Positions 1-64,000 of a stretch of 64,000 nucleotides of DNA are shown here, piece by piece. Origin of the DNA: Methanobrevibacter sp. V74. Its GTDB lineage: Archaea; Methanobacteriota; Methanobacteria; Methanobacteriales; Methanobacteriaceae. Below the pieces are notes generated by a model, which saw only the letters and a program-made list of their open reading frames with translations, ran no database searches and was not told the origin of the DNA. The stretch covers positions 1 through 64,000 of the forward strand of contig NZ_CAUJAN010000004.1 in NCBI RefSeq assembly GCF_963082495.1, written 5' to 3'. Positions within the stretch are counted from its first letter, which is position 1. Every line of letters begins with the position of its first letter. The position numbers and the translations under genes were made by a program.

Positions 1-16
1 GGGTTTCTACAAGGTT
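1..16 (+). mobile_element. End of an insertion sequence cut by the window edge
   Basis: The first 16 bases (gggtttctacaaggtt) match the right end of the insertion sequence at 48143-49449 (ending at 49448). The rest of this copy would lie left of the window. Only one short end is visible, so the call rests on that match. Confidence 0.45.
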
Positions 17-360
17 AAATTGTTTTTTGATTATGCACTAAATTATTTCTCTATAATCAATTTAATTGCTTTAAATTATAAAAATAAACCCCAAAATATC
101 TGGAAAACATTTTAATGAAAATTTTTTTGAAAATGAAATCATCTTGTTTTCATATGATTAAAGATGTTTAATTTATGTTTTACCAGATTATATTTAAGTA
201 TTGCCAATAATATGAATTTATTAAATTTAATATCGAATTTTAACAACAAAAAAGAAAACAATCACAAATAATGAAAAAAAATAAACACGGACATCGCATA
301 AAAAAATAGTTTTAAAAAAGTTATAATAAATGTTATTATCTCTTTTTTAATTTAATTTTA
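17..360. other. Intergenic stretch
   Basis: Very AT-rich, with no open frame or convincing RNA structure that I can see. It lies between the insertion-sequence end and the 3' end of the adhesin-like gene. Confidence 0.5.
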
Positions 361-2385
361 TCATTCTTCTTTGTGTTCTTTTATTCTATACCCCATGATT
401 ACTAATATTAATACCAATGCAATCATGCAATTACTTGAATATACTTTATATTGTCACTTTCAATTTTTTTATTTACTTCATAAGACTTTGAATCATCAAC
501 ATCTGATTGATCACTACTTCTGCCTGCACCAGAAGATGAAGAAGCACTAGCAATATTTTCACCAGAAGACCCATAAGTATAATGTGTTGAATTAGAATTG
601 CCGACTTTTGCTTGTGATTTGCTGTTATTATGATTATTTCCAAAAATATTCTTCTTATTAGTCAAACCATTATTCCCATTATTTATAGAATTACCTTTAT
701 CATCACCCTTGCCTCCGATAGAATTACCATTACTATCAAGCCAGCCTAATGATAAGCCACCACCTTTAAATGGATTTTTAAGATAAAATTTTAAATTATC
801 AGAATAATCATCACTGGTCATTTTACGAACAAACTTAGAACCATCAGTATTATTAACAACAACATTTCCTGATCCTCCATAAACATATGCAGCACGATTA
901 CCTCCATACTTACGAGTATTTAAAATATTGTTTGCAATAATAAAATCACTAACAGAAGAACCACCACCACTTTTTAATGCAACCGCAAGATCACTATTAG
1001 TTGAAACATTATTATATTGAATATACTTATGATCACCACTAGTGGTCTGTGAATAACTAATTCCATAAACATTGAAACCCCTCTCAAATTTATTCACAGT
1101 ACCAACGATAATAGTATTATTCATTATTTTATCATCAGAATCTTGAACTTCAATTCCAGCAACTAATGCCCAACTATGTTTACTAGCAAAACCGGTGACA
1201 TTAATAAAGTTACTAATAATATCAATATGAGTTTTACCGTAATAATTTTGAGAATAAATACCGATATTTGGACCATTACTATAACTGCTAAGATTATTAA
1301 AAGCTATAAGAATATTTTCAGCTTGTCCTGTTACTTGAATTGGATAAGCAGTACCATGAGTCTCTTTACCGCCAGAAGTACGAATATGAATATTATTACC
1401 ATAAATCACAACATTATTAGACAAATACAAATCCAAACCATATAAATAATTAACATCACCTTTACGAGTAATATAATCATTTTCTAAAATGGTATTTCTC
1501 TCAATTGTAGAATTATGACAAGCATAAATAAGTACGGCATCTAAAGTAGGTTCTCCTTGAGCAACACCATTAACAACACAACGAATATGATTATCAGATA
1601 ATCTTAAATTATTACATGAATCTGCAGCAAAACCTGCAACAGCATCCATGCTAATACCTCCATAAATCTCAGCCATCCAATTAACAGCCCTTAAAGGCAA
1701 TGAACAATTAATTATATTCCCTGAAACAATAGCATCAATAGTATTTGTCAAAACCATCCCATAATTATAACCACCAAGTAAAGCATTACCCTGCATATTC
1801 ACAGTATTATTGACTAATTTAACACCACTTAATTTAGCATCTAAACCATTAGAATAAATTCCAAAACCAGTGACATTCTTAGGAACAATATAATTAATAT
1901 TAACATTATAAACTGTGACATTATTAGCACTAACTAAAATACATGCACCTTCATTTTCGACAAAATCTTTATCCAAAACAAAATGTAAATTAGTTAACAT
2001 AATCCCATTAGCTTTCAGGTTAAAAACAGTATTATTGAACAATGCATTACGTCCAATAATTAGTATCAGATGAATTAATGGTTATAACACCTTTGTCATT
2101 AAATTTACCATCAAAAGTCAAAATACTGCCACCATAATTACTTTTTAAAGTATTTGAATCATCAAAATACATTTTAAAGTTTATCTGATTAATCACATGG
2201 ACAGTATCTTTCTGTGTTGTTAAAACATTCAAAGAAGAATGGGATTCATCAATACCAATTTCATCTGTTGCACCATATTGCAATGTTAAATTATCATTAA
2301 CCTCTGTTGAAGCAGAAACAAGACCAAAACTAAACAAAATAACAATTAATATTGAAAATATTACTAAAATTGTCTTAATTTTCAT
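361..2385 (-). pseudogene. Adhesin-like surface protein, two frameshifts
   Basis: Secreted parallel beta-helix protein of the Methanobrevibacter adhesin-like type. Translation starts at 2385 behind a GGTGG ribosome site, with a signal peptide (MKIKTILVIFSILIVILFSF). The first frame stops at 2047; the beta-helix body, rich in N-rich PbH1-like repeats, continues in another frame to 423. Near the end the frame shifts again: a hydrophobic anchor (MIALVLILVIMGYR) and basic/acidic tail (KEHKEE) follow in the original frame, stopping at 361. The two shifts therefore cancel. A Ser/Gly/Asn-rich spacer precedes the anchor. It probably sat on the cell surface as a membrane-anchored adhesin. It is either inactivated or carries two sequence errors. 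Confidence 0.75.
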
Positions 2386-2553
2386 TAAATCCCACCTTAC
2401 ATTTAATTCTGGCCTTAACATCCCATTATATAAAAAAAGACCAAAACGTAAAATAAAAATTATCAAATTTACTTTACTAACATTTATTTTAATTATTATC
2501 CATATTTAAATATTTGCAAATATAAAAATATTTAATTCAATAAAATTATATAT

Positions 2554-4104
2554 TTGATTGAAATAAGTATTGAGAACAAAAATATGGACTGTGAATCTGA
2601 AAGATTAATTAAAAATCAATTAAAAAACACGAATGATTTTAAAAAATTCAAAAAATTGATTGATAATTCTAAAGCATATGAAGTTCCAAAATCATTAACT
2701 GGTGAGTTAAGACCATACCAAAAAATAGGTTATTCATGGTTGGTTCAAAATGTTAAATATAACTTTGGATGTATTTTAGCTGATGATATGGGACTTGGTA
2801 AGACGTTACAAATTCTAAGTGCAATTCTTCATTTTAAAGAAGTTAATTCCCTAGAAAACAAATCCTCACTAATAATTGTTCCACCAACATTATTGTCCAA
2901 TTGGGAAAATGAAATTAAAAAATTCACACCAGAATTAACTTATTACATATATCATGGAACAAACAGAACTTTCCCTCTTGAAGAATATGACCTCATTTTG
3001 ACTTCTTATGGAGTAATCCGACTTGATTTAGACATATTCCAAGATAAAACATGGTTCATATGTGTTATTGATGAAGCACAAAACATTAAAAATCCCAATA
3101 CCCAACAAACAAAAGCAATTAAAAGTATTAAAGCTGAAAACAAGGTTGCACTAACAGGCACACCAATTGAAAATAAATTAACAGATTACTGGTCAATATT
3201 TGATTTTGTAAACAAAGGATATTTATCAAGTCTAGATAATTTTAAAGCTAATTATGTTATGAGAATTGAAAGACTGGAAGAGACAAAAACATTAGAAAAA
3301 TTCAAAACAATAACAAAACCATTTGTTCTAAGACGACTGAAAACTGATGACAACATCAAAGAGGAACTTCCAGATAAAATCATCAATGACATTTACTGTA
3401 GTCTGACAAAAAAACAAATTAGATTATACAATGCAATAATGGAGGGTATTTTTGAAGATTTAGAAGGTAAAACCGGTATTGAAAGACGTGGAATTATTTT
3501 AAATATAATAACTGGTTTAAAACAAGTATGTAATCATCCCTCACAATTCCTCAAATCCGACAATCCTAAAATTAATGAATCAGGAAAAATGGAATTGTTA
3601 ATCACGATTTTAGAAAATATTTTAGATGTAGATGAAAAAGTAATTATTTTTACCCAATATGCCCAAATGGGCAAAATCATAGAACAATTAGTTTCTAAAA
3701 AGCTAAAAACCAATGTATTATTCTTACATGGCTCATTAACACAACAAAAAAAAGCTGAAGTGATCTCTAATTTTCAAGAAAACAAAGAGTTTAAGATTTT
3801 AGTTGCAACACTGAAAACCGGAGGTGTTGGATTGAACCTAACAGCCGCACAAAATGTAATCCATTATGATTTATGGTGGAATCCTGCAATAGAAAACCAG
3901 GCAACAGACAGAGTACATAGAATTGGTCAGAAAAGTGATGTGATGGTTTATAGGTTCATTACTAAAGGAACCCTTGAAGAGGTAATTGATCAAATGAGTA
4001 AAAATAAATTAAATTTGGCCGAAAAGGCAATAAGCAATGATGAAACTTTCATTACAGAAATGACAAATGAAGAGTTGAAAGAAGCTTTAACTTTAAGACT
4101 GTAA
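2554..4104 (+). CDS. SNF2-family helicase, short N-terminus
   Basis: Superfamily 2 Swi2/Snf2 ATPase, a double-stranded DNA translocase. It has Walker A (ADDMGLGKT, about residues 76-84), the DEAQ Walker B box (about 172), LTGTPIENK (motif III) and motif VI DRVHRIGQ (about 452), so both RecA lobes are complete. Family members are usually about 900-1,000 residues with a long N-terminal region; here only about 45 residues precede the helicase core. The reading frame begins at TTG 2554 (ATG at 2584 is the alternative) with no clear ribosome site, so the gene may be 5'-truncated by the decay around the neighbouring adhesin. Its stop abuts the convergent nadC stop with no gap. Function in DNA repair or transcription is inferred from the family. 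Confidence 0.8.
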   Translation: MIEISIENKNMDCESERLIKNQLKNTNDFKKFKKLIDNSKAYEVPKSLTGELRPYQKIGYSWLVQNVKYNFGCILADDMGLGKTLQILSAILHFKEVNSLENKSSLIIVPPTLLSNWENEIKKFTPELTYYIYHGTNRTFPLEEYDLILTSYGVIRLDLDIFQDKTWFICVIDEAQNIKNPNTQQTKAIKSIKAENKVALTGTPIENKLTDYWSIFDFVNKGYLSSLDNFKANYVMRIERLEETKTLEKFKTITKPFVLRRLKTDDNIKEELPDKIINDIYCSLTKKQIRLYNAIMEGIFEDLEGKTGIERRGIILNIITGLKQVCNHPSQFLKSDNPKINESGKMELLITILENILDVDEKVIIFTQYAQMGKIIEQLVSKKLKTNVLFLHGSLTQQKKAEVISNFQENKEFKILVATLKTGGVGLNLTAAQNVIHYDLWWNPAIENQATDRVHRIGQKSDVMVYRFITKGTLEEVIDQMSKNKLNLAEKAISNDETFITEMTNEELKEALTLRL

Positions 4105-4929
4105 CTAATCAAACCTTAAACTAAAATTAAGGCTCCTAGATGAATGAGTTAATGCTCCAATAGAAATAATATCTACACCCAAATCGACATAATCCATTAT
4201 ATTTTCATCAATGACTCCTCCTGAAACTTCAATTAATGAATTTTGACGAATGTTTAAATTATTCAACTCATCAATCACTCTCTTAACCTCATCTGAAGAC
4301 ATGTTATCAAGCATTACAATATCAACACCATTTTCAACACATGCAACTGCATCCTCATGTGTTTCAACTTCGATTTCTATTTTTTTAGAAAAGCTGGTGT
4401 TCTTCTTTGCCTTTAACAGAGCATCTAAAGCGGAACTGCATGTTGCAATATGATTATCTTTAATTAAAACCATGTCATCTAGGCTAAAACGATGAGTATC
4501 TGCACCTCCAACTTTAAGAGCATATTTATCAAATTTAGAAATTGCTGGTGAAGTTTTGCGTGTTCCGGCAACTCTAACATTAGAATTATTTACTAAATTA
4601 ACATAATAATTAGCTGCAGTTGCTACCCCACTCATCCTCATTGACAAATTTAGTGCAGTTCTCTCTAAAAGCAAAATAGCTCTTGCATCGCCAATCAACG
4701 AAATTAATACATCACCAGGAGATATTTTACTTCCATCTTTTAACCAGAACGTGACTTTAACACCATGTTCTTCAAATAAATCTCTAATAATATCAATACC
4801 TGCTAAAATACCATCATCTTTTGATACAATAACTGCATTTACAACTTTGCCTTTTTCAACTACCGCATCAGATGTTATATCACCAAATCCTTCATCTTCA
4901 ACCAGCATATACTCAATAATTTTGTCCAA
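4105..4929 (-). CDS. nadC: Quinolinate phosphoribosyltransferase
   Basis: Converts quinolinate and PRPP to nicotinate mononucleotide, CO2 and pyrophosphate in NAD biosynthesis. At 274 residues it has the usual family length. It shows the N-terminal FGDITS segment, the ERTALNLSMRMSGVAT substrate-binding helix (about 88-104), the RKTSPA loop, the KDNHI stretch and the C-terminal barrel strands (EVETHEDA, IVMLDN, EVSGGV). The partner quinolinate synthase gene nadA lies about 1.7 kb away on the other strand, with RNase Z and an MscS channel between them. No nadB is seen. Confidence 0.93.
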   Translation of the reverse strand: MDKIIEYMLVEDEGFGDITSDAVVEKGKVVNAVIVSKDDGILAGIDIIRDLFEEHGVKVTFWLKDGSKISPGDVLISLIGDARAILLLERTALNLSMRMSGVATAANYYVNLVNNSNVRVAGTRKTSPAISKFDKYALKVGGADTHRFSLDDMVLIKDNHIATCSSALDALLKAKKNTSFSKKIEIEVETHEDAVACVENGVDIVMLDNMSSDEVKRVIDELNNLNIRQNSLIEVSGGVIDENIMDYVDLGVDIISIGALTHSSRSLNFSLRFD

Positions 4930-4998
4930 AAAATCACCTAAAAAGTTAATATAACTATGAATATATATTATTTCAATAAATATAAAAGTGATTACATT

Positions 4999-5901
4999 AT
5001 GGAAATAACATTTTTAGGAACTTCATCGGCAGTCCATTCAAAAGAAAGAAATCACCCATCAATTGCCCTTAAAGCTTTTGGAGAAACCTGGCTGTTTGAT
5101 TGTGGTGAAGCAACTCAAAAACAAATAATTTCAAGCAATATAAGTCCAATGAAAATCTCTAAAATATTTCTCACCCATTATCATGGCGATCATATTCTAG
5201 GCCTTCCAGGGCTTCTCCAGTCTATGAGCTTAAATGGTAGAGAATCTAAATTAACAATTTATGGACCAAAAGGATTGCATAAATTAAAAGACGCAATTTA
5301 TTCTCTAGGATATTGCGCAATTGAATACCCAGTTGAATTTAGGGAAATAAACACTGGAATAATCGAAGATAATGACAAGTATTTTATTCAAGCACAAAGA
5401 GTTAAGCATAATGTACCTACACTTGCTTATGCAGTTGAAGAGAAAAAGAAGCCTAAATTTTTACGTGAAAAAGCACTTGAATTAGGCGTTCCTGAAGGTC
5501 CCGCTTTTGGACTCCTGCATAACGGTGAAGAAGTTGAAGTCGATGGCGAAATCATAAAACCTGAACAAGTGCTTGGAAAACCACGAAAAGGAATTAAAGT
5601 AACTTATTCTGGAGACACAAGACCTTGCGAAGAGATGATCATGCTTGCTCTTGACTCCACATTACTTATACATGAATCAACTTTCATACAGGAAGAAAAT
5701 GCCAACGCAGTAGAACACTCACACTCCACATCAGTTGATGCTGCATACATTGCCCGTGAATCAAACAGCAAAGAGTTGATTTTAACCCATATTAGTACCA
5801 GATATACTAAAGAACATGAAAATATCATGTTAAAAGAAGCCAAAGAAGTCTTTAAGAATACTAAATTAGCTTATGACTTATTAGAAATTGAAGTTAAATG
5901 A
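4999..5901 (+). CDS. rnz: Ribonuclease Z
   Basis: Metallo-beta-lactamase-fold endonuclease that removes 3' trailers from tRNA precursors. The zinc site motif THYHGDH (His60, His62, Asp64, His65) is intact, followed by GLPGLLQSM, YSGDTRPC and the late THISTRY histidine box. I chose ATG 4999 (MEITFLGTSSAV), which matches the family start and has GTGAT about 8 bases upstream; a frame extension to 4957 would add 14 unlikely residues. The stop codon overlaps the mscS start (ATGA), so the two are translationally coupled. Confidence 0.93.
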   Translation: MEITFLGTSSAVHSKERNHPSIALKAFGETWLFDCGEATQKQIISSNISPMKISKIFLTHYHGDHILGLPGLLQSMSLNGRESKLTIYGPKGLHKLKDAIYSLGYCAIEYPVEFREINTGIIEDNDKYFIQAQRVKHNVPTLAYAVEEKKKPKFLREKALELGVPEGPAFGLLHNGEEVEVDGEIIKPEQVLGKPRKGIKVTYSGDTRPCEEMIMLALDSTLLIHESTFIQEENANAVEHSHSTSVDAAYIARESNSKELILTHISTRYTKEHENIMLKEAKEVFKNTKLAYDLLEIEVK

Positions 5902-6641
5902 TTATTATGAACATTCCAACTATTAATGACCCAATTATGACTTTAGTTTGCACAATAATTGTTATTATGGCAACCCTAATAATAACTAAAATTATTGCCA
6001 GAATAATGAATAAAATGGAAAGATTTAAAGAAGATAAAACTGCAATGTACCTTATAACAGATATTATTGATTATGTAATCTATTTCATAGCATTAATAGT
6101 TATTTTACAATTTTTTGGAATTAATCTTGCAGGAACATTATTAAGTTTAGGTATTGTAGGTATTGCAGTGAGCTTTGCTGCAAAAGACATTATTTCCAAT
6201 TTATTTTCCGGAATAATCTTGATTATAGGCAAAAGTGTAAAGGTCGGAGATACCATTGAAATTGATGGTGAAAAAGGCATTGTCAAAAGAATTTCACTTA
6301 GATCAACCCTTATTGTTAATGACATAGGTGTTAAAAATATTGTTCCAAATTCTACTTTGACAAATAATCCTTACTTACAATATAAAACTCCTGAAAAGTA
6401 TAGAGTGGATATATTTGCAGGATTGCCCCTAAATATTGATATTGAAGAATTTAAAGCCTATATCATTGAAAAAATGGAAAGTCACAAGGACATTTCTAGT
6501 TATCCCAAACCCAATGTTTATGCAAAAGAAATTAATTTTAAACAAAGTAAAGTGAAAGTATCTTTTTGGGTAAATAATTTTAATGATAAAGACAAATATA
6601 AAATAATAATTACAAATGACATACGAAATTATATTGAATAG
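5898..6641 (+). CDS. mscS: MscS-family mechanosensitive channel
   Basis: Small-conductance mechanosensitive channel that releases solutes on hypo-osmotic shock. Three hydrophobic helices are visible (about residues 12-35, 52-75, 78-105). The third contains the glycine/alanine-rich pore-type helix (GIVGIAVSFAAKDIISN) and is followed by the beta domain (VGDTIEIDGEKGIVKRI) and a C-terminal alpha/beta domain. At 247 residues it is a short-form MscS. The start overlaps the rnz stop by 4 bases; ATG 5907 is an alternative. nadA begins 8 bases after it, so rnz-mscS-nadA may be one transcript. Confidence 0.9.
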   Translation: MIIMNIPTINDPIMTLVCTIIVIMATLIITKIIARIMNKMERFKEDKTAMYLITDIIDYVIYFIALIVILQFFGINLAGTLLSLGIVGIAVSFAAKDIISNLFSGIILIIGKSVKVGDTIEIDGEKGIVKRISLRSTLIVNDIGVKNIVPNSTLTNNPYLQYKTPEKYRVDIFAGLPLNIDIEEFKAYIIEKMESHKDISSYPKPNVYAKEINFKQSKVKVSFWVNNFNDKDKYKIIITNDIRNYIE

Positions 6642-6649
6642 GTGGAAAG

Positions 6650-7561
6650 ATGAGTAGTTCCCTTCAAGAAGAAATTTTAGAATTAAAAGATGAGAAAAAT
6701 GCAATTATACTTGCGCACAACTACCAACCAAAAGAAGTTCAAGAAATTGCAGACTTTTTAGGAGATTCATTAGAATTATGCATAAAAGCTTCTGAAATTG
6801 ATGATAAAGATTTAGTTGTATTTTGTGGTGTTGATTTCATGGCAGAAACCGCATTTATATTGAATCCCAATAAAAAAATCATCATACCAACACTAGAAGC
6901 TGAATGTCCAATGGCCCATATGCTTCCAGAAGAAGAATTATTAAAAGCTAAGAAAAAACATCCTGATGCAGGAGTTATCCTTTATGTAAACAGTATTGCT
7001 GAAGCAAAACAACATGCGGATACCTTATGCACTTCAGCCAATGCAGTTAAAGTTGCAACAAGCTTACCTCATGATAAAATCCTATTTGGACCTGATAAAA
7101 ACTTAGGAACCCATGTTTCGGAAAAAGTTGATAAAGAAATAATTTATGTTCCAAAAGACGGTTACTGTTATGTTCACAGATTATTTGCAGTTGAAGATGT
7201 GGAACTTAAAAGAAAAGAATATCCAAATGCAGAGATAATCTGCCACCCCGAATGTAAAATTGAAGTTCAGAATGCATGTGATGAAGTAATGTCCACTGGT
7301 GGAATGTTAAAACACATTGCTGAAAGTGATAAAGAAGAATTTGTTATTGGAACTGAAATTGACATGATTACAAGAATCAATTCAGAGGTTCCGGGCAAAA
7401 AATTATATCCTTTACTTGAAGGAGCTATCTGCGAGACTATGAAACTTCATACTCTTGAAAAAGTTAGAGACTCACTTGTAAATGAAACTCCAGAAGTTAC
7501 ATTGCCTAAAGATGTGGCCGACAAATCTAGAAAAGCAGTGGAAAACATGTTAAACGTTTAA
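6650..7561 (+). CDS. nadA: Quinolinate synthase A
   Basis: 4Fe-4S enzyme condensing iminoaspartate with dihydroxyacetone phosphate to give quinolinate, the substrate of NadC. It has 303 residues, typical for the family. It shows AHNYQP near the N-terminus, FCGVDFMAETA (first cluster cysteine, about 58), the CHPEC region and GAICETMKLHTLE (last cysteine). A GGTGG ribosome site lies just upstream of ATG 6650. Probably cotranscribed with rnz and mscS. Confidence 0.95.
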   Translation: MSSSLQEEILELKDEKNAIILAHNYQPKEVQEIADFLGDSLELCIKASEIDDKDLVVFCGVDFMAETAFILNPNKKIIIPTLEAECPMAHMLPEEELLKAKKKHPDAGVILYVNSIAEAKQHADTLCTSANAVKVATSLPHDKILFGPDKNLGTHVSEKVDKEIIYVPKDGYCYVHRLFAVEDVELKRKEYPNAEIICHPECKIEVQNACDEVMSTGGMLKHIAESDKEEFVIGTEIDMITRINSEVPGKKLYPLLEGAICETMKLHTLEKVRDSLVNETPEVTLPKDVADKSRKAVENMLNV

Positions 7562-7563
7562 AT

Positions 7564-7590
7564 AGCTAGTTTTAAACTAGTTACTTATTT
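7564..7590 (+). terminator. Possible terminator after nadA
   Basis: A palindrome centred on ctagttttaaactag begins 3 bases after the nadA stop and is followed by a T-rich run. It lies between convergent genes (the hydrolase gene ends at 7592). Confidence 0.45.
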
Positions 7591-7591
7591 C

Positions 7592-8578
7592 TTATTTTAT
7601 ATTACTTAAAAATTCCTTCAATTCATCATCAATAATTGGATGTTCATCATATTCTTGATAATTATCAGATGATTTAAACAATACTACTTTTGAATTTTCA
7701 ATTAAATCCTCTAATGGCAATAAATCAAATTCTGGAGCATAATACACATCATTATCAGTGCCGACGATTAACACATTTGTTTTTATATTTTTTAACTTAT
7801 CTTCCAGATTATATTCTAAAATTGCATCATTTCTAAATTTGAAATCATATACATCTACAAATAATCCTTCATCAACAAAATCATCCATCAACACATCAAT
7901 TTCATCATTAGACATTTTTTGAAACATTCTTTTAGAAAAATAATTCGAATATAATAATCTATTAATAGAAACCATCATTCTGGATAATGAATCAGTATAT
8001 ACATCAGAATAAAAATCATCAGATAAATCTAAAATACTGTCCATGCATTTGGAAATCACATACCTATATCCGTTTGTTTTATAGGAACTGCCGGAAATCA
8101 TTATAAAGTCCATTTCATCCGGATATTCGCATGCCCAGGTATATACTTCATATCCTCCCAATCCCCGTCCCATAATACCATGTACCCTTTCAATGTTGAA
8201 TCGCTCTTTTAGAAATTGCCTTTTGAAATTGACACGATCTTTAATAGTATATTTTGGAAAATTATGTTTTAAATTAGTAACTGATGGTGAACAAGAATTT
8301 GGAAACCCCAATGAGGTTGCAAAAATAAAATAATAACTATCATAATCGAAAATTTTACCTTCACCAATAATACGATAAAGATTATCTAATGAAGAATAAT
8401 TTTCATTGAAACTATGGCAGTAAACGATTGCATTAGTCATATTTCCATCATCGTCATATTTTGGAGTGCCCTTAGCTAAATATTCCACATCAACATCGTT
8501 TAATATATCTCCAGATTCAAATTCAAATTCATCTATAATAAACTTGTCATAATCAATAAATACCTCATTATAAACCAT
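7592..8578 (-). CDS. MetX-like alpha/beta hydrolase without nucleophile serine
   Basis: Related to the homoserine O-acetyltransferase family and clearly paralogous to the gene at 8966-9952 (same NAIxYCH, SLGFPNSCSPS and FPKYxIxDxVNFxxQFL stretches). The nucleophile elbow, GNSMGG in the paralogue, reads GRGLGG here, so serine is glycine. The terminal histidine region (DLGH in the paralogue) is also divergent (DNYQ). The acid-residue loop (GTDNDVYYAPEFD) is kept. The fold looks intact and full length at 328 residues, so this is probably a catalytically dead or non-esterase paralogue rather than a decaying gene. It ends a minus-strand cluster starting at 9952. Substrate unknown. Confidence 0.75.
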   Translation of the reverse strand: MVYNEVFIDYDKFIIDEFEFESGDILNDVDVEYLAKGTPKYDDDGNMTNAIVYCHSFNENYSSLDNLYRIIGEGKIFDYDSYYFIFATSLGFPNSCSPSVTNLKHNFPKYTIKDRVNFKRQFLKERFNIERVHGIMGRGLGGYEVYTWACEYPDEMDFIMISGSSYKTNGYRYVISKCMDSILDLSDDFYSDVYTDSLSRMMVSINRLLYSNYFSKRMFQKMSNDEIDVLMDDFVDEGLFVDVYDFKFRNDAILEYNLEDKLKNIKTNVLIVGTDNDVYYAPEFDLLPLEDLIENSKVVLFKSSDNYQEYDEHPIIDDELKEFLSNIK

Positions 8579-8684
8579 ATTAATCCTCCAAATACATTTA
8601 ATTAATTATAATATTAAACGAATTATATATAATTATCCATAATAAAAATAAAAAGTAAAAATAAACAATAATGCACAAAAGTAT

Positions 8685-8957
8685 TCATAAATCCTCTAAA
8701 AAACTATTTAAAAATACAAACATTTCAATTTCTTCACGTGCTTTAAAATCATCAAATCTGAATTTTGCAACATCACTTTGAAAAGGATATAATTCATCTT
8801 CAAAATACATTTTAATTACAAGAACATCACCAGCAATTTTACTTTCTTCTTCAAGATTTTCATTTAAACCCTGCAATTGCCCTTGAGATAAATTATAAAC
8901 CGAATATTCAACAAAATTAACCTCACCCTGACCATAATCAGTAATTTTTACATCCAA
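8685..8957 (-). CDS. Small conserved-looking protein between two hydrolases
   Basis: 90 residues, acidic, with no signal peptide or membrane segment and no motif I recognise. An AGGTGAT ribosome site precedes ATG 8957, and the start lies 8 bases after the stop of the upstream MetX-like hydrolase, so it is cotranscribed. Position between the two hydrolase paralogues suggests a shared role, which is inference only. Confidence 0.6.
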   Translation of the reverse strand: MDVKITDYGQGEVNFVEYSVYNLSQGQLQGLNENLEEESKIAGDVLVIKMYFEDELYPFQSDVAKFRFDDFKAREEIEMFVFLNSFLEDL

Positions 8958-8965
8958 AATATCAC

Positions 8966-9952
8966 CTAAAATTTATCCATGAATTCTTTTAATTCATCAG
9001 AAATACTCACAAGATCATTGAAACATAAATGCCCTAAATCAGAATCCATTATAATCAACTGTGAATCCTTAATCATCTCAGACATTGGAATTGCATCAAG
9101 TTCAGGTGGAAAATGAGGATCTTGTTTACAAGAAATTATTAAAACCTTAGATTTGATTTTATCTAGCTCATTTTCAACATCATAATCCATGCAGGATCCA
9201 TTACAATATTTTAAATCATAAATGTCAACATCCATCATCTCATTGCCGAAATTTTCAAATTCACTAGCCAATTCCATATTAGACATTTCCCTCAATGATT
9301 CTTTAGAAAGTCCAAAGTTAAATTCAGCTAAATTAGCTATTCTCAGGGTTCTAAGTAGAGAATAAGTCATTTTACCTTTAGCATAATCCGGGTCAGAGGT
9401 TATGATTTCATCAACAAATTTTGAAAGGATAAAATCATGACCCGCTACTTTATAACTACTAACACCAACAATTATAAAATCTGCAAAGTCAGGATAATTA
9501 ATAGCCCAGGTTAAGCTAACAAAACCTCCCATGGAATTGCCAATCATTCCTAAAACATGGGAAATATTAAATTTTTCAACTAAAAATTGTTTTTGGAAAT
9601 TAACAACATCAAGAATGGAATATTTTGGAAATTTACTGTTTAATCCAGTAGTTGAAGGAGAACATGATGCTGGAGATCCTAAAGCAGTTAAAGATATGAA
9701 AAAATATTTGTTTTCATCAAAAACATCACCATCACCAACTAATGGAGCTACTTTCTTCATTGAGGAATAATTGCCAAGAGACCCATGGCAATAAATAATT
9801 GCATTTTTAATTAAACCCTCATCATCATATAGTGGAGTTCCAAAAGTCATATACTCAACTTTAACATCATTTAAGACTTTTCCACTTTTAAATTCAAATG
9901 AATCCATAGTATAATATTCATTTTTACTTTCAAAATATTCCTCGTCGTAAAT
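8966..9952 (-). CDS. MetX-like alpha/beta hydrolase
   Basis: Member of the homoserine O-acetyltransferase-like alpha/beta hydrolases. The nucleophile elbow GNSMGG, an acid loop (SCKQDPHFPPELD) and the late histidine (SDLGHLCF) form a complete catalytic triad. Start choice is unusual: a perfect AGGAGG (9960-9965) is followed after 7 bases by an in-frame ATT at 9952, which aligns within one residue with the ATG start of the paralogue at 8578. The nearest ATGs are 9994 (before the ribosome site) and 9907 (no site). First gene of the cluster with 8685-8957 and 7592-8578. Whether it makes O-acetylhomoserine is not shown; acyl transfer or hydrolysis are both possible. Confidence 0.78.
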   Translation of the reverse strand: MYDEEYFESKNEYYTMDSFEFKSGKVLNDVKVEYMTFGTPLYDDEGLIKNAIIYCHGSLGNYSSMKKVAPLVGDGDVFDENKYFFISLTALGSPASCSPSTTGLNSKFPKYSILDVVNFQKQFLVEKFNISHVLGMIGNSMGGFVSLTWAINYPDFADFIIVGVSSYKVAGHDFILSKFVDEIITSDPDYAKGKMTYSLLRTLRIANLAEFNFGLSKESLREMSNMELASEFENFGNEMMDVDIYDLKYCNGSCMDYDVENELDKIKSKVLIISCKQDPHFPPELDAIPMSEMIKDSQLIIMDSDLGHLCFNDLVSISDELKEFMDKF

Positions 9953-10028
9953 TTGAATTCCTCCTGAAATAATGTATAAATCTATGAAAAACAAATTATT
10001 TAAATTAAACTAAACAATGTTAATTGTG

Positions 10029-10811
10029 ATGAAATATAAAATTTTAGAAAAGCCAACTTGTCAAGAAGCATATGATTTAATCGAGGAGGCTCTTAGAAAA
10101 AAGGCAACAATCATGATTTTTGCATGTTGTAAAGTCAATTATGAAGGAAGAGCTTTAAGCGAGCTTAACTGGGGCGAACGCATAATACTGATTAAGCCAG
10201 ATGGAGCATTCCTAATTCATCAAGAAAAAAAGGTAGAACCCGTTAATTGGCAACCGCCAAAATCTCGAACAAGAGCATATATTAAAAACGATAATTTATT
10301 CCTTGAAAGTCATAGAAGAACCCCTAAAGAATTATTAACCGTGGAAATAAGACAAACCCAATTTATCAACTATGCAAATATTGAAGACTTTGAAGAACTT
10401 GAACAGGCAGGATATGAAAAAGACATGGGAGACATGATTATGGATAAACCACATGTAATTGAAGAAGGTTTCACACCCACTGCTCGTGAATATAGTGTTG
10501 AACATGGATTTATAGACATTTTAGGAAAAGATAGTGACAATAATTTAATGATTTTAGAACTAAAAGCTCGCAAAGCCGGAGTTACTGCTGTAAAGCAACT
10601 TAGACGATACATTCAGGACATGGAAAATACTGAAAATGACTATCTAAGAGAAGTTGAAGCTGAAAAGAAAAAAATTAGAGGACTGCTTGTTGCACCATCC
10701 CTTATGGATGACGCACTGGAAATGATTGAAGAGGAAGGCATTGAATTTGTATCAGTTGAACCCCCTCGTGAGCTTAAAAGAGACAAAAAAGTAACATTGG
10801 ATTTCTTTTAA
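10029..10811 (+). CDS. nucS: Mismatch/branched-DNA endonuclease NucS
   Basis: NucS/EndoMS nuclease that cuts at mismatches or branched single-stranded DNA together with PCNA. N-terminal beta domain (DNA binding and dimerisation) followed by a RecB-like nuclease domain with HGFIDIL (Asp163) and ELK (Glu177, Lys179). The C-terminus (KVTLDFF) is a PCNA-interacting peptide. ATG 10029 (MKYKILEKP) fits the family; ATG 10017 is possible. Its stop overlaps the convergent gene's stop by 4 bases. Confidence 0.92.
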   Translation: MKYKILEKPTCQEAYDLIEEALRKKATIMIFACCKVNYEGRALSELNWGERIILIKPDGAFLIHQEKKVEPVNWQPPKSRTRAYIKNDNLFLESHRRTPKELLTVEIRQTQFINYANIEDFEELEQAGYEKDMGDMIMDKPHVIEEGFTPTAREYSVEHGFIDILGKDSDNNLMILELKARKAGVTAVKQLRRYIQDMENTENDYLREVEAEKKKIRGLLVAPSLMDDALEMIEEEGIEFVSVEPPRELKRDKKVTLDFF

Positions 10812-11287
10812 TCTAATGCCTTTTCAATTTTTTTTATTTCATTATCAAAATAGTGTTTAGTAAACTCATTTGCCGGAATTGAAATAGTTACATGGCAGTT
10901 TTTTTCTAATTTGTAAATAAGGTAATCTTCACTTTCAAGAGAAACAGACCCGTCCTCATTTAAAACATCGAGATTGTCCAGTTCAGACAAGATAGTTTCA
11001 TATTCATTTTTTTCTAATTCAATAACATCATCTAATTCCATTTCCTGAACTGTTGGATTTAAGTGTAAGGCAATAGCTACAAATCCATTAACTTTTCTAT
11101 CATCTACAGAAAATTCAGAACTTCTAATTTCATCCATAGAAAATTTAATATGGGTTATTGTGTTTTTAGTAACTGGAATTTCTTTTGATAAACCAATTTG
11201 ATTAACTTCATAATGGTTTTTCCAATCACCAATTTTGTAAATTGCATAATTTATATCATCAAGATTGATAATTTTATCATCATCCAT
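10808..11287 (-). CDS. Uncharacterised 159-residue protein
   Basis: I do not recognise the family. ATG 11287 follows a GTGAT ribosome site; the longer frame up to 11536 only adds antisense sequence of the neighbouring gene. The product is acidic with alternating polar strands (EEDVIELEKNEYETIL-like stretches) and no membrane segment, so it is probably a soluble alpha/beta protein. Convergent with nucS (4-base overlap) and divergent from the zinc-ribbon gene at 11357. Confidence 0.65.
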   Translation of the reverse strand: MDDDKIINLDDINYAIYKIGDWKNHYEVNQIGLSKEIPVTKNTITHIKFSMDEIRSSEFSVDDRKVNGFVAIALHLNPTVQEMELDDVIELEKNEYETILSELDNLDVLNEDGSVSLESEDYLIYKLEKNCHVTISIPANEFTKHYFDNEIKKIEKALD

Positions 11288-11356
11288 AATATCACATATA
11301 TTAAATATGTTTTTATACAATAAATAATAAATGTAACTTTTAATGGAGGTTAATCT

Positions 11357-12061
11357 GTGAAAAAATGTCCTGAATGCGGAAATCCTAGTTATGATGGTGC
11401 TCCTATTTGTGGAAATTGTGGTTATAACTTTCCAAAACCGAAAGTTGTAACCCCGAAAAGCGAAGATATTTTCCAAAAAGAGCCTAAAGTTGAAAAAAAT
11501 TCCAATGATGAAGATACAATAAGTATCATTAAACAACGTAAACTTATTATTGGAATTATAATAGCTATAACTTTAATTGTTATTTGTGGAATCGTATTGA
11601 CCGGATCAAATAATCAAAATAATTCTAATTCACTTATTCAATCTAATGATATGCTTAAATATACTTCCGGCGATTTTTCATTTAAATATCCTAGCAGTTG
11701 GAAATCAATCAATCTGACCGATATAGAGCATCCTGGAGCTATCTTTTTCCAAAATAAAAATAATGTAACCATTGAGTATTATAATGTAAGTAATGATTCT
11801 AACTCTTTAAAGGAAATAACTCAAAATAGAATTAGTACTGCTCAAACTAATGGAAATTATGTCGAACTTGTTGAAACAATAACTTTAGATGGTAGAAACG
11901 CATCAAATATTCTTTTAGAAAATGCTGATGGTGATTATACTAGGTATATTTCTATGTTTAGTGATGGAAAGTTACATGTCTTTAAAATAACTGGAGACTC
12001 TGAAAACTCACTTTCCTCTGAAGATATTGAAAGCACTATTAGTTCTGCTGATATTGCTTAA
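11357..12061 (+). CDS. Zinc-ribbon, single-pass membrane protein with PsbP-like domain
   Basis: Starts with GTG 11357 behind GGAGG. An N-terminal zinc ribbon (CPECG, then CGNCGYNF) occupies residues 4-24. A charged linker, one transmembrane helix (about 61-82) and an extracellular domain of roughly 150 residues follow. That domain opens with YTSGDFSFKYPSSWK, the start pattern of PsbP-like or DUF4367-like domains in archaeal membrane proteins. Likely a membrane-anchored lipid or ligand-binding protein with a cytoplasmic zinc ribbon; function unknown. Confidence 0.75.
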   Translation: MKKCPECGNPSYDGAPICGNCGYNFPKPKVVTPKSEDIFQKEPKVEKNSNDEDTISIIKQRKLIIGIIIAITLIVICGIVLTGSNNQNNSNSLIQSNDMLKYTSGDFSFKYPSSWKSINLTDIEHPGAIFFQNKNNVTIEYYNVSNDSNSLKEITQNRISTAQTNGNYVELVETITLDGRNASNILLENADGDYTRYISMFSDGKLHVFKITGDSENSLSSEDIESTISSADIA

Positions 12062-12087
12062 GTATGATTTAAATCATACTTTTTTTA
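12061..12087 (+). terminator. Terminator after the zinc-ribbon gene
   Basis: Perfect 10+10 palindrome (agtatgattt / aaatcatact) beginning at the stop codon and running into a T7 tract. Confidence 0.7.
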
Positions 12088-12102
12088 TTTTTAAATTTCA
12101 AT

Positions 12103-12930
12103 ATGACAAAAATTAAACTTGCACTTTGTCAAATGAATGTCATAGACAATAAAGCGGCGAATATTAAAAAAGCTAGCTTGATGATAGAAGAAAGTGTTAA
12201 AAATAATGCTGATTTTATAGTTTTACCTGAAATGTTTAACTGTCCTTACTCTAATGATAAATTTATTGAATATAGTGAAGAAGAGCAAGACAGCCCCACC
12301 TTAAACAAAATTTCAGCATTAGCAAAGAAGAATGAGGTTTATATTTTAGCTGGATCAATTCCTGAAAGAGAATCAGACAGATTATACAACACTAGCTATT
12401 TATTTAACCGGAAAGGCGAAATAATAGCTAAACATAGAAAAATGCATCTTTTTGACATTGACATTGAAGACCAAATTACTTTTAAAGAGTCAGATGTATT
12501 GACTGCAGGAGACGAATTTACAATCGCCAATACAGAATTCGGCAAAATAGGCATTGGAATTTGCTATGATATTCGTTTTGTTGAGCTTGCAAGAATTATG
12601 GTTGAAAATAAGGCATTGCTTCTTTTCTATCCAGGGGCATTTAATATGGCAACTGGCCCTGCCCATTGGGAGTTATTATTCCGTTCAAGAGCTCTTGACA
12701 ACCAAGTTTTCTGCATAGGCGTTGCACCTGCACTAAATAAAGATGCAAGTTACCACAGTTATGGCCATTCAATTGTCACAAATCCATGGGGCGAAGTTAT
12801 TGTCCAGTCAAATGAAAAAGAAGATTTGATATTTTGCGAAATCGATTTAGATGAAATAAAAAAAGTAAGAGAGGAAATTCCCCTTTTAAAAAATAAAAGA
12901 AAAGATTTATATGAAGTTATTTGCAAATAA
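12103..12930 (+). CDS. Nitrilase-superfamily amidase, omega-amidase type
   Basis: Carbon-nitrogen hydrolase. Catalytic triad visible: Glu43 (LPEMF), Lys113 (KHRKMHLFD) and Cys154 (GICYDIRF). The sequence as a whole (NCPYSNDKF, FNMATGPAHWELL, RSRALDNQ) resembles omega-amidase/Nit2 enzymes that hydrolyse 2-oxoglutaramate or 2-oxosuccinamate, but the substrate cannot be fixed from sequence. 275 residues, family length. No ribosome site; the preceding hairpin is close, so translation may be leaderless. Ends directly against the convergent HEAT-repeat gene. Confidence 0.88.
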   Translation: MTKIKLALCQMNVIDNKAANIKKASLMIEESVKNNADFIVLPEMFNCPYSNDKFIEYSEEEQDSPTLNKISALAKKNEVYILAGSIPERESDRLYNTSYLFNRKGEIIAKHRKMHLFDIDIEDQITFKESDVLTAGDEFTIANTEFGKIGIGICYDIRFVELARIMVENKALLLFYPGAFNMATGPAHWELLFRSRALDNQVFCIGVAPALNKDASYHSYGHSIVTNPWGEVIVQSNEKEDLIFCEIDLDEIKKVREEIPLLKNKRKDLYEVICK

Positions 12931-13779
12931 CTATTTTAATTTGGCTAATCTTTTCGTGAAGTACTCTAATTTTTTATCATTATCAGAAAATACTTCAATT
13001 GCTGTTTCAATGACCCTTACCTCATTATCATAGTCATTGGCTTTTCTGTATAAAATACATAATCTTTTATATGGAGCATCTTTATCCTGTTTTGATTCAA
13101 CGTAACGTTCATATTCCTTGATAGCTTTTTGAAGATTAGTTTTTTCCATTTCTTTAATTGTGCTAATTGGAATAACTTTTGCAACACTTTCACCAGCTGC
13201 TTTTGCTTTTTGTCTTTTTTGAGCTTTTTTAATGGCTTTATTGCATGATTTTTTGAAGTCTTTATCTTTTTCAGCTTTTCTTGCATCTTTGATTAGATTA
13301 ATAGATTCCTCAGTTGCAAGATCTCCTAATGCTTGAATAGCTGCAAGTCTAACTCCCCAATCCTCATCATCAAGACATTTAGCAATGAAATCTAGTTCAT
13401 CTTCAGCTTGAAGTTCTCCGAGTGCACGTACTGCAACCTTTCTAACTCCAAAGTCCTCGTCTTCTGTTGATTTGACAAAAGAATCAATGACTTTTTTATT
13501 TTCAGTTTCTTTAAGTGCAAATGCAAGGAAACGTTTATCTTTACCTTCTGCATTTTCAAATTCATCAATTAATTTATCAACAGCCACCTCACCCATACTT
13601 CCTAATATTTCAGCAGCTTTAAATCTGACTTGGGCATTGTCATCAGTAGTAGCTTTAATTAATGGTTCAATTGCTTCCTCATCAGTGATGCCAACTAATG
13701 ATTCGACAGCTTCTTTTCTGATACTGACATCCTCATTTGATAAATCGTTAATAGTATCATTAAAATTTAAATTTGACAT
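12931..13779 (-). CDS. HEAT-repeat protein
   Basis: 282 residues. About five HEAT/PBS-lyase-type helical repeats fill residues 1-170, each with a pattern like DEDxxVRxxAxxALGxL. A highly basic helix (KKAQKRQKAKAA, about 185-205) and a short TPR-like tail follow. Such proteins act as scaffolds or partners of modifying enzymes; no partner is evident here. Gene stop touches the nitrilase stop. Confidence 0.85.
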   Translation of the reverse strand: MSNLNFNDTINDLSNEDVSIRKEAVESLVGITDEEAIEPLIKATTDDNAQVRFKAAEILGSMGEVAVDKLIDEFENAEGKDKRFLAFALKETENKKVIDSFVKSTEDEDFGVRKVAVRALGELQAEDELDFIAKCLDDEDWGVRLAAIQALGDLATEESINLIKDARKAEKDKDFKKSCNKAIKKAQKRQKAKAAGESVAKVIPISTIKEMEKTNLQKAIKEYERYVESKQDKDAPYKRLCILYRKANDYDNEVRVIETAIEVFSDNDKKLEYFTKRLAKLK

Positions 13780-13869
13780 AGTAAATAATTAGATTTTAAG
13801 AATATATAATAATACCCATTACTTAAATTTCATTAAAAATAGTTAAATCAATTATAAATATGTTATTGA

Positions 13870-13899
13870 AATAAAAAAATAAGGGAAAAAATCCCTTAT
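13870..13899 (-). terminator. Terminator of the dehydrogenase gene
   Basis: Hairpin ataaggga/tcccttat directly after the stop codon at 13900, followed on the minus strand by a T-rich tract. Confidence 0.7.
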
Positions 13900-14671
13900 C
13901 TAAATAGCTGTCCATCCACCATCAATACAGATTAATTGACCAGTACAGAAACTTGATGCATCAGAGGCCAAGTAAATTGCAATACCATCCAATTCACCAA
14001 GTTTACCTAAGCGGCCTGCCGGACAATATGCTGCAATGAGGTCCATGAATCCATCCATTTCAATAGAAGCTACAGTTAATTCAGTTTCAAATACCGCAGG
14101 ACCAATAGCGTTTACAGTAATATTGTATTTGGCCCATTCTACTGCTAAGTTTTTGGTTAAGTTCATTACTCCACCTTTAGCAGATGAGTATGCGCTAATT
14201 CCTCCACCGGGGAAGATTACTCTTGAGTGGATTAAACCAATGTTAATGATTTTACCATATTCCTGTTCAATCATTATTTCCCCAACAGCTTTACACATGT
14301 AGTATACACCACTTAAATCAATGTGAATGTGTCTTTCCCATTCTTCATTTGATTGATCAGTAACCATTTTGTTATTGCCCATACCTGCAGCGTTAACCAA
14401 AATATCAATCCTACCCATATTCATCCATAACTTTTGCAACCGCCGCAGTTATACTGTCATAATCTCCTACATCACATACAGCATAGATAGCATCAACTCC
14501 ATATTCTTTTTCTATTTCAGCTACGTTTTCTAACAATCTTTCTTCTCTTCTTGCAAATAATGCTAATCTAGCACCTTGACTTGCATATGCCTGTGCAATT
14601 TGCCAGCCAAGTCCAGATGAAGCACCGGTTATTACTGCCACTTTATCTTTTATATCAAAATAGTTTTTCAT
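13900..14671 (-). pseudogene. Short-chain dehydrogenase, frameshifted
   Basis: SDR oxidoreductase of the gluconate 5-dehydrogenase-like group. Frame one (14671 to 14411) gives the NAD(P)-binding TGASSGLGWQIA motif and ends ...VMDEYG. The protein resumes in a second frame with RIDILVNAAGMGN, YSSAK and the C-terminal IDGGW. One extra base in the GGG at about 14416-14418 explains the shift. In addition, the position of the catalytic serine (usual NIxS) reads NIGL, a TCA to TTA change, while Tyr and Lys of YxxxK remain. Two independent defects favour a true pseudogene. Confidence 0.8.
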
Positions 14672-14979
14672 TTAACATTCCACTTAGGCATAAGGCTATG
14701 TTAATTATTTTAAAATTTAAAGTATTTAACTATTTTTATTTAATTTATTTCGTAAATATAGAAATTAAATCCAATAAATTATAAAAAATATTAAAAAATA
14801 TTCCTAAAAATAAACAGTCCCATAACGAATACAATTAATAATTTTTATGAACACCCAAGTATTTGAATTTGACAAAAAACTGTTTAAAAATAATACCCCA
14901 ATTATAAAAAGATACAATAATATTAAATAAATTGACACAAATAAAATAAAAAATGTTAGTAAAAGACGGGGAACATTAA
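14672..14979. other. Divergent intergenic region
   Basis: AT-rich spacer between the divergent dehydrogenase and lhr genes, expected to carry both promoters. I see no gene or clear operator. Confidence 0.5.
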
Positions 14980-17577
14980 ATGATTGAAGAGCAAAACAAA
15001 ACATATTCAAAAAAACAAATTTACAAAACACTTCACCCATGGGTTAGACAATGGTTTGAATCCCAATTCAAAGATTTCACACCCGCTCAGAAAAAATCGA
15101 TCATAGATATCCACAAAAACAATAACATACTTATATCTTCACCAACAGGTTCAGGTAAAACATTAACAGCATTTTTATCAGTAATCAGTAAGTTAACAAG
15201 TCTTGCTGAGAAAGAAAAGCTTGAAGATAAAGTTTACTGCATTTACATCTCACCCCTAAAAGCATTAGATAATGATATCGAAAAAAATTTAGACGAACCC
15301 CTAAAAGAAATTGAAAAAATAGCTGGTCAGAACTTAGGAATAAGAAAAACGGTGCGAACCGGCGATACAAGCCAATATCAAAGACAAAAAATGCTTAAAA
15401 AACCGCCGCACATTTTAATTACAACCCCTGAAACATTATCAATCTTACTAGTGGCCCCTAAATTTAGAGAAAAATTAAGTCATGTGAAATATGTTATTGT
15501 TGATGAAATTCACTCATTAGCTGAAAATAAACGAGGAGTAGATTTAAGTTTATCTCTTGAAAGGCTGCAGCACCTAATTGGACAATATACAAGAATCGGC
15601 CTATCAGCAACAGTAAGTCCAATTGAAGAAGTTGCAAGATTTTTAGTAGGTTATGAATATGGAGTAGAGCGAAACTGCAAAATAGTTAATATAAACTATT
15701 TAAAAGAACTTGACATGGAGGTAATGTGTCCAGTAAGCGATATTGTACTTGCTGATGAAGAAGACATACGACTTGGAATGTATGACTTGCTTGATGATTT
15801 AATTCAGGAAAACAAGACCACATTAATATTTACAAATACAAGAAGTGGAACAGAACGTTTTGTTTATAATTTAAAGAAAATGTATCCGATGAATTATGAT
15901 AATGACAATATCATGGCTCACCATTCTTCACTTTCAAAAGAAGCACGTCTTGAAACAGAAAATAAACTAAAGGAAGGAAAATTAAAAGCTGTCGTTTCAT
16001 CAACATCCCTAGAACTTGGCATTGACATTGGATATATTGATCTTGTAGTTTTAATAAACTCGCCGAAATCAGTTGCAAGAGCTCTTCAAAGAATCGGTAG
16101 AAGCGGACACAGGCTACATGAGAAATCACATGGAAAAATCATAGTAACCGACCGTGATGATTTAGTAGAATGTTCAGTTCTTCTAAAAAATGCAAAAGAA
16201 GGTAAAATTGATAAAATCACGATACCAACAAACTGTCTTGATGTATTGGCCCAACATATTTACGGAATGAGTATTGAAAATCCATGGGATATTGATTATG
16301 CATATGACGTGATAAGGAAGAGTTATTGTTATAAAGACCTAACAAGAGATGATTATGAAAATGTATTGAGTTATCTTGCTGGAGAATATCCTGAACTTGA
16401 AGAACATTATGTTTATGCTAAAATTTGGATTGATTATAAAGAAAATACCTTTGGAAAAAGAGGAAAGCTAGCCAGAATGCTTTATTCGACAAATATTGGA
16501 ACAATACCAGATTCATCTGGAGTGCTTGTTAAATATGATGGTGAAACAGTTGGTAAAATTGAAGAGTCATTTATGGAGAGACTGAAAAAAGGAGACACAT
16601 TCGTTTTGGGAGGTAGAACATATCGATTCAATTATGGAAAAGGAATGACTATAAATGTAACTCCTGCAAGCGGACCTCCGACAATACCTTCATGGTTTTC
16701 ACAACAACTGCCACTATCATTTGACCTTGCAATGGATATACAAAAATTTAGATCGTTTATGGACTCTAAATTTGAATATAGGAAAAGTAAAGAAGAAATC
16801 ATGGAATTTATCTATGATTATTTATATGTAGATGAATTTGCAGCCAATTCAATATATGAATACTTTGTCGAACAATACAAATATGCTAGAATTCCATCCA
16901 ATAGAAGGTTATTAATTGAATACTATAAAGGATTCGGAGGGAGGAAATTTGTAATATTTCATTCATTATTCGGACGAAAAGTCAATGATGCACTATCCCG
17001 TGCAGTTGCTTATGTTGTTGCTCAAAAATACAATACCAATGTTACCATTTCAATATCAGACAATGGTTTTTATTTAAGCTCAGATGGCACTATTGGAGGA
17101 CTGGAGTCATTTAAAAAATTAACTCCTGAAAATTTCGAGCAAATATTATCAAATTCATTAAATAAAACAGAAACATTAGCTTCCCGCTTTAGACATTGTG
17201 CTGGAAGATCATTGATGACACTTAGAAAATATAAGGGAGAATCTAAATCAGTTGGTCGCCAACAAGTTAGAGGAAAAATATTACTTAAGTTCGTTCAAGG
17301 CATGGATGAGGATTTCTCAATTCTAAAAGAAGCTAGAAGAGAAGCAATGGAAGATTATATGGATGTTAAAAATGCCTTAAAAGTTATCAAAATTGTCGAT
17401 AGTGGTGAGCTAGAAATTAAAACAATAGACACTGTTATTCCAAGTCCATTTGCATTTAATTTAGTTTCACAAGGATACTTAGATATCTTAAATCAAAATG
17501 ACAAAAACGAATTTACAAAAAGAATGCATCAAGCAATCGTTGAGCAAATTAAAGATAAACTAAAAGATATTTATTAA
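14980..17577 (+). CDS. lhr: Lhr-type ATP-dependent helicase
   Basis: Large superfamily 2 DNA helicase (archaeal Lhr core), a 3'-5' translocase linked to repair of replication-blocking damage. 865 residues, the usual archaeal length. Walker [10 protein letters not shown] (about 53-61), DEIH Walker B (about 174), SAT motif III (LSATVSP) and RIGRSGHR motif VI are intact. The C-terminal Lhr-specific winged-helix and beta-barrel region follows. ATG 14980 has a GGGGAAC upstream. Confidence 0.93.
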
Positions 17578-17636
17578 AAGTCAAAAGATAAACATATTAT
17601 AAATGATGTTAAATAATTAATTAAAAAGGTGATAAT

Positions 17637-18005
17637 ATGACTAAATGGAGTGCAGTATTTATCGGATTCATATTTGCTGTTGCTGTAAAATCATTTTTCG
17701 CACATTATGAATTTGTAGGATTGTTAATTGTAGGATTCATTACAGGATACATTGCTCATTCTGGAGCATTAAGTGGACTTTGGAATGCTGCTGTTGCAGG
17801 AGCCTTAGGTACAATTATTGCAGCAATATTATTTGTTTTAATTGTAACATTTGGAGGCAGTTTTGCAGGAATGTTTGGAGGATTAACCGGATTCACACTC
17901 TCTGGAGTCGCTAGCATAATCACAATTATTGAATCATTAATTTATTATGCAATTGTAATGGGAATTACAGGAGCCGTTGGAGGAGCATTAGCTTCTAAAA
18001 ATTAA
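17637..18005 (+). CDS. Four-helix membrane protein, DUF5518-like
   Basis: 122 residues, glycine-rich, with four hydrophobic segments and short loops, including GFITGYIAHSGALSGLWNAAVAGALG. This matches the pattern of the small DUF5518 membrane proteins common in methanogens. GGTGAT ribosome site upstream. It precedes another small membrane protein by 16 bases, so the two are probably cotranscribed. Function unknown. Confidence 0.75.
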   Translation: MTKWSAVFIGFIFAVAVKSFFAHYEFVGLLIVGFITGYIAHSGALSGLWNAAVAGALGTIIAAILFVLIVTFGGSFAGMFGGLTGFTLSGVASIITIIESLIYYAIVMGITGAVGGALASKN

Positions 18006-18021
18006 TTTTTGGAGATATGAA

Positions 18022-18420
18022 ATGAATAAATTCGTAGATTTTAATATGAAATCATTGGTATTTGGAGCCGCAATAGCTGCTGCATTTATTATATTTGGAT
18101 GGCAATTTTGGGATTGGTTTTATCCTTTCTCAGCAATAGGTCTTTTATATGCTGGATACGGTCAAAATGACCTGAAAATGGGAGCCATTATAGGAGCAAT
18201 CGCATCAACACCCATTATCGCTTTAACATTCAAAGGATATATGGGTCAATTTAGTGGAATTTTCTTAACTGAAAACGGAATGATGGGTTTAACCATCTTA
18301 ATCATTGTTGTAGGTGCTTTCGTTGGTTTTGTTGGTGCATGGACAAAAAGAAGTCGTGTAAAAGCATTAGAGGAATACGAAAAAAAACAGAAAATCGGAA
18401 AAAATAAAAACAAAAAATAA
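18022..18420 (+). CDS. Small membrane protein
   Basis: 132 residues with four predicted membrane segments and a strongly basic C-terminal tail (KKQKIGKNKNKK). Ribosome site TGGAG upstream. Similar architecture to the preceding gene (GYGQNDLKMGAIIGAIASTP resembles its glycine-rich loop), so possibly a distant paralogue. Function unknown. Confidence 0.7.
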   Translation: MNKFVDFNMKSLVFGAAIAAAFIIFGWQFWDWFYPFSAIGLLYAGYGQNDLKMGAIIGAIASTPIIALTFKGYMGQFSGIFLTENGMMGLTILIIVVGAFVGFVGAWTKRSRVKALEEYEKKQKIGKNKNKK

Positions 18421-18446
18421 TAACAAATTTATGTTATTATTTTTTC
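18416..18446. terminator. Bidirectional terminator
   Basis: Stem aataataac/gttattatt spans the convergent stops of the membrane protein and purP genes and has T-runs on both strands. Confidence 0.65.
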
Positions 18447-19520
18447 TAATTCATCTCTTTTTATGCCTTTTTTAATTTCAACCGCAATTCTTCTACCCAT
18501 GCTCATTGGTTCACCATAAGTTAAGTAGGAGTAAGGAGAACCGTTCATAAATGTGTTAGTTCCACCATCAGTTCTTGCACTAATTTCAAAACAAATTACT
18601 TCTAAATTATCATTCACTAATGTTTGCATGCAGAATGGTCCGTTTAATCCAGGAGCAACCAATTTTTTAGCACTTTCAGTTAATTTATCGGCCATCTCAA
18701 ATACTTGAGGAAGTAATGACTCACGAATGACAGCAGGGTGGTTACCAGTTACAACATAAGACGGGCTTAAATCAATGTCTAACTGATCTTTTGCAGGCAT
18801 TCTTACAAAACCGTCAATACTGGATTCATATCTTGTATCCATACCCATTAATTCAACAGCATCATCAAGTGATGAGTAAAAATAATGTATACAGTAATTA
18901 CAACCCGAAACATACTCTTCAATGTGCGCCGCCTCTACATCACTGTCATCTAACCAACCACGTGCTTTCATAGATTCAATTTTTGCATTAAATTCTTCAG
19001 TAGAGGATGCTACAAAGTAACCTCTTCCACCTCTTGCACCTGGGAATTTAACCATAACTGGGCGGTCGATTTCAGATGGACCGTCATATTTAAATGGAAT
19101 TCTAACTCCACCCTCAACCAACAGTGCTCTTTCTTTATCCCTTTCTGCTTCCCATCTTAACACGTCTCTGTTTCCAAACATAGGGACATTAAATTTGTCT
19201 TCTACATTATCAAGGCCGGCATATGCAACAAAAGATCCATGAGGAACAACAATTGCATTCATTGCTCGGAGTTTTTCTTGAATATCTTCATTGACAATGT
19301 CTTTAAATTCATCAACGATTATATATTCATCTGCAACTCCGAATCTTTGATATGGAATTTCTCTTCCTTTTTCACAAACGATAGCGGTTCTAAATCCTTC
19401 TTCTTTTGCACCTTGCAAAATATGTAAAGAAGTGTGACTTCCGAGAGTAGCTATTGTGATTTCACTTTTGTCATAATTAGCCAAAATATTTAAAATATCT
19501 TCCTTTTTAACTTCTCCCAT
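18429..19520 (-). CDS. purP: FAICAR synthetase PurP
   Basis: Archaeal formate-dependent IMP pathway enzyme: converts AICAR, formate and ATP to FAICAR, replacing bacterial PurH transformylase. ATP-grasp protein of 363 residues. Seen are the N-terminal TLGSHTSLHILQGAKEEGF, the VMVKFPGARGGRGYF ATP-binding region and the CFEISARTDGGTNTF metal/phosphate site. AGGAG ribosome site precedes ATG 19520. Confidence 0.95.
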   Translation of the reverse strand: MGEVKKEDILNILANYDKSEITIATLGSHTSLHILQGAKEEGFRTAIVCEKGREIPYQRFGVADEYIIVDEFKDIVNEDIQEKLRAMNAIVVPHGSFVAYAGLDNVEDKFNVPMFGNRDVLRWEAERDKERALLVEGGVRIPFKYDGPSEIDRPVMVKFPGARGGRGYFVASSTEEFNAKIESMKARGWLDDSDVEAAHIEEYVSGCNYCIHYFYSSLDDAVELMGMDTRYESSIDGFVRMPAKDQLDIDLSPSYVVTGNHPAVIRESLLPQVFEMADKLTESAKKLVAPGLNGPFCMQTLVNDNLEVICFEISARTDGGTNTFMNGSPYSYLTYGEPMSMGRRIAVEIKKGIKRDELEKIIT

Positions 19521-19645
19521 TTTATCTTCTCCTAAAAGAATGGTGTTTATAAATATGTTTTTAACAATTTATAATATTTGTTATTTAAAAATTTAAAAAG
19601 GATAATAAACATATAATTAAATTGAATAATTAAGGATTGGAAAAA

Positions 19646-20176
19646 ATGTTAATTGGTTTAATTTCAGATACACACATCCCAGATAGAGCAAAAGTATTGC
19701 CTCAAAAAGTAATGGAAGCATTTAGTGAAGTTGAATTAATATTACATGCAGGAGATTTAACTTCTCCAAAAGTAATTGAAGAATTAGAAACAATAGCTCC
19801 AGTCATGGCAATTCAAGGAAATATGGATAGAGTTAATGGAATTGACCTACCAAAAGCAAAAGTTATTGAAGCAGAAGGTCTGAAAATTGGCCTCATACAT
19901 GGAGAAGTGTACCCAAGAGCAGATAGCAGCCAATTATTATACTTGGCAAAAGAATTAAATGTTGACATTCTGGTTTCAGGACACTCACATCAACCAAAAA
20001 TAGAACAAAAAGATGGAATATTGCTATTGAATCCTGGAAGTCCTATAGTTCCAAGGCTTGCAGACAGAACTGTTATGTTACTTGAAATTAATAATGAAGA
20101 AGTTGATGTTGAAATTGTTAAAATTGGCTCACCAGTATGTAGCGCACTTGATTTTGACCAATATCCGAGGGATTGA
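19646..20176 (+). CDS. YfcE/MJ0936-type phosphodiesterase
   Basis: Calcineurin-like metallophosphodiesterase. Metal ligands visible: DTH near residue 8, HAGDLT, GNMD and GHSHQP. 176 residues from ATG 19646 (an upstream TTG would add three residues). Family members hydrolyse cyclic or artificial phosphodiesters; the physiological substrate is unsettled. The rlmE start follows one base after its stop, indicating coupling. Confidence 0.88.
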
Positions 20177-20177
20177 A

Positions 20178-20807
20178 ATGGGAAGCAAATGGCAAATGGA
20201 AAAACATAATGATCCATATTATAAAAAAGCTAAAAAAGAAGATTATCGTTCAAGAGCCTCTTATAAACTTAAACAATTAGATAAAAAGTACAAGCTTATT
20301 AAAGAGGGCAATACAGTGGTTGATTTAGGTGCAGCACCTGGCGGATGGTCACAAGTTGCACTGGAAAAAGTAGGTGAAGAGGGAATTGTTGTTGGAGTTG
20401 ACTTAAATAGATTTAAAAAATTCCCCGAAGAAAATTATTATGGAATCAGAGGAGATTTCACAACTCCCGAAGTTCAGGAAAAAATAATGGAAATCATTGG
20501 TGGAAAAGCTAAAGTGGTAATGTCTGATGCTGCTCCATCACTTTGCGGCATTAAAAACATCGACCAGCTCAGATCAATTGATTTAGTTAATGTGGTTATT
20601 GAAATAGCTGAAAACATCCTAGAAGAAAAAGGCAATTTAGTTATGAAAGTATTCCAAGGTTCCGAATATAAAAATATGTTAGATTCACTTAAATCCAAAT
20701 TCAGACATGTTAGAACCACCAAACCTCCATCATCACGTAAAAAAAGTTCTGAAATGTACGTTGTAGGACTAGAATATATGCCTAATAAAAAAAAGAGAAA
20801 AAAATAA
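20178..20807 (+). CDS. rlmE: 23S rRNA 2'-O-uridine methyltransferase RlmE (FtsJ)
   Basis: SAM-dependent 2'-O-methyltransferase acting on the large-subunit rRNA A-loop. 209 residues. SAM motif [13 protein letters not shown] (about 49-61), catalytic K-D-K-E set with SDAAP and KVFQG, and the C-terminal [18 protein letters not shown] 20178 has GAGGGAT upstream; the longer open frame to 20058 overlaps the phosphodiesterase and is not needed. Confidence 0.94.
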
Positions 20808-20808
20808 T

Positions 20809-21228
20809 TTAAAGATCATTATATGCTTTATTAGCAGTTTTAAGTTTTTCCTTTGCAAAATCAATCCTACTGTCAACTTCATTTGATGGTTTATCTGCAT
20901 CAAGAGCGCTTTGAACATTTTCAATAGCTGAATTCGCCCTTGTTAACTCCAATTTAGCATCATTATAAATTTTAACATCATCAGCACCACCCGCATAGTA
21001 AGTGGCTTTAATACTATCAAACTTTGCAGATAAATTATTATATTCAGATTGCAACTGTGCAAGTTCATCATATTGAGTACCGGAAGATATTTCATTTGTA
21101 ATTCCGGTGGAAACAACACTATAACCTACATATGCAACTACAATAACTGTAGCAATTATCATAATAATTCCAACAACAGAAATTAACATGGAGGTGGATT
21201 TAAATAAGCTTAATCTAGATTTCCTCAT
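20809..21228 (-). CDS. Membrane-anchored coiled-coil protein
   Basis: 139 residues from ATG 21228 (GGGAT ribosome site). A basic N-terminus, one transmembrane helix (about 14-38) and an extracytoplasmic helical region with coiled-coil character follow. No family recognised. Convergent with rlmE. Confidence 0.65.
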   Translation of the reverse strand: MRKSRLSLFKSTSMLISVVGIIMIIATVIVVAYVGYSVVSTGITNEISSGTQYDELAQLQSEYNNLSAKFDSIKATYYAGGADDVKIYNDAKLELTRANSAIENVQSALDADKPSNEVDSRIDFAKEKLKTANKAYNDL

Positions 21229-21342
21229 ATTAATCCCAATAAATAAAAATTTATTTGTTATTACTATATCAATTAATAGTATATTAATGTTGCTTTTTAG
21301 GAAGTTCATGCAATATTTTTTAAGGTATGAACAATTAATATT

Positions 21343-23352
21343 ATGACAATGAACTCAACTAATAAAACTCAAACATCAACCGCAAAATTTGAAGAATTTT
21401 TCGCAACATCATATAAGGATGATGTATTTAAAATACTCGAAAAATATCCTGATGAGCGATCACTTACTGTAAACTATCAATCATTAGAAATGTTCGATCC
21501 TAATTTAGCGGATTTGTTAATTGAAAAACCTGAAGAGGTTATTGCATCTGCTCAAATAGCTATTAAAAATATTGATCCATTAGTTAAAGATGCAGAAATC
21601 AATATCCGTTTTGAAAATTTAACAAATGTAATTCCTTTAAAAACTCTTTTAAGCAAGTATATAGGAACATTTGTTTCTGCTGATGGAATTGTAAGGAAAA
21701 CTGATGAAATCAGACCACGTATTGAAACCGGTGTTTTTGAATGTAGAGGATGTATGAGATTGCACGAGGTTGAGCAAACTTCAGGAAATCGCATTATTGA
21801 ACCGTCATTATGTAGTGAATGCGGTGGAAGATCATTTAGATTACTTCAAGAAGAATCAAAATACATTGATACTCAAACTGCTAGGATGCAAGAACCTTTA
21901 GAGAATTTATCTGGAGGAACTGAACCTAAGCAGATGCTGATGGTTTTAGAAGATGATTTAGTAGATGAATTAAATCCGGGAGATAAAGTAAGAATAACTG
22001 GAACATTAAAAACATTCAGAGAGGAGAGAAGCGGTAAATTTAAAAATTATATTTATGTAAACCATATTGAACCTTTAGAACAGGAATTTGAAGAGTTACA
22101 GCTCTCTGAAGAGGATGAGGAAAAAATCATCGAATTATCGAAAGACCCTCATATTTATGACAAAATAATTAAATCAACTGCCCCATCCATTAGAGGATAT
22201 AGAGATGTTAAAGAAGCTATAGCTCTTCAATTATTTGGAGGAGCTGCAAAACAACTCGAAGATGAAACTAAATTAAGAGGAGACATCCACATTTTGATTG
22301 TTGGAGATCCAGGTATCGGTAAATCCCAAATATTGAAATATGTTTCAAGACTTGCCCCAAGAAGTATTTACACAAGCGGTAAAGGTACAACTGGTGCAGG
22401 ATTAACTGCAGCTGCAGTTAGAGACGAACTTGGCGGATGGTCTCTTGAAGCAGGTGCATTGGTACTTGGGGATCAGGGTAACGTATGTGTTGACGAATTG
22501 GATAAAATGAGGTCAGAAGATCGTTCAGCACTTCACGAAGCATTAGAACAACAAACTGTAAGTATTGCAAAAGCAGGAATTATGGCAACATTAAACTCAA
22601 GATGTTCTGTTCTTGCAGCAGCAAACCCTAAATTTGGAAGATTTGATCGCTATAAAGTTCTTGCAGAACAAATTGACTTACCAGCCCCAATCATTTCCCG
22701 TTTTGATTTAATCTTTGTTATTGAAGACAAACCAAGCAGAGAAGGAGATTCAAAATTAGCAGAGCATATTTTGAAAATACATAAAGAAAATACTGTTGAA
22801 TATGAAATCGAACCAGATTTACTTAGAAAATATATTGCATATGCTCGTAAAAACATCAAACCCCACTTAACTGATGAAGCTAACGAAGTTTTAAGAGAGT
22901 TCTATGTAAATACAAGAAATAGCAATTCTGAAGAACAAGGCCCAGTTCCAATCACTGCAAGACAATTAGAAGCTATCATTCGTTTATCAGAAGCCAGCGC
23001 TAAAATTAAACTTAAAGAAACTGTTGACAAAGAAGATGCTGAAAAAGCTGTTAGATTGCAAATGGCATGTCTTAAAGAAGTTGGAGTAGACCCCGAAACT
23101 GGTGAAATGGATGTGGATATTGTTGGTGGGGGAACACCAAAATCTGACAGAGATAAAATCCAAAGAGTAACTGAAGAAATCAAAAATCTTGAAGAGGAAT
23201 ATGCTGGACAAGCTCCATTAAACGTGTTACTGTCAAATATGAGTGAAAAATATGGAATAAGTGAAGATAAAACTGAACAAATTGTTAAAAACCTTGTTCA
23301 AAAAGGAGTTATCTATCAGCCAACCAATGGATACTTTAGGCGTGTTGTCTAA
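21343..23352 (+). CDS. mcm: MCM replicative helicase
   Basis: Archaeal replicative DNA helicase, 669 residues. The N-terminal domain has a zinc site (CRGC about 133-136 and CSEC about 157-160). The AAA+ module has Walker [10 protein letters not shown] (about 321-329), Walker B CVDELDKM and the SRFDLIF arginine finger. A C-terminal winged helix follows. No intein is inserted. Upstream lies a short divergent spacer with AT-rich promoter sequence. Confidence 0.97.
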
Positions 23353-23467
23353 ATTATTCAATTTTTATTTTTATTTGGAAATTTTCCAAAATAACAATAC
23401 ATTAATAAATGATTAAATTTAAAATTAGTGTATTATACTTATACTAATTTTATTAGGAGAGATAATT

Positions 23468-23875
23468 ATGGATAAATACGAAGATTTATTAGACAGAGCA
23501 ATAGACCAATTACCTCCTGAAGTATTTGAACACAAAAGATTCAAAATTCCTAAAGCTTATTCAGATATCCAAGGTAATAGAACATTTATTAAAAACTTTA
23601 AAGATGTTTCAGAAGGTTTAAGTAGAGACCCTCAACATTTATTAAAATTCTTAATGAGAGAATTAGGTACTGCAGGAAATATTGAAGGTCAAAGAGCAAT
23701 TTTACAAGGAAAATTTACTCATTACTTGATTAATGAGAGAATTGAAGACTATGTAGACAAATATGTTATTTGTCATGAATGTAACAGACCAGATACCAAA
23801 ATTATCAGAGAAGGTAGAATATTCTTACTTAAATGTGCTGCATGCGGTGCAACAGCTCCTTTAAAAACTTTATAA
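23468..23875 (+). CDS. Translation initiation factor aIF2 beta subunit
   Basis: 135 residues, the normal archaeal length. It belongs to the heterotrimer that delivers initiator tRNA to the small ribosomal subunit. N-terminal helix ([15 protein letters not shown]), central alpha/beta domain and C-terminal C2-C2 zinc ribbon (CHEC, CAACG). AGGAGAG ribosome site upstream of ATG 23468. Confidence 0.96.
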
Positions 23876-23908
23876 TTCTACTTTTTTTTACTTATTTTTT
23901 CAGATATT

Positions 23909-24952
23909 ATGTTTTGTCCAGAGTGCGGAAGTACTGATAAAGAAATGGTTGGTGACATCTGCATAGGCTGTTTTTTAAAAAAATTTCAGATGATTGAAAT
24001 AGCGAAACGTATTGAAGTTCAAATCTGCAGCCATTGCAATAGCAAACTTGAAGAAGGGAAATGGGGGGAAGAAAACATTCCCGAAGAAGAAATTATTTAT
24101 CGTGCACTTGAGAGGAACATTAAAATCGCTGATGAAGTTGAAAACGAAATCATAAACCTTGAAATTGATCAGATTAAAGGCACAATAGCTTCTTGTTATG
24201 TTGAGGTTATTGGTGAAGTTCATGGAACTCAAATTGAAGAAACTCATGAAAGTGAAGTTAAAATCCTAAAAACAGTTTGTCCAACATGCAGCAAAATGCA
24301 GTCAGGATACTATGAAACTGTTATTCAATTTAGAGCTGATTCAAGAGAAATAAAACCTGAAGAATATGGAAAAGCTGATGAGATTGTTGAGAGAACTTTA
24401 ATTAAACAATCAAAAAGCGATAAATTAGCATACTGTCCGCAAATAGCTAAGCTAAAAGAAGGTTATGATTACTACATTGGTTCCTTCAAATCAGGAAAAA
24501 AAGTTGCTGAAGCATTGACTGAAGAGTTTGGAGGAATCGTTAAAGAGTCTCCGAGACTTATAAGTGAGGACAAATCAACAGGTAAAGGATTGTACAGAAT
24601 TTGGATTTCAGTTAGAATTCCTGAATTTGAAATAGATGATTTTGTAAAATATGAAGATAAAATAATCAGGATAAATAGCATCAGTAAAAATAGTGTTTTA
24701 GGAGTAGATATCTCCACACACAAAAAGCATAATATTCCTATGAAAAATATGGAAGACATTAAACTTGTTAAAAAGTCATCGGAAATAGGAACTACAACAG
24801 TCATATCAAAATCTCCTCAATTCATACAAATTCTAGACCCTCTCGATTATTCAGCTGTGGATTTGAATATGTGTGAGGAATATGAAAAATTAGATGTTGG
24901 AGAAGAAGTGAAACTTATCAGAATTGATAGCTACGTTTATTTATTAATTTAA
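23909..24952 (+). CDS. NMD3-family ribosome biogenesis protein
   Basis: Archaeal homologue of eukaryotic NMD3, the 60S subunit export adaptor; in archaea it presumably acts in large-subunit assembly. 347 residues with N-terminal paired CxxC knuckles (CPECG, CIGC, CSHCN, CPTC) and the family core. Lies between aIF2-beta and tyrS in a translation gene cluster. Confidence 0.9.
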
Positions 24953-24960
24953 GTGATAAC

Positions 24961-25923
24961 ATGAATATTGAAGAAAAGATTCAATTGATTGAAGAAGGAA
25001 CTCTGGAAGTTATAGATGCAGAAGAATTGAAAGAAGTGCTTAAAAAAAAACAGCCTATAGCTTACACCGGTTATGAACCTTCAGGTAAAATTCATTTAGG
25101 ACATGCAGTAACGGTACAAAAATTAAAACAATTACAAAAGTTAGGTTTTAAAATTAAAATCCTTTTAGCAGATTACCATGCATTTTTAAACGGAAAAGGA
25201 AGTGTTGAAGAAATTGCAGAAACTGCTGAGTACAACAAAAAATGTTTCCAGGCGTTAGGTCTTGATGAAACAACAGAATATGTTTACGGTTCCTCATTCC
25301 AATTGAAACCTGACTACACTGATAAAGTTTATAAATTAGCTACTATGACTACTTTAAAAAGAGCAAGAAGAAGTATGGATCAAGTAAGTCGTGCAGACGA
25401 CAATCCTAAAGTAGCAAGTGTAGTTTATCCTATTATGCAAACTGTTGATATGAGTGCTCTTGAAGTGGACATTGCACTTGGGGGAATGGAACAGAGAAAA
25501 ATCCAAATGCTAGCACGTGAAAACTTAGAAAAAATAGGTGAAAATGTGCCTGTTTGTATCCACACACCATTATTACATGGCCTTGACGGTGATGCTAAAA
25601 TGTCTTCAAGTAAAGGAAACTATATCGCTGTAGACGATAGCGTTGAAGAAATATCTAAAAAAATCAACAAAAGTTACTGCCCGCAAGGAGAAATTGAAGG
25701 AAATTCGATGATTGAAATCGCAAAAACCTTTGTTTTTCCAAATCAAGATACTTTATTAATTAAAAGACCTGAAAAATTCGGTGGAGACATTGAATTAACA
25801 CATGATGAGTTGATTAAGGACTTTAGTGAAGGTAATTTACATCCAATGGATTTGAAAAATGGAATTAAGGATTTCTTAATTGAATTCTTTGCTCCGGTAA
25901 GAAAGTACATGGAGGAAAATTAA
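24961..25923 (+). CDS. tyrS: Tyrosyl-tRNA synthetase
   Basis: Class I aminoacyl-tRNA synthetase of archaeal type, 320 residues. HIGH-type signature HLGHA (about 46-50), KMSSSKGNY as the KMSKS loop, and the tyrosine pocket region. GTGATA ribosome site, 8 bases after nmd3. Followed directly by a 70-residue gene. Confidence 0.96.
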
Positions 25924-26136
25924 ATGGTTGAAGAGAAAGAAGAATTTGAAATGGGTTTGCCTAATGGTGTTGGCGAACAAATGCTTGCTCATGCATTTGA
26001 AAAGTTTGACATTAAACTAGAACAAACTGAATTTGGTCCAAAAATTATTGGGGAATATGAAGAGCTTGTAAAAGTTAGAGAGTTTTTAGAAAACGCCATT
26101 CGTGAAAGATTAGAAGAATTAGAAGGGAAAAAATAA
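25924..26136 (+). CDS. Conserved small protein after tyrS
   Basis: 70 residues, acidic, single compact alpha/beta domain; starts at the base after the tyrS stop, so it is translated with it. Pattern MGLPNGVGEQMLAHAFEKF then EFGPKIIGEYEELVKVREFL. Family not recognised with certainty. Real coding is supported by spacing and the terminator after it. Confidence 0.7.
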   Translation: MVEEKEEFEMGLPNGVGEQMLAHAFEKFDIKLEQTEFGPKIIGEYEELVKVREFLENAIRERLEELEGKK

Positions 26137-26150
26137 TTCCCTTTATTTTT
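26123..26150 (+). terminator. Terminator after the tyrS operon
   Basis: Stem aaggga/tccctt with an A/T loop, overlapping the stop codon and followed by a T-rich tract; convergent with tmk. Confidence 0.65.
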
Positions 26151-26152
26151 AA

Positions 26153-26731
26153 TTATAGTATGCAATCGGGACAGATTCCAAGATATGGTGCTACTGCTTT
26201 TTTTATATCCGAAGATACTTTGTTTACTCCATTATTTGCATCAATTATTTGATGTTCATAATTTTCAATCAGTTTTAGGTAATTTTCCTTAACATTATTT
26301 AAAAATTCTTCATTTTCAAAAGTATCCCTACCAGAAGTTCTTGCAACGGATTTTTTAACATCCAAATCAAGAAGCAACAATAAATCAGGTTTTTTAGCAT
26401 ATTTGTTTAAAACTTCAATCCAATCGGCAGGTTCCTGATAAGCTAAACTTGAAATAAATGACCTATCTGAAATAATTATTTTTGATTCATCATTTAATTT
26501 ATCCCCCATCAGCATTCTGTCTGCTGCAAAAAGTAAACCTAGGGTTTTTTGAACTCTGTCAGTTGTTGCATCAGGGCGTTGCAGAATCTTTCTAATAAGT
26601 TTTCCAACTTCTGAATCAGTCGGTTCAATTAATGTTTCTACTCTGAATCCATTTGCTTCAAGCCATTCTTTTAATAATTGGATTTGAGTAGATTTACCAG
26701 CTCCATCAATTCCCTCAAATACTATATACAT
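26153..26731 (-). CDS. tmk: Thymidylate kinase
   Basis: Phosphorylates dTMP to dTDP. P-loop EGIDGAGKST (residues 5-14), DRSFISSLAYQ, and a short LID. 192 residues, typical. Convergent with the tyrS cluster. Confidence 0.95.
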   Translation of the reverse strand: MYIVFEGIDGAGKSTQIQLLKEWLEANGFRVETLIEPTDSEVGKLIRKILQRPDATTDRVQKTLGLLFAADRMLMGDKLNDESKIIISDRSFISSLAYQEPADWIEVLNKYAKKPDLLLLLDLDVKKSVARTSGRDTFENEEFLNNVKENYLKLIENYEHQIIDANNGVNKVSSDIKKAVAPYLGICPDCIL

Positions 26732-26811
26732 AAAATAGATTATGTTTTAATTTAATATATAATTAAGTACAAAAACTTAAATGAACAAATCAATCAGGGT
26801 GTAGAAATAAA

Positions 26812-29313
26812 ATGGTTTTAAAAGAATTATTAGCTCCGGCAGGGTCTTATGATGTATTAGTGGTTGCAGTTAATGCGGGAGCTGATGCAGTTTACATTGC
26901 AAGCCAACAATATGGTGCTAGAGCATATGCTAAGAATTTCACAATAGAAGAAATTGAAAAAGCAGTTAACTACGCTCATCTAAATGGCAGCAAAGTCCAT
27001 GTAACTGTAAACACATTAATAAACAATTTTGAAGTTGTTGATGTGTTAAAATACTTATTTAAATTATATCAAATTGGAGTGGATGCAGTTATTGTACAGG
27101 ATTTAGGATTAATTTGGCTTTTAAAGACATTTATTCCGGATTTGGAAGTTCATGCATCAACACAAATGGGATTGAATAATTATTCCTCAATAAAATGGGC
27201 CAGTAAGAACAATATTAAAAGAGTGGTTCTTCCAAGAGAAGTCACACTTGATGAAATCAGAAACACCAAAAACCAACTTGAAAAAGACCATATTGACATG
27301 GATATTGAAGTATTTGGACATGGCGCATTATGCTATTGTGTTAGTGGAAAATGCTACATGTCCTCATACAACAGTGGAAGAAGCGGCAATCGTGGAGCTT
27401 GCGCCCAACCATGCAGGCGAGAATATCGTCTAAAATACAGAGGATACAATATTGGAAATGGTTATTTATTATCTACACATGACCTTGCAACATATAATCA
27501 CCTAACTGATATTTCAGATGCAGGAGTTAAATCCTTAAAGCTTGAAGGCCGTATGAAATCAAAAGACTACATCGGAACAATTGTTAACAGTTACAGAAAC
27601 ATAATTGATGGAAATTCAGGAGATTATAAAAAAGACCTGCACCTTGTTTTCAATCGTCAATTTACCGAAGGATATATGCTGGGGGATAAACCTGGAGAGG
27701 TAATGGGAAGAGGCCATTCTGGTCATGAAGGATTATATATCGGAGATATTGTAAACATTGAAGACACTAAAGTTACAATTGAAATTAAAAACAAAGAAAT
27801 TCCAATTATTTTAGAACCAGGAGATGGAATTGCTTTTAAATACAATGGAAAAATCAAAGGGATATATTTAGAAAACATCATAAAACAAGATGAAAATGAA
27901 ATAATCATAGACACTACACGTCTTGTTAAAGTTGGAACTGAAGTATTCATTAGCTATTCTAAATCAACCCACGAATATTTAAAGCAGTTTGAAAAAGAAA
28001 CAATTAAAAACAATGTTGCTATTGAATTGTCCCTTACTTGGGATGAGGATTTAAACCTTTATACTAAGGTCGAATTTCACCTTGATGATGAATTAATTAA
28101 TTTCAGACATAAAACACTTGATAAATTTGAAAAAGCTAAAAACAAGCCATTGACTGAAGAGGTAATGGAAAAACAATTGAAAAGGACAGGCAACACCCCA
28201 TTTTATATTGGAAATATCCGATTTAACAATATGCCCAATGATATTTTCATACCCTTAGGTGAAATTAATCAGATAAGGCGCGAAATCCTAGATACTGCAA
28301 CTGAATTATTATTAAATCACTACACACCTAATAAAAAATCCATAAAGGCGGTTCGTAAAGATTTAACTAAATTTTTCAAAGATTATACTGAAAATCCCGG
28401 CAAAATTAAAAAGAAAACTCCGAAATTATCAATATTTATCGATGATATCGCACAAATCAGATCCGCTTCTGGTTTTGATTTGAAAAGAATTTATTTTGAT
28501 GGCAATTGTCACTATAACAACCCTGAAGATTACTTTGAAAATATAAAAGAAACTTTAAAGAAAGGCAGTTTGATGGCGGCTCCAACAGAATTCGTTTGGG
28601 TTTTATCCTCCTTCATAACACAAGAAGACGCCGTTAAATGTAGTGAAATCATTAAGGAACTTGAAAATGAAGGAATCATTGTTTCTGTAATGGGGGATTT
28701 TCCAGGTATGAATGACCTATTTGACTGTCCAATTTATGGAAATCACAATTTGAATGTTTGGAATAGTTTCTGTGTGCATAATCTGAATGCATCCAATTTT
28801 AAATCATTAATCTTATCATCTGAACTTTCAGGTGAGGAAATCAAGCAAATCGTGCTTAAAAATCATGACAAGAATATTGATTTGGAAATGATTGTTAATG
28901 GAAACTTGGAAGTGATTGTAAGTAAGGACGATTTCACCAATTTAAATGATGGAAAAGATTTCATTATTTCAAATGATTCTGATTATGCAACTTTAGAAGA
29001 TAAAAAAAGAAAAAAATTCAAATATAAAGTATTCTTTGACTATAACCGACAAAGCCATATTATCAACAAGGATTGTTTATGTTTAATTGAAGAGATGAAT
29101 GAAATTAAAGAAATGGGTCTTGACTGTTTAATTTTAGATTGCAGATACTCAAATGAGAAATATACTTCTCAAATCTTATCAATTTATACTGAAAGTCTTA
29201 AAAATAAAGACCCAGAGGAATTAAGTAAATATAAATACCAAATTATGGATTTCTCACAATCCTACATTAACAAAGGCAATTATATTGAGGGCAGATTACA
29301 TGAGAATTCCTGA
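26812..29313 (+). CDS. U32-family peptidase-like protein 1
   Basis: Large (833 residues) U32 protein. The N-terminal catalytic-type domain carries LLAPAGSYDVL at the start and the cysteine block GALCYCVSGKCYMSSYNSG...CAQPC (about 175-205). A C-terminal region of DUF3656 type follows. Bacterial relatives TrhP and RlhA are prephenate-dependent RNA hydroxylation factors, so an RNA-modification role is more likely than proteolysis; that is family knowledge, not shown here. Its end overlaps the next gene by 14 bases. Confidence 0.9.
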   Translation: MVLKELLAPAGSYDVLVVAVNAGADAVYIASQQYGARAYAKNFTIEEIEKAVNYAHLNGSKVHVTVNTLINNFEVVDVLKYLFKLYQIGVDAVIVQDLGLIWLLKTFIPDLEVHASTQMGLNNYSSIKWASKNNIKRVVLPREVTLDEIRNTKNQLEKDHIDMDIEVFGHGALCYCVSGKCYMSSYNSGRSGNRGACAQPCRREYRLKYRGYNIGNGYLLSTHDLATYNHLTDISDAGVKSLKLEGRMKSKDYIGTIVNSYRNIIDGNSGDYKKDLHLVFNRQFTEGYMLGDKPGEVMGRGHSGHEGLYIGDIVNIEDTKVTIEIKNKEIPIILEPGDGIAFKYNGKIKGIYLENIIKQDENEIIIDTTRLVKVGTEVFISYSKSTHEYLKQFEKETIKNNVAIELSLTWDEDLNLYTKVEFHLDDELINFRHKTLDKFEKAKNKPLTEEVMEKQLKRTGNTPFYIGNIRFNNMPNDIFIPLGEINQIRREILDTATELLLNHYTPNKKSIKAVRKDLTKFFKDYTENPGKIKKKTPKLSIFIDDIAQIRSASGFDLKRIYFDGNCHYNNPEDYFENIKETLKKGSLMAAPTEFVWVLSSFITQEDAVKCSEIIKELENEGIIVSVMGDFPGMNDLFDCPIYGNHNLNVWNSFCVHNLNASNFKSLILSSELSGEEIKQIVLKNHDKNIDLEMIVNGNLEVIVSKDDFTNLNDGKDFIISNDSDYATLEDKKRKKFKYKVFFDYNRQSHIINKDCLCLIEEMNEIKEMGLDCLILDCRYSNEKYTSQILSIYTESLKNKDPEELSKYKYQIMDFSQSYINKGNYIEGRLHENS

Positions 29314-31717
29314 ATTACTTGCGCCTGTTGGGTCAATGGATCATCTAAAAGTTGCGATTAATGCCGGTGCCAGTGCAGTTTATCTATCTGGAAAGAATTA
29401 TGGTGCCCGCAAATACGCGACTAACTTCACATTAGATGAAATTGAGGAAGCAGTAAACATGGCACATATGCATAATGTTAAAGTTTATGTTACTGTCAAT
29501 ACATTAATTAAGGAAGACGAACTTGAAAATGTTATAAACTATTTAGCCAAGCTATATGCAATGGGGACAGATGCTGTTTTGGTACAGGACTTAGGATTAG
29601 TTGAGCTGATCAGAAAACACTTACCAAATTTGAAAATTCATGCTTCAACACAAATGACTTGTGAAAATCAGCTTAAAATAGATTATCTTGAAAGTAAAGG
29701 AATTAAAAGAGTTGTTCTTCCAAGAGAAATGAGAAAAGAAGAAATTGAAAATCTTAAAACAAATATGGAACTTGAAATTTTCGTTCATGGAGCATTATGT
29801 TATTCCTATTCCGGACAATGTCTAATGAGTAGTTTTAAAGGTGGAAGAAGCGGAAACAGAGGAACCTGCGCCCAACCTTGCCGTCAAAAATACCTAATTG
29901 AAGGTATGAAAAAACAAGATTATTACTTATCTCCAAGTGATTTGAACCTGTTTAACCATCTAAAAGAGATTGCTGAGTTAGATATTCGCTGCATTAAAAT
30001 TGAAGGAAGAATGAGGTCAAAGGAATACTTGACTATTGTTGTAAGCAATTATAGAAAGGCATTGAATAGATTAAAAAGTGGAAAAGAAAGCACTTCTGAA
30101 GAAATTAATTTGGTATTTAATAGAGGATTTAATGAAGGGCAATTTCTAAATAAATCTAAAAGAAGCATACGTGCAGGCCATATCGGTTTAAAAATAGGTC
30201 GTGTAATTAAAAGCAGTGAAAATCAACTTGCAATACGTATGAATGATCATATCAAAACTATGCCTGAGAAAGGGGACGGATTACTGATAGTTAAAAATAA
30301 TGACGATTATGGTTTTGAGATATCACAAGATCCCCTAATAACAACCTTGAATCATTTCCAAAAAGGTAAAAATAAACCTGTAAAAGACCTGACCCGTAAG
30401 AATAAAGTGCTGATTGTTAAAAAAGTATGGCAAAATAAAAAGGCAGACTTTAATTTAAATGAATCTGATGTATACCTAACAAAGAAAAACAATTTATCGA
30501 AAAAAGTTAAAGAAATTGAGAATAAAGGTTCAAGTTATGTCAAATCAAAATTGATGCTGACGTTTTCTATAAGAAATAAATATCCTGTCCTGAAAGCAAG
30601 ATTGACCCTTGCAAACCACAAAGAAGTGACTTGTGAAGTTATGGGAAATACACCATTTGAAAAACCTTTAAAAAAGAGCATCAGTCAAGATACAATTAAA
30701 AACCAATTATTAAAAATGGATAAATATCCATTTGAAATTGCACAAATCAATATTAACTATGATGGAACATTATTCATCCCAATTAGTAAAATTAATAAAC
30801 TTAGAAGAAATTTATTTGAAAAATTAGAAAATGAAGTAATCGACTCATATAAACATGAACCAGAGACCATTAGATTAAATAAAAAGGAAATCAATCAAAA
30901 AGAAGCAGAAATTAATTTTTCATTCTATACCAATAATTTAAAGCACCTGGAAAACATCACAGGAGTTAAAAGAGTTTATCTGGAAATTCCACCCCAAGAT
31001 GATTCATTATCCCTTGAAAATGGAAACTATAACATTAATTACATTGTAAATTTTATTAAAAAAGCTATTGAAATTGCAAATGGTAAAAATTATGAATTGA
31101 TTTGGAAATGGCCGGATATTGCTCACGATAAACTTATTAAAGCATTGAATAAAGTAAGAGGAATATTAAACAAAATGCACTACACCATTCCAATCATGAG
31201 CAATTCCTTTAATGGAGAATATGCTTCCTACTCAATGAACATTGCAAATAATTACTCAATCAACAGTCTTGAGAACTATAAAATATTAACAGTTTCACCA
31301 GAACTTCGCAAAAAAGATTATGAAGAGATTATCAAATATTGCATGAACCCCAATAAAGTTGAAATACTGGTTCATGGACGTGTTGAGTTAATGAAAACAC
31401 GATATCCGATTTTATATGGAAATGAAAGTAAAAGAGATTATAAAAATTATTTAATTGATGAAAAAAAGAACAAGCATCCAATTCATAAAAGTATTTCATC
31501 AGAAGAATTGATTATCTTCAATGAACGGGACCTATCACTTATAGACGAAATAGATCACTTGAAAAATCTTGGTTATTGCAATTTCTCAATAGATGGAAGA
31601 TATAGGAAGGATTCTTATTATAAAATAGTAAATATCTATCAGGAAGCATTAACTGGGAATATCCTCAAACAAGAATTAGAAAAATATTCCCCAAAAAATA
31701 CACCAGCCAATTATTAA
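29300..31717 (+). CDS. U32-family peptidase-like protein 2
   Basis: Tandem paralogue of the preceding gene with the same layout: LLAPVGSMDHL start and cysteine block GALCYSYSGQCLMSSF...CAQPC. 805 residues from ATG 29300, which lies inside the end of the first gene (14-base overlap, coupled translation). The C-terminal halves have diverged much more than the N-terminal halves, suggesting different targets. Confidence 0.9.
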   Translation: MRIPELLAPVGSMDHLKVAINAGASAVYLSGKNYGARKYATNFTLDEIEEAVNMAHMHNVKVYVTVNTLIKEDELENVINYLAKLYAMGTDAVLVQDLGLVELIRKHLPNLKIHASTQMTCENQLKIDYLESKGIKRVVLPREMRKEEIENLKTNMELEIFVHGALCYSYSGQCLMSSFKGGRSGNRGTCAQPCRQKYLIEGMKKQDYYLSPSDLNLFNHLKEIAELDIRCIKIEGRMRSKEYLTIVVSNYRKALNRLKSGKESTSEEINLVFNRGFNEGQFLNKSKRSIRAGHIGLKIGRVIKSSENQLAIRMNDHIKTMPEKGDGLLIVKNNDDYGFEISQDPLITTLNHFQKGKNKPVKDLTRKNKVLIVKKVWQNKKADFNLNESDVYLTKKNNLSKKVKEIENKGSSYVKSKLMLTFSIRNKYPVLKARLTLANHKEVTCEVMGNTPFEKPLKKSISQDTIKNQLLKMDKYPFEIAQININYDGTLFIPISKINKLRRNLFEKLENEVIDSYKHEPETIRLNKKEINQKEAEINFSFYTNNLKHLENITGVKRVYLEIPPQDDSLSLENGNYNINYIVNFIKKAIEIANGKNYELIWKWPDIAHDKLIKALNKVRGILNKMHYTIPIMSNSFNGEYASYSMNIANNYSINSLENYKILTVSPELRKKDYEEIIKYCMNPNKVEILVHGRVELMKTRYPILYGNESKRDYKNYLIDEKKNKHPIHKSISSEELIIFNERDLSLIDEIDHLKNLGYCNFSIDGRYRKDSYYKIVNIYQEALTGNILKQELEKYSPKNTPANY

Positions 31718-31729
31718 GTCAGATAATAT

Positions 31730-32523
31730 TGGACGATTGCTCGTTCGCACGCTCTTAAGAACCGTATGTATCCGTTTCCGAAGACACTGACAATGCAGAA
31801 CTTTAACTTACATCCTACTTCTCAACATTGTAGCAGTTGATAGTGACCCAATCCGTAGCGTATTGTGTTGTGGACACATAAACATTATTGTTTTGAGCAT
31901 ATATCCTCCATCACCAATCATTTGAATTAATGATTTTTATTCATTTTATATTCACTTTTTCCACCAACAGAAGCCATCCATGTTATCCATGCCATGCACA
32001 AGGCACGGTATCCATTATAGTCATTATTCCTATTTCCTTATTGTCTTTTGACATTTAATGGCTTTCACTTTCCCTGATATCCTTTATCTTCTAAGGATTT
32101 AGACTTCATTTACAATTCGCTTACTCACAAATTGTTGTGAGGCCTAAAAAGTTGATCTGCTTCATATCGAATTAATAATGTTACATCACTGCTCAGGCAA
32201 ATTACTGTAAGGTTACGGCAAAACAACCACATATTTATTGATGATTTCTATGAATTTGCTGTTCAGCAGCAGTTAAATAAATTTAACGTCGCATTCCCCC
32301 TATTGTCTTGTTTTGCGAAGACTACAATTCTTCGCTTTCATTAACCTTTTTTCATTCTTTCCCTACTATAAATATGATGAATGCTTTATATTTAATTGGA
32401 CATATATCATGAACCCATAATCAATTACCAGATTATGAGTTTCAATGGGGAAAATTTCATCATAAAGAGGATTGAAATAAAATTTCGCCGATTTTAACGG
32501 ATAGATCCTAGCTTGTTGCACAA
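31730..32523 (-). ncRNA. Hairpin-rich non-coding stretch, possible degraded ribozyme
   Basis: About 800 bases without a coding frame and visibly less AT-rich than its neighbours. It holds several perfect hairpins: 32124-32141 (ctcacaa/ttgtgag), 32272-32287 (gttaaat/atttaac) and 32315-32335 (gcgaaga/tcttcgc). On the minus strand it begins with GTGCAACAAGC near 32523, close to the GUGYG start of group II introns. It ends with GAAACGGATACATACGGTTC (about 31750-31785), which resembles the 3' half of domain V. The matching 5' half of domain V is not found. A degraded or unusual intron, or another structured RNA, are both open; strand is therefore tentative. Confidence 0.35.
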
Positions 32524-32599
32524 ATACTTTTCAAATGCTCTTGGCAAATTAGAATAACATATCAACTTTATACTATATTTACAAAAAAGGTTTGGTAAA

Positions 32600-34525
32600 A
32601 TGTGTGGAGAAAGAATTACATTGCAAAATATTAAAGGCGTTGGAGATAAAATCTCTGAAAAAATAATCAATAGTGTTGGAGGAGAAGAGGAACTCCAAAA
32701 AATAGTTGAAGATATTGATGTTGAAAAAATAGCGAATATTGAAGGCATAAGCCAAAGAAAAGCTATTGAAATAATGAATCAACTACTGAATAACCCTGAA
32801 TATCAGTTTATAAAAAGTGATAGGGCAATGGAGATTTATGAAGATATTATAAACAAGATTTTGGCATATTCTAATACTTCTTATTCTAAAAATAGAATCC
32901 TATTACTCTCACCGTCAAAAAATATTGATAAAATTAATTCAAACCTTAATTTTGTAATGACCGCAAAGGAGCATGTTTCACAACTTCCAATTATTAAATT
33001 AAGAGGATTAATGAAAAATTTAAAAGAAGTTGAAGAAGTAAAACCGGAATATGACCCAAGTAAAGCCATTATTGTTGAAAGTGAAGAAGACAATTCATAT
33101 CTTACAGACTTAGGATTGAATCAATATTACCCAATCATAACTGCTAGTGATTCCCCACTACTAAAAGAGGAATTATTGAATTATGATCTAGTATTTTATG
33201 TTTATTCTCAAGGAATACTTGATTTTGAAGGAATGCCAAACCTTATTATGATAAACATTGATGAAAATGATTATGAAATTATTCCTGAAAAAATCATAAA
33301 CTTTTTTATCCAAAATAAAGAATTATTCTCCAAAGTTTATGAAATACAAAAGATTAGAAATAATGAAAGTGTTTTAGGAGAAATAATTCCACTAATTGAT
33401 GAATTGAACATTATTGATAAGCGTGAAGTGGATATTGAAAAACTTGTACTTTCTCTAAAAGAGGAGATGGATGAAGAATTAGAAAAATCCATCAAACAAG
33501 TTGACCTTGAAGGAGGTGAAATTCTCAACTTATTAAACAATAACTTCCCACCAAAAATTAGCAAAATATTCGATGAAATTATAAACAAACGTAAGGAAAT
33601 TATCCGCGAGAAAACTGGTTTAAGTTTTGATCCATACCTTAGAACATATCCAATTCAAATTGATGAAACAGAAATTCAAAGAGTAACCATTGAACAGGCA
33701 TCTAAAAAAGAAAACGACATATTCGACATTAAAAAAACAGCCGCAATTGAATTAAATTCTATAAAAGAAAAAGCTATCAAAGAAGTAAACGATACAATCA
33801 AATTTGACTATGAATTCAGTTTAGGAAGCTTTGCATACGAATATGATTTATGTAAGCCAGAATTCAGTGATGAAATAAAATTAACAGGAGCAATACACTT
33901 AGAATTGGCACTTAAAAAAGATAAAGATCATGTGCAAAATATTGATTATGAATTAAGCAAAAAAGAAAATATTGCACTTCTAACAGGAGCAAACAGTGGA
34001 GGTAAAACAACACTTTTAGAAACCCTAACTCAAATATCAATAATGGCGCAAATGGGGCTTCCTGTAAGTGCGGATAAAGCTAAAATAAAATTATTCCATG
34101 AGATTTACCACTTCTCAAAGAAAAGATCTCTAGATGCTGGAGCATTTGAATCATTCCTAAATGTGTTCATACCAATCGTTACCACAAATAGTGAAAAGTT
34201 AGTATTATTAGATGAACTTGAAGGAATAACAGAACTTGAAGCAGCTGTTAAAATTATATCCACATTTATTGATATGATTAAAGAATCTAATTCTTATGGA
34301 GTGATTGTTACTCACATGGCAAGAGAATTAATGAACTACACAGATATTAGAGTAGATGGAATTGAAGCTAAAGGATTAGATGAAGACTATAATTTAATAG
34401 TTGACAGAACACCTAAAATGAACTTCCTTGCAAAAAGTACCCCTGAATTAATCCTAAAAAGAATTTATGAAAAATCAGATGATGAATTAAAAGCCGTATA
34501 TGCCAGAATTTTAGAAAAATTCTAA
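32600..34525 (+). CDS. MutS-like ATPase with N-terminal helix-hairpin-helix
   Basis: 641 residues. Residues about 5-65 form two helix-hairpin-helix motifs (IKGVGDKIS, IEGISQRKA). The C-terminal half has a MutS-type ABC ATPase with Walker A GANSGGKTT (about 462-470), DELEG Walker B and THMARE switch. The mismatch-binding domain I is absent, as in archaeal MutS5-like proteins. Probably binds recombination or replication DNA structures rather than mismatches. Ribosome site AAGGTTTGG upstream of ATG 32600. Confidence 0.85.
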   Translation: MCGERITLQNIKGVGDKISEKIINSVGGEEELQKIVEDIDVEKIANIEGISQRKAIEIMNQLLNNPEYQFIKSDRAMEIYEDIINKILAYSNTSYSKNRILLLSPSKNIDKINSNLNFVMTAKEHVSQLPIIKLRGLMKNLKEVEEVKPEYDPSKAIIVESEEDNSYLTDLGLNQYYPIITASDSPLLKEELLNYDLVFYVYSQGILDFEGMPNLIMINIDENDYEIIPEKIINFFIQNKELFSKVYEIQKIRNNESVLGEIIPLIDELNIIDKREVDIEKLVLSLKEEMDEELEKSIKQVDLEGGEILNLLNNNFPPKISKIFDEIINKRKEIIREKTGLSFDPYLRTYPIQIDETEIQRVTIEQASKKENDIFDIKKTAAIELNSIKEKAIKEVNDTIKFDYEFSLGSFAYEYDLCKPEFSDEIKLTGAIHLELALKKDKDHVQNIDYELSKKENIALLTGANSGGKTTLLETLTQISIMAQMGLPVSADKAKIKLFHEIYHFSKKRSLDAGAFESFLNVFIPIVTTNSEKLVLLDELEGITELEAAVKIISTFIDMIKESNSYGVIVTHMARELMNYTDIRVDGIEAKGLDEDYNLIVDRTPKMNFLAKSTPELILKRIYEKSDDELKAVYARILEKF

Positions 34526-35052
34526 ATGTCGTCAACTTAATTTTTTCTAAAAATTCTTATTTTTTGTATTATTAATATATTATTATTTAATTAAATGTCA
34601 ATCAAGAAAATAACTTGTTTGTTGATGGAATTTGCTGTAATGGAACCCATGGCATATGTTTGGATAATCTAAATCCGTATTCATGTTCAAAGATATTATT
34701 AAAGAAATTGATGGATTAGGAGGTTACTGCTGTAACTGATTTTAGATATTTTTGTTGAATGAAAATTGTAAGCAATAGTAACTTTTTAGCACCATAATTC
34801 CCATTTTTAGAAACTTAAGAAGGGGCGTTCATGATGGATTTTTCAATTACTATCATTATTGATAACATAGTTATATCATGTTTAGATTGAATTTGAATTT
34901 TTGTAAGCTTTATATATATTTTATGAACAAAAACAATGCTGTTAAGTTAAGATTTATTTTGAATTCATTTTTTATGAGTATTCATACAATTTTGTTAATA
35001 TTGAATAATTTTTTAAGTTTTAAAAAAAGTTAAAATAAGGAGTTTGGGTTCC
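34526..35052. other. Intergenic stretch with degraded coding traces
   Basis: No intact gene. A short in-frame run near 34621-34725 (VDGICCNGTHGICLDN) looks like decayed coding sequence of unknown origin. Contains the dispersed repeat at 34805-34887. Confidence 0.4.
34805..34887 (+). repeat. Dispersed repeat, copy 1
   Basis: About 80 bases beginning tagaaacttaag and ending atatcatgtttaga, roughly three-quarters identical to 45840-45914 with a small length difference near the start. Confidence 0.6.
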
Positions 35053-37226
35053 TTATTTTTCGATTATTATTGTGTTTTTTATTGTGGATTTTTTGTATTT
35101 TGAGTATATTTTGTATTTGCCTATTTTTAAGTTTTTGATTTTTAGTGTTGCGATTCTGTGTTTGTTTGTTGTTTGTTTGTATGTTTTTCCTTCGAATTTG
35201 AATGTTATTGTTTTTTTAGGGTTTGCTCTTCCGTTTGTTTTTATTAGTTTGGCTTTGAATATTGTTGTTTTTGTTTTTTTCTTGACTACGTTATTGGCTG
35301 TTAGTACTGGTTTGATTTTGATTGTGTTTTTTTGTTTGAATTTGGAGTATTTTGTGGTTATTGTGTATTTTCCAGATTTTTGTAGGATTTCGTATTTTGC
35401 GTATCCGTTTTTGTTTGTTTTTTTAGTGTATGTTTTACCGTCAATGGTGAATTTAACTGTTTTTCCAGCCCCTACAGATTTTTTGTTTAGTTTGATTATT
35501 TTTACTTTAAATGTTCCTCCTAAAAAGTAGATTATCATGTTTTTGTTTTCTGTTATTGGAGATTTTATGATTTTTAGTGTGGTTTTATATAAACTTGATC
35601 CGTAGTCACGATCTCCGTTGAATCTGGTGATAACTAAGTATTTTCCAGGTTTTTGTTTAAGAAGTAAAATTGCATAACCCTTTTTGTTGGTTTTCACATA
35701 GTAGTTTTTATTTGCAATTGTGATTTTAACATTTTTATTAACTAAAGGATTACCTTTGTAGTTGGTTAGTTTAACCTTATACTTTGTTCCGTCGTTATAA
35801 AACATTAGAATATTTTTAGCCCTTAAATAAGTATCACCAGTTATAATTATGTAATTTGAAAAACCATTAAATACCATTTTAATAGTATTTTTTCCATTGT
35901 GTAAATTATTAAAAGTAATACCATTATTTAACAAAGCATTAACAATATTAATACCATTTTTATAGTATGCAACAGGATAGTTAGTCTCCGCATCGTAAAT
36001 TAAATTTTTAACATTAACAGTAGCTGTTTTTTTAGGACGATAAATACTAAAAATACAATTATAAATCGCACTTGATTTATAAAAATAAATAGCATTACCT
36101 TTATTACTATCAGCATAGTTATTAACAAAAGACAACCACTTAATTTACCATTATTAACATTCCAACAAACAGCACCACCAAGCTTTTTAGCATGGTTATT
36201 GTTAAAAGAAGAATAACTTAAAGCACCATTAGCACCCTCCCAGTAAACAGCACCACCATAATACTTAGCATTGTTATTGTTAAAAGAAGAATAACTTAAA
36301 GCACCATTAGCACCCTCCCAGTAAACAGCACCACCATAATACTTAGCATTGTTATTGTTAAAAGAAGAATAACTTAAAGCACCATTAGCACCCTCCCAGT
36401 AAACAGCACCACCATAATACTTAGCATTGTTATTGTTAAAAGAAGAATAACTTAAAGCACCATTAGCACCCTCCCAGTAAACAGCACCACCATAATACTT
36501 AGCATTGTTATTGTTAAAAGAAGAATAACTTAAAGCACCATTAGCACCATGCCAAAATACAGCACCACCATAATACTTAGCATTGTTATTGTTAAAAGAA
36601 CAATAACTTAAAGCACCATTAGCACCATGCCAAAATACAGCACCACCATAATACTTAGCATTGTTATTGTTAAAAGAACAATAATTTGAAGCACCATTAT
36701 CACCACTCCAATAAACAGCACCCCCATGCTGAGCAGTGTTGTCTATAAAAGTACAACTTGTTATTTGACAATTAAATCCTTGTAAGTAAATAGCACCACC
36801 ATAATCTGTTACTATGTTATTAGCATTTATGAATCTTATATTTTTTAATGTAACTGGATTGCCTTTTATACAGAATATGCTTGAAGCTGATTTACCATCA
36901 AGTGTGTGACCTTGTCCGTTGATAGTTATTGGTTTATTAATTGTTATCACATTGTCACCAGGTTCATAGGCATAGTTTTGATATAGATTTAATGCACCTC
37001 CATCAGGAGTAATGTCGATTAGGTTTTGCAAATCAGCAAATGCCGAACCACCTCCCCTTAATTCACTTTTATTCATTTCAACATTCAGTGTGTCATCATT
37101 TTCTTCAACTTCTACAATTGTTGTATTTTCATCTAAACCTATTTCAGATGTAGCATTATCCTGTGCCGAAACAGCAAAAATAGATAAAACTATTAAAAAA
37201 AGAAATACAATTACGAGTTTGTTTAA
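35053..37226 (-). pseudogene. Adhesin-like protein with 26-residue repeats, start lost and frameshifted
   Basis: The frame opens with a signal peptide (NKLVIVFLFLIVLSIFAVSA) but the codon where ATG belongs is TTA, directly after an in-frame TAG (37227-37229), and no ribosome site is seen. The first in-frame ATG (37076) lies beyond the signal peptide. A polymorphic-outer-membrane-type beta-helix with eight 26-residue repeats follows. At about 36132 the frame shifts: NGKLSG should continue as SFVNNYADSN in the second frame, which runs to 35053 with Ig-like repeats (KKTNKNGYAKYEI, KQTTNKHRIATLKI). One missing base explains the shift. No membrane anchor is seen at the C-terminus. Confidence 0.75.
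36155..36725 (-). repeat. 78-base tandem repeats in the adhesin gene
   Basis: Eight units of 26 codons. The core is GGAVYWEGANGALSYSSFNN; four consecutive units are YWEGANG versions and nearly identical at DNA level, two are FWHGANG, and the outer units (YWSGDNG, CWNVNNG) are diverged. This pattern indicates recent expansion from the middle. Confidence 0.9.
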
Positions 37227-37319
37227 CTATGCCGAATAAAATGATTCTTTTAAAAATATTGTTGATTCGAAATTTTTATAGAAATGCTATTTGTATTTGA
37301 GTTTGTCCAATAATGTGAT

Positions 37320-38397
37320 TTTTTAAAATTTTGATTTTGGAATTGGAGAGAGATTGTTTAAGATTCGGAGTGCTTTTTACACTTGAAATAGTACTTCGAA
37401 GATATTTTGGTTTTTACTACTTTCGCTACGGTCTGGAATTATTAATTTTATATTGTTCTCATATGCATATTTTTATTACCTCATCCTCCATTATAATCCA
37501 TTTATCTGCAACTACTACTTTGAGGATTAATTCCCATTTTCTATTTTTATTTCATGTAACATTTTAAATAGTTCATTGTGGTCTGTAGCACTCTGTGTTA
37601 AGTATTGTCCCCACTACCATTCCATTTTTGCTGTCTATTGCAACTTGATAGTTGTAATTTAATCCTATATTGTGTTTTTTATCTTTCATCCATCTTGATT
37701 CGGGATCATGTTAAACTAAGTTGTGTTTTCCATCATTAATTTGCCTTTAAAACATCCAGAAAATCAAGAATATAGTTCATTGTCCATTACTAATCAAAGC
37801 AGTCTTTTTAGAAGAATTAATGCATTTTTATTTAAATTATCATATAATTTCACTAATTAATTCATCAATATCTTCTTGTTTTTTATTTTTATTAAAATAT
37901 TTGTGGATTTTGTACCAAATACTATTTTTACATCTGTCCATGCCATAATTTAAAATCAAATTTTGCAAAAATTCAATTTCTTCAATTTTGATCAAACGGA
38001 AATTATTCGCATTTGCTTTAACAATGCTTCCATCAACAGCAACGCACTCACCATCAATTAAACCCAAATTAATCCCCAAAATACAGTGTAATGAAAAAAT
38101 GCATTAATCAACAAAGTGTTTTCCTGTAAAAACAAATGAATAATCGATTTCTTAGCTTTCTTATCATTCAAGATATAATTAACTGATTCATCATTTATTA
38201 TTTATCCAATCAGCCAAACTTCTACAACTAAATCTATTATTATAAATTCCATAGACAACAAAACCCAATAAATCATCCAAATAATATTCTTTAGACCTTC
38301 CATGACTCTTAAAATCACTTTCAAAGAATAATGGAAAATCACGTTTAAAATTACTTACTAACTTTTTAACTGTAAAAACTATATTATTGTTATTCAA
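37320..38397 (-). pseudogene. IS1182-like transposase remnant
   Basis: Broken into several frames. Visible pieces in order: N-terminal FKSHGRSKEYYLDDLLGF (38397-38191), VAVDGSIVKANANN (DDE first Asp region, about 38040), DPESRWMKDKKHNIGLNYNY (about 37700), VVADKW (about 37510) and IIPDRSESSKN (about 37440). The order and motifs fit an IS1182/IS5-like DDE transposase. No terminal repeats recognised. Confidence 0.7.
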
Positions 38398-38763
38398 ATT
38401 CTATCCAGAAAAGGTACATGTAAAAATAGCCTGTTCACAAGAGGATTTATCATAAACTAAAGTCATAAATATCAAAACACCTAAACTTTTTGACAAAACC
38501 AAAACATTTAAGTGTCACAAAATACATAAAAATAAATTGTGAGAGGATTCTGGTTTTGTAGAATTAAATAACTATTTATCTTCTCACATACTTATAATTA
38601 ACTACTTTTTATAAAAGAATCTTAAAAATAAACAAATTTTCAATGAAAAAATTAATAAAAAAAATAAAAAATTAGAAAAAATTATTTATTGGACAGACTC
38701 ATATTACAAAATATTTATTACTTTAACCCAAGAACAGTAAAATTTAGTCAAAAAGAATTTTTC
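38398..38763. other. Intergenic stretch
   Basis: AT-rich; no gene, repeat or clear hairpin that I can support. It lies between the transposase remnant and the HepT remnant. Confidence 0.45.
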
Positions 38764-39086
38764 CTAAATATTCTTTAAATTTTCAGGAACATCCTCATGA
38801 ATAATTTCCCAGATTACATCATCAACGATATTTCATAATTATGTGCAGTGACATTTCTCAAACCAATTAACTGACTCCATTCAATTCCATCATATTCTTC
38901 ACGGAATTCCTCTGAAAATCTATTTGCAAATTCCCCCATTTGAATAATAACTAATGCACAAGCATCTTTATATAAACTATCTGACATGTAAATTTCTTTA
39001 TCATCATCAAAACGCTTTAGATAATCATTAATGCAATTACAGTAGTCAATTATGGTTTCAGCATATCTTTTATCTTTTTCGTTCAT
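38764..39086 (-). pseudogene. hepT: HepT toxin, frameshifted at the C-terminus
   Basis: HEPN-family RNase toxin partner of MntA (type VII toxin-antitoxin). ATG 39086 overlaps the mntA end. The frame contains the R-x4-H-x-Y active-site motif (RNVTAHNY) but then stops at 38814. Skipping two bases (an AT duplication in ATAT) restores IVDDVIWEIIHEDVPENL up to a stop at 38764, the expected family C-terminus. The catalytic motif survives, so residual activity of the shortened protein cannot be excluded. Confidence 0.75.
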
Positions 39087-39366
39087 ATAAAAGAACCTCA
39101 TCCTTACTTACTGCTTCAAGAAATTTTTTATTTGAACTTCCTTTACTAATTACATCAACATGGCACTCAAATTCATCTTCTAAATCTTGAACTAAAGAAA
39201 CATATTGCAGACCTCTTAAATCACCTTTATCCATTATAAAATCTAAATCACTATCTTCAGTTGCTTCACAACGTGCATAAGATCCAAAAAGGCTGAAAGT
39301 ATTTATTCCATATTTGATAACTATGGGAAAAACTCTTTTTTTAATATCTTCAATAGTAAACACCAT
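39070..39366 (-). CDS. mntA: MntA nucleotidyltransferase antitoxin
   Basis: Minimal nucleotidyltransferase, 98 residues, with GSYARCEATEDSDLD fitting the GSx10DxD motif. In the family, MntA neutralises HepT by adding AMP to its active-site tyrosine. Overlaps the hepT start by 17 bases. Upstream is the left end of an insertion sequence. Confidence 0.85.
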   Translation of the reverse strand: MVFTIEDIKKRVFPIVIKYGINTFSLFGSYARCEATEDSDLDFIMDKGDLRGLQYVSLVQDLEDEFECHVDVISKGSSNKKFLEAVSKDEVLLYERKR

Positions 39367-39447
39367 GAAAAATCACCATCAGGTAATGAATTCTTATTTA
39401 AGTATATCCCATTCATTAATAATAAATATTTTCGAAGTGATCAATTC

Positions 39448-40829
39448 GGCTCTTTCAAAAACTTGTGTGATTTTTTTCTTTTTCATTTTTTATGTTCCAA
39501 TAATTTAGTTTTAGCATGAATCTTGTTAAAAGTCCTTGTTTTATCTTCATTGTTCTTTTTATATGTTTTGGGAATACTTTTTGGAAGATGTTTTCGATTT
39601 TATTGTTTGTCGATGGAATATTCGTGTTTTCAAGGTGGTTCGTTAATTTTTTAAAGTTGGGAATGATGAATTTCCATAGGATTTTGTATTGTGAAGTTGT
39701 TTGGAGGGTATTTTTTTATCAATCAACATGTCACGTAGTTTTTTAGCATCATCGAGTGTTTCTGCATCCAATATTTTTATAAATGTCTTGTTTTAATTCT
39801 GTTAAGATTTCTTTTTCTTCATCTGTTAGTTGGTTTTTATTAAAATAGTCTTTAAATCTTTTTATGTTTTGTTTCACGTGAAATTTGCAGAAATGATGTT
39901 TTACTTTTAGTTTATCTATTGCTTCTCGATATTCATGTTTTAAGTCTGTTTCCTATTGATATTTTTCTTTTGATTTCTTAGTGATTCGTTTAAGAATTGA
40001 TAAATGGTCTTGGAATCTTCTGATTCGACTAATTTGACTGAAACTAAAGTATTCAGTTTAACGTCGAATAATGCTAAAAATATAATATCCAAATCCCATT
40101 AATTTTAACCCAAAGACTGTCGAATAAATAATAAAGCATAAATAAGTCCAATTTTGATAGTTAAATTGATAATTTGAGTTTTAATAATATGTTTTCTATG
40201 CTTTGGTGTGAGATTTCGATGTTGTGTTGATTTTTTAAGTCGAATCGTATTTTGTGGGAGCCCTGCACCATAAAATTTGATATAAATTTTCAATACACTC
40301 AATAACAGGCAATGTAATATTAGAATTAGAATAAACAAGTGAAGATAAATTAGTATATAAAAAAAACTTTACCGCATTTTTTTGCATTTATATTTTTGAA
40401 TAGTACAAATTTGTTCTCCAATTCTTAAAAAAAGATTAGTTTCCTTTCGTAAGTTCCATTTTTAACAGTATTTTTTGATTTACAACTTGGATAAAATACT
40501 AATTCTATTTTTAAAATAAGTTTTTTCCTCTTTTTTTCCAGCCTAATATAGATTATCAGCAAAATATTTTTCACAACCAAATCGAGAAAGATCATCATAT
40601 TGACGGAATTCAGAAAAACTCTGGAATAAAATCGGAAAGTTTATATTCTTTTAACTCCATACATTCATATGAAGCTTTAATATTCTTATTAGACATATTA
40701 ATATTTAAGTTCCACCTTATATATTAATTTTACTACTTTTAAATTAAAAATAAAGAAAAAATAGAACGAAAAAATTTCATGGCTCAAAAACTAGTAAAAA
40801 TTCAAATCACACAAGTTTTTGAAAGAGAC
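39448..40829 (-). mobile_element. Insertion sequence copy A (ISM1/ISNCY-like), defective
   Basis: Bounded by inverted ends ggctctttcaaaaacttgtg / cacaagtttttgaaagagac. The transposase, read on the minus strand, is broken by frameshifts and stops but recognisable (HHFCKFHVKQNINKRFKDYF, TNLSSLVYSNSN, late IEN-like region). It shares an in-frame TAG (after KSKEKYQ) and a frameshift (before DAETLNDAKKLRD) with copies B, C and D. Family assignment rests on the length, ~25-base ends and the zinc-ribbon plus DDE transposase. Confidence 0.75.
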
Positions 40830-40837
40830 TATTTTTT

Positions 40838-41420
40838 TTGGATGATGATCAACTAAATGTCAGTAATTCCATTCATCTTGATGATTTGAGCTTTTTTGAT
40901 GAGTATTATGATGAATATTATTCCAAAATTGGATATTATGAATATGAATCACTAAATCAACATATGCAGATTCATTCATCACGCAAAAAGAAGAAAACCT
41001 TCAAAATACTAATAAATGACCAAGTAATGCTTCAAGAAGATTTCGACAAAGAATTCCTAGAAATCTTTTTAAAATACTTTCTGGAAGGATTACCCAAAAA
41101 AAGTACTAGTAACTGATGGTTATTTAGCATGTCCCACAATAATAGAAAAAAATATACATAAATCATCAACTCTGCATATTCCACATCATAAAAAAACGCA
41201 CACCATCCTTTAGAAAAATCAAAAAAAAAACTCGAAAAAAGACAACCAATCAAACCAATTATGAAGATACACAAAAATTCCTAAAAAACCCAACAAAAAA
41301 ATTCAATAAAACCACCACATACTTTTCAAAACTCCCAAATACCAAAAACAAACAATAAAAATCGAAGAATACTTCAAAATAACACTACCAAAATACTTAA
41401 AACGAGAATATTATTTAATT
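40838..41420 (+). pseudogene. Transposase remnant
   Basis: An open frame to 41116 (FKILINDQVMLQEDFDKEF) followed, after frame changes, by TDGYLACPTIIEK and LCIFHIIKK pieces. That succession matches the catalytic middle of DDE transposases of the same broad group as the nearby elements. Heavily degraded; begins 8 bases after copy A. Confidence 0.5.
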
Positions 41421-41724
41421 AAAGAAATATTAAATGAATTTATCATTATTTTTCATATAATAATTTAATGAAAATAAAATTATAAAAAATCAATCAGCTA
41501 AATTTTTTACAATCTCCAGTTTGTATCTTCAATTATATGTGTTGTTTCATCTGAAAGAATTATACCGTCTTTTTTGTTATTTTGAAATATCTGCAAGTCT
41601 GAAAGTTTATTTCATTTAGAAAACAATTTCATAGCAATCAAACGTTCATGGTATCTAGTATCATTCTTAGATTAATTTTCATATGTTCTACACGATTATT
41701 CCATATGCGAATTTAGAAAATTAA
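41421..41724. other. Intergenic stretch with a small coding trace
   Basis: On the minus strand about 41500-41600 reads LSDLQIFQNNKKDGIILSD up to a stop, which looks like the end of a decayed gene I cannot name. Nothing else seen. Confidence 0.35.
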
Positions 41725-43110
41725 GTCTCTTTCAAAAACTTGTGTGATTTGAATTTTTACTATTTTTTGAGCCACGAAATTTTTTCGTTTAAATTTTTCT
41801 TTATTTTTAATTTAAAAGTAGTAAAATTAATATATAAGGTGGAACTTAAATATTAATATGAAAAACAACAATATTAAAGCTCCATATGATTGTATGGAGT
41901 TAAAAGAATATAAACTTTCCGATTTTATTCCAGAGTTTTTCTGAATTCCGTCAATATGATGATCTTTCTCGATTTGGTTGTGAAAAATATTTTGCTGATA
42001 ATCTATATTAGGCTGGAAAAAAAGAGGAAAAAACTTATTTTAAAAATAGAATTAGTATTTTATCCAAGTTGTAAATCAAAAAATACTGTTAAAAATGGAA
42101 CTTACGAAAGGAAACTAATCTTTTTTTAAGAATTGGAGAACAAATTTGTACTATTCAAAAATATAAATGCAAAAAAATGCGGTAAAGTTTTTTTTATATA
42201 CTAATTTATCTTCACTTGTTTATTCTAATTCTAATATTACATTACTGGTTGTTGATTGTATTGAAATTTATATCAAATTTTATGGTGCAGGGCTCCCACA
42301 AAATACGATTTGACTTAAAAAATCAACACAACATCGAAATCTCACACCAAAGCATAGAAAACATATTATTAAAACTCAAATTATCAATTTAACTATCCAA
42401 ATTGGACTTATTTATGGTTTATTATTTATTCGACAGTCTTTGGGTTAAAATTAATGGGATTTGGATATTATATTTTTAGCATTATTCGACGTTAAACTGA
42501 ATACTTTAGTTTCAGTCAAATTAGTCGAATCAGAAGATTACAAGACCATTTATCAATTCTTAAACGAATCACTAAGAAATCAAAAGAAAAATATCAATAG
42601 GAAACAGACTTAAAACATGAATATCGAGAAGCAATAGATAAACTAAAAGTAAAACATCATTTCTGCAAATTTCACGTGAAACAAAACATAAACAAAAGAT
42701 TTAAAGACTATTTTAATAAAAACCAACTAACAGATGAAGAAAAAGAAATCTTAACAGAATTAAAACAAGACATTTATAAAAATATTGGATGCAGAAACAC
42801 TCAATGATGCTAAAAAACTACGTGACATGTTAATTGATAAAAAAATACCCTCCAAACAACTTCACAATACAAAATCCTATGGAAATTCATCATTCCCAAC
42901 TTTAAAAAATTAACGAACCACCTTGAAAACACAAATATTCCATCAACAAACAATAAAATCGAAAACATCCTCCAAAAAGTATTCCCAAAACATATAAAAA
43001 GAACAATGAAGATAAAACAAGAACTTTTAACAAGATTCATGCTAAAACTAAATTATTGGAACATAAAAAAAATGAAAAAGAAAAAAATCACACAAGTTTT
43101 TGAAAGAGCC
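41725..43110 (+). mobile_element. Insertion sequence copy B, defective
   Basis: Same element as copy A in the opposite orientation, 1,386 bases. The transposase begins MKNNNIKAPYDCMELKEYKL at about 41858 and then shifts frame; it carries the same TAG and the same later frameshift as the other copies. Left flank aaaattaa is the exact reverse complement of the left flank of copy C. Confidence 0.78.
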
Positions 43111-43132
43111 GAATGATTTATAACCAAAATAT

Positions 43133-43140
43133 TTATATGC
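43133..43140 (+). promoter_or_regulatory. Possible TATA box
   Basis: tttatatg about 35 bases before the start codon at 43174, at a distance suitable for an archaeal promoter with a short leader. Confidence 0.35.
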
Positions 43141-43173
43141 AATAATGCATAAATATTTGAAAGAGGTGAAAAA

Positions 43174-43725
43174 ATGAAAGTAAGTAAAACATTGATAATA
43201 TGTTTAAGTATATTTTTTGTAATAATCACTTCAAGTATGGTCTTTGCAGGAAATACTATGGTTGATGAATCTGATGATTCAGGAAATATTTCTTCATTAG
43301 ATGATAACGAAACTGATGATTCAGGAAATATTTCTTCATTAGATGATAACGAAACTGATGATTCAGGAAATATTTCTTCATTAGATGATAACGAAACTGA
43401 TGATTCGGAGAATATTACTGATGATATTGTTCTATTAGATGATAACGAAACTGATGATTCGGAGAATATTACTGATGATATTGTTCCAATAGATGATAAC
43501 GAAACTGATGATTCGGAGAATATTACTGATGATATTGTTCCAATAGATGATAACGAAACTGATGATTCAGGAAATATTACTTCAGTAAAGGATAATCTAA
43601 GAACCGATAATAATCGGAATGAGGATGGACAATTATCCTATTTAAATAAACATCATACTGGAAATCCTATAATTTTAGCATTATTAGCTCTTTCAGCAGT
43701 TTGTTTTGTATCTAAAAGAAAATAA
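43174..43725 (+). CDS. Secreted acidic repeat protein with C-terminal anchor
   Basis: 183 residues. Signal peptide (KTLIICLSIFFVIITSSMVF), then tandem acidic repeats: three 14-residue units DDNETDDSGNISSL, then 18-residue units DDNETDDSENITDDIVPI, then a spacer. Nearly every unit carries two N-x-S/T sequons (NET, NIS, NIT), the archaeal N-glycosylation site. The C-terminus HHTGNPIILALLALSAVCFV plus SKRK is a membrane anchor like those of Methanobrevibacter adhesins. GAGGTG ribosome site. It lies alone between inverted insertion-sequence copies B and C and appears intact. Probable surface glycoprotein. Confidence 0.85.
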   Translation: MKVSKTLIICLSIFFVIITSSMVFAGNTMVDESDDSGNISSLDDNETDDSGNISSLDDNETDDSGNISSLDDNETDDSENITDDIVLLDDNETDDSENITDDIVPIDDNETDDSENITDDIVPIDDNETDDSGNITSVKDNLRTDNNRNEDGQLSYLNKHHTGNPIILALLALSAVCFVSKRK

Positions 43726-43820
43726 ATTTATTAATTAAATTAAAAATTTTAGTTTTAAACATTAATTAAAATTTAAGGAAGTTAAAGTTCATGAATGAAC
43801 TTTATACTTTTATTAATTTT

Positions 43821-44895
43821 GGCTCTTTCAAAAACTTGTGTGATTTTTTTCTTTTTCATTTTTTTATGTTCCAATAATTTAGTTTTGGCATGAATCTTGT
43901 TAAAAGTCCTTGTTTTATCTTCATTGTTCTTTTTATATGTTTTGGGAATACTTTTTGGAAGATGTTTTCGATTTTATTGTTTGTTGATGGAATATTCGTG
44001 TTTTCAAGGTGGTTCGTTAATTTTTTAAAGTAAGGAATGATGAATTTCCATAGGATTTTGTATTGTGAAGTTGTTTGGAGGGTATTTTTTTATCAATTAA
44101 CATGTCACGTAGTTTTTTAGCATCATCAAGTGTTTCTACATCCAATATTTTTATAAATGTCTTGTTTTAATTCTGTTAAGATTTCTTTTTCTTCATCTGT
44201 TAGTTGGTTTTTATTAAAATAGTCTTTAAATCTTTTTATGTTTTGTTTCACGTGAAATTTGCAGAAATGATGTTTTACTTTTAGTTTATCTATTGCTTCT
44301 CGATATTCATGTTTTAAGTCTGTTTCCTATTGATATTTTTCTTTTGATTTCTTAGTGATTCGTTTAAGAATTGATAAATGGTCTTGGAATCTTCTGATTC
44401 GACTAATTTGACTGAAACTAAAGTATTCAGTTTAACGTCGAATAATGCTAAAAATATAATATCCAAATCCCATTAATTTTAACCCAAAGACTGTCGAATA
44501 AATAATAAACCATAAATAAGTCCAATTTTGATAGTTAAATTGATAATTTGAGTTTTAATAATATGTTTTCTATGCTTTGATGTGAGATTTCGATGTTGTG
44601 TTGATTTTTTAAGTCAAATCGCATTTTGTGGATTTTCACAACCAAATCGAGAAAGATCATCATATTGACGGAATTCAGAAAAAACTCTGGAATAAAATCG
44701 GAAAGTTTATATTCTTTTAACTCCATACAATCATATGGAGCTTTAATATTCTTATTAGACATATTAATATTTAAGTTCCACCTTATATATTAATTTTACT
44801 ACTTTTAAATTAAAAATAAAGAAAAAATTAAACGAAAAAATTTCGTGGCTCAAAAAATAGTAAAAATTCAAATCACACAAGTTTTTGAAAGAGAC
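43821..44895 (-). mobile_element. Insertion sequence copy C, internally deleted
   Basis: Same ends and orientation as copy A but about 310 bases shorter: sequence jumps at about 44625-44635 from the middle of the transposase to its N-terminal part. Shares the TAG and late frameshift lesions. Left flank ttaatttt. Confidence 0.75.
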
Positions 44896-45155
44896 TGATT
44901 TATGTTGAATGCCATCTATTCACATCAACTCTTGGTTTGCTTTTCATTAGCTATTTTTTCATAAGTGCCCGTGAATGCAACTACACAGTCATCATTAAAG
45001 ATTAGACTATGAACTGAATATAAAAACGTACTGTTCATTAAAAGTTCAAGAATTTAAGACAGGAAAAATGCGGATTTAAAACACAGATAAAAAAATAAGT
45101 TTATATAAAATGGAATCTTAGGCCTTCAAAAATCATGATAACAATTGAAGGTTCA
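44896..45155. other. Intergenic stretch
   Basis: No gene recognised. Short spacer between copy C and the second hepT. Confidence 0.4.
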
Positions 45156-45484
45156 TTAAATTAACGGAAGCAACATTTCCTTTAATTCAGTAAGTTCTTC
45201 AGTTAATGTGTGCCATAACACTTCAAATTCGAAATGTTCATATTGATGGGCTGCGAAATTCCTCATGCCTTTGATTTGCTTCCATGGAATACTGTCATGC
45301 TCCTGTTTAAATTCCTCAGACAATCTTCCGACATATTCACCAATTTGAACAATGCACATGCTTGTTGATAACTGAAATGATTGTGATGATTGGAATATCA
45401 GATAATTCCTTCATCCAAAAGGCTATCGGCAATGTCGCAGTATTCAATAATTTTTTCAACATATCTGATATCATTGTTTTTCAT
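45156..45484 (-). pseudogene. hepT: Second HepT toxin, frameshifted in the middle
   Basis: Starts ATG 45484 (NNDIRYVEKIIEYCDIADSL), stops after LLDEGII, and resumes in another frame with CIVQIGEYVGRLSEEF, the motif RNFAAHQY (R-x4-H-x-Y) and a normal C-terminus ending at 45156. Differs in sequence from the copy at 38764 and is broken at a different place. Confidence 0.75.
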
Positions 45485-45767
45485 AAATCAGAACTCCGTC
45501 TTTTTTAATTATTGCTAAAAATGATTTATCTTCTATTCCGGTTGATACCACATCAACATGACAGTGTAAAATTTCTTCCAATTCCTGAACAAAACCTATA
45601 TAATCCAATAAACCTTTAATGTCTCCACGATCAATGAAAAAATCCAAATCACTATCCTCTTTTGCTTCACCACGTGCATAAGAGCCGAATAGACTCATAC
45701 TATCAACACCATATTCCTGAGCAACAGGTATGGCTTTCTGTTTAATTTCCTCAATAGTATAAATCAT
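45471..45767 (-). CDS. mntA: Second MntA nucleotidyltransferase antitoxin
   Basis: 98 residues, GSYARGEAKEDSDLD motif intact. Overlaps the start of the second hepT by 14 bases. Paralogue, not a recent duplicate, of the gene at 39070 (many substitutions). Confidence 0.85.
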   Translation of the reverse strand: MIYTIEEIKQKAIPVAQEYGVDSMSLFGSYARGEAKEDSDLDFFIDRGDIKGLLDYIGFVQELEEILHCHVDVVSTGIEDKSFLAIIKKDGVLIYEKQ

Positions 45768-45839
45768 GAAAAATCACCTTTAATTTAATAGTTAATTATA
45801 ATTTTCATTTATTATAAATTCTTTGAAAATGCAACATTC

Positions 45840-45914
45840 CTAGAAACTTAAGGGTTTTCCAGATGAAATTTTTAATTATTATCATTATTAATAACATTGT
45901 TATATCACGTTTAG
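45840..45914 (+). repeat. Dispersed repeat, copy 2
   Basis: Partner of 34805-34887; starts tagaaacttaag and ends atatcacgtttaga. It lies about 10 bases before insertion-sequence copy D. Confidence 0.6.
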
Positions 45915-45925
45915 AGGAGGATTTG

Positions 45926-47249
45926 GTTTCTTTCAAAAACTTGTGTGATTTGAATTTTTACTAGTTTTTGAGCCATGAAATTTTTTCGTTTAATTTTTTC
46001 TTTATTTTTAATTTAAAAGTAGTAAAATTAATATATAAGGTGGAACTTAAATATTAATATGTCTAATAAGAATATTAAAGCTCCATATGAATGTATGGAG
46101 TTAAAAGAATATAAACTTTCCGATTTTATTCCAGAGTTTTTTCTGAATTCCGCCAATATGATGATCTTTCTCGATTTGGTTGTGAAAAATATTGCTGATA
46201 ATCTATATTAGACTGGAAAAAAGAGGAAAAAACTTATTTTGAAAAATAGAATTAGTATTTTATCCAAGTTGTAAATCAAAAGATGCTGTTAAAAATGGAA
46301 CTTACGAAAGGAAACTAATATTTTTTTAAGAATTGGAGAACAAATTTGTACTATTCAAAAATATAAATGCAAAAAAATGCGGTAAAGTTTTTTTTATATA
46401 CTAATTTATCTTCACTTGTTTATTCTAATTCTAATATTACATTACTGGTTGTTGAGTGTATTGAAAATTTATATCAAATTTTATGGTGCAGGGCTCCCAC
46501 AAAATACGATTTGACTTAAAAAATCAACACAACATCGAAATCTCACACCAAAGCATAGAAAACATATTATTAAAACTCAAATTATCAATTTAACTATCCA
46601 AATTGGACTTATTTATGGTTTATTATTTATTTGACAGTCTTTGGGTTAAAATTAATGGGATTTGGATATTATATTTTTAGCATTATTCGACGTTAAACTG
46701 AATACTTTAGTTTCAGTCAAATTAGTCGAATCAGAAGATTACAAGACCATTTATCAATTCTTAAACGAATCACTAAGAAATCTAAAGAAAAATATCAATA
46801 GGAAACAGACTTAAAACATGAATATCGAGAAGCAATAGATAAACTAAAAGTAAAACATCATTTCTGCAAATTTCACGTGAAACAAAACATAAAAAGATTT
46901 AAAGACTATTTTAATAAAAACCAACTAACAGATGAAGAAAAAGAAATCTTAACAGAATTAAAACAAGACATTTATAAAAATATTGGATGCAGAAACACTC
47001 AATGATGCTAAAAAAACTACGTGACATGTTAATTGATAAAAAAATACCCTCCAAACAACTTCACAATACAAAATCCTATGGAAATTCATCATTCCCAACT
47101 TTAAAAAATTAACAAACCACCTTGAAAACACAAATATTCCATCAACGAACGATAAAACAAGGACTTTTAACAAGATTCATGCTAAAACTAAATTATTGGA
47201 ACATAAAAAAATGAAAAAGAAAAAAATCACACAAGTTTTTGAAAGAGCC
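45926..47249 (+). mobile_element. Insertion sequence copy D, defective
   Basis: Same orientation as copy B, left end slightly decayed (gtttctttc). About 60 bases are missing near 47150 compared with B. Carries the shared TAG and frameshift. Its right end lies two bases before the stop codon of the membrane protein gene at 47251. Confidence 0.75.
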
Positions 47250-47250
47250 A

Positions 47251-48006
47251 TTAAATAATTGACACCATCAATATTACAATAATTATCACTGAAATAAATA
47301 AAAACTTTTTTAAGCCTTCAATTGTTTTTAATTCAAATGGTAAAATTCTATTTAAAATATCTGGAGATAACAGTAAACAACCACAGATAAAAGACAAAAT
47401 AAAATAAAATATTGCAATGTTTACCGGATAACTCTTTAAAAATATGGAATTTAAAATATTATGGGTAGACATTCCTAATGGTCCCATAACAAAGATTGTT
47501 CCAATTAAATAATAAAAAACAGGATGATATCCAAAAACTTTTTTATAATATGCATCTCCATTTTCACATTCAACTTTTAACCATCTTGAATTTTCATTTT
47601 TATAAACATTTAATCGCAAAAACATGAAAATAAATGGAAAATAACTGGTTAAACTAAATGCAATAGCAGAATAAATGCCTCCTTGAACTAAACCTATGCC
47701 AAATGAGGCAAATGATAATCCAATACATAAACATCCTAGTAATATGACCATATGATATGAAAAACCAGAAAATTCAGAATCAAATATTCCATATTTTTCA
47801 TCAATAAAATCTCTTTAGGAATAAATCAGGATGGAATATACTGCTGAAGAAATAATTCCTCCAATTATTATAAAATTTGAAATAATAAAATTATGGGAAA
47901 TGAGGAATAAAATTAATCCTCCAAGTCCCATAATAATAATTCCAATAATAAAACATCGTATAGCACATAATTTAAGTTCATGTTTATTATAAAATTGAAA
48001 TTCCAT
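47251..48006 (-). pseudogene. Multi-pass membrane protein, frameshifted
   Basis: ATG 48006 has GGAGGTG upstream. The first frame encodes two membrane helices and stops at 47815. Skipping to another frame gives RDFIDEKYGIFDSEFSGFSY leading into four further membrane helices up to 47251, so one protein of about 250 residues was split. Family not recognised. Confidence 0.65.
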
Positions 48007-48008
48007 TT

Positions 48009-48142
48009 AATGCACCTCCACTATTAGAAAATTTATCATATAACTGCGAAAATAGAAATTGCAATGATGATAGTCCAAAATTAATTAAAAAATCTTTCCC
48101 ACGTTCTTTGAAAGTTTTATCATCTAAATTCTTATAAATTAT
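48009..48142 (-). pseudogene. Gene fragment cut by an insertion sequence
   Basis: Minus-strand frame reading LIIYKNLDDKTFKERGKDFL then INFGLSSLQFLFSQLYDKFS, ending at about 48009 over the ribosome site of the membrane protein. Its upstream part is replaced by the insertion-sequence end at 48143. Family unknown. Confidence 0.45.
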
Positions 48143-49449
48143 CAACCTTGTAGAAACCATATCAAAATTTATGGTAACATCGAATTTATTTAGTTGTTTT
48201 GTCTAAATAAGTCATATAAATTCTTTATTTTTAATTTTAACATGTTTTTCATTCATTATTATTTTTCACTTGAACATGTACTTAGCAAAAAAATTTTTCC
48301 AAAAATGCTTAGATTTTAATTTTAAGCGATTTAATTACTTTAATTTTTTTACACTTGAAATATAACTTACTACTATCCAAATAATACGATAAATAACTAT
48401 ATATAGTAAAATGGAGAATATATATTAATATGAAGACAAAAATAAAATATTCTCCATATTATTTATTTGAATTCAAGACAGTTAAACCTTTTGGATTTTG
48501 GACTTAAAATTAACAAATGAAACTCAAGAAGAAAAACTATTTTTTCCATTGCTAAACATGAAAATATATGCTGTTAAAATTTTGTTGAATTGACCTATAA
48601 ACTATTTCCAGATGGATTTTTTTCCAAAGTATTTCCTGTGATTACAGGCAATCTATTATGTACAATCAGCCCCGCAATTATTCACTATTTTAGCAATGAA
48701 AACCTATTTAAAGACAACCTATCGCGAAATAATTGAATGTTTGGAGCTTATGGATAAAATAAGAAAATTCCTAGGTCTTAATAAGCTACCACACTTCACA
48801 ACTATTCAAAAAATTCTTTGTAAAAGAATTTCAGACACCATAATTAAAAGATTTAAATGACTTAATTAATTTTTATGCATCCATCAGAATGTAAAATTAG
48901 TTGCCATATGGATGGAACAGGAACACAAGTGACTATGCTGACCATTATTACGCAAAAATAAGGGGAAAATGCAGAAAATGCTTACATTAAAAACCAATAT
49001 TGCAATCAAATGTTGACACACGAATGATCCTAAAATTACGCAGCAAATAAAAGTCCAAAACATGATACACAATTCGCATTACCTTCAATTAGACAATTAA
49101 TACCATACAAACCCCCTATTACATACTAGCAGACAAGGCATATGATTTCCGAAGAAATAAGAAAAATGCATAAAATGAAGAAGTAGGAGCATTCGACCAA
49201 ATACCATTAAAAAAAAGGTGCGACAACAGGACATTATAGATTAAATAGCGCTACAATCCTTCTGGCATGATGTCAATGCACGAAGAATGAATGTTGAAAG
49301 CGTAATTTCCGTAATAAAAAGAAGAATTTAATGGCATTAATTTTAGTAGAAATACAAGACAACAGAATAAAGAAACAAAACTCAAAGATGTATTATATAA
49401 CATTTACAGAACCATACAAATTTTTTAGAAGAGGGTTTCTACAAGGTTG
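48143..49449 (+). mobile_element. Insertion sequence with 16-base inverted ends
   Basis: Ends caaccttgtagaaacc (48143-48158) and ggtttctacaaggttg (49434-49449) are perfect inverted repeats 1.3 kb apart. The interior carries a degraded DDE transposase. The left end interrupts the fragment at 48009-48142, and the right end falls exactly where TnpB similarity stops. A further end copy is at bases 1-16. No target duplication is clear. Confidence 0.65.
48430..49420 (+). pseudogene. Degraded DDE transposase (IS4/IS5-like)
   Basis: ATG 48430 (KTKIKYSPYYLFEFKTVKPF) then many frame changes. Late pieces: RMNVESVISVIKRR and FNGINFSRNTRQQNKETKLK, the usual C-terminal end of IS4/IS5-like DDE transposases. 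Confidence 0.6.
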
Positions 49450-50030
49450 TATTTTTACTGTTTGGTCATTTTTATCGCTTCCTTTTTTTAGTAATTTTTT
49501 GTATTTTTTGCTGGTTTTGAATTTTATTATTCCTAATTTTACTAATTTTAATTTATATGAACCACAGTATTTGTTTTTTGTTAGTCTTACATTGTTATTG
49601 TTGTTTTGTATTCTGAAACTTTCTTTTTTGTTCTTTTTGCTTTTAAATCTGGGATGGGCTGATTTTAAATTAGGATTAAAGTATCTTTTAAATGCTGTAT
49701 TCAAGTCTCTTAGCGTTTGCTGTAAGCTGCTTGACTCAGATAATTCTAAAAAAGTATTATCTTCTTTCAGCATGTCTAAAATGATATTGCATGAAGTATT
49801 ATTGACTTTAATATGTGAATCAAATCCATATTTTATTAATAATTTCTTTGTTTAAAATATTTTATGAAACTTAATGTTTGATTCCATACAAACCTTGAAT
49901 TACCGAAATCTGCTCAATTTTACTAATACTAACAATCTTTTCATCTTTATCATTAAAATCTGCTTTAGATGGATAAATACGGATTTTTAAATTCTTATTA
50001 ACAAATTCAGTAATAATAATCACAACCTAA
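49450..50030 (-). pseudogene. TnpB remnant (IS200/IS605 type)
   Basis: N-terminal half only. Pieces: NKNLKIRIYPSKADF (about 50010), then after frame shifts LRDLNTAFKRYFNP, HPRFKSKKNKKESFRIQ and LVKLGIIKFKTSKKYKKLL, typical of TnpB N-terminal domains. Similarity ends at the insertion-sequence boundary, so the RuvC domain is missing. Confidence 0.75.
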
Positions 50031-50166
50031 ATGATGATAGTTAAGATATTTTTTAAAAGTGTTATACTAAATAATAATATAAATAAGATAATATATAAAA
50101 AAAGTGGTAGAGCGTTTGATAAGTAATATTTTTTACCAAACACACCCTTTTTTTGTGAAATTCATC

Positions 50167-50186
50167 TCCGACCTACAGAGGTCGGA
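50167..50186. other. Perfect hairpin, 8-bp stem with 4-base loop
   Basis: tccgacct-acag-aggtcgga. Its GC content stands out locally. It lies just upstream of the TnpB remnant and just downstream of the ATPase gene, so it could be an IS200/IS605 end hairpin or a terminator for the ATPase gene. Confidence 0.55.
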
Positions 50187-50243
50187 ATATTCTTTCACAT
50201 TTAAGATAAAAGGGAAAATAAATAATATTTCCCAATTAATATT

Positions 50244-51704
50244 TTACATCAATGAAAATATTTTTATTGGCACGAATATTACATTATCAACTTTTTCAAT
50301 TGTTTTTGTTGTATCCGATATAACAATTCCATGTGGAGATTTATACCTCCTTATCGCATCCTTAATTTGATTATCATCCTTATTACCATACCCCACTTCT
50401 ATTGGAATTACTTCATCAAAATCTTTTTTTATTATAAAGTCAACCTTTTGTTTTTTCACTTTATGGGTGTCGTAGAATATACTGAATTCAAAGAACTGTT
50501 CACTATTTTTCAGGTTGACAAGGTTTGATCCGACTAATGTTTCAAGCAATATTCCTTCATATTCTGTTAAGTTTATTGATGAAAATCCAAATTTTGTATT
50601 TATTGCATGCATTATGCTTGGTGTTGCGAAATAATATTGCCATGATTTTTTTGCTCTTGCATTTGCACCAGCATAGGGTTCTATGTGAAATATCAAATGA
50701 GTCTTTTCAAGCAAGTCCATTATTGTACTAACAGTTCCCGCAGAAGTTTTGATTTTATTTGCAAGTGCATTTTGTGAAATGTCCCCAGGATATTTTTCCG
50801 CTAAAAATTTCATTAATCTTAATGCATTTGTTTGTGTATTTGCAGTCAGGTTATTCATTGTCCCTAAATCTTTTGTTACTACAGTTTCAACTGAGTAGTA
50901 TAATTTTTTAAATGCATTTCTGTGATTCGTATCATGCATCACTGATGGAAATCCACCAAATTTAAAATAATTATCCCAATCCATTGAATGATAATTTTTT
51001 AGATTTAATAAATCCTGATTTACCTGCTTTTCTTTTATTATTGCATCATCAACATTACCATTAAATACTAAATCTATTAAATTGTTGGAAATGTCTGTGT
51101 GATAATTATATTTTAATTTTAAGTGTTGTGAATAATTTAAGGGAGTTATTGGATATCTTATCATCCTTCTTGCAGCTTCCGCACTATATTCAAGATTTAT
51201 TGCTGATGAACCTGTGAAAATCGCAAATATGTTTTTAGATTTATCAGTGATTATTTTACCTGAAATTGACCAATCTTTATCAAAGTGTGATTCATCAATT
51301 AATAAAAATAACTTTTCATCAAGTGTTTGTAGTGATGAGTTGTGAAATGTTTTTAGATAATATTTGATGGTATCATAGATGTCACAATCTTCTATTTTAT
51401 TTAATTCTTCACAGGAAAAATATAGTATCTGCTCATACTTGATATTTTTTATATTTAACAAATAGTCATATATCTGAAATAGGATTGTTGTTTTTCCAAC
51501 ACCTCTAAGACCAGGCAATACAATATAACGATTAACATTATTTCCATCAATGAATTCATCTATAAATGTTTTTATTTCTTCAAAATCATTCCTATGGTTA
51601 AATTTAACACCCATATTTGATAATTCATTGTTTAAAGATAAAGGAGTATCTGTTATTTGACTTTGTAAAAAATCATGAATTGAATCTTCATTTTCAGGAT
51701 TCAT
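50244..51704 (-). CDS. AAA ATPase with DUF4143-like C-terminus
   Basis: 485 residues from ATG 51704 (GAGGTGG ribosome site). Walker A PGLRGVGKTT (about 67-76), Walker B LFLLIDESHFD (about 140), sensor TGSSA, and a winged-helix segment (DISQNALANKIKTSAGTVST). The C-terminal domain ends in a PD-(D/E)XK-like strand pair (KVDFII, EVIPIEVGYG). This is the AAA_14/DUF4143 group common in archaea, often in several copies and associated with mobile DNA. Function unknown. Intact, unlike most neighbours. Confidence 0.82.
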   Translation of the reverse strand: MNPENEDSIHDFLQSQITDTPLSLNNELSNMGVKFNHRNDFEEIKTFIDEFIDGNNVNRYIVLPGLRGVGKTTILFQIYDYLLNIKNIKYEQILYFSCEELNKIEDCDIYDTIKYYLKTFHNSSLQTLDEKLFLLIDESHFDKDWSISGKIITDKSKNIFAIFTGSSAINLEYSAEAARRMIRYPITPLNYSQHLKLKYNYHTDISNNLIDLVFNGNVDDAIIKEKQVNQDLLNLKNYHSMDWDNYFKFGGFPSVMHDTNHRNAFKKLYYSVETVVTKDLGTMNNLTANTQTNALRLMKFLAEKYPGDISQNALANKIKTSAGTVSTIMDLLEKTHLIFHIEPYAGANARAKKSWQYYFATPSIMHAINTKFGFSSINLTEYEGILLETLVGSNLVNLKNSEQFFEFSIFYDTHKVKKQKVDFIIKKDFDEVIPIEVGYGNKDDNQIKDAIRRYKSPHGIVISDTTKTIEKVDNVIFVPIKIFSLM

Positions 51705-51724
51705 AATAATCCACCTCTTTAATA

Positions 51725-51769
51725 ATATATTGAATGACAAAATATAAATACTTATTCAATATATTGAAT
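51725..51769. promoter_or_regulatory. Possible operator upstream of the ATPase gene
   Basis: A 16-base palindrome attcaatatattgaat (51754-51769) and a second atattgaatga at 51726-51736, just upstream of the ATPase start. The arrangement suggests a dimeric regulator site; in AT-rich DNA this could be chance. Confidence 0.35.
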
Positions 51770-52246
51770 GATTATATATAAAAGAATATTCAATAAAATC
51801 TACAATATTGGAAAATTTATTACACTTTAAAATGTTTATAACAAAGACAATATACTGAAATAACAATACAAAATATAAACCCCCACCAAAAGAATGCAAA
51901 ATGACCTTGAAAAATAATCATTCATAAAACTTATTTAAATCAAATAAAACAAAAAACGTTAATTTTCAAATTTAAAACTTTGCATTAACCTAAAATAAAT
52001 AAAAAATAATATAAAACAATCAATAGATCATCTAACCCTAAAAAATCAATTAATTTTTTGTTGCCCGTATACTATACAAAATATTTACTACTTTTCGCTC
52101 TCAAATTATAATATAAAACTAAGAAGTATATATATTTTTATTACTTTTATTTTTACCCATTATTTCAAAAATTTTATTACTTGTTTTATATAAGAAAATA
52201 TAATAATTAATATAATAAAAGTGGTGATGAGATGGTACGGAACTTT
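51770..52246. other. Intergenic stretch
   Basis: Very AT-rich; no gene or repeat recognised. It presumably holds the promoter region of the ATPase gene. Confidence 0.45.
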
Positions 52247-53361
52247 TTATAATCTATTTGAGATAGGAGTTTTAGTACTTTTAGAATTTTCATTAAGGTA
52301 ATGTTCAACAAGAATCATGTTTATTTTTTCATCTACAAATTTCGATATTTGTCGAGTATTAATTAAACTCTCAGAAGATATCCTTTAAAGTAGTTAATAA
52401 TTTCTTGGGAATCAATTAATTCTTTATCTTCATCACTTAATAACTCATATTTTTTATTAACTTTATTTGTGAGAATTTTGGTTATAGCATCATTATTTAA
52501 TTTTTTAAATTCAATTATTTTATCAAATCTAAAAAATAGTGGATCCCCTATATTCTTTCTAATGTCTTTAATATTAAGATAATTTGAAGTGCAAATAATA
52601 ATTGAATTTTTCAACGGAACTTTATAATTTGAATCTTCAAATATGCCTTCATCAAATAATTGATAAAAAGCATCATGGAAAACATTAGCTGCTTTATCAA
52701 ATTCATCCAATAAGATTATATTGGATTCACGTTCGAGTAAATCTCTTGCAAAAGACGCTTGCATATGAGCTCCACCAAAAAGGTATTCAGAAAATTTATT
52801 ATTTTGAAACATTGAAAATTGTTTTCTAAATAATTCATCGCCTACAATTTCAGATAAAAATTTTGCTGTTTCAGTTTTTCCAACACCTGATGGTCCATAA
52901 AAAAGCAAACATATAGGTTTATTTCTATTATATCCCATAAGTAAATCATATAATGAAGTTAATAACTCATCTTTAACATGATTTTGGCCCACTATTCTTT
53001 CACTGAACTTTTCATTAATCCTAAGAAACTTTTCGGAGGTTAATTTAGGATAATCATAAATTTCGATTGTTACATCATCATAAATGTTTTCTATCAATCG
53101 TTTAATATTTTCTGGAGGGTTTTGAAGATAAATTTGGTCAAATTCATCTGCTTTCAAAATCATATCAAAATTTTGTATAGCGCTTTCACTTATTCCAGAA
53201 TAATTTTCAGAGTATCCTACTAAATAATCAAAATACTCCAAAGGCCTATTTATTTTGTTATCTACAATTTTCACAAGATCATTTAATAACAAACGATTTC
53301 CAGAAGGGATGTGTTCTTCAAAAGCTTTTTTAGGGCCAATGAAAATGTTTATCTCAACCAT
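52247..53361 (-). pseudogene. Clp-type AAA+ ATPase, frameshifted near the end
   Basis: Walker A YGPSGVGKTETAKFL (about 150), Walker B ILLDEFDKA (about 212), sensor SNYLNIKDI and arginine-finger region DPLFFRFD: the ClpA/ClpB/ClpX-like unfoldase core. A unique N-terminal ~120 residues precedes it. The frame stops at 52363, but a one-base skip at about 52378 gives ISSESLINTRQISKFVDEKI and a stop at 52247, the expected C-terminal small domain. Start overlaps the upstream gene by 8 bases. No protease partner is nearby, so it probably remodels a protein, perhaps its operon partner. Confidence 0.78.
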
Positions 53362-54113
53362 GTTGAACCCCCGCCAAAATTACATCATAAACTTTAAGTT
53401 TTGTATTACAATCATGTTTATTTTCTAATTCTTTGATATTATTTGCTATATCTTCGTAAGGTGTTAATTCATTGGAAATATCTAAGAGATATTCTTCAGT
53501 TTCACCGACTAGGATGCCGTAATAGGTTAAATCCATTTTAGTCAAATCTGCAAGTGTGTATTTATTTCTAAAAGAAGCAATATTAAATCTTAAAACAACT
53601 TTATTTTCACCATATTCTGCAATCATCTCATAATATCCTTTTCCACCTTCAAAGACATTGTCCATGGAAGAAATATCAATTGGGATTGCAATTCCGTCTG
53701 CTAACTTATCAGAAAACATCTTTAAAAATGGAGTGAACATCTTAAAGTAGGCAAAAGAATTGGGATATGGTCTGATAGAATAATTGTTGAATTCACGTAT
53801 TTCACTGTCATCAAGTTCTTCAATGAAATCACTTAATAAAGAGTTAGTAATAGTCTTTTGAATAAAACTACCCTTCATAATTTTCATAACTGAGTTCCCC
53901 TTCCGCTTTTGCCGTTCCAATTAAAAAAGGTAATTTAGCCCATAATTTTCCTTTAAGAGACAAATCTTTAATTTTATCAGTTTTACCTAATTCCTTATTT
54001 ATTTCATCCAACATACCACCATTTTTAATAATTAAATAATCTGTTGCTGAAATTTCATCAAAATAAATAATTTTTATAACATTGGATTTATTTTCATCAT
54101 CATTACTCATCAT
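53354..54113 (-). pseudogene. DUF6414-like protein, frameshifted
   Basis: First frame (54113-53868): VIKIIYFDEISATDYLIIKN, then LPFLIGTAKAEGELSYENYE. Second frame continues SFIQKTITNSLLSDFIEELD to 53354. An extra G in GGG at about 53872-53874 explains the break. The IIYFDExSATDY...GG opening matches my memory of the DUF6414 family; joined length is about 250 residues. Forms a translationally coupled pair with the AAA+ gene. Confidence 0.65.
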
Positions 54114-54465
54114 TACACTACCCGGTTATTTCAATAAATTTAATACAATTCTTCAATTTTATGAAATTTAATTTTTTAAAATTTTCGACTAACTCATTTT
54201 TTCTAATTTACAATTAACCTAAAATATTTGTCGTTAACTCATTTTTAGTTTTTAAAAAAAAATTCGTATAAAATCTGATGGGCAGTAGGTATTGCCTTTA
54301 CATTTCATTATGGTTGGTTGTTGCCATTTTACTTTTTTCTTGGTATAATATTATGTTAATGCTTGTATAATTATTGTTCGGTAAAATGCGAACTATATTG
54401 TATAACAATATAAATTTATTATATAATTTATATAATTATAATAATAAACAATATAATAAAATATA
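54114..54465. other. Intergenic stretch
   Basis: AT-rich spacer with near-repeated cgactaactcattttt / cgttaactcattttt segments (about 54186-54250). It is the likely promoter region for the DUF6414-AAA+ pair. No gene. Confidence 0.4.
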
Positions 54466-54473
54466 AGAAATGA

Positions 54474-55824
54474 GACTCTTTCAAAAACTTTGTTGATTTT
54501 CAAAATCCTTTTTGCGATTGTCATTCCAAATTAAATCTCTGCGATAGATTCGTTTTAAAACACCTCGTTTGGTCTTGAATGTTCTTTTTCTAGATTTTGG
54601 CATTGTTTTTTGGAAGGCATTTTCAATTTTGTTACTTGTTTTTTCAATTCGTTTATCTTTTAAGTGATGAATAAAGCTTTTATATCGAGGAGTGATTGAT
54701 TTTTCTGATTATTTTGTAAATAACTGGATGAAAATCATCTTTGCGATAAATTAAAGATTGTACTTCATTTTTGAATTCATCGTAATCATTTAAATCGAAT
54801 AAATCTTTGATTATTTTCAGTTGTTTGTGGCATTCTTGATATTCTTCGTCAGAAATGAGATTTTTATCTTTAAACGTAAAAGTTTTTAATTGTTTATTTA
54901 AACTTTTTTTAGTATGGAAAATACATAATTGGTGTTTAAAACCTAGTTTTGGTATAATTGAGGCATATTTTTTATCTAAATCTGTTGTGATTGCAATTTT
55001 ATTTTTATTTACTGTAGATTCTCTTAAAAACTTCTCAACAGTGTTTTCATCTTCAGTATCGTAAATTGCATCGGCTACGATGCAATTTGAAATTGAATCA
55101 AGTAAGGTGTGTCGATATTTCCATTCTCCATTGATTTTTATCCATTCTACATCAAAGACATAATATCCCGAGCAACGACCTAAATCAAATTCTAAAATGT
55201 TTTCATCAACAAAAAGCCAATTTTCAATCGTTTGATGTGAAACTGTTATTCCAAAGAATTTTTTAAAAGATTTACAAACATTTTTCAAGCTTCCCAGATA
55301 ATCTGAAATTAAATGCTCTGATTTACTTTTCAATTCATTCGTAAAATTACTGTTTTTATCAACAAGACTTGTTAAATCAGTTTGAAAGGTTTTACCACAA
55401 CGTTTACAAATATAACGCTGAACTTTCACCTTAGTTTTGCCTATTTCTTTAAATACTAATGTTCTTTTTGTAAAACCATATTTAACTACATGACGAGTTC
55501 CACAATGAGTGCATCGAGCTAAACTCATTTTAAAATACGGAACATCCTTCTTAAAACTCAAATCAAAAGATTTCAGAGCCTTTTGACAGGATTTAAAAAT
55601 TTTCACAAAACGAGGATCTGAAAGGACAAATCCATCATTAAAATCACAAAATATATATTGTTTAACATCTAAAATACTATTTGGAGTATTTGTTTTTTGA
55701 TTAGGCATAATAAAAACTTTTACTCCCACCTATTTATTAAATTTAACTATTTTTAGACAAAATTAAAAATTCCAAACTAATTTTCATCAAAAAATTTCAA
55801 ATCAACAAAGTTTTTGAAAGAGCC
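54474..55824 (-). mobile_element. Insertion sequence E1 with 8-base target duplication
   Basis: Ends gactctttcaaaaactttg / caaagtttttgaaagagcc, flanked on both sides by agaaatga (54466-54473 and 55825-55832), a perfect target duplication. Related to but distinct from copies A-D. 1,351 bases. Inserted just upstream of the portal gene start. ISM1/ISNCY-type by ends and 8-base duplication. Confidence 0.88.
54481..55708 (-). pseudogene. Transposase of E1, one frameshift
   Basis: Start ATG 55708 (MPNQKTNTPNS). N-terminal zinc ribbon (CTHCG, CKRCGKTF), DDE core (FDVEWIKIN, ITTDLDKKYASI, HQLCIFHTKK) intact, then a frameshift after KIIRKIN. Copy E2 shows the correct continuation SITPRYKSFIHHLKDKR and SNKIENAFQKTMPKSRKRT. 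One extra A (TTTTT for TTTT on the plus strand at about 54700) is the only lesion. Confidence 0.85.
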
Positions 55825-55839
55825 AGAAATGATTATTAT

Positions 55840-57139
55840 GGGAATTACTGATTATATTAAAACAAGACTATTGAATAATAGGGTGGAACAGTACAACACC
55901 AAGCGCAGCTATTGGGGTGAAGATGAAAGACAACCTAGAACTGATGGAATAAATACTGGCCTTGACTTGCCGGATGTGCTTCCGCCAGTTATTAATAAGA
56001 CAATAGCTAATGCACGTTATGCTGTTAAACTTGACGGTTATACTTCAGGTATATTGAAAAACAGAATTGATAAAGCTAATGTTAATATGGTGCTTGTTGA
56101 TAAGGAAAATAAATTATCTCAAGAGCAGAAATTGACATTAATTTTGTGGACCAGAAAAATTGACATTTCTCAAGTTGCTAAAAATATTCTGCAAGGTGGA
56201 ATGGTTGATGGGGAAGGTCTAATTAAACCTGTACAACGTTGGGATAAAAGCATTGGCAAATACATTAAACCTGTATTTTTAGAAATAGGTGCACACGGTT
56301 ACGGATTAAAAAAAGAGTTTAATGATGATAATGAAGTGCAGCTATATCTTCATGAAATGCCTAAGGATATTGTTGCTGGATCTCCTGAAGAGTTTGATAA
56401 TTATGTTAGTGTTGAAGAAGGAACATTAACGGTCAAGTATGAACCTGAAGATGTTATTAACTTCATGTATAATGAAATTTATTGTGAAGCTCAAAGCATT
56501 ATCCTAAATTGCCTTGATGATATATACCACAAGTGTAATTTGGAACGAAATCAAGTGGAACGTATCAACAAAGATAATATTATTGAAGTTAAACCTGCAA
56601 TGGATGCAAACGGTCAACCTTATATTACTGAACTTTCATCTACTGCTAAGGAAAATCTTTATGCTGATTATGGAACTACTACCGGAAGTAATGTAGCTAT
56701 TGTGCCTCCAGGAATTGAAAGTAAAATCTTAGGGGGTAACAACTACCAGTCTGACTATACAAGGCAAACCGAAATCTTTAGGAATAATATTTTAAGAACT
56801 TTTGTAACTCCTCAGTCTCAGGCAGGTAATGAAAAATCAAATCAGAATGTTGCCGAGTACATTAATGATTCAGCTATCACTGGGTTTATTGTTAATGTGG
56901 CCAACGACCAGAAATGGGTGTTAAAGTATTGTAATCAGCTATTGAATATGCAACTGGAGCTGATGGGTATTAGTGAAAGTTTAGATATCTACTTCAGCTA
57001 TTCAAGAGATGATGTTTTAAGATACATTATGGAACTTTCTTCTGAAGGTGATGAAATCTATAAAAATTATCTCAGTAACTTTGAGGAAGAACAGCCTGTT
57101 GGTGAGAGGATTGTAACTGATGCAGGTGTTGAAGTATAG
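55840..57139 (+). CDS. Virus portal-like protein, standing alone
   Basis: 433 residues from ATG 55840 (MGITDYIKTRLLN). Portal features: N-terminal DLPDVLPPVINKTIANARYA, a long alpha/beta body, the clip/stem-like region and late SQAGNEKSNQNVAEYINDSA, as in SPP1-type portals. Portals form the dodecameric DNA gate of tailed-virus heads. Before E1 inserted, the gene had its own AT-rich upstream region rather than a terminase gene. No capsid or protease gene follows; the next gene is convergent. So it is either an isolated remnant or a retained single gene. Confidence 0.75.
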
Positions 57140-57167
57140 TTTAAGAAATGAAATGACCAACGCACTA

Positions 57168-59450
57168 TTAATTATATTTATCTAAGAAAGTTGGTCCATC
57201 ATTCTTTATTTGCGAAAACGGAAGTATATCTATAGGTGTTTCCTTTAAATAAATTATAGATAACTCTTGGGATACAATAAAAAATGAAAAAACTTTATAA
57301 TCTTTTAAATCATGCCCAATTTTATTGCCTAATTTATCTAGATTATTTTTTATCCAAATATCTCTTCTTTGGTGTTTTTTTATCCATTCTTTATTATCGA
57401 AAAATTTTTCTATTTCATGAAAAATCTCACGAGGATTTCGTGCACCTTCAATATCTTTGCATTCAATTGAAAATAAATGTTTTTCATTGTTATCTAACAA
57501 TAAAATATCAATATCACCATATTTTGGATTGGCTTTTACTATTTTATCTATCTTCACATTTTGTTTTAAATAAAATTTTTCAGAGGCATCTAAATTATCT
57601 TCAAACCATTTAAAAACTCTTTCATTAAACTCTTTTCCTTTTATATCCCCCATTTTACCAACAAATGACTTGAATTTTTTTGAAGAATTATCAGTTTTAT
57701 ATAATCCTTTAAAAATTAAATGTAATAAATCTGAAAAGGAATGAAGAGCATTTCTAAAACCATATATCACTGTTTCATCTTCATTATTTTTAATAATTAA
57801 AGGTTTTAAATGATAAGATAAAGGTCTTCTAAAAACCCATGGATTGATATCGTTTTTACTATAACCTTCAGGAGGATTATCCCATTTTTCGCGATGACTT
57901 AATGAAAAATTTTCTATGGCTTTCACTGATTTTTCATATTCCCATTCTAACTCACTTTTCAAAATATCTATTAAGTTAGATTTAGAGATAACAACAACAT
58001 CTTTTTCGTCATCTACAGCTAATTTTATTAGTATGGAAATAAAATCAGCATAGTCCGTTAAATTAATTCCAAATTCCGATTTGAATGCCTCTTCTTCTTC
58101 ATCACTTGGGTTTTCTCCACCATCATTATAATGAAGGATATTTATAGAAAGATTAATCATATGTTCTAATGTTCTTTTAGTTCTAAAAGTATCAAGAATA
58201 TCATCTAAATTAGTTTCAGTTCCAAAACGACCGGATTCTAAAGGAGTGATTTCGAAATCCACATGTTCAGATTTTATATAATCACTGCTAAATGCCCATT
58301 CAATATAATTATTGGATAAAGCCATTAACTGGTCAAAGCTTTCCTTCGATATTTTTACTTTGCTATTAAAGTTTTGTTCCGCAGATAAAAGTTCTATTAA
58401 AAACCTTGTTGGCAATCCCATTTTATCTAACTCATGCTCTTCATAGACAATTTCTTCCAAAACGCCAGAATCTTTATCATAATTATTAAAATAGTATACA
58501 TTATTAAATGATGACCGGGCAAATAGAATATTTTCATAATTTAAAATTAACTTTTGGATAAGATCATCCCAATCATATTTCGCAATTTCTTTTTTAATAC
58601 AATCCAGATAATATCCAACAATTCTATGGCTTAGTTCGATAGATTGGTCTTTAGTTAACTTCTGATTATAATCATACTCACATTGGACTTTATTTACTAA
58701 GCCATCCATTGCTGATTGGACATTATGTTCTTGCAATAATCTTATTTGATTTTTTACAGGAATATTATTGATATCTTTAGAAGTATAAATTAACATGTGT
58801 TTCTTTAAGTCGGAATGTGATTTTTCATCGATAATTTCACATCTGCGTTCTTCGGTTAATGTATTTTCTAAACTATTTTTTTCTAATAACTTTCCAATTA
58901 GTTTTAAAATTTCATCCATTAAAAGCAGGTCTGCTTCATTATTTTTCTGATTTGCTATAGGTTTCAAATATTTACTAATTTTAAACTTAATTTCTGCCTC
59001 AGATATATTGCTAGAAATAATTAAATTTTCTTTAATGTTATTTGTTATTTTAATATTCAAATCTAAATCATTATCTTCTTCAAGGCTAAATGAAATTAAA
59101 ATAGGTCTATCATTTAATGGTTTCAAATCTTTATAAAGTTCATCACTAAACTGCCAAATCCAAAATCCTATAGCTTTAGCAATGAATGTTTCAATGTCTT
59201 TTTCAAATTTAATCCAGATATTTTGATTAATTAATTTGATTAAATATAAATTAGGGGATGTTGCATACATAAAATCATTAATTTTATTAACTAAAATAAA
59301 TTTATCTCCATAAATTTCTAAGTGTGGGTCTTTATCTTTAATTGCTTTTCTTCTTAATTTTTTTGTATATTCTGATGTTTCTTCAAAGGACAAGATATAT
59401 GAGTATGTCCTCTTTTTTATCAGTAACATAAAATGAATGATTTTTTTCAA
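57168..59450 (-). CDS. Large protein with C-terminal PD-(D/E)XK nuclease domain
   Basis: 760 residues; most of the body is unrecognised, helix-rich and acidic. Near the C-terminus GKEFNERVFKWFEDNL (about 610) and GDIDILLLDN ... FSIECKD (Asp about 646, Glu and Lys about 664-666) form a PD-(D/E)XK nuclease core. The frame opens at TTG 59450 inside the end of the SEC-C gene (68-base overlap) and has no ribosome site. Losing one T at about 59388 would join it to that gene, so it is probably the C-terminal part of one protein. No family name known to me; defence role is inferred from nuclease plus context. Confidence 0.65.
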   Translation of the reverse strand: MKKIIHFMLLIKKRTYSYILSFEETSEYTKKLRRKAIKDKDPHLEIYGDKFILVNKINDFMYATSPNLYLIKLINQNIWIKFEKDIETFIAKAIGFWIWQFSDELYKDLKPLNDRPILISFSLEEDNDLDLNIKITNNIKENLIISSNISEAEIKFKISKYLKPIANQKNNEADLLLMDEILKLIGKLLEKNSLENTLTEERRCEIIDEKSHSDLKKHMLIYTSKDINNIPVKNQIRLLQEHNVQSAMDGLVNKVQCEYDYNQKLTKDQSIELSHRIVGYYLDCIKKEIAKYDWDDLIQKLILNYENILFARSSFNNVYYFNNYDKDSGVLEEIVYEEHELDKMGLPTRFLIELLSAEQNFNSKVKISKESFDQLMALSNNYIEWAFSSDYIKSEHVDFEITPLESGRFGTETNLDDILDTFRTKRTLEHMINLSINILHYNDGGENPSDEEEEAFKSEFGINLTDYADFISILIKLAVDDEKDVVVISKSNLIDILKSELEWEYEKSVKAIENFSLSHREKWDNPPEGYSKNDINPWVFRRPLSYHLKPLIIKNNEDETVIYGFRNALHSFSDLLHLIFKGLYKTDNSSKKFKSFVGKMGDIKGKEFNERVFKWFEDNLDASEKFYLKQNVKIDKIVKANPKYGDIDILLLDNNEKHLFSIECKDIEGARNPREIFHEIEKFFDNKEWIKKHQRRDIWIKNNLDKLGNKIGHDLKDYKVFSFFIVSQELSIIYLKETPIDILPFSQIKNDGPTFLDKYN

Positions 59451-60936
59451 TATAAAAACTGAATTTATCTAAAAAACTATTTCCTTTAATATTCTTGCTT
59501 TCTAATAAATTTGCAAATTTAAAAAGAGTCAAACTATCATATTTGCCCGAATTGACGAGTATTTCAAATTCTTCACAGTTAATCATTAATACATTATTAT
59601 ATTTTGGTATTTCTGTATAATGTTGGCGTCCAGTCATGCCAATAAATAAAATTATAAGAATATCATCAATGGATTCATCAGAATATAGATTATTCATAAC
59701 AAAATCTATCCTATTTTTTAGTATAGAATAATATTTTAAATCAATTCTTTCACAAGGTCCATTTTTACCATAATTCTTTAAATTATCGTTAACGAGGATA
59801 CAATAAGCTAACTTATCTGTATCAATTTTAAAAACTTCATCTTTAAATATTGTATTTTCCCATTCAGGTAATTTATAATTGAAATCTTCAAATTGTAATA
59901 TTATTTTTTTTAAATTAAATAAAATATTGGACCATAAATCTTTCTGATAGTTTCTTATAAAATTCTTTTTTTCATTAAATTTTAAAAGAGATAATAAAAT
60001 GTTATGTCTAAGAGAAGTTGATAGTGCTCTAGGAAATATTATATATGTGCTTTCAATTTTTATTAAAGGAGATATTAATAATGGATTTTTGTCTGAAAAT
60101 TCGGAATACATATTCATCTTAAAAAAATCTTCGAAAATATTATTTCTTTTCAATTTTTCTTTAAATTCTTTTTCAACTGATAGAACGCTATTAAAATTAT
60201 TGTCACCCACTTCAATAATAAAATCATCAGCAATGTTGTTGTCAACATTGAAAAAGCCCATATACTCTTTCAATTTATTAGCATTGAGTGTGACACATTT
60301 TTTAAGATAATCTAATTCATCAATCTTGGGGAAAAATATTTCTTGCCTAAATCTATTATCAAAAACTTCATAGCGGCCGTGACCTGATTTTTTTGCAATA
60401 TAATCACTTAAAAATAGAATAAATGTTGAAGTACGATAGAAATGCTTTAGGAATTCATCAGAAAAATTTGAAGAGTTTAAATGGATACTATTGAGTATTT
60501 TTTGCAATACATAATAGTCAGAAGTAGAAAGTCCATTAAATATAACATTATTTTTAAAAAATATGATATTATTTGTAAATAAAGTATCTAAAGAATCTTC
60601 TAACCAGCCTATTGGTCCTTCTGAAGGAAGATATTTTAAAAATAATTCGTTTAAATCATGACTTGTGACTATTTTATTTCCGCAATTAATATTGGAGCAT
60701 GCTATTTGAGTTGCTATTTCAAGTCGAATATATTGTGATTGGTTTTCAGGACATATTGATAATGCTGCCAAAGTTTTAATTAAATCTGTCTGATTATATT
60801 TTGAAAATTCCTCTTTTAATCTTGTTAATACATCATCAGGGAGATTTTTTAAATATCTGTCTTTTTTAAGACAACAATGTTTATATTTCTTTCCACTGCC
60901 ACAGGGGCATGGTTTATTTCTATCACTTTTTTTCAT
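59383..60936 (-). CDS. SEC-C zinc-motif protein, probably N-terminal part of the nuclease
   Basis: 517 residues from ATG 60936. Opens with a SEC-C metal-binding motif (RNKPCPCGSGKKYKHCCLKK, about 5-24), known from SecA and YecA tails and from many defence-type and nucleic-acid proteins. The rest is an uncharacterised helical region. The frame ends ...DKKEDILIYLVL; one base fewer would read through into EETSEYTKKLRRKAI of the nuclease gene, giving about 1,255 residues in total. Orientation is opposite to the adjacent virus-like genes, suggesting an independent cargo gene. Confidence 0.65.
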   Translation of the reverse strand: MKKSDRNKPCPCGSGKKYKHCCLKKDRYLKNLPDDVLTRLKEEFSKYNQTDLIKTLAALSICPENQSQYIRLEIATQIACSNINCGNKIVTSHDLNELFLKYLPSEGPIGWLEDSLDTLFTNNIIFFKNNVIFNGLSTSDYYVLQKILNSIHLNSSNFSDEFLKHFYRTSTFILFLSDYIAKKSGHGRYEVFDNRFRQEIFFPKIDELDYLKKCVTLNANKLKEYMGFFNVDNNIADDFIIEVGDNNFNSVLSVEKEFKEKLKRNNIFEDFFKMNMYSEFSDKNPLLISPLIKIESTYIIFPRALSTSLRHNILLSLLKFNEKKNFIRNYQKDLWSNILFNLKKIILQFEDFNYKLPEWENTIFKDEVFKIDTDKLAYCILVNDNLKNYGKNGPCERIDLKYYSILKNRIDFVMNNLYSDESIDDILIILFIGMTGRQHYTEIPKYNNVLMINCEEFEILVNSGKYDSLTLFKFANLLESKNIKGNSFLDKFSFYIEKNHSFYVTDKKEDILIYLVL

Positions 60937-61132
60937 ATAGTGCACCATGTGGGAAAATAATTTGAATACTTTAATTAACTATTAGAGTATAATTAATTTA
61001 AACTTTTTTGGAGTGTCTAATGGAAGAATTAATGTGTGAATTTTTAATTAGGAGTGTTGAAGTATAATAAATATTTATATAAAATAAGTAATAAAATATA
61101 TAATAAATAATATAATAAAAAGTGATAATGAT

Positions 61133-62480
61133 GACTCTTTCAAAAACTTTGTTGATTTTCAAAATCCTTTTTGCGATTGTCATTCCAAATTAAATCTCTG
61201 CGATAGATTCGTTTTAAAACACCTCGTTTGGTCTTGAATGTTCTTTTTCTAGATTTTGGCATTGTTTTTTGGAAGGCATTTTCAATTTTGTTACTTGTTT
61301 TTTCAATTCGTTTATCTTTTAAGTGATGAATAAAGCTTTTATATCGAGGAGTGATTGATTTTCTGATTATTTTGTAAATAACTGGATGAAAATCATCTTT
61401 GCGATAAATTTTAAAGATTGTACTTCATTTTTGAATTCATCGTAATCATTTAAATCGAATAAATCTTTGATTATTTTCAGTTGTTTGTGGCATTCTTGAT
61501 ATTCTTCGTCAGAAATGAGATTTTTATCTTTAAAAGTTTTTAATTGTTTATTTAAACTTTTTTTAGTATGGAAAATACATAATTGGTGTTTAAAACCTAG
61601 TTTTGGTATAATTGAGGCATATTTTTTATCTAAATCTGTTGTGATTGCAATTTTATTTTTATTTACTGTAGATTCTCTTAAAAACTTCTCAACAGTGTTT
61701 TCATCTTCAGTATCGTAAATTGCATCGGCTACGATGCAATTTGAAATTGAATCAAGTAAGGTGTGTCGATATTTCCATTCTCCATTGATTTTTATCCATT
61801 CTACATCAAAGACATAATATCCCGAGCAACGACCTAAATCAAATTCTAAAATGTTTTCATCAACAAAAAGCCAATTTTCAATCGTTTGATGTGAAACTGT
61901 TATTCAAAAGAATTTTTTAAAAGATTTACAAACATTTTTCAAGCTTCCCAGATAATCTGAAATTAAATGCTCTGATTTACTTTTCAATTCATTCGTAAAA
62001 TTACTGTTTTTATCAACAAGACTTGTTAAATCAGTTTGAAAGGTTTTACCACAACGTTTACAAATATAACGCTGAACTTTCACCTTAGTTTTGCCTATTT
62101 CTTTAAATACTAATGTTCTTTTTGTAAAACCATATTTAACTACATGACGAGTTCCACAATGAGGGCATCGAGCTAAACTCATTTTAAAATACGGAACATC
62201 CTTCTTAAAACTCAAATCAAAAGATTTCAGAGCCTTTTGACAGGATTTAAAAATTTTCACAAAACGAGGATCTGAAAGGACAAATCCATCATTAAAATCA
62301 CAAAATATATATTGTTTAACATCTAAAATACTATTTGGAGTATTTGTTTTTTGATTAGGCATAATAAAAACTTTTACTCCACCTATTTATTAAATTTAAC
62401 TATTTTTTGAAGACAAAATTAAAAATTCCAAACTAATTTTCATCAAAAAATTTCAAATCAACAAAGTTTTTGAAAGAGCC
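61133..62480 (-). mobile_element. Insertion sequence E2
   Basis: Second copy of E1, same orientation, more than 95% identical by eye. Same ends. No matching 8-base duplication: left flank ataatgat, right flank atttaatg. Together E1 and E2 bracket the portal and SEC-C/nuclease genes as direct repeats. Confidence 0.85.
61140..62362 (-). pseudogene. Transposase of E2, two frameshifts
   Basis: Same protein as in E1 (start MPNQKTNTPNS at 62362). A lost C at about 61903 breaks the frame after KSFKKFF, six bases are missing near 61533, and two extra T at about 61411 break it again. The C-terminal 78 residues, broken in E1, are intact here. Lesions do not coincide with those of E1. Confidence 0.85.
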
Positions 62481-62552
62481 ATTTAATGATAATTTTATAT
62501 AATTAAAATAATAAAATATTATATTAATTATTATATACAGGTTGTAATAGCT

Positions 62553-62750
62553 ATGGCCAATATAAATAATACATCATCCTACATGGATGAAGACAAAAAG
62601 CAAATTATCAAAGAGTCCAACTATACCTATAGAGATGCTCTTGAAGTTTCAGCTTATCTTATTGAAGCCGGCAAGTTCGAAAGATTCTACAAGGAAATGC
62701 AAATCCATGACTTGCAAAAAGAACTTGATGAAATGGGCGATGATGAATAG
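62553..62750 (+). CDS. Small virus-linked protein 1
   Basis: 65 residues. The central stretch KKQIIKESNYTYRDALEVSA is shared with the next gene. Predicted all-helical; possibly a small DNA-binding protein preceding the terminase. Family unknown. Confidence 0.6.
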   Translation: MANINNTSSYMDEDKKQIIKESNYTYRDALEVSAYLIEAGKFERFYKEMQIHDLQKELDEMGDDE

Positions 62751-62885
62751 CTTCAAAAAATATATCTCACGTATATAACTCTTCAAAAGAAACTGTTTTT
62801 CAATTGTGAAAGTAATATTTATTATTACTTTTATATTTTTTTTATAATAAAATTTTATATATAATACATAATAAATATATGTATT

Positions 62886-63134
62886 ATGTTACCTGAAAAA
62901 ACCAACATCAGCGCAAGAGTTGAAATAACACTCAAAAAAATAGTAGAAGAATCTATTTTTACACACAAGGACGCATACGAACTTGGAGCAATGCTAATAG
63001 CTATCGGCGATGCACAGGAAACAATAACACTAATACACAACAATCCTGATTATGAAAAGATTATGAAACAAAGGGAATACAAGTTAATTGAAGAAAGAAA
63101 ACAGGAACTTGAAAGAGAATTAAGGGATTTATAG
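62886..63134 (+). CDS. Small virus-linked protein 2, paralogue of protein 1
   Basis: 82 residues. The stretch LKKIVEESIFTHKDAYELGA aligns with protein 1 without gaps over about 25 positions. C-terminal charged helix (EERKQELERELRDL). Ends 13 bases before the terminase small-subunit start, so probably in that operon. Confidence 0.65.
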   Translation: MLPEKTNISARVEITLKKIVEESIFTHKDAYELGAMLIAIGDAQETITLIHNNPDYEKIMKQREYKLIEERKQELERELRDL

Positions 63135-63147
63135 GAGAACCATCACT

Positions 63148-63958
63148 ATGAGTCGAGTAAATTCAGACATCCATTATTTTTTAGAACAGCATGAACAGGA
63201 AATCATCAACTGCTGCAAGAAGGCAATGAGCAACAAGGAAATCATAGAACTCCTAAAAACAAAAATATGAACGTGAAGTTTCACTCACAACATTTAAGGA
63301 ATTCAAAGCAGGATTAAAAATAACCAAAGGAGATTTCCTGGAAACACTTCTGTATGAAATACAGGTAATGAAAACTCAAGGAGCAACAGATGAAAGTGTC
63401 AGAAGATGGCTGGATGAGGAACACAAACTTGAAGTAAGCAGAGCAACATTCTCAAGATTCAAAAAGAAATATCATCTAACAGATAATGATAAAGACCCAA
63501 GAGCAAGACAAAAAGACGCATTGACAAACAGGGCAATCACACAAAAACAGATAACAGACAATAACGTTCACGAGGACAATATAGATTTAGCTATTGATTC
63601 AATTCTACAGCAGCAGGTCACTGATATTAAAACAGGTTTGGAAAACTTAGATAAAATAACTAAAAATGCAGTTGGCCTTGAAATCGACTTTGAAAAGCTG
63701 GACCTGGAAGTAAGATACAATGCCAATGAAAAAAGTCTGGCCAGATATTTAATCGACATTACCGAACTGAAAATCAGATATCTTGAATTATCAGTTAAAG
63801 CATTTGAAGCCAAAAACAGATTATTCAAGGATGAAATGGACAGACTGTTCAAAAACAGGGTTCTTGAACTGGAAGATAAGAAAATTGAAATCTCACAAAA
63901 GGACATAATGAATGAAATAGAAATCCTCGCAAAGCAAATTGATGATAACAATGTATGA
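63148..63958 (+). pseudogene. Terminase small subunit-like protein, frameshifted
   Basis: ATG 63148 (GAGAAC upstream) encodes MSRVNSDIHYFLEQHEQ and a helix-turn-helix-like CCKKAMSNKEIIELLKTK before stopping at 63268-63270. The second frame resumes at KYEREVSLTTFKEFKAG and runs to 63958 with RWLDEEHKLEVSRATFSRFK (a second DNA-binding helix pair) and a long helical C-terminus. The break is in an A-rich tract at about 63255-63265. Function in DNA recognition for packaging is inferred from architecture and position before the next gene. Confidence 0.7.
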
Positions 63959-64000
63959 TGAAAACAATGAATTCTATTTAGATGCTAGGGATAAAGCTAT
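63951..64000 (+). CDS. Start of the probable terminase large subunit (cut by window end)
   Basis: Only MYDENNEFYLDARDKA is visible; it overlaps the preceding stop by 8 bases. Assignment rests on position after the small terminase. Confidence 0.4.
   Translation, partial: MYDENNEFYLDARDKA

Follow-up and report, generated by a model that had tools for sequence, protein, structure and literature searches.

A split Upx-like gene, probably defensive, beside the portal gene of a Methanobrevibacter provirus

Genes and features of the locus

In the window, a stretch of 64,000 nucleotides from Methanobrevibacter sp. V74, two minus-strand open reading frames overlap by 68 bases. The C-terminal piece (57168-59450, 760 aa) opens with a TTG codon, and the N-terminal piece (59383-60948, 521 aa) most likely starts at 60936, its second Met, in agreement with the N termini of relatives; the list of open reading frames bore out this overlap and TTG start, which had been reported in the initial annotation. 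When the closest intact relative (L009, 1255 residues) was searched against the window with tblastn, residues 1-514 were found in one frame and residues 514-1255 in another, at 80% and 91% identity, respectively. The first ~18 residues of the 760-aa frame did not align with this relative. Each of the six full-length relatives from its family, two of which are near-identical, is encoded in a single stop-free frame of 1231-1273 residues, in line with the earlier proposal of one fused protein of ~1,255 residues. Because dN/dS ranged from 0.20 to 0.31 in both halves (versus four relatives), neither half is a chance reading frame. By these sequence comparisons, the two frames are one gene, and since the six relatives are single open frames, the split is local and not a design.

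An N-terminal zinc motif and a C-terminal nuclease had been proposed for the protein, and both were recovered. The SEC-C motif CPCGSGKKYKHCC (60868-60921, minus strand) matched Pfam PF02810 with an E value of 5.1e-9 and 36.3 bits, above the gathering cut-off of 20.4, and is common to the window copy and all six full-length methanogen relatives. This short motif also occurs in SEC-C proteins such as the SecA tail and YchJ, and the searches that matched these reported no similarity beyond it. The PD-(D/E)XK active-site core GDID...ECK (57456-57515, minus strand) was identified by its invariance among relatives: it is unchanged in all 11 rows of alignment A3, canonical Upx included, and in all 4 rows of alignment A4. 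The core was recognizable in 17 of the 18 rows of a larger alignment, one of them with ETK, and G579 lacks it. No PD-(D/E)XK family scored above its Pfam cut-off, HSDR_N_2 reaching an E value of 0.063.

The gene lies within a tailed provirus. An intact 433-aa gene on the plus strand (55838-57139) is portal-like by position and by a subthreshold Pfam match (E 0.051). It had no PHROG match, was matched in 41 of 137 family genomes (fragments and its own genome included), and sits between TerL and a scaffold-like gene in IMG/VR contig L120. Searching with the L120 genes (tblastn) placed a small viral ORF, TerS (in two frames), and the start of TerL (in two frames) at 62886-64000, also on the plus strand; TerL corresponds to PHROG 979 and continues past the window end. 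The Upx-like gene thus lies on the strand opposite to the virus genes, as originally described. Upstream of the portal, PADLOC detected a Dodola system on the minus strand (52363-54113), comprising DolB (52363-53361, E 4.7e-120) and a DolA in two frames (53354-53920, E 8.4e-54, and 53868-54113, the N-terminal part, E 8.5e-11).

The terminase genes, DolA, both nearby transposases, and the Upx-like gene all appear broken, and decay of the provirus, or assembly error, is therefore likely. In the latter case, the gene would be intact in the organism and its split artificial. Several neighboring genes each lie in two frames, as clustered indel errors could produce, the relatives are intact, and, judged by dN/dS, the window copy still resembles a functional gene. 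However, the splits found in this stretch fall in provirus, cargo, and insertion sequence (IS) genes. Moreover, no scaffold gene was found beyond the second IS copy, which itself lacks a target duplication, indicating real decay. We therefore regard assembly error as a serious but distinctly less likely account of the split.

Relation to Upx and distribution of relatives

The initial annotation had recognized no described system of this form. This view could not be upheld, as the gene is a distant, collinear relative of the anti-phage protein Upx. Upx was described from bacteria. For comparison we used the reference models NCBIfam NF042954 and PADLOC PDLC02221 and the structure 9wuf. Both pieces matched the Upx models in collinear order, the C-terminal piece with E values of 3.2e-31 (NF042954) and 1.4e-26 (PADLOC) and the N-terminal piece with 2.7e-10 and 2.7e-9, respectively. 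With hhalign, a profile of the six relatives could be aligned across 1091 columns to L176, the canonical copy from a prophage (probability 98.2%, E 3.1e-14); the profile also matched the solved chain 9wuf_A at an E value of 2.5e-32. For the predicted structure of the C-terminal piece, 9wuf ("Cryo-EM structure of Upx") was the only PDB match with E <0.001 (E 6.9e-15, a Foldseek value that also draws on sequence, not fold alone). The overlay was loose (TM 0.32, rmsd 22) and the model weak (mean pLDDT 49.7).

The relationship is distant by score and by phylogeny. Against the curated NF042954 cut-off of 1900 bits, the window pieces reached 107 and 38 bits, and the intact methanogen relatives, five of which were scanned out of six, reached 138 to 180. 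The methanogen relatives form a branch separate from canonical Upx, with support of 98/96 in the 18-row set. Judged by these alignments, the window gene is a variant in a distinct branch of the Upx superfamily. Like the methanogen relatives with which it is collinear, Upx, credited in PMC10855318 to Gao et al. 2020, is a single chain of about 1,240 to 1,270 residues, and the C-terminal core GD[IV]D...ECK...H..R is common to both. The canonical type also occurs on a prophage-like contig (L176), as the window copy does in a provirus. In contrast, L176, which is a full-length canonical copy, lacks the N-terminal SEC-C motif of this branch, and while one gene encodes one chain in 6/6 methanogen relatives, the window copy is itself split.

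In the genomes sampled, NF042954 matches, all below cut-off, were found in 8 of 151 genomes of the window's phylum (its own included), 2 of 199 from the phylum of G151, 1 of 274 from the class of G153, and 1 of 291 from the class of G152; none was found among 296 from the phylum of G154, where the lack of any positive means that this zero is not proof of absence. A scan of viral contigs with profile A3 yielded two Upx relatives (L175 and L176), and the C-terminal piece alone yielded none. The genome-contig scan was dominated by the SEC-C motif: among the 80 loci kept, only L040 matched over its full length. Likewise, among 20 listed of 25 plasmid records found with L011, only H1 to H5 matched beyond the SEC-C region, and the single record from the phage search matched within SEC-C only. 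No close match to L039, a fragment of canonical Upx, turned up in the E. coli collection.

The portal-scaffold site and the carrier of the gene

The gene occupies a cassette (57140-61066) between the portal stop codon and a 60-bp AT-rich pre-scaffold element, bounded on each side by the 13-bp direct repeat GTGTTGAAGTATA. The pre-scaffold element marks the right edge (61069-61127, plus strand, nhmmer E 2e-9). Its model, built from 22 of the matched loci and none of the ten occupied loci, matched once in 42 of 45 loci and in no first-order shuffled locus. Across 52 loci, the portal-scaffold site was empty in 36, with a gap of 43 to 67 bp, occupied in 10 (window included), and not determinable in 6. 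In the window and the nine other occupied loci, the cassette lies exactly between the portal and scaffold genes, and G029 carries the same Upx-like gene at the same spot. Within this site, cargo was limited to the Upx-like gene and weak matches to DUF3800; upstream of the portal we found Dodola (window) and, elsewhere, Gabija, type II restriction, and others. A 637-aa cargo protein in L150 had no PADLOC match at 1e-3, and other cargo near the portal had none at 1e-15 or 1e-30, the stricter cut-offs being the only ones applied. The direct repeat at the edges of the window cassette measures 13 bp; among the other nine cassettes, four have repeats of 14, 9, 8, and 7 bp, and five have none longer than 5 bp. 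Since random pairs gave repeats of at least 7 bp in 7% and at least 5 bp in 63% of cases, these lengths show no general repeat rule.

The site resembles the antiviral hotspots of P2 and P4 (Rousset, Depardieu et al. 2022, PMC9122126, accessible text), short regions of variable content that are flanked by a conserved virus gene on either side and hold varied defense genes; in P2, the flanking genes are gpA and gpQ, the latter encoding the portal. Here, too, the cargo between a conserved pair of virus genes varies and other loci are empty at the site, and several different defense systems were seen upstream of the portal. The candidate site differs in that it belongs to proviruses of an archaeon and has putative antiviral cargo both upstream of the portal and between portal and scaffold. 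Archaeal head-tailed proviruses likewise carry defense cargo (PARIS, HMA, R-M, DISARM, and others; PMC11705971), for which the accessible text names no fixed portal-side hotspot and no Upx. We found no description of the gene or the site in literature, largely outside subscription papers, on Upx, on methanogen viruses, defense, and cargo, or on SEC-C antiphage proteins. On balance, we favor the interpretation that tailed proviruses across the genus carry a portal-centered defense hotspot, with a separately evolved, SEC-C-bearing branch of Upx among its cassettes, which would make it the archaeal equivalent of the P2 hotspot at a similar position next to the portal.

Under this hotspot interpretation, some cassettes would lie exactly after the portal stop codon and before the 60-bp element, and others just upstream of the portal. 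Half of the portal-scaffold cassettes have a 7- to 14-bp copy of the portal 3' end at the far edge. The interpretation draws on the empty sites, not on defense content.

Location beside the portal could also suggest a viral function rather than defense, such as superinfection exclusion alone or the processing of DNA as it is packaged. The gene adjoins the portal in both provirus copies and, being on the opposite strand, is therefore separately expressed. However, no portal gene appears in the sequence retrieved around five other relatives, two of them near-identical, 6 of the 13 neighbor proteins scanned around those five match defense families, and 36 virus loci lack the gene at the portal-scaffold site. 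A purely viral function is thus improbable.

As first annotated, IS copies lie on both sides of the gene, each on the minus strand with its transposase in two frames (54474-55824 and 61133-62480), but the accompanying idea that they bracket mobile cargo was not supported. The copies are near-identical, share one orientation, and flank the portal plus the gene, as a composite transposon would. However, IS copy 1 has its own 8-bp target duplication AGAAATGA just before the portal gene, IS copy 2 has none at the scaffold start codon, and the outer flanks of the pair differ, the pair as a whole being framed by no target duplication. From the gene to IS copy 2, the sequence (61054-61134) is that of a native empty site, and neither IS copy was matched in the 40 kb examined of the G029 contig (blastn). 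We therefore rejected a composite transposon as very improbable. The two copies look like separate insertions, and it is the provirus that seems to have carried the gene, because only IS copy 1 duplicated its target and G029 holds the gene at the same site without an IS. We give equally little credence to programmed frameshifting or to a genuine two-gene form: an Acidobacteriaceae relative (L040/L173) is likewise divided between overlapping frames of 778 and 496 aa, but it splits at Upx-model position about 710 and the window copy before 562, so that the layout is not conserved at one place, and 6/6 methanogen relatives are single-frame.

A putative defense role

Defense genes occur among the neighbors of the relatives: PADLOC matched defense families in 9 of 16 neighbor proteins scanned and gave no match for 7. 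The matches were type III R-M and PDC-S31 (G122), type IIG, an MTase, and ApeA/PDC-S58 (G029), RmrA (G032), a PD-T4-6/mad6-like kinase (G054), and PDC-S66/TIR-like (weak, E 4e-10) and PDC-S15 (G086). Together with the homology to Upx, these neighborhoods make the defense role proposed in the initial annotation probable. Homology, catalytic core, genomic placement, and the broken frames in this assembly are directly supported, and we infer antiviral activity for this Upx-like branch. We consider it likely that the window gene is a frameshifted, probably inactive copy of a gene for a single-chain antiviral protein in the Upx superfamily, and that a tailed methanogen provirus, itself decaying, carries it as accessory cargo.

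In an unbroken protein, the extended N-terminal and central region may sense a sign of infection by another virus, with the SEC-C zinc finger adding contact to nucleic acid or protein. Such sensing or contact would release the C-terminal PD-(D/E)XK nuclease to cut DNA, either that of the invader or, in abortive infection, possibly also that of the host. The provirus would benefit from carrying such a gene because a protected host keeps its provirus.

These results would widen the range of Upx to include methanogens, in a branch that bears an additional zinc finger and for which intact relatives are available for testing. For methanogen defense more broadly, these proviruses may offer a search handle in the portal-scaffold junction and in the region immediately upstream of the portal.

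The split gene and its relatives

As the initial annotation had claimed, two minus-strand frames, 59383-60948 (521 aa) and 57168-59450 (760 aa), overlap by 68 bases; they are one Upx-like gene, broken in the window. The zinc motif and nuclease proposed for its two ends were also recovered: SEC-C in the N-terminal piece scores above the Pfam cut-off, and GDID...ECK in the C-terminal piece is invariant across 11 aligned relatives. Within the family, 138 genomes were searched, and seven besides the source genome contained relatives. Six are single-chain homologues of the kind the annotation had proposed looking for, full length in a single frame with no internal stops (1231, 1231, 1249, 1250, 1255, and 1273 aa, the two 1231-aa proteins being near-identical). 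The seventh, from genome G011, is a 750-aa protein with 25% identity that matched no NCBIfam model at 0.01. A partial N-terminal match close to a contig end in genome G028 was picked up with the Upx model.

When the intact methanogen relative L009 was compared with the window, residues 1-514 aligned in one frame and 514-1255 in another. Because dN/dS against four relatives was 0.20-0.31 for both window pieces, the frame break is probably recent. The split frames may be an assembly error. TerS, TerL, both IS transposases, and DolA are also two-framed near the gene, and the portal gene is intact; decay of the provirus region is the likelier reading of these split genes.

Kinship with Upx

Both pieces matched models of the anti-phage protein Upx (N-terminal, NCBIfam NF042954 E 2.7e-10 and PADLOC Upx E 2.7e-9; C-terminal, E 3.2e-31 and 1.4e-26, respectively), in an order collinear with Upx. 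Against the Upx model, whose cut-off is 1900 bits, scores were 138-180 bits for the intact relatives scanned (five of six). A profile of the six relatives matched the full-length canonical protein of IMG/VR contig L176 (probability 98.2%, E 3.1e-14, 1091 columns), an Acidobacteriota copy, L171 (E 2.5e-68, 1157 columns), and PDB chain 9wuf_A (E 2.5e-32). The L176 protein itself matches 9wuf_A end to end (2499 bits) and is 88% identical to a Salmonella fragment, L039, whose Upx score is 1482.9 bits. Foldseek returned 213 matches to the C-terminal piece model at E up to 10, and the one below 0.001 was 9wuf, "Cryo-EM structure of Upx" (E 6.9e-15, 723 columns, TM 0.32, rmsd 22). Since the query model is weak (mean pLDDT 49.7, from a four-row alignment including L176) and Foldseek scoring includes sequence as well as structure, this match supports kinship with Upx more than the detailed fold. 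A literature search did not find a paper on structure 9wuf. A tandem pair of Upx relatives (1238 and 1218 aa) lies at L171:3569-10947, in one of the genomes sampled for G151's phylum; viral IMG/VR contigs carry others at L175:5027-8779 and L176:626-4432, the latter near an integrase-like gene.

The source genome carries two methyl-coenzyme M reductase alpha genes and is therefore that of a methanogen. In a tree of 18 C-terminal domains, the methanogen proteins formed one clade (100/99), separate from canonical Upx (98/96). The G579 row had a very long branch and no recognizable nuclease core, and ETK replaces ECK in the Clostridia row. Since SEC-C also occurs in the N-terminal frame of an Acidobacteriaceae protein that falls within the canonical half, two gains of the motif are the cheapest reading of the sequences; a single old origin with repeated loss may also account for the pattern. 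The rows scored as being without the motif include L038 and L039, fragments missing their N termini.

The portal-scaffold site and its surroundings

We call the gene at 55838-57139 a putative portal from its location and a sub-threshold Pfam hit; a PHROGs search with it gave zero matches. In IMG/VR contig L120 it sits downstream of TerS and TerL and upstream of a scaffold- or protease-like gene, "scaffold" being our reading. Of 137 family genomes, 41 have matches (counting fragments and the gene's own genome), with up to seven per genome (again counting fragments). Most of the portal proteins that are full length share 88-98% identity with the one in the window, and dN/dS is ∼0.05 in three pairs; the gene is either strongly conserved or freshly spread.

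The portal-to-scaffold distance was examined in 52 loci: 36 were empty (43-67 bp), 9 were occupied (917-7033 bp), and 7, including the window, had no measurable partner. Since 61054-61134, the right flank in the window, matches the empty-site sequence of L145, L146, and L151 at 100% identity, we counted the window as occupied, giving 10 of 46 determinable loci; these are non-independent, as several share a genome and L159 has 95% identity to L188 across 15 kb. The occupants are the Upx-like gene (window and G029), one DUF3800-like family (L159, L187, L188, and L198; broken in L183), a 170-aa protein that we read as GNAT-like (L186), a three-gene cassette (L150:11351-14997), and a 7-kb insert with a second portal fragment (L147). 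PADLOC matches to the DUF3800-like cargo were weak (L159, E 3.4e-6; L187, none at 1e-5), and the 637-aa and 322-aa proteins of the L150 cassette had none at 1e-3. In all ten cassettes, the right edge carries a 60-bp element that remains with the scaffold gene; an ORF starts ≤40 bp after it in 41 of 42 copies, versus 217 of 900 random positions. Between the window and G029, the C-terminal half of cassette 57140-61066 is mostly 92-98% identical, the N-terminal half 75-91%, and the portal 83-90% (200-base bins); recombination inside the cassette is possible.

IS1 (54474-55824) is flanked by an 8-bp duplication, AGAAATGA, and IS2 (61133-62480), at the scaffold start codon, has none. The scaffold gene was not found in the window or in 22 kb beyond, which points to a deletion. 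The provirus also looks rearranged, since TerS-TerL lies after the portal rather than before it (62886-64000 and L019) and the contig's module at ∼66464-74246 runs in the opposite orientation to that of L155 and L159. A 93% identical relative of the same IS is placed before the portal in L163.

Upstream of the portal, a conserved block stops 10-100 bp before the gene (usually ∼70), and the genes mostly differ between loci, some of which have modules in common. A set of 60 proteins (59 of 104 upstream ORFs, with recurrent viral genes and near-duplicates dropped, plus one from the portal-scaffold site) matched 171 PADLOC families at 1e-15, counting families rather than proteins. Scanned singly, 11 of 26 upstream proteins matched PADLOC and 15 did not at cut-offs of 1e-30, 1e-15, or 1e-5. 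PADLOC identified GajA and GajB (L161), PDC-M68A and PDC-M68B (L185), MkoA parts (L178 and L190), PifA (L192), PDC-S01 (L189), a PDC-M26A part (L145), and a type II REase and MTase (L191), the last pair lying between the portal and the gene after TerL, where L120 has just a short gap. In the window, Dodola (52363-54113) occupies this place, flanked on both sides by pre-portal-like sequence (52170-52220 and 54411-54473). An enrichment of defense genes upstream of the portal is suggested. Adjoining Dodola, 50244-51740 (minus strand) encodes an AAA_14/DUF4143 protein that matches candidate defense family PDC-S01 (E 5.5e-31).

A possible role in defense

The weak C-terminal model orders its elements as helix 591-618; strands 634-639, 649-653, and 658-665; helix 673-684; and strand 719-726, which fits the element order of a PD-(D/E)XK core. 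In Pseudomonas, Upx is described as occurring almost only in one island hotspot (PMC12629846), and for rumen archaea, defense-system number is reported to increase with provirus number (Spearman 0.575; PMC11834463). Given that a table in PMC10855318 classes Upx under nucleic acid degradation and that the core is conserved, the intact Upx-like protein would be an infection-triggered nuclease.
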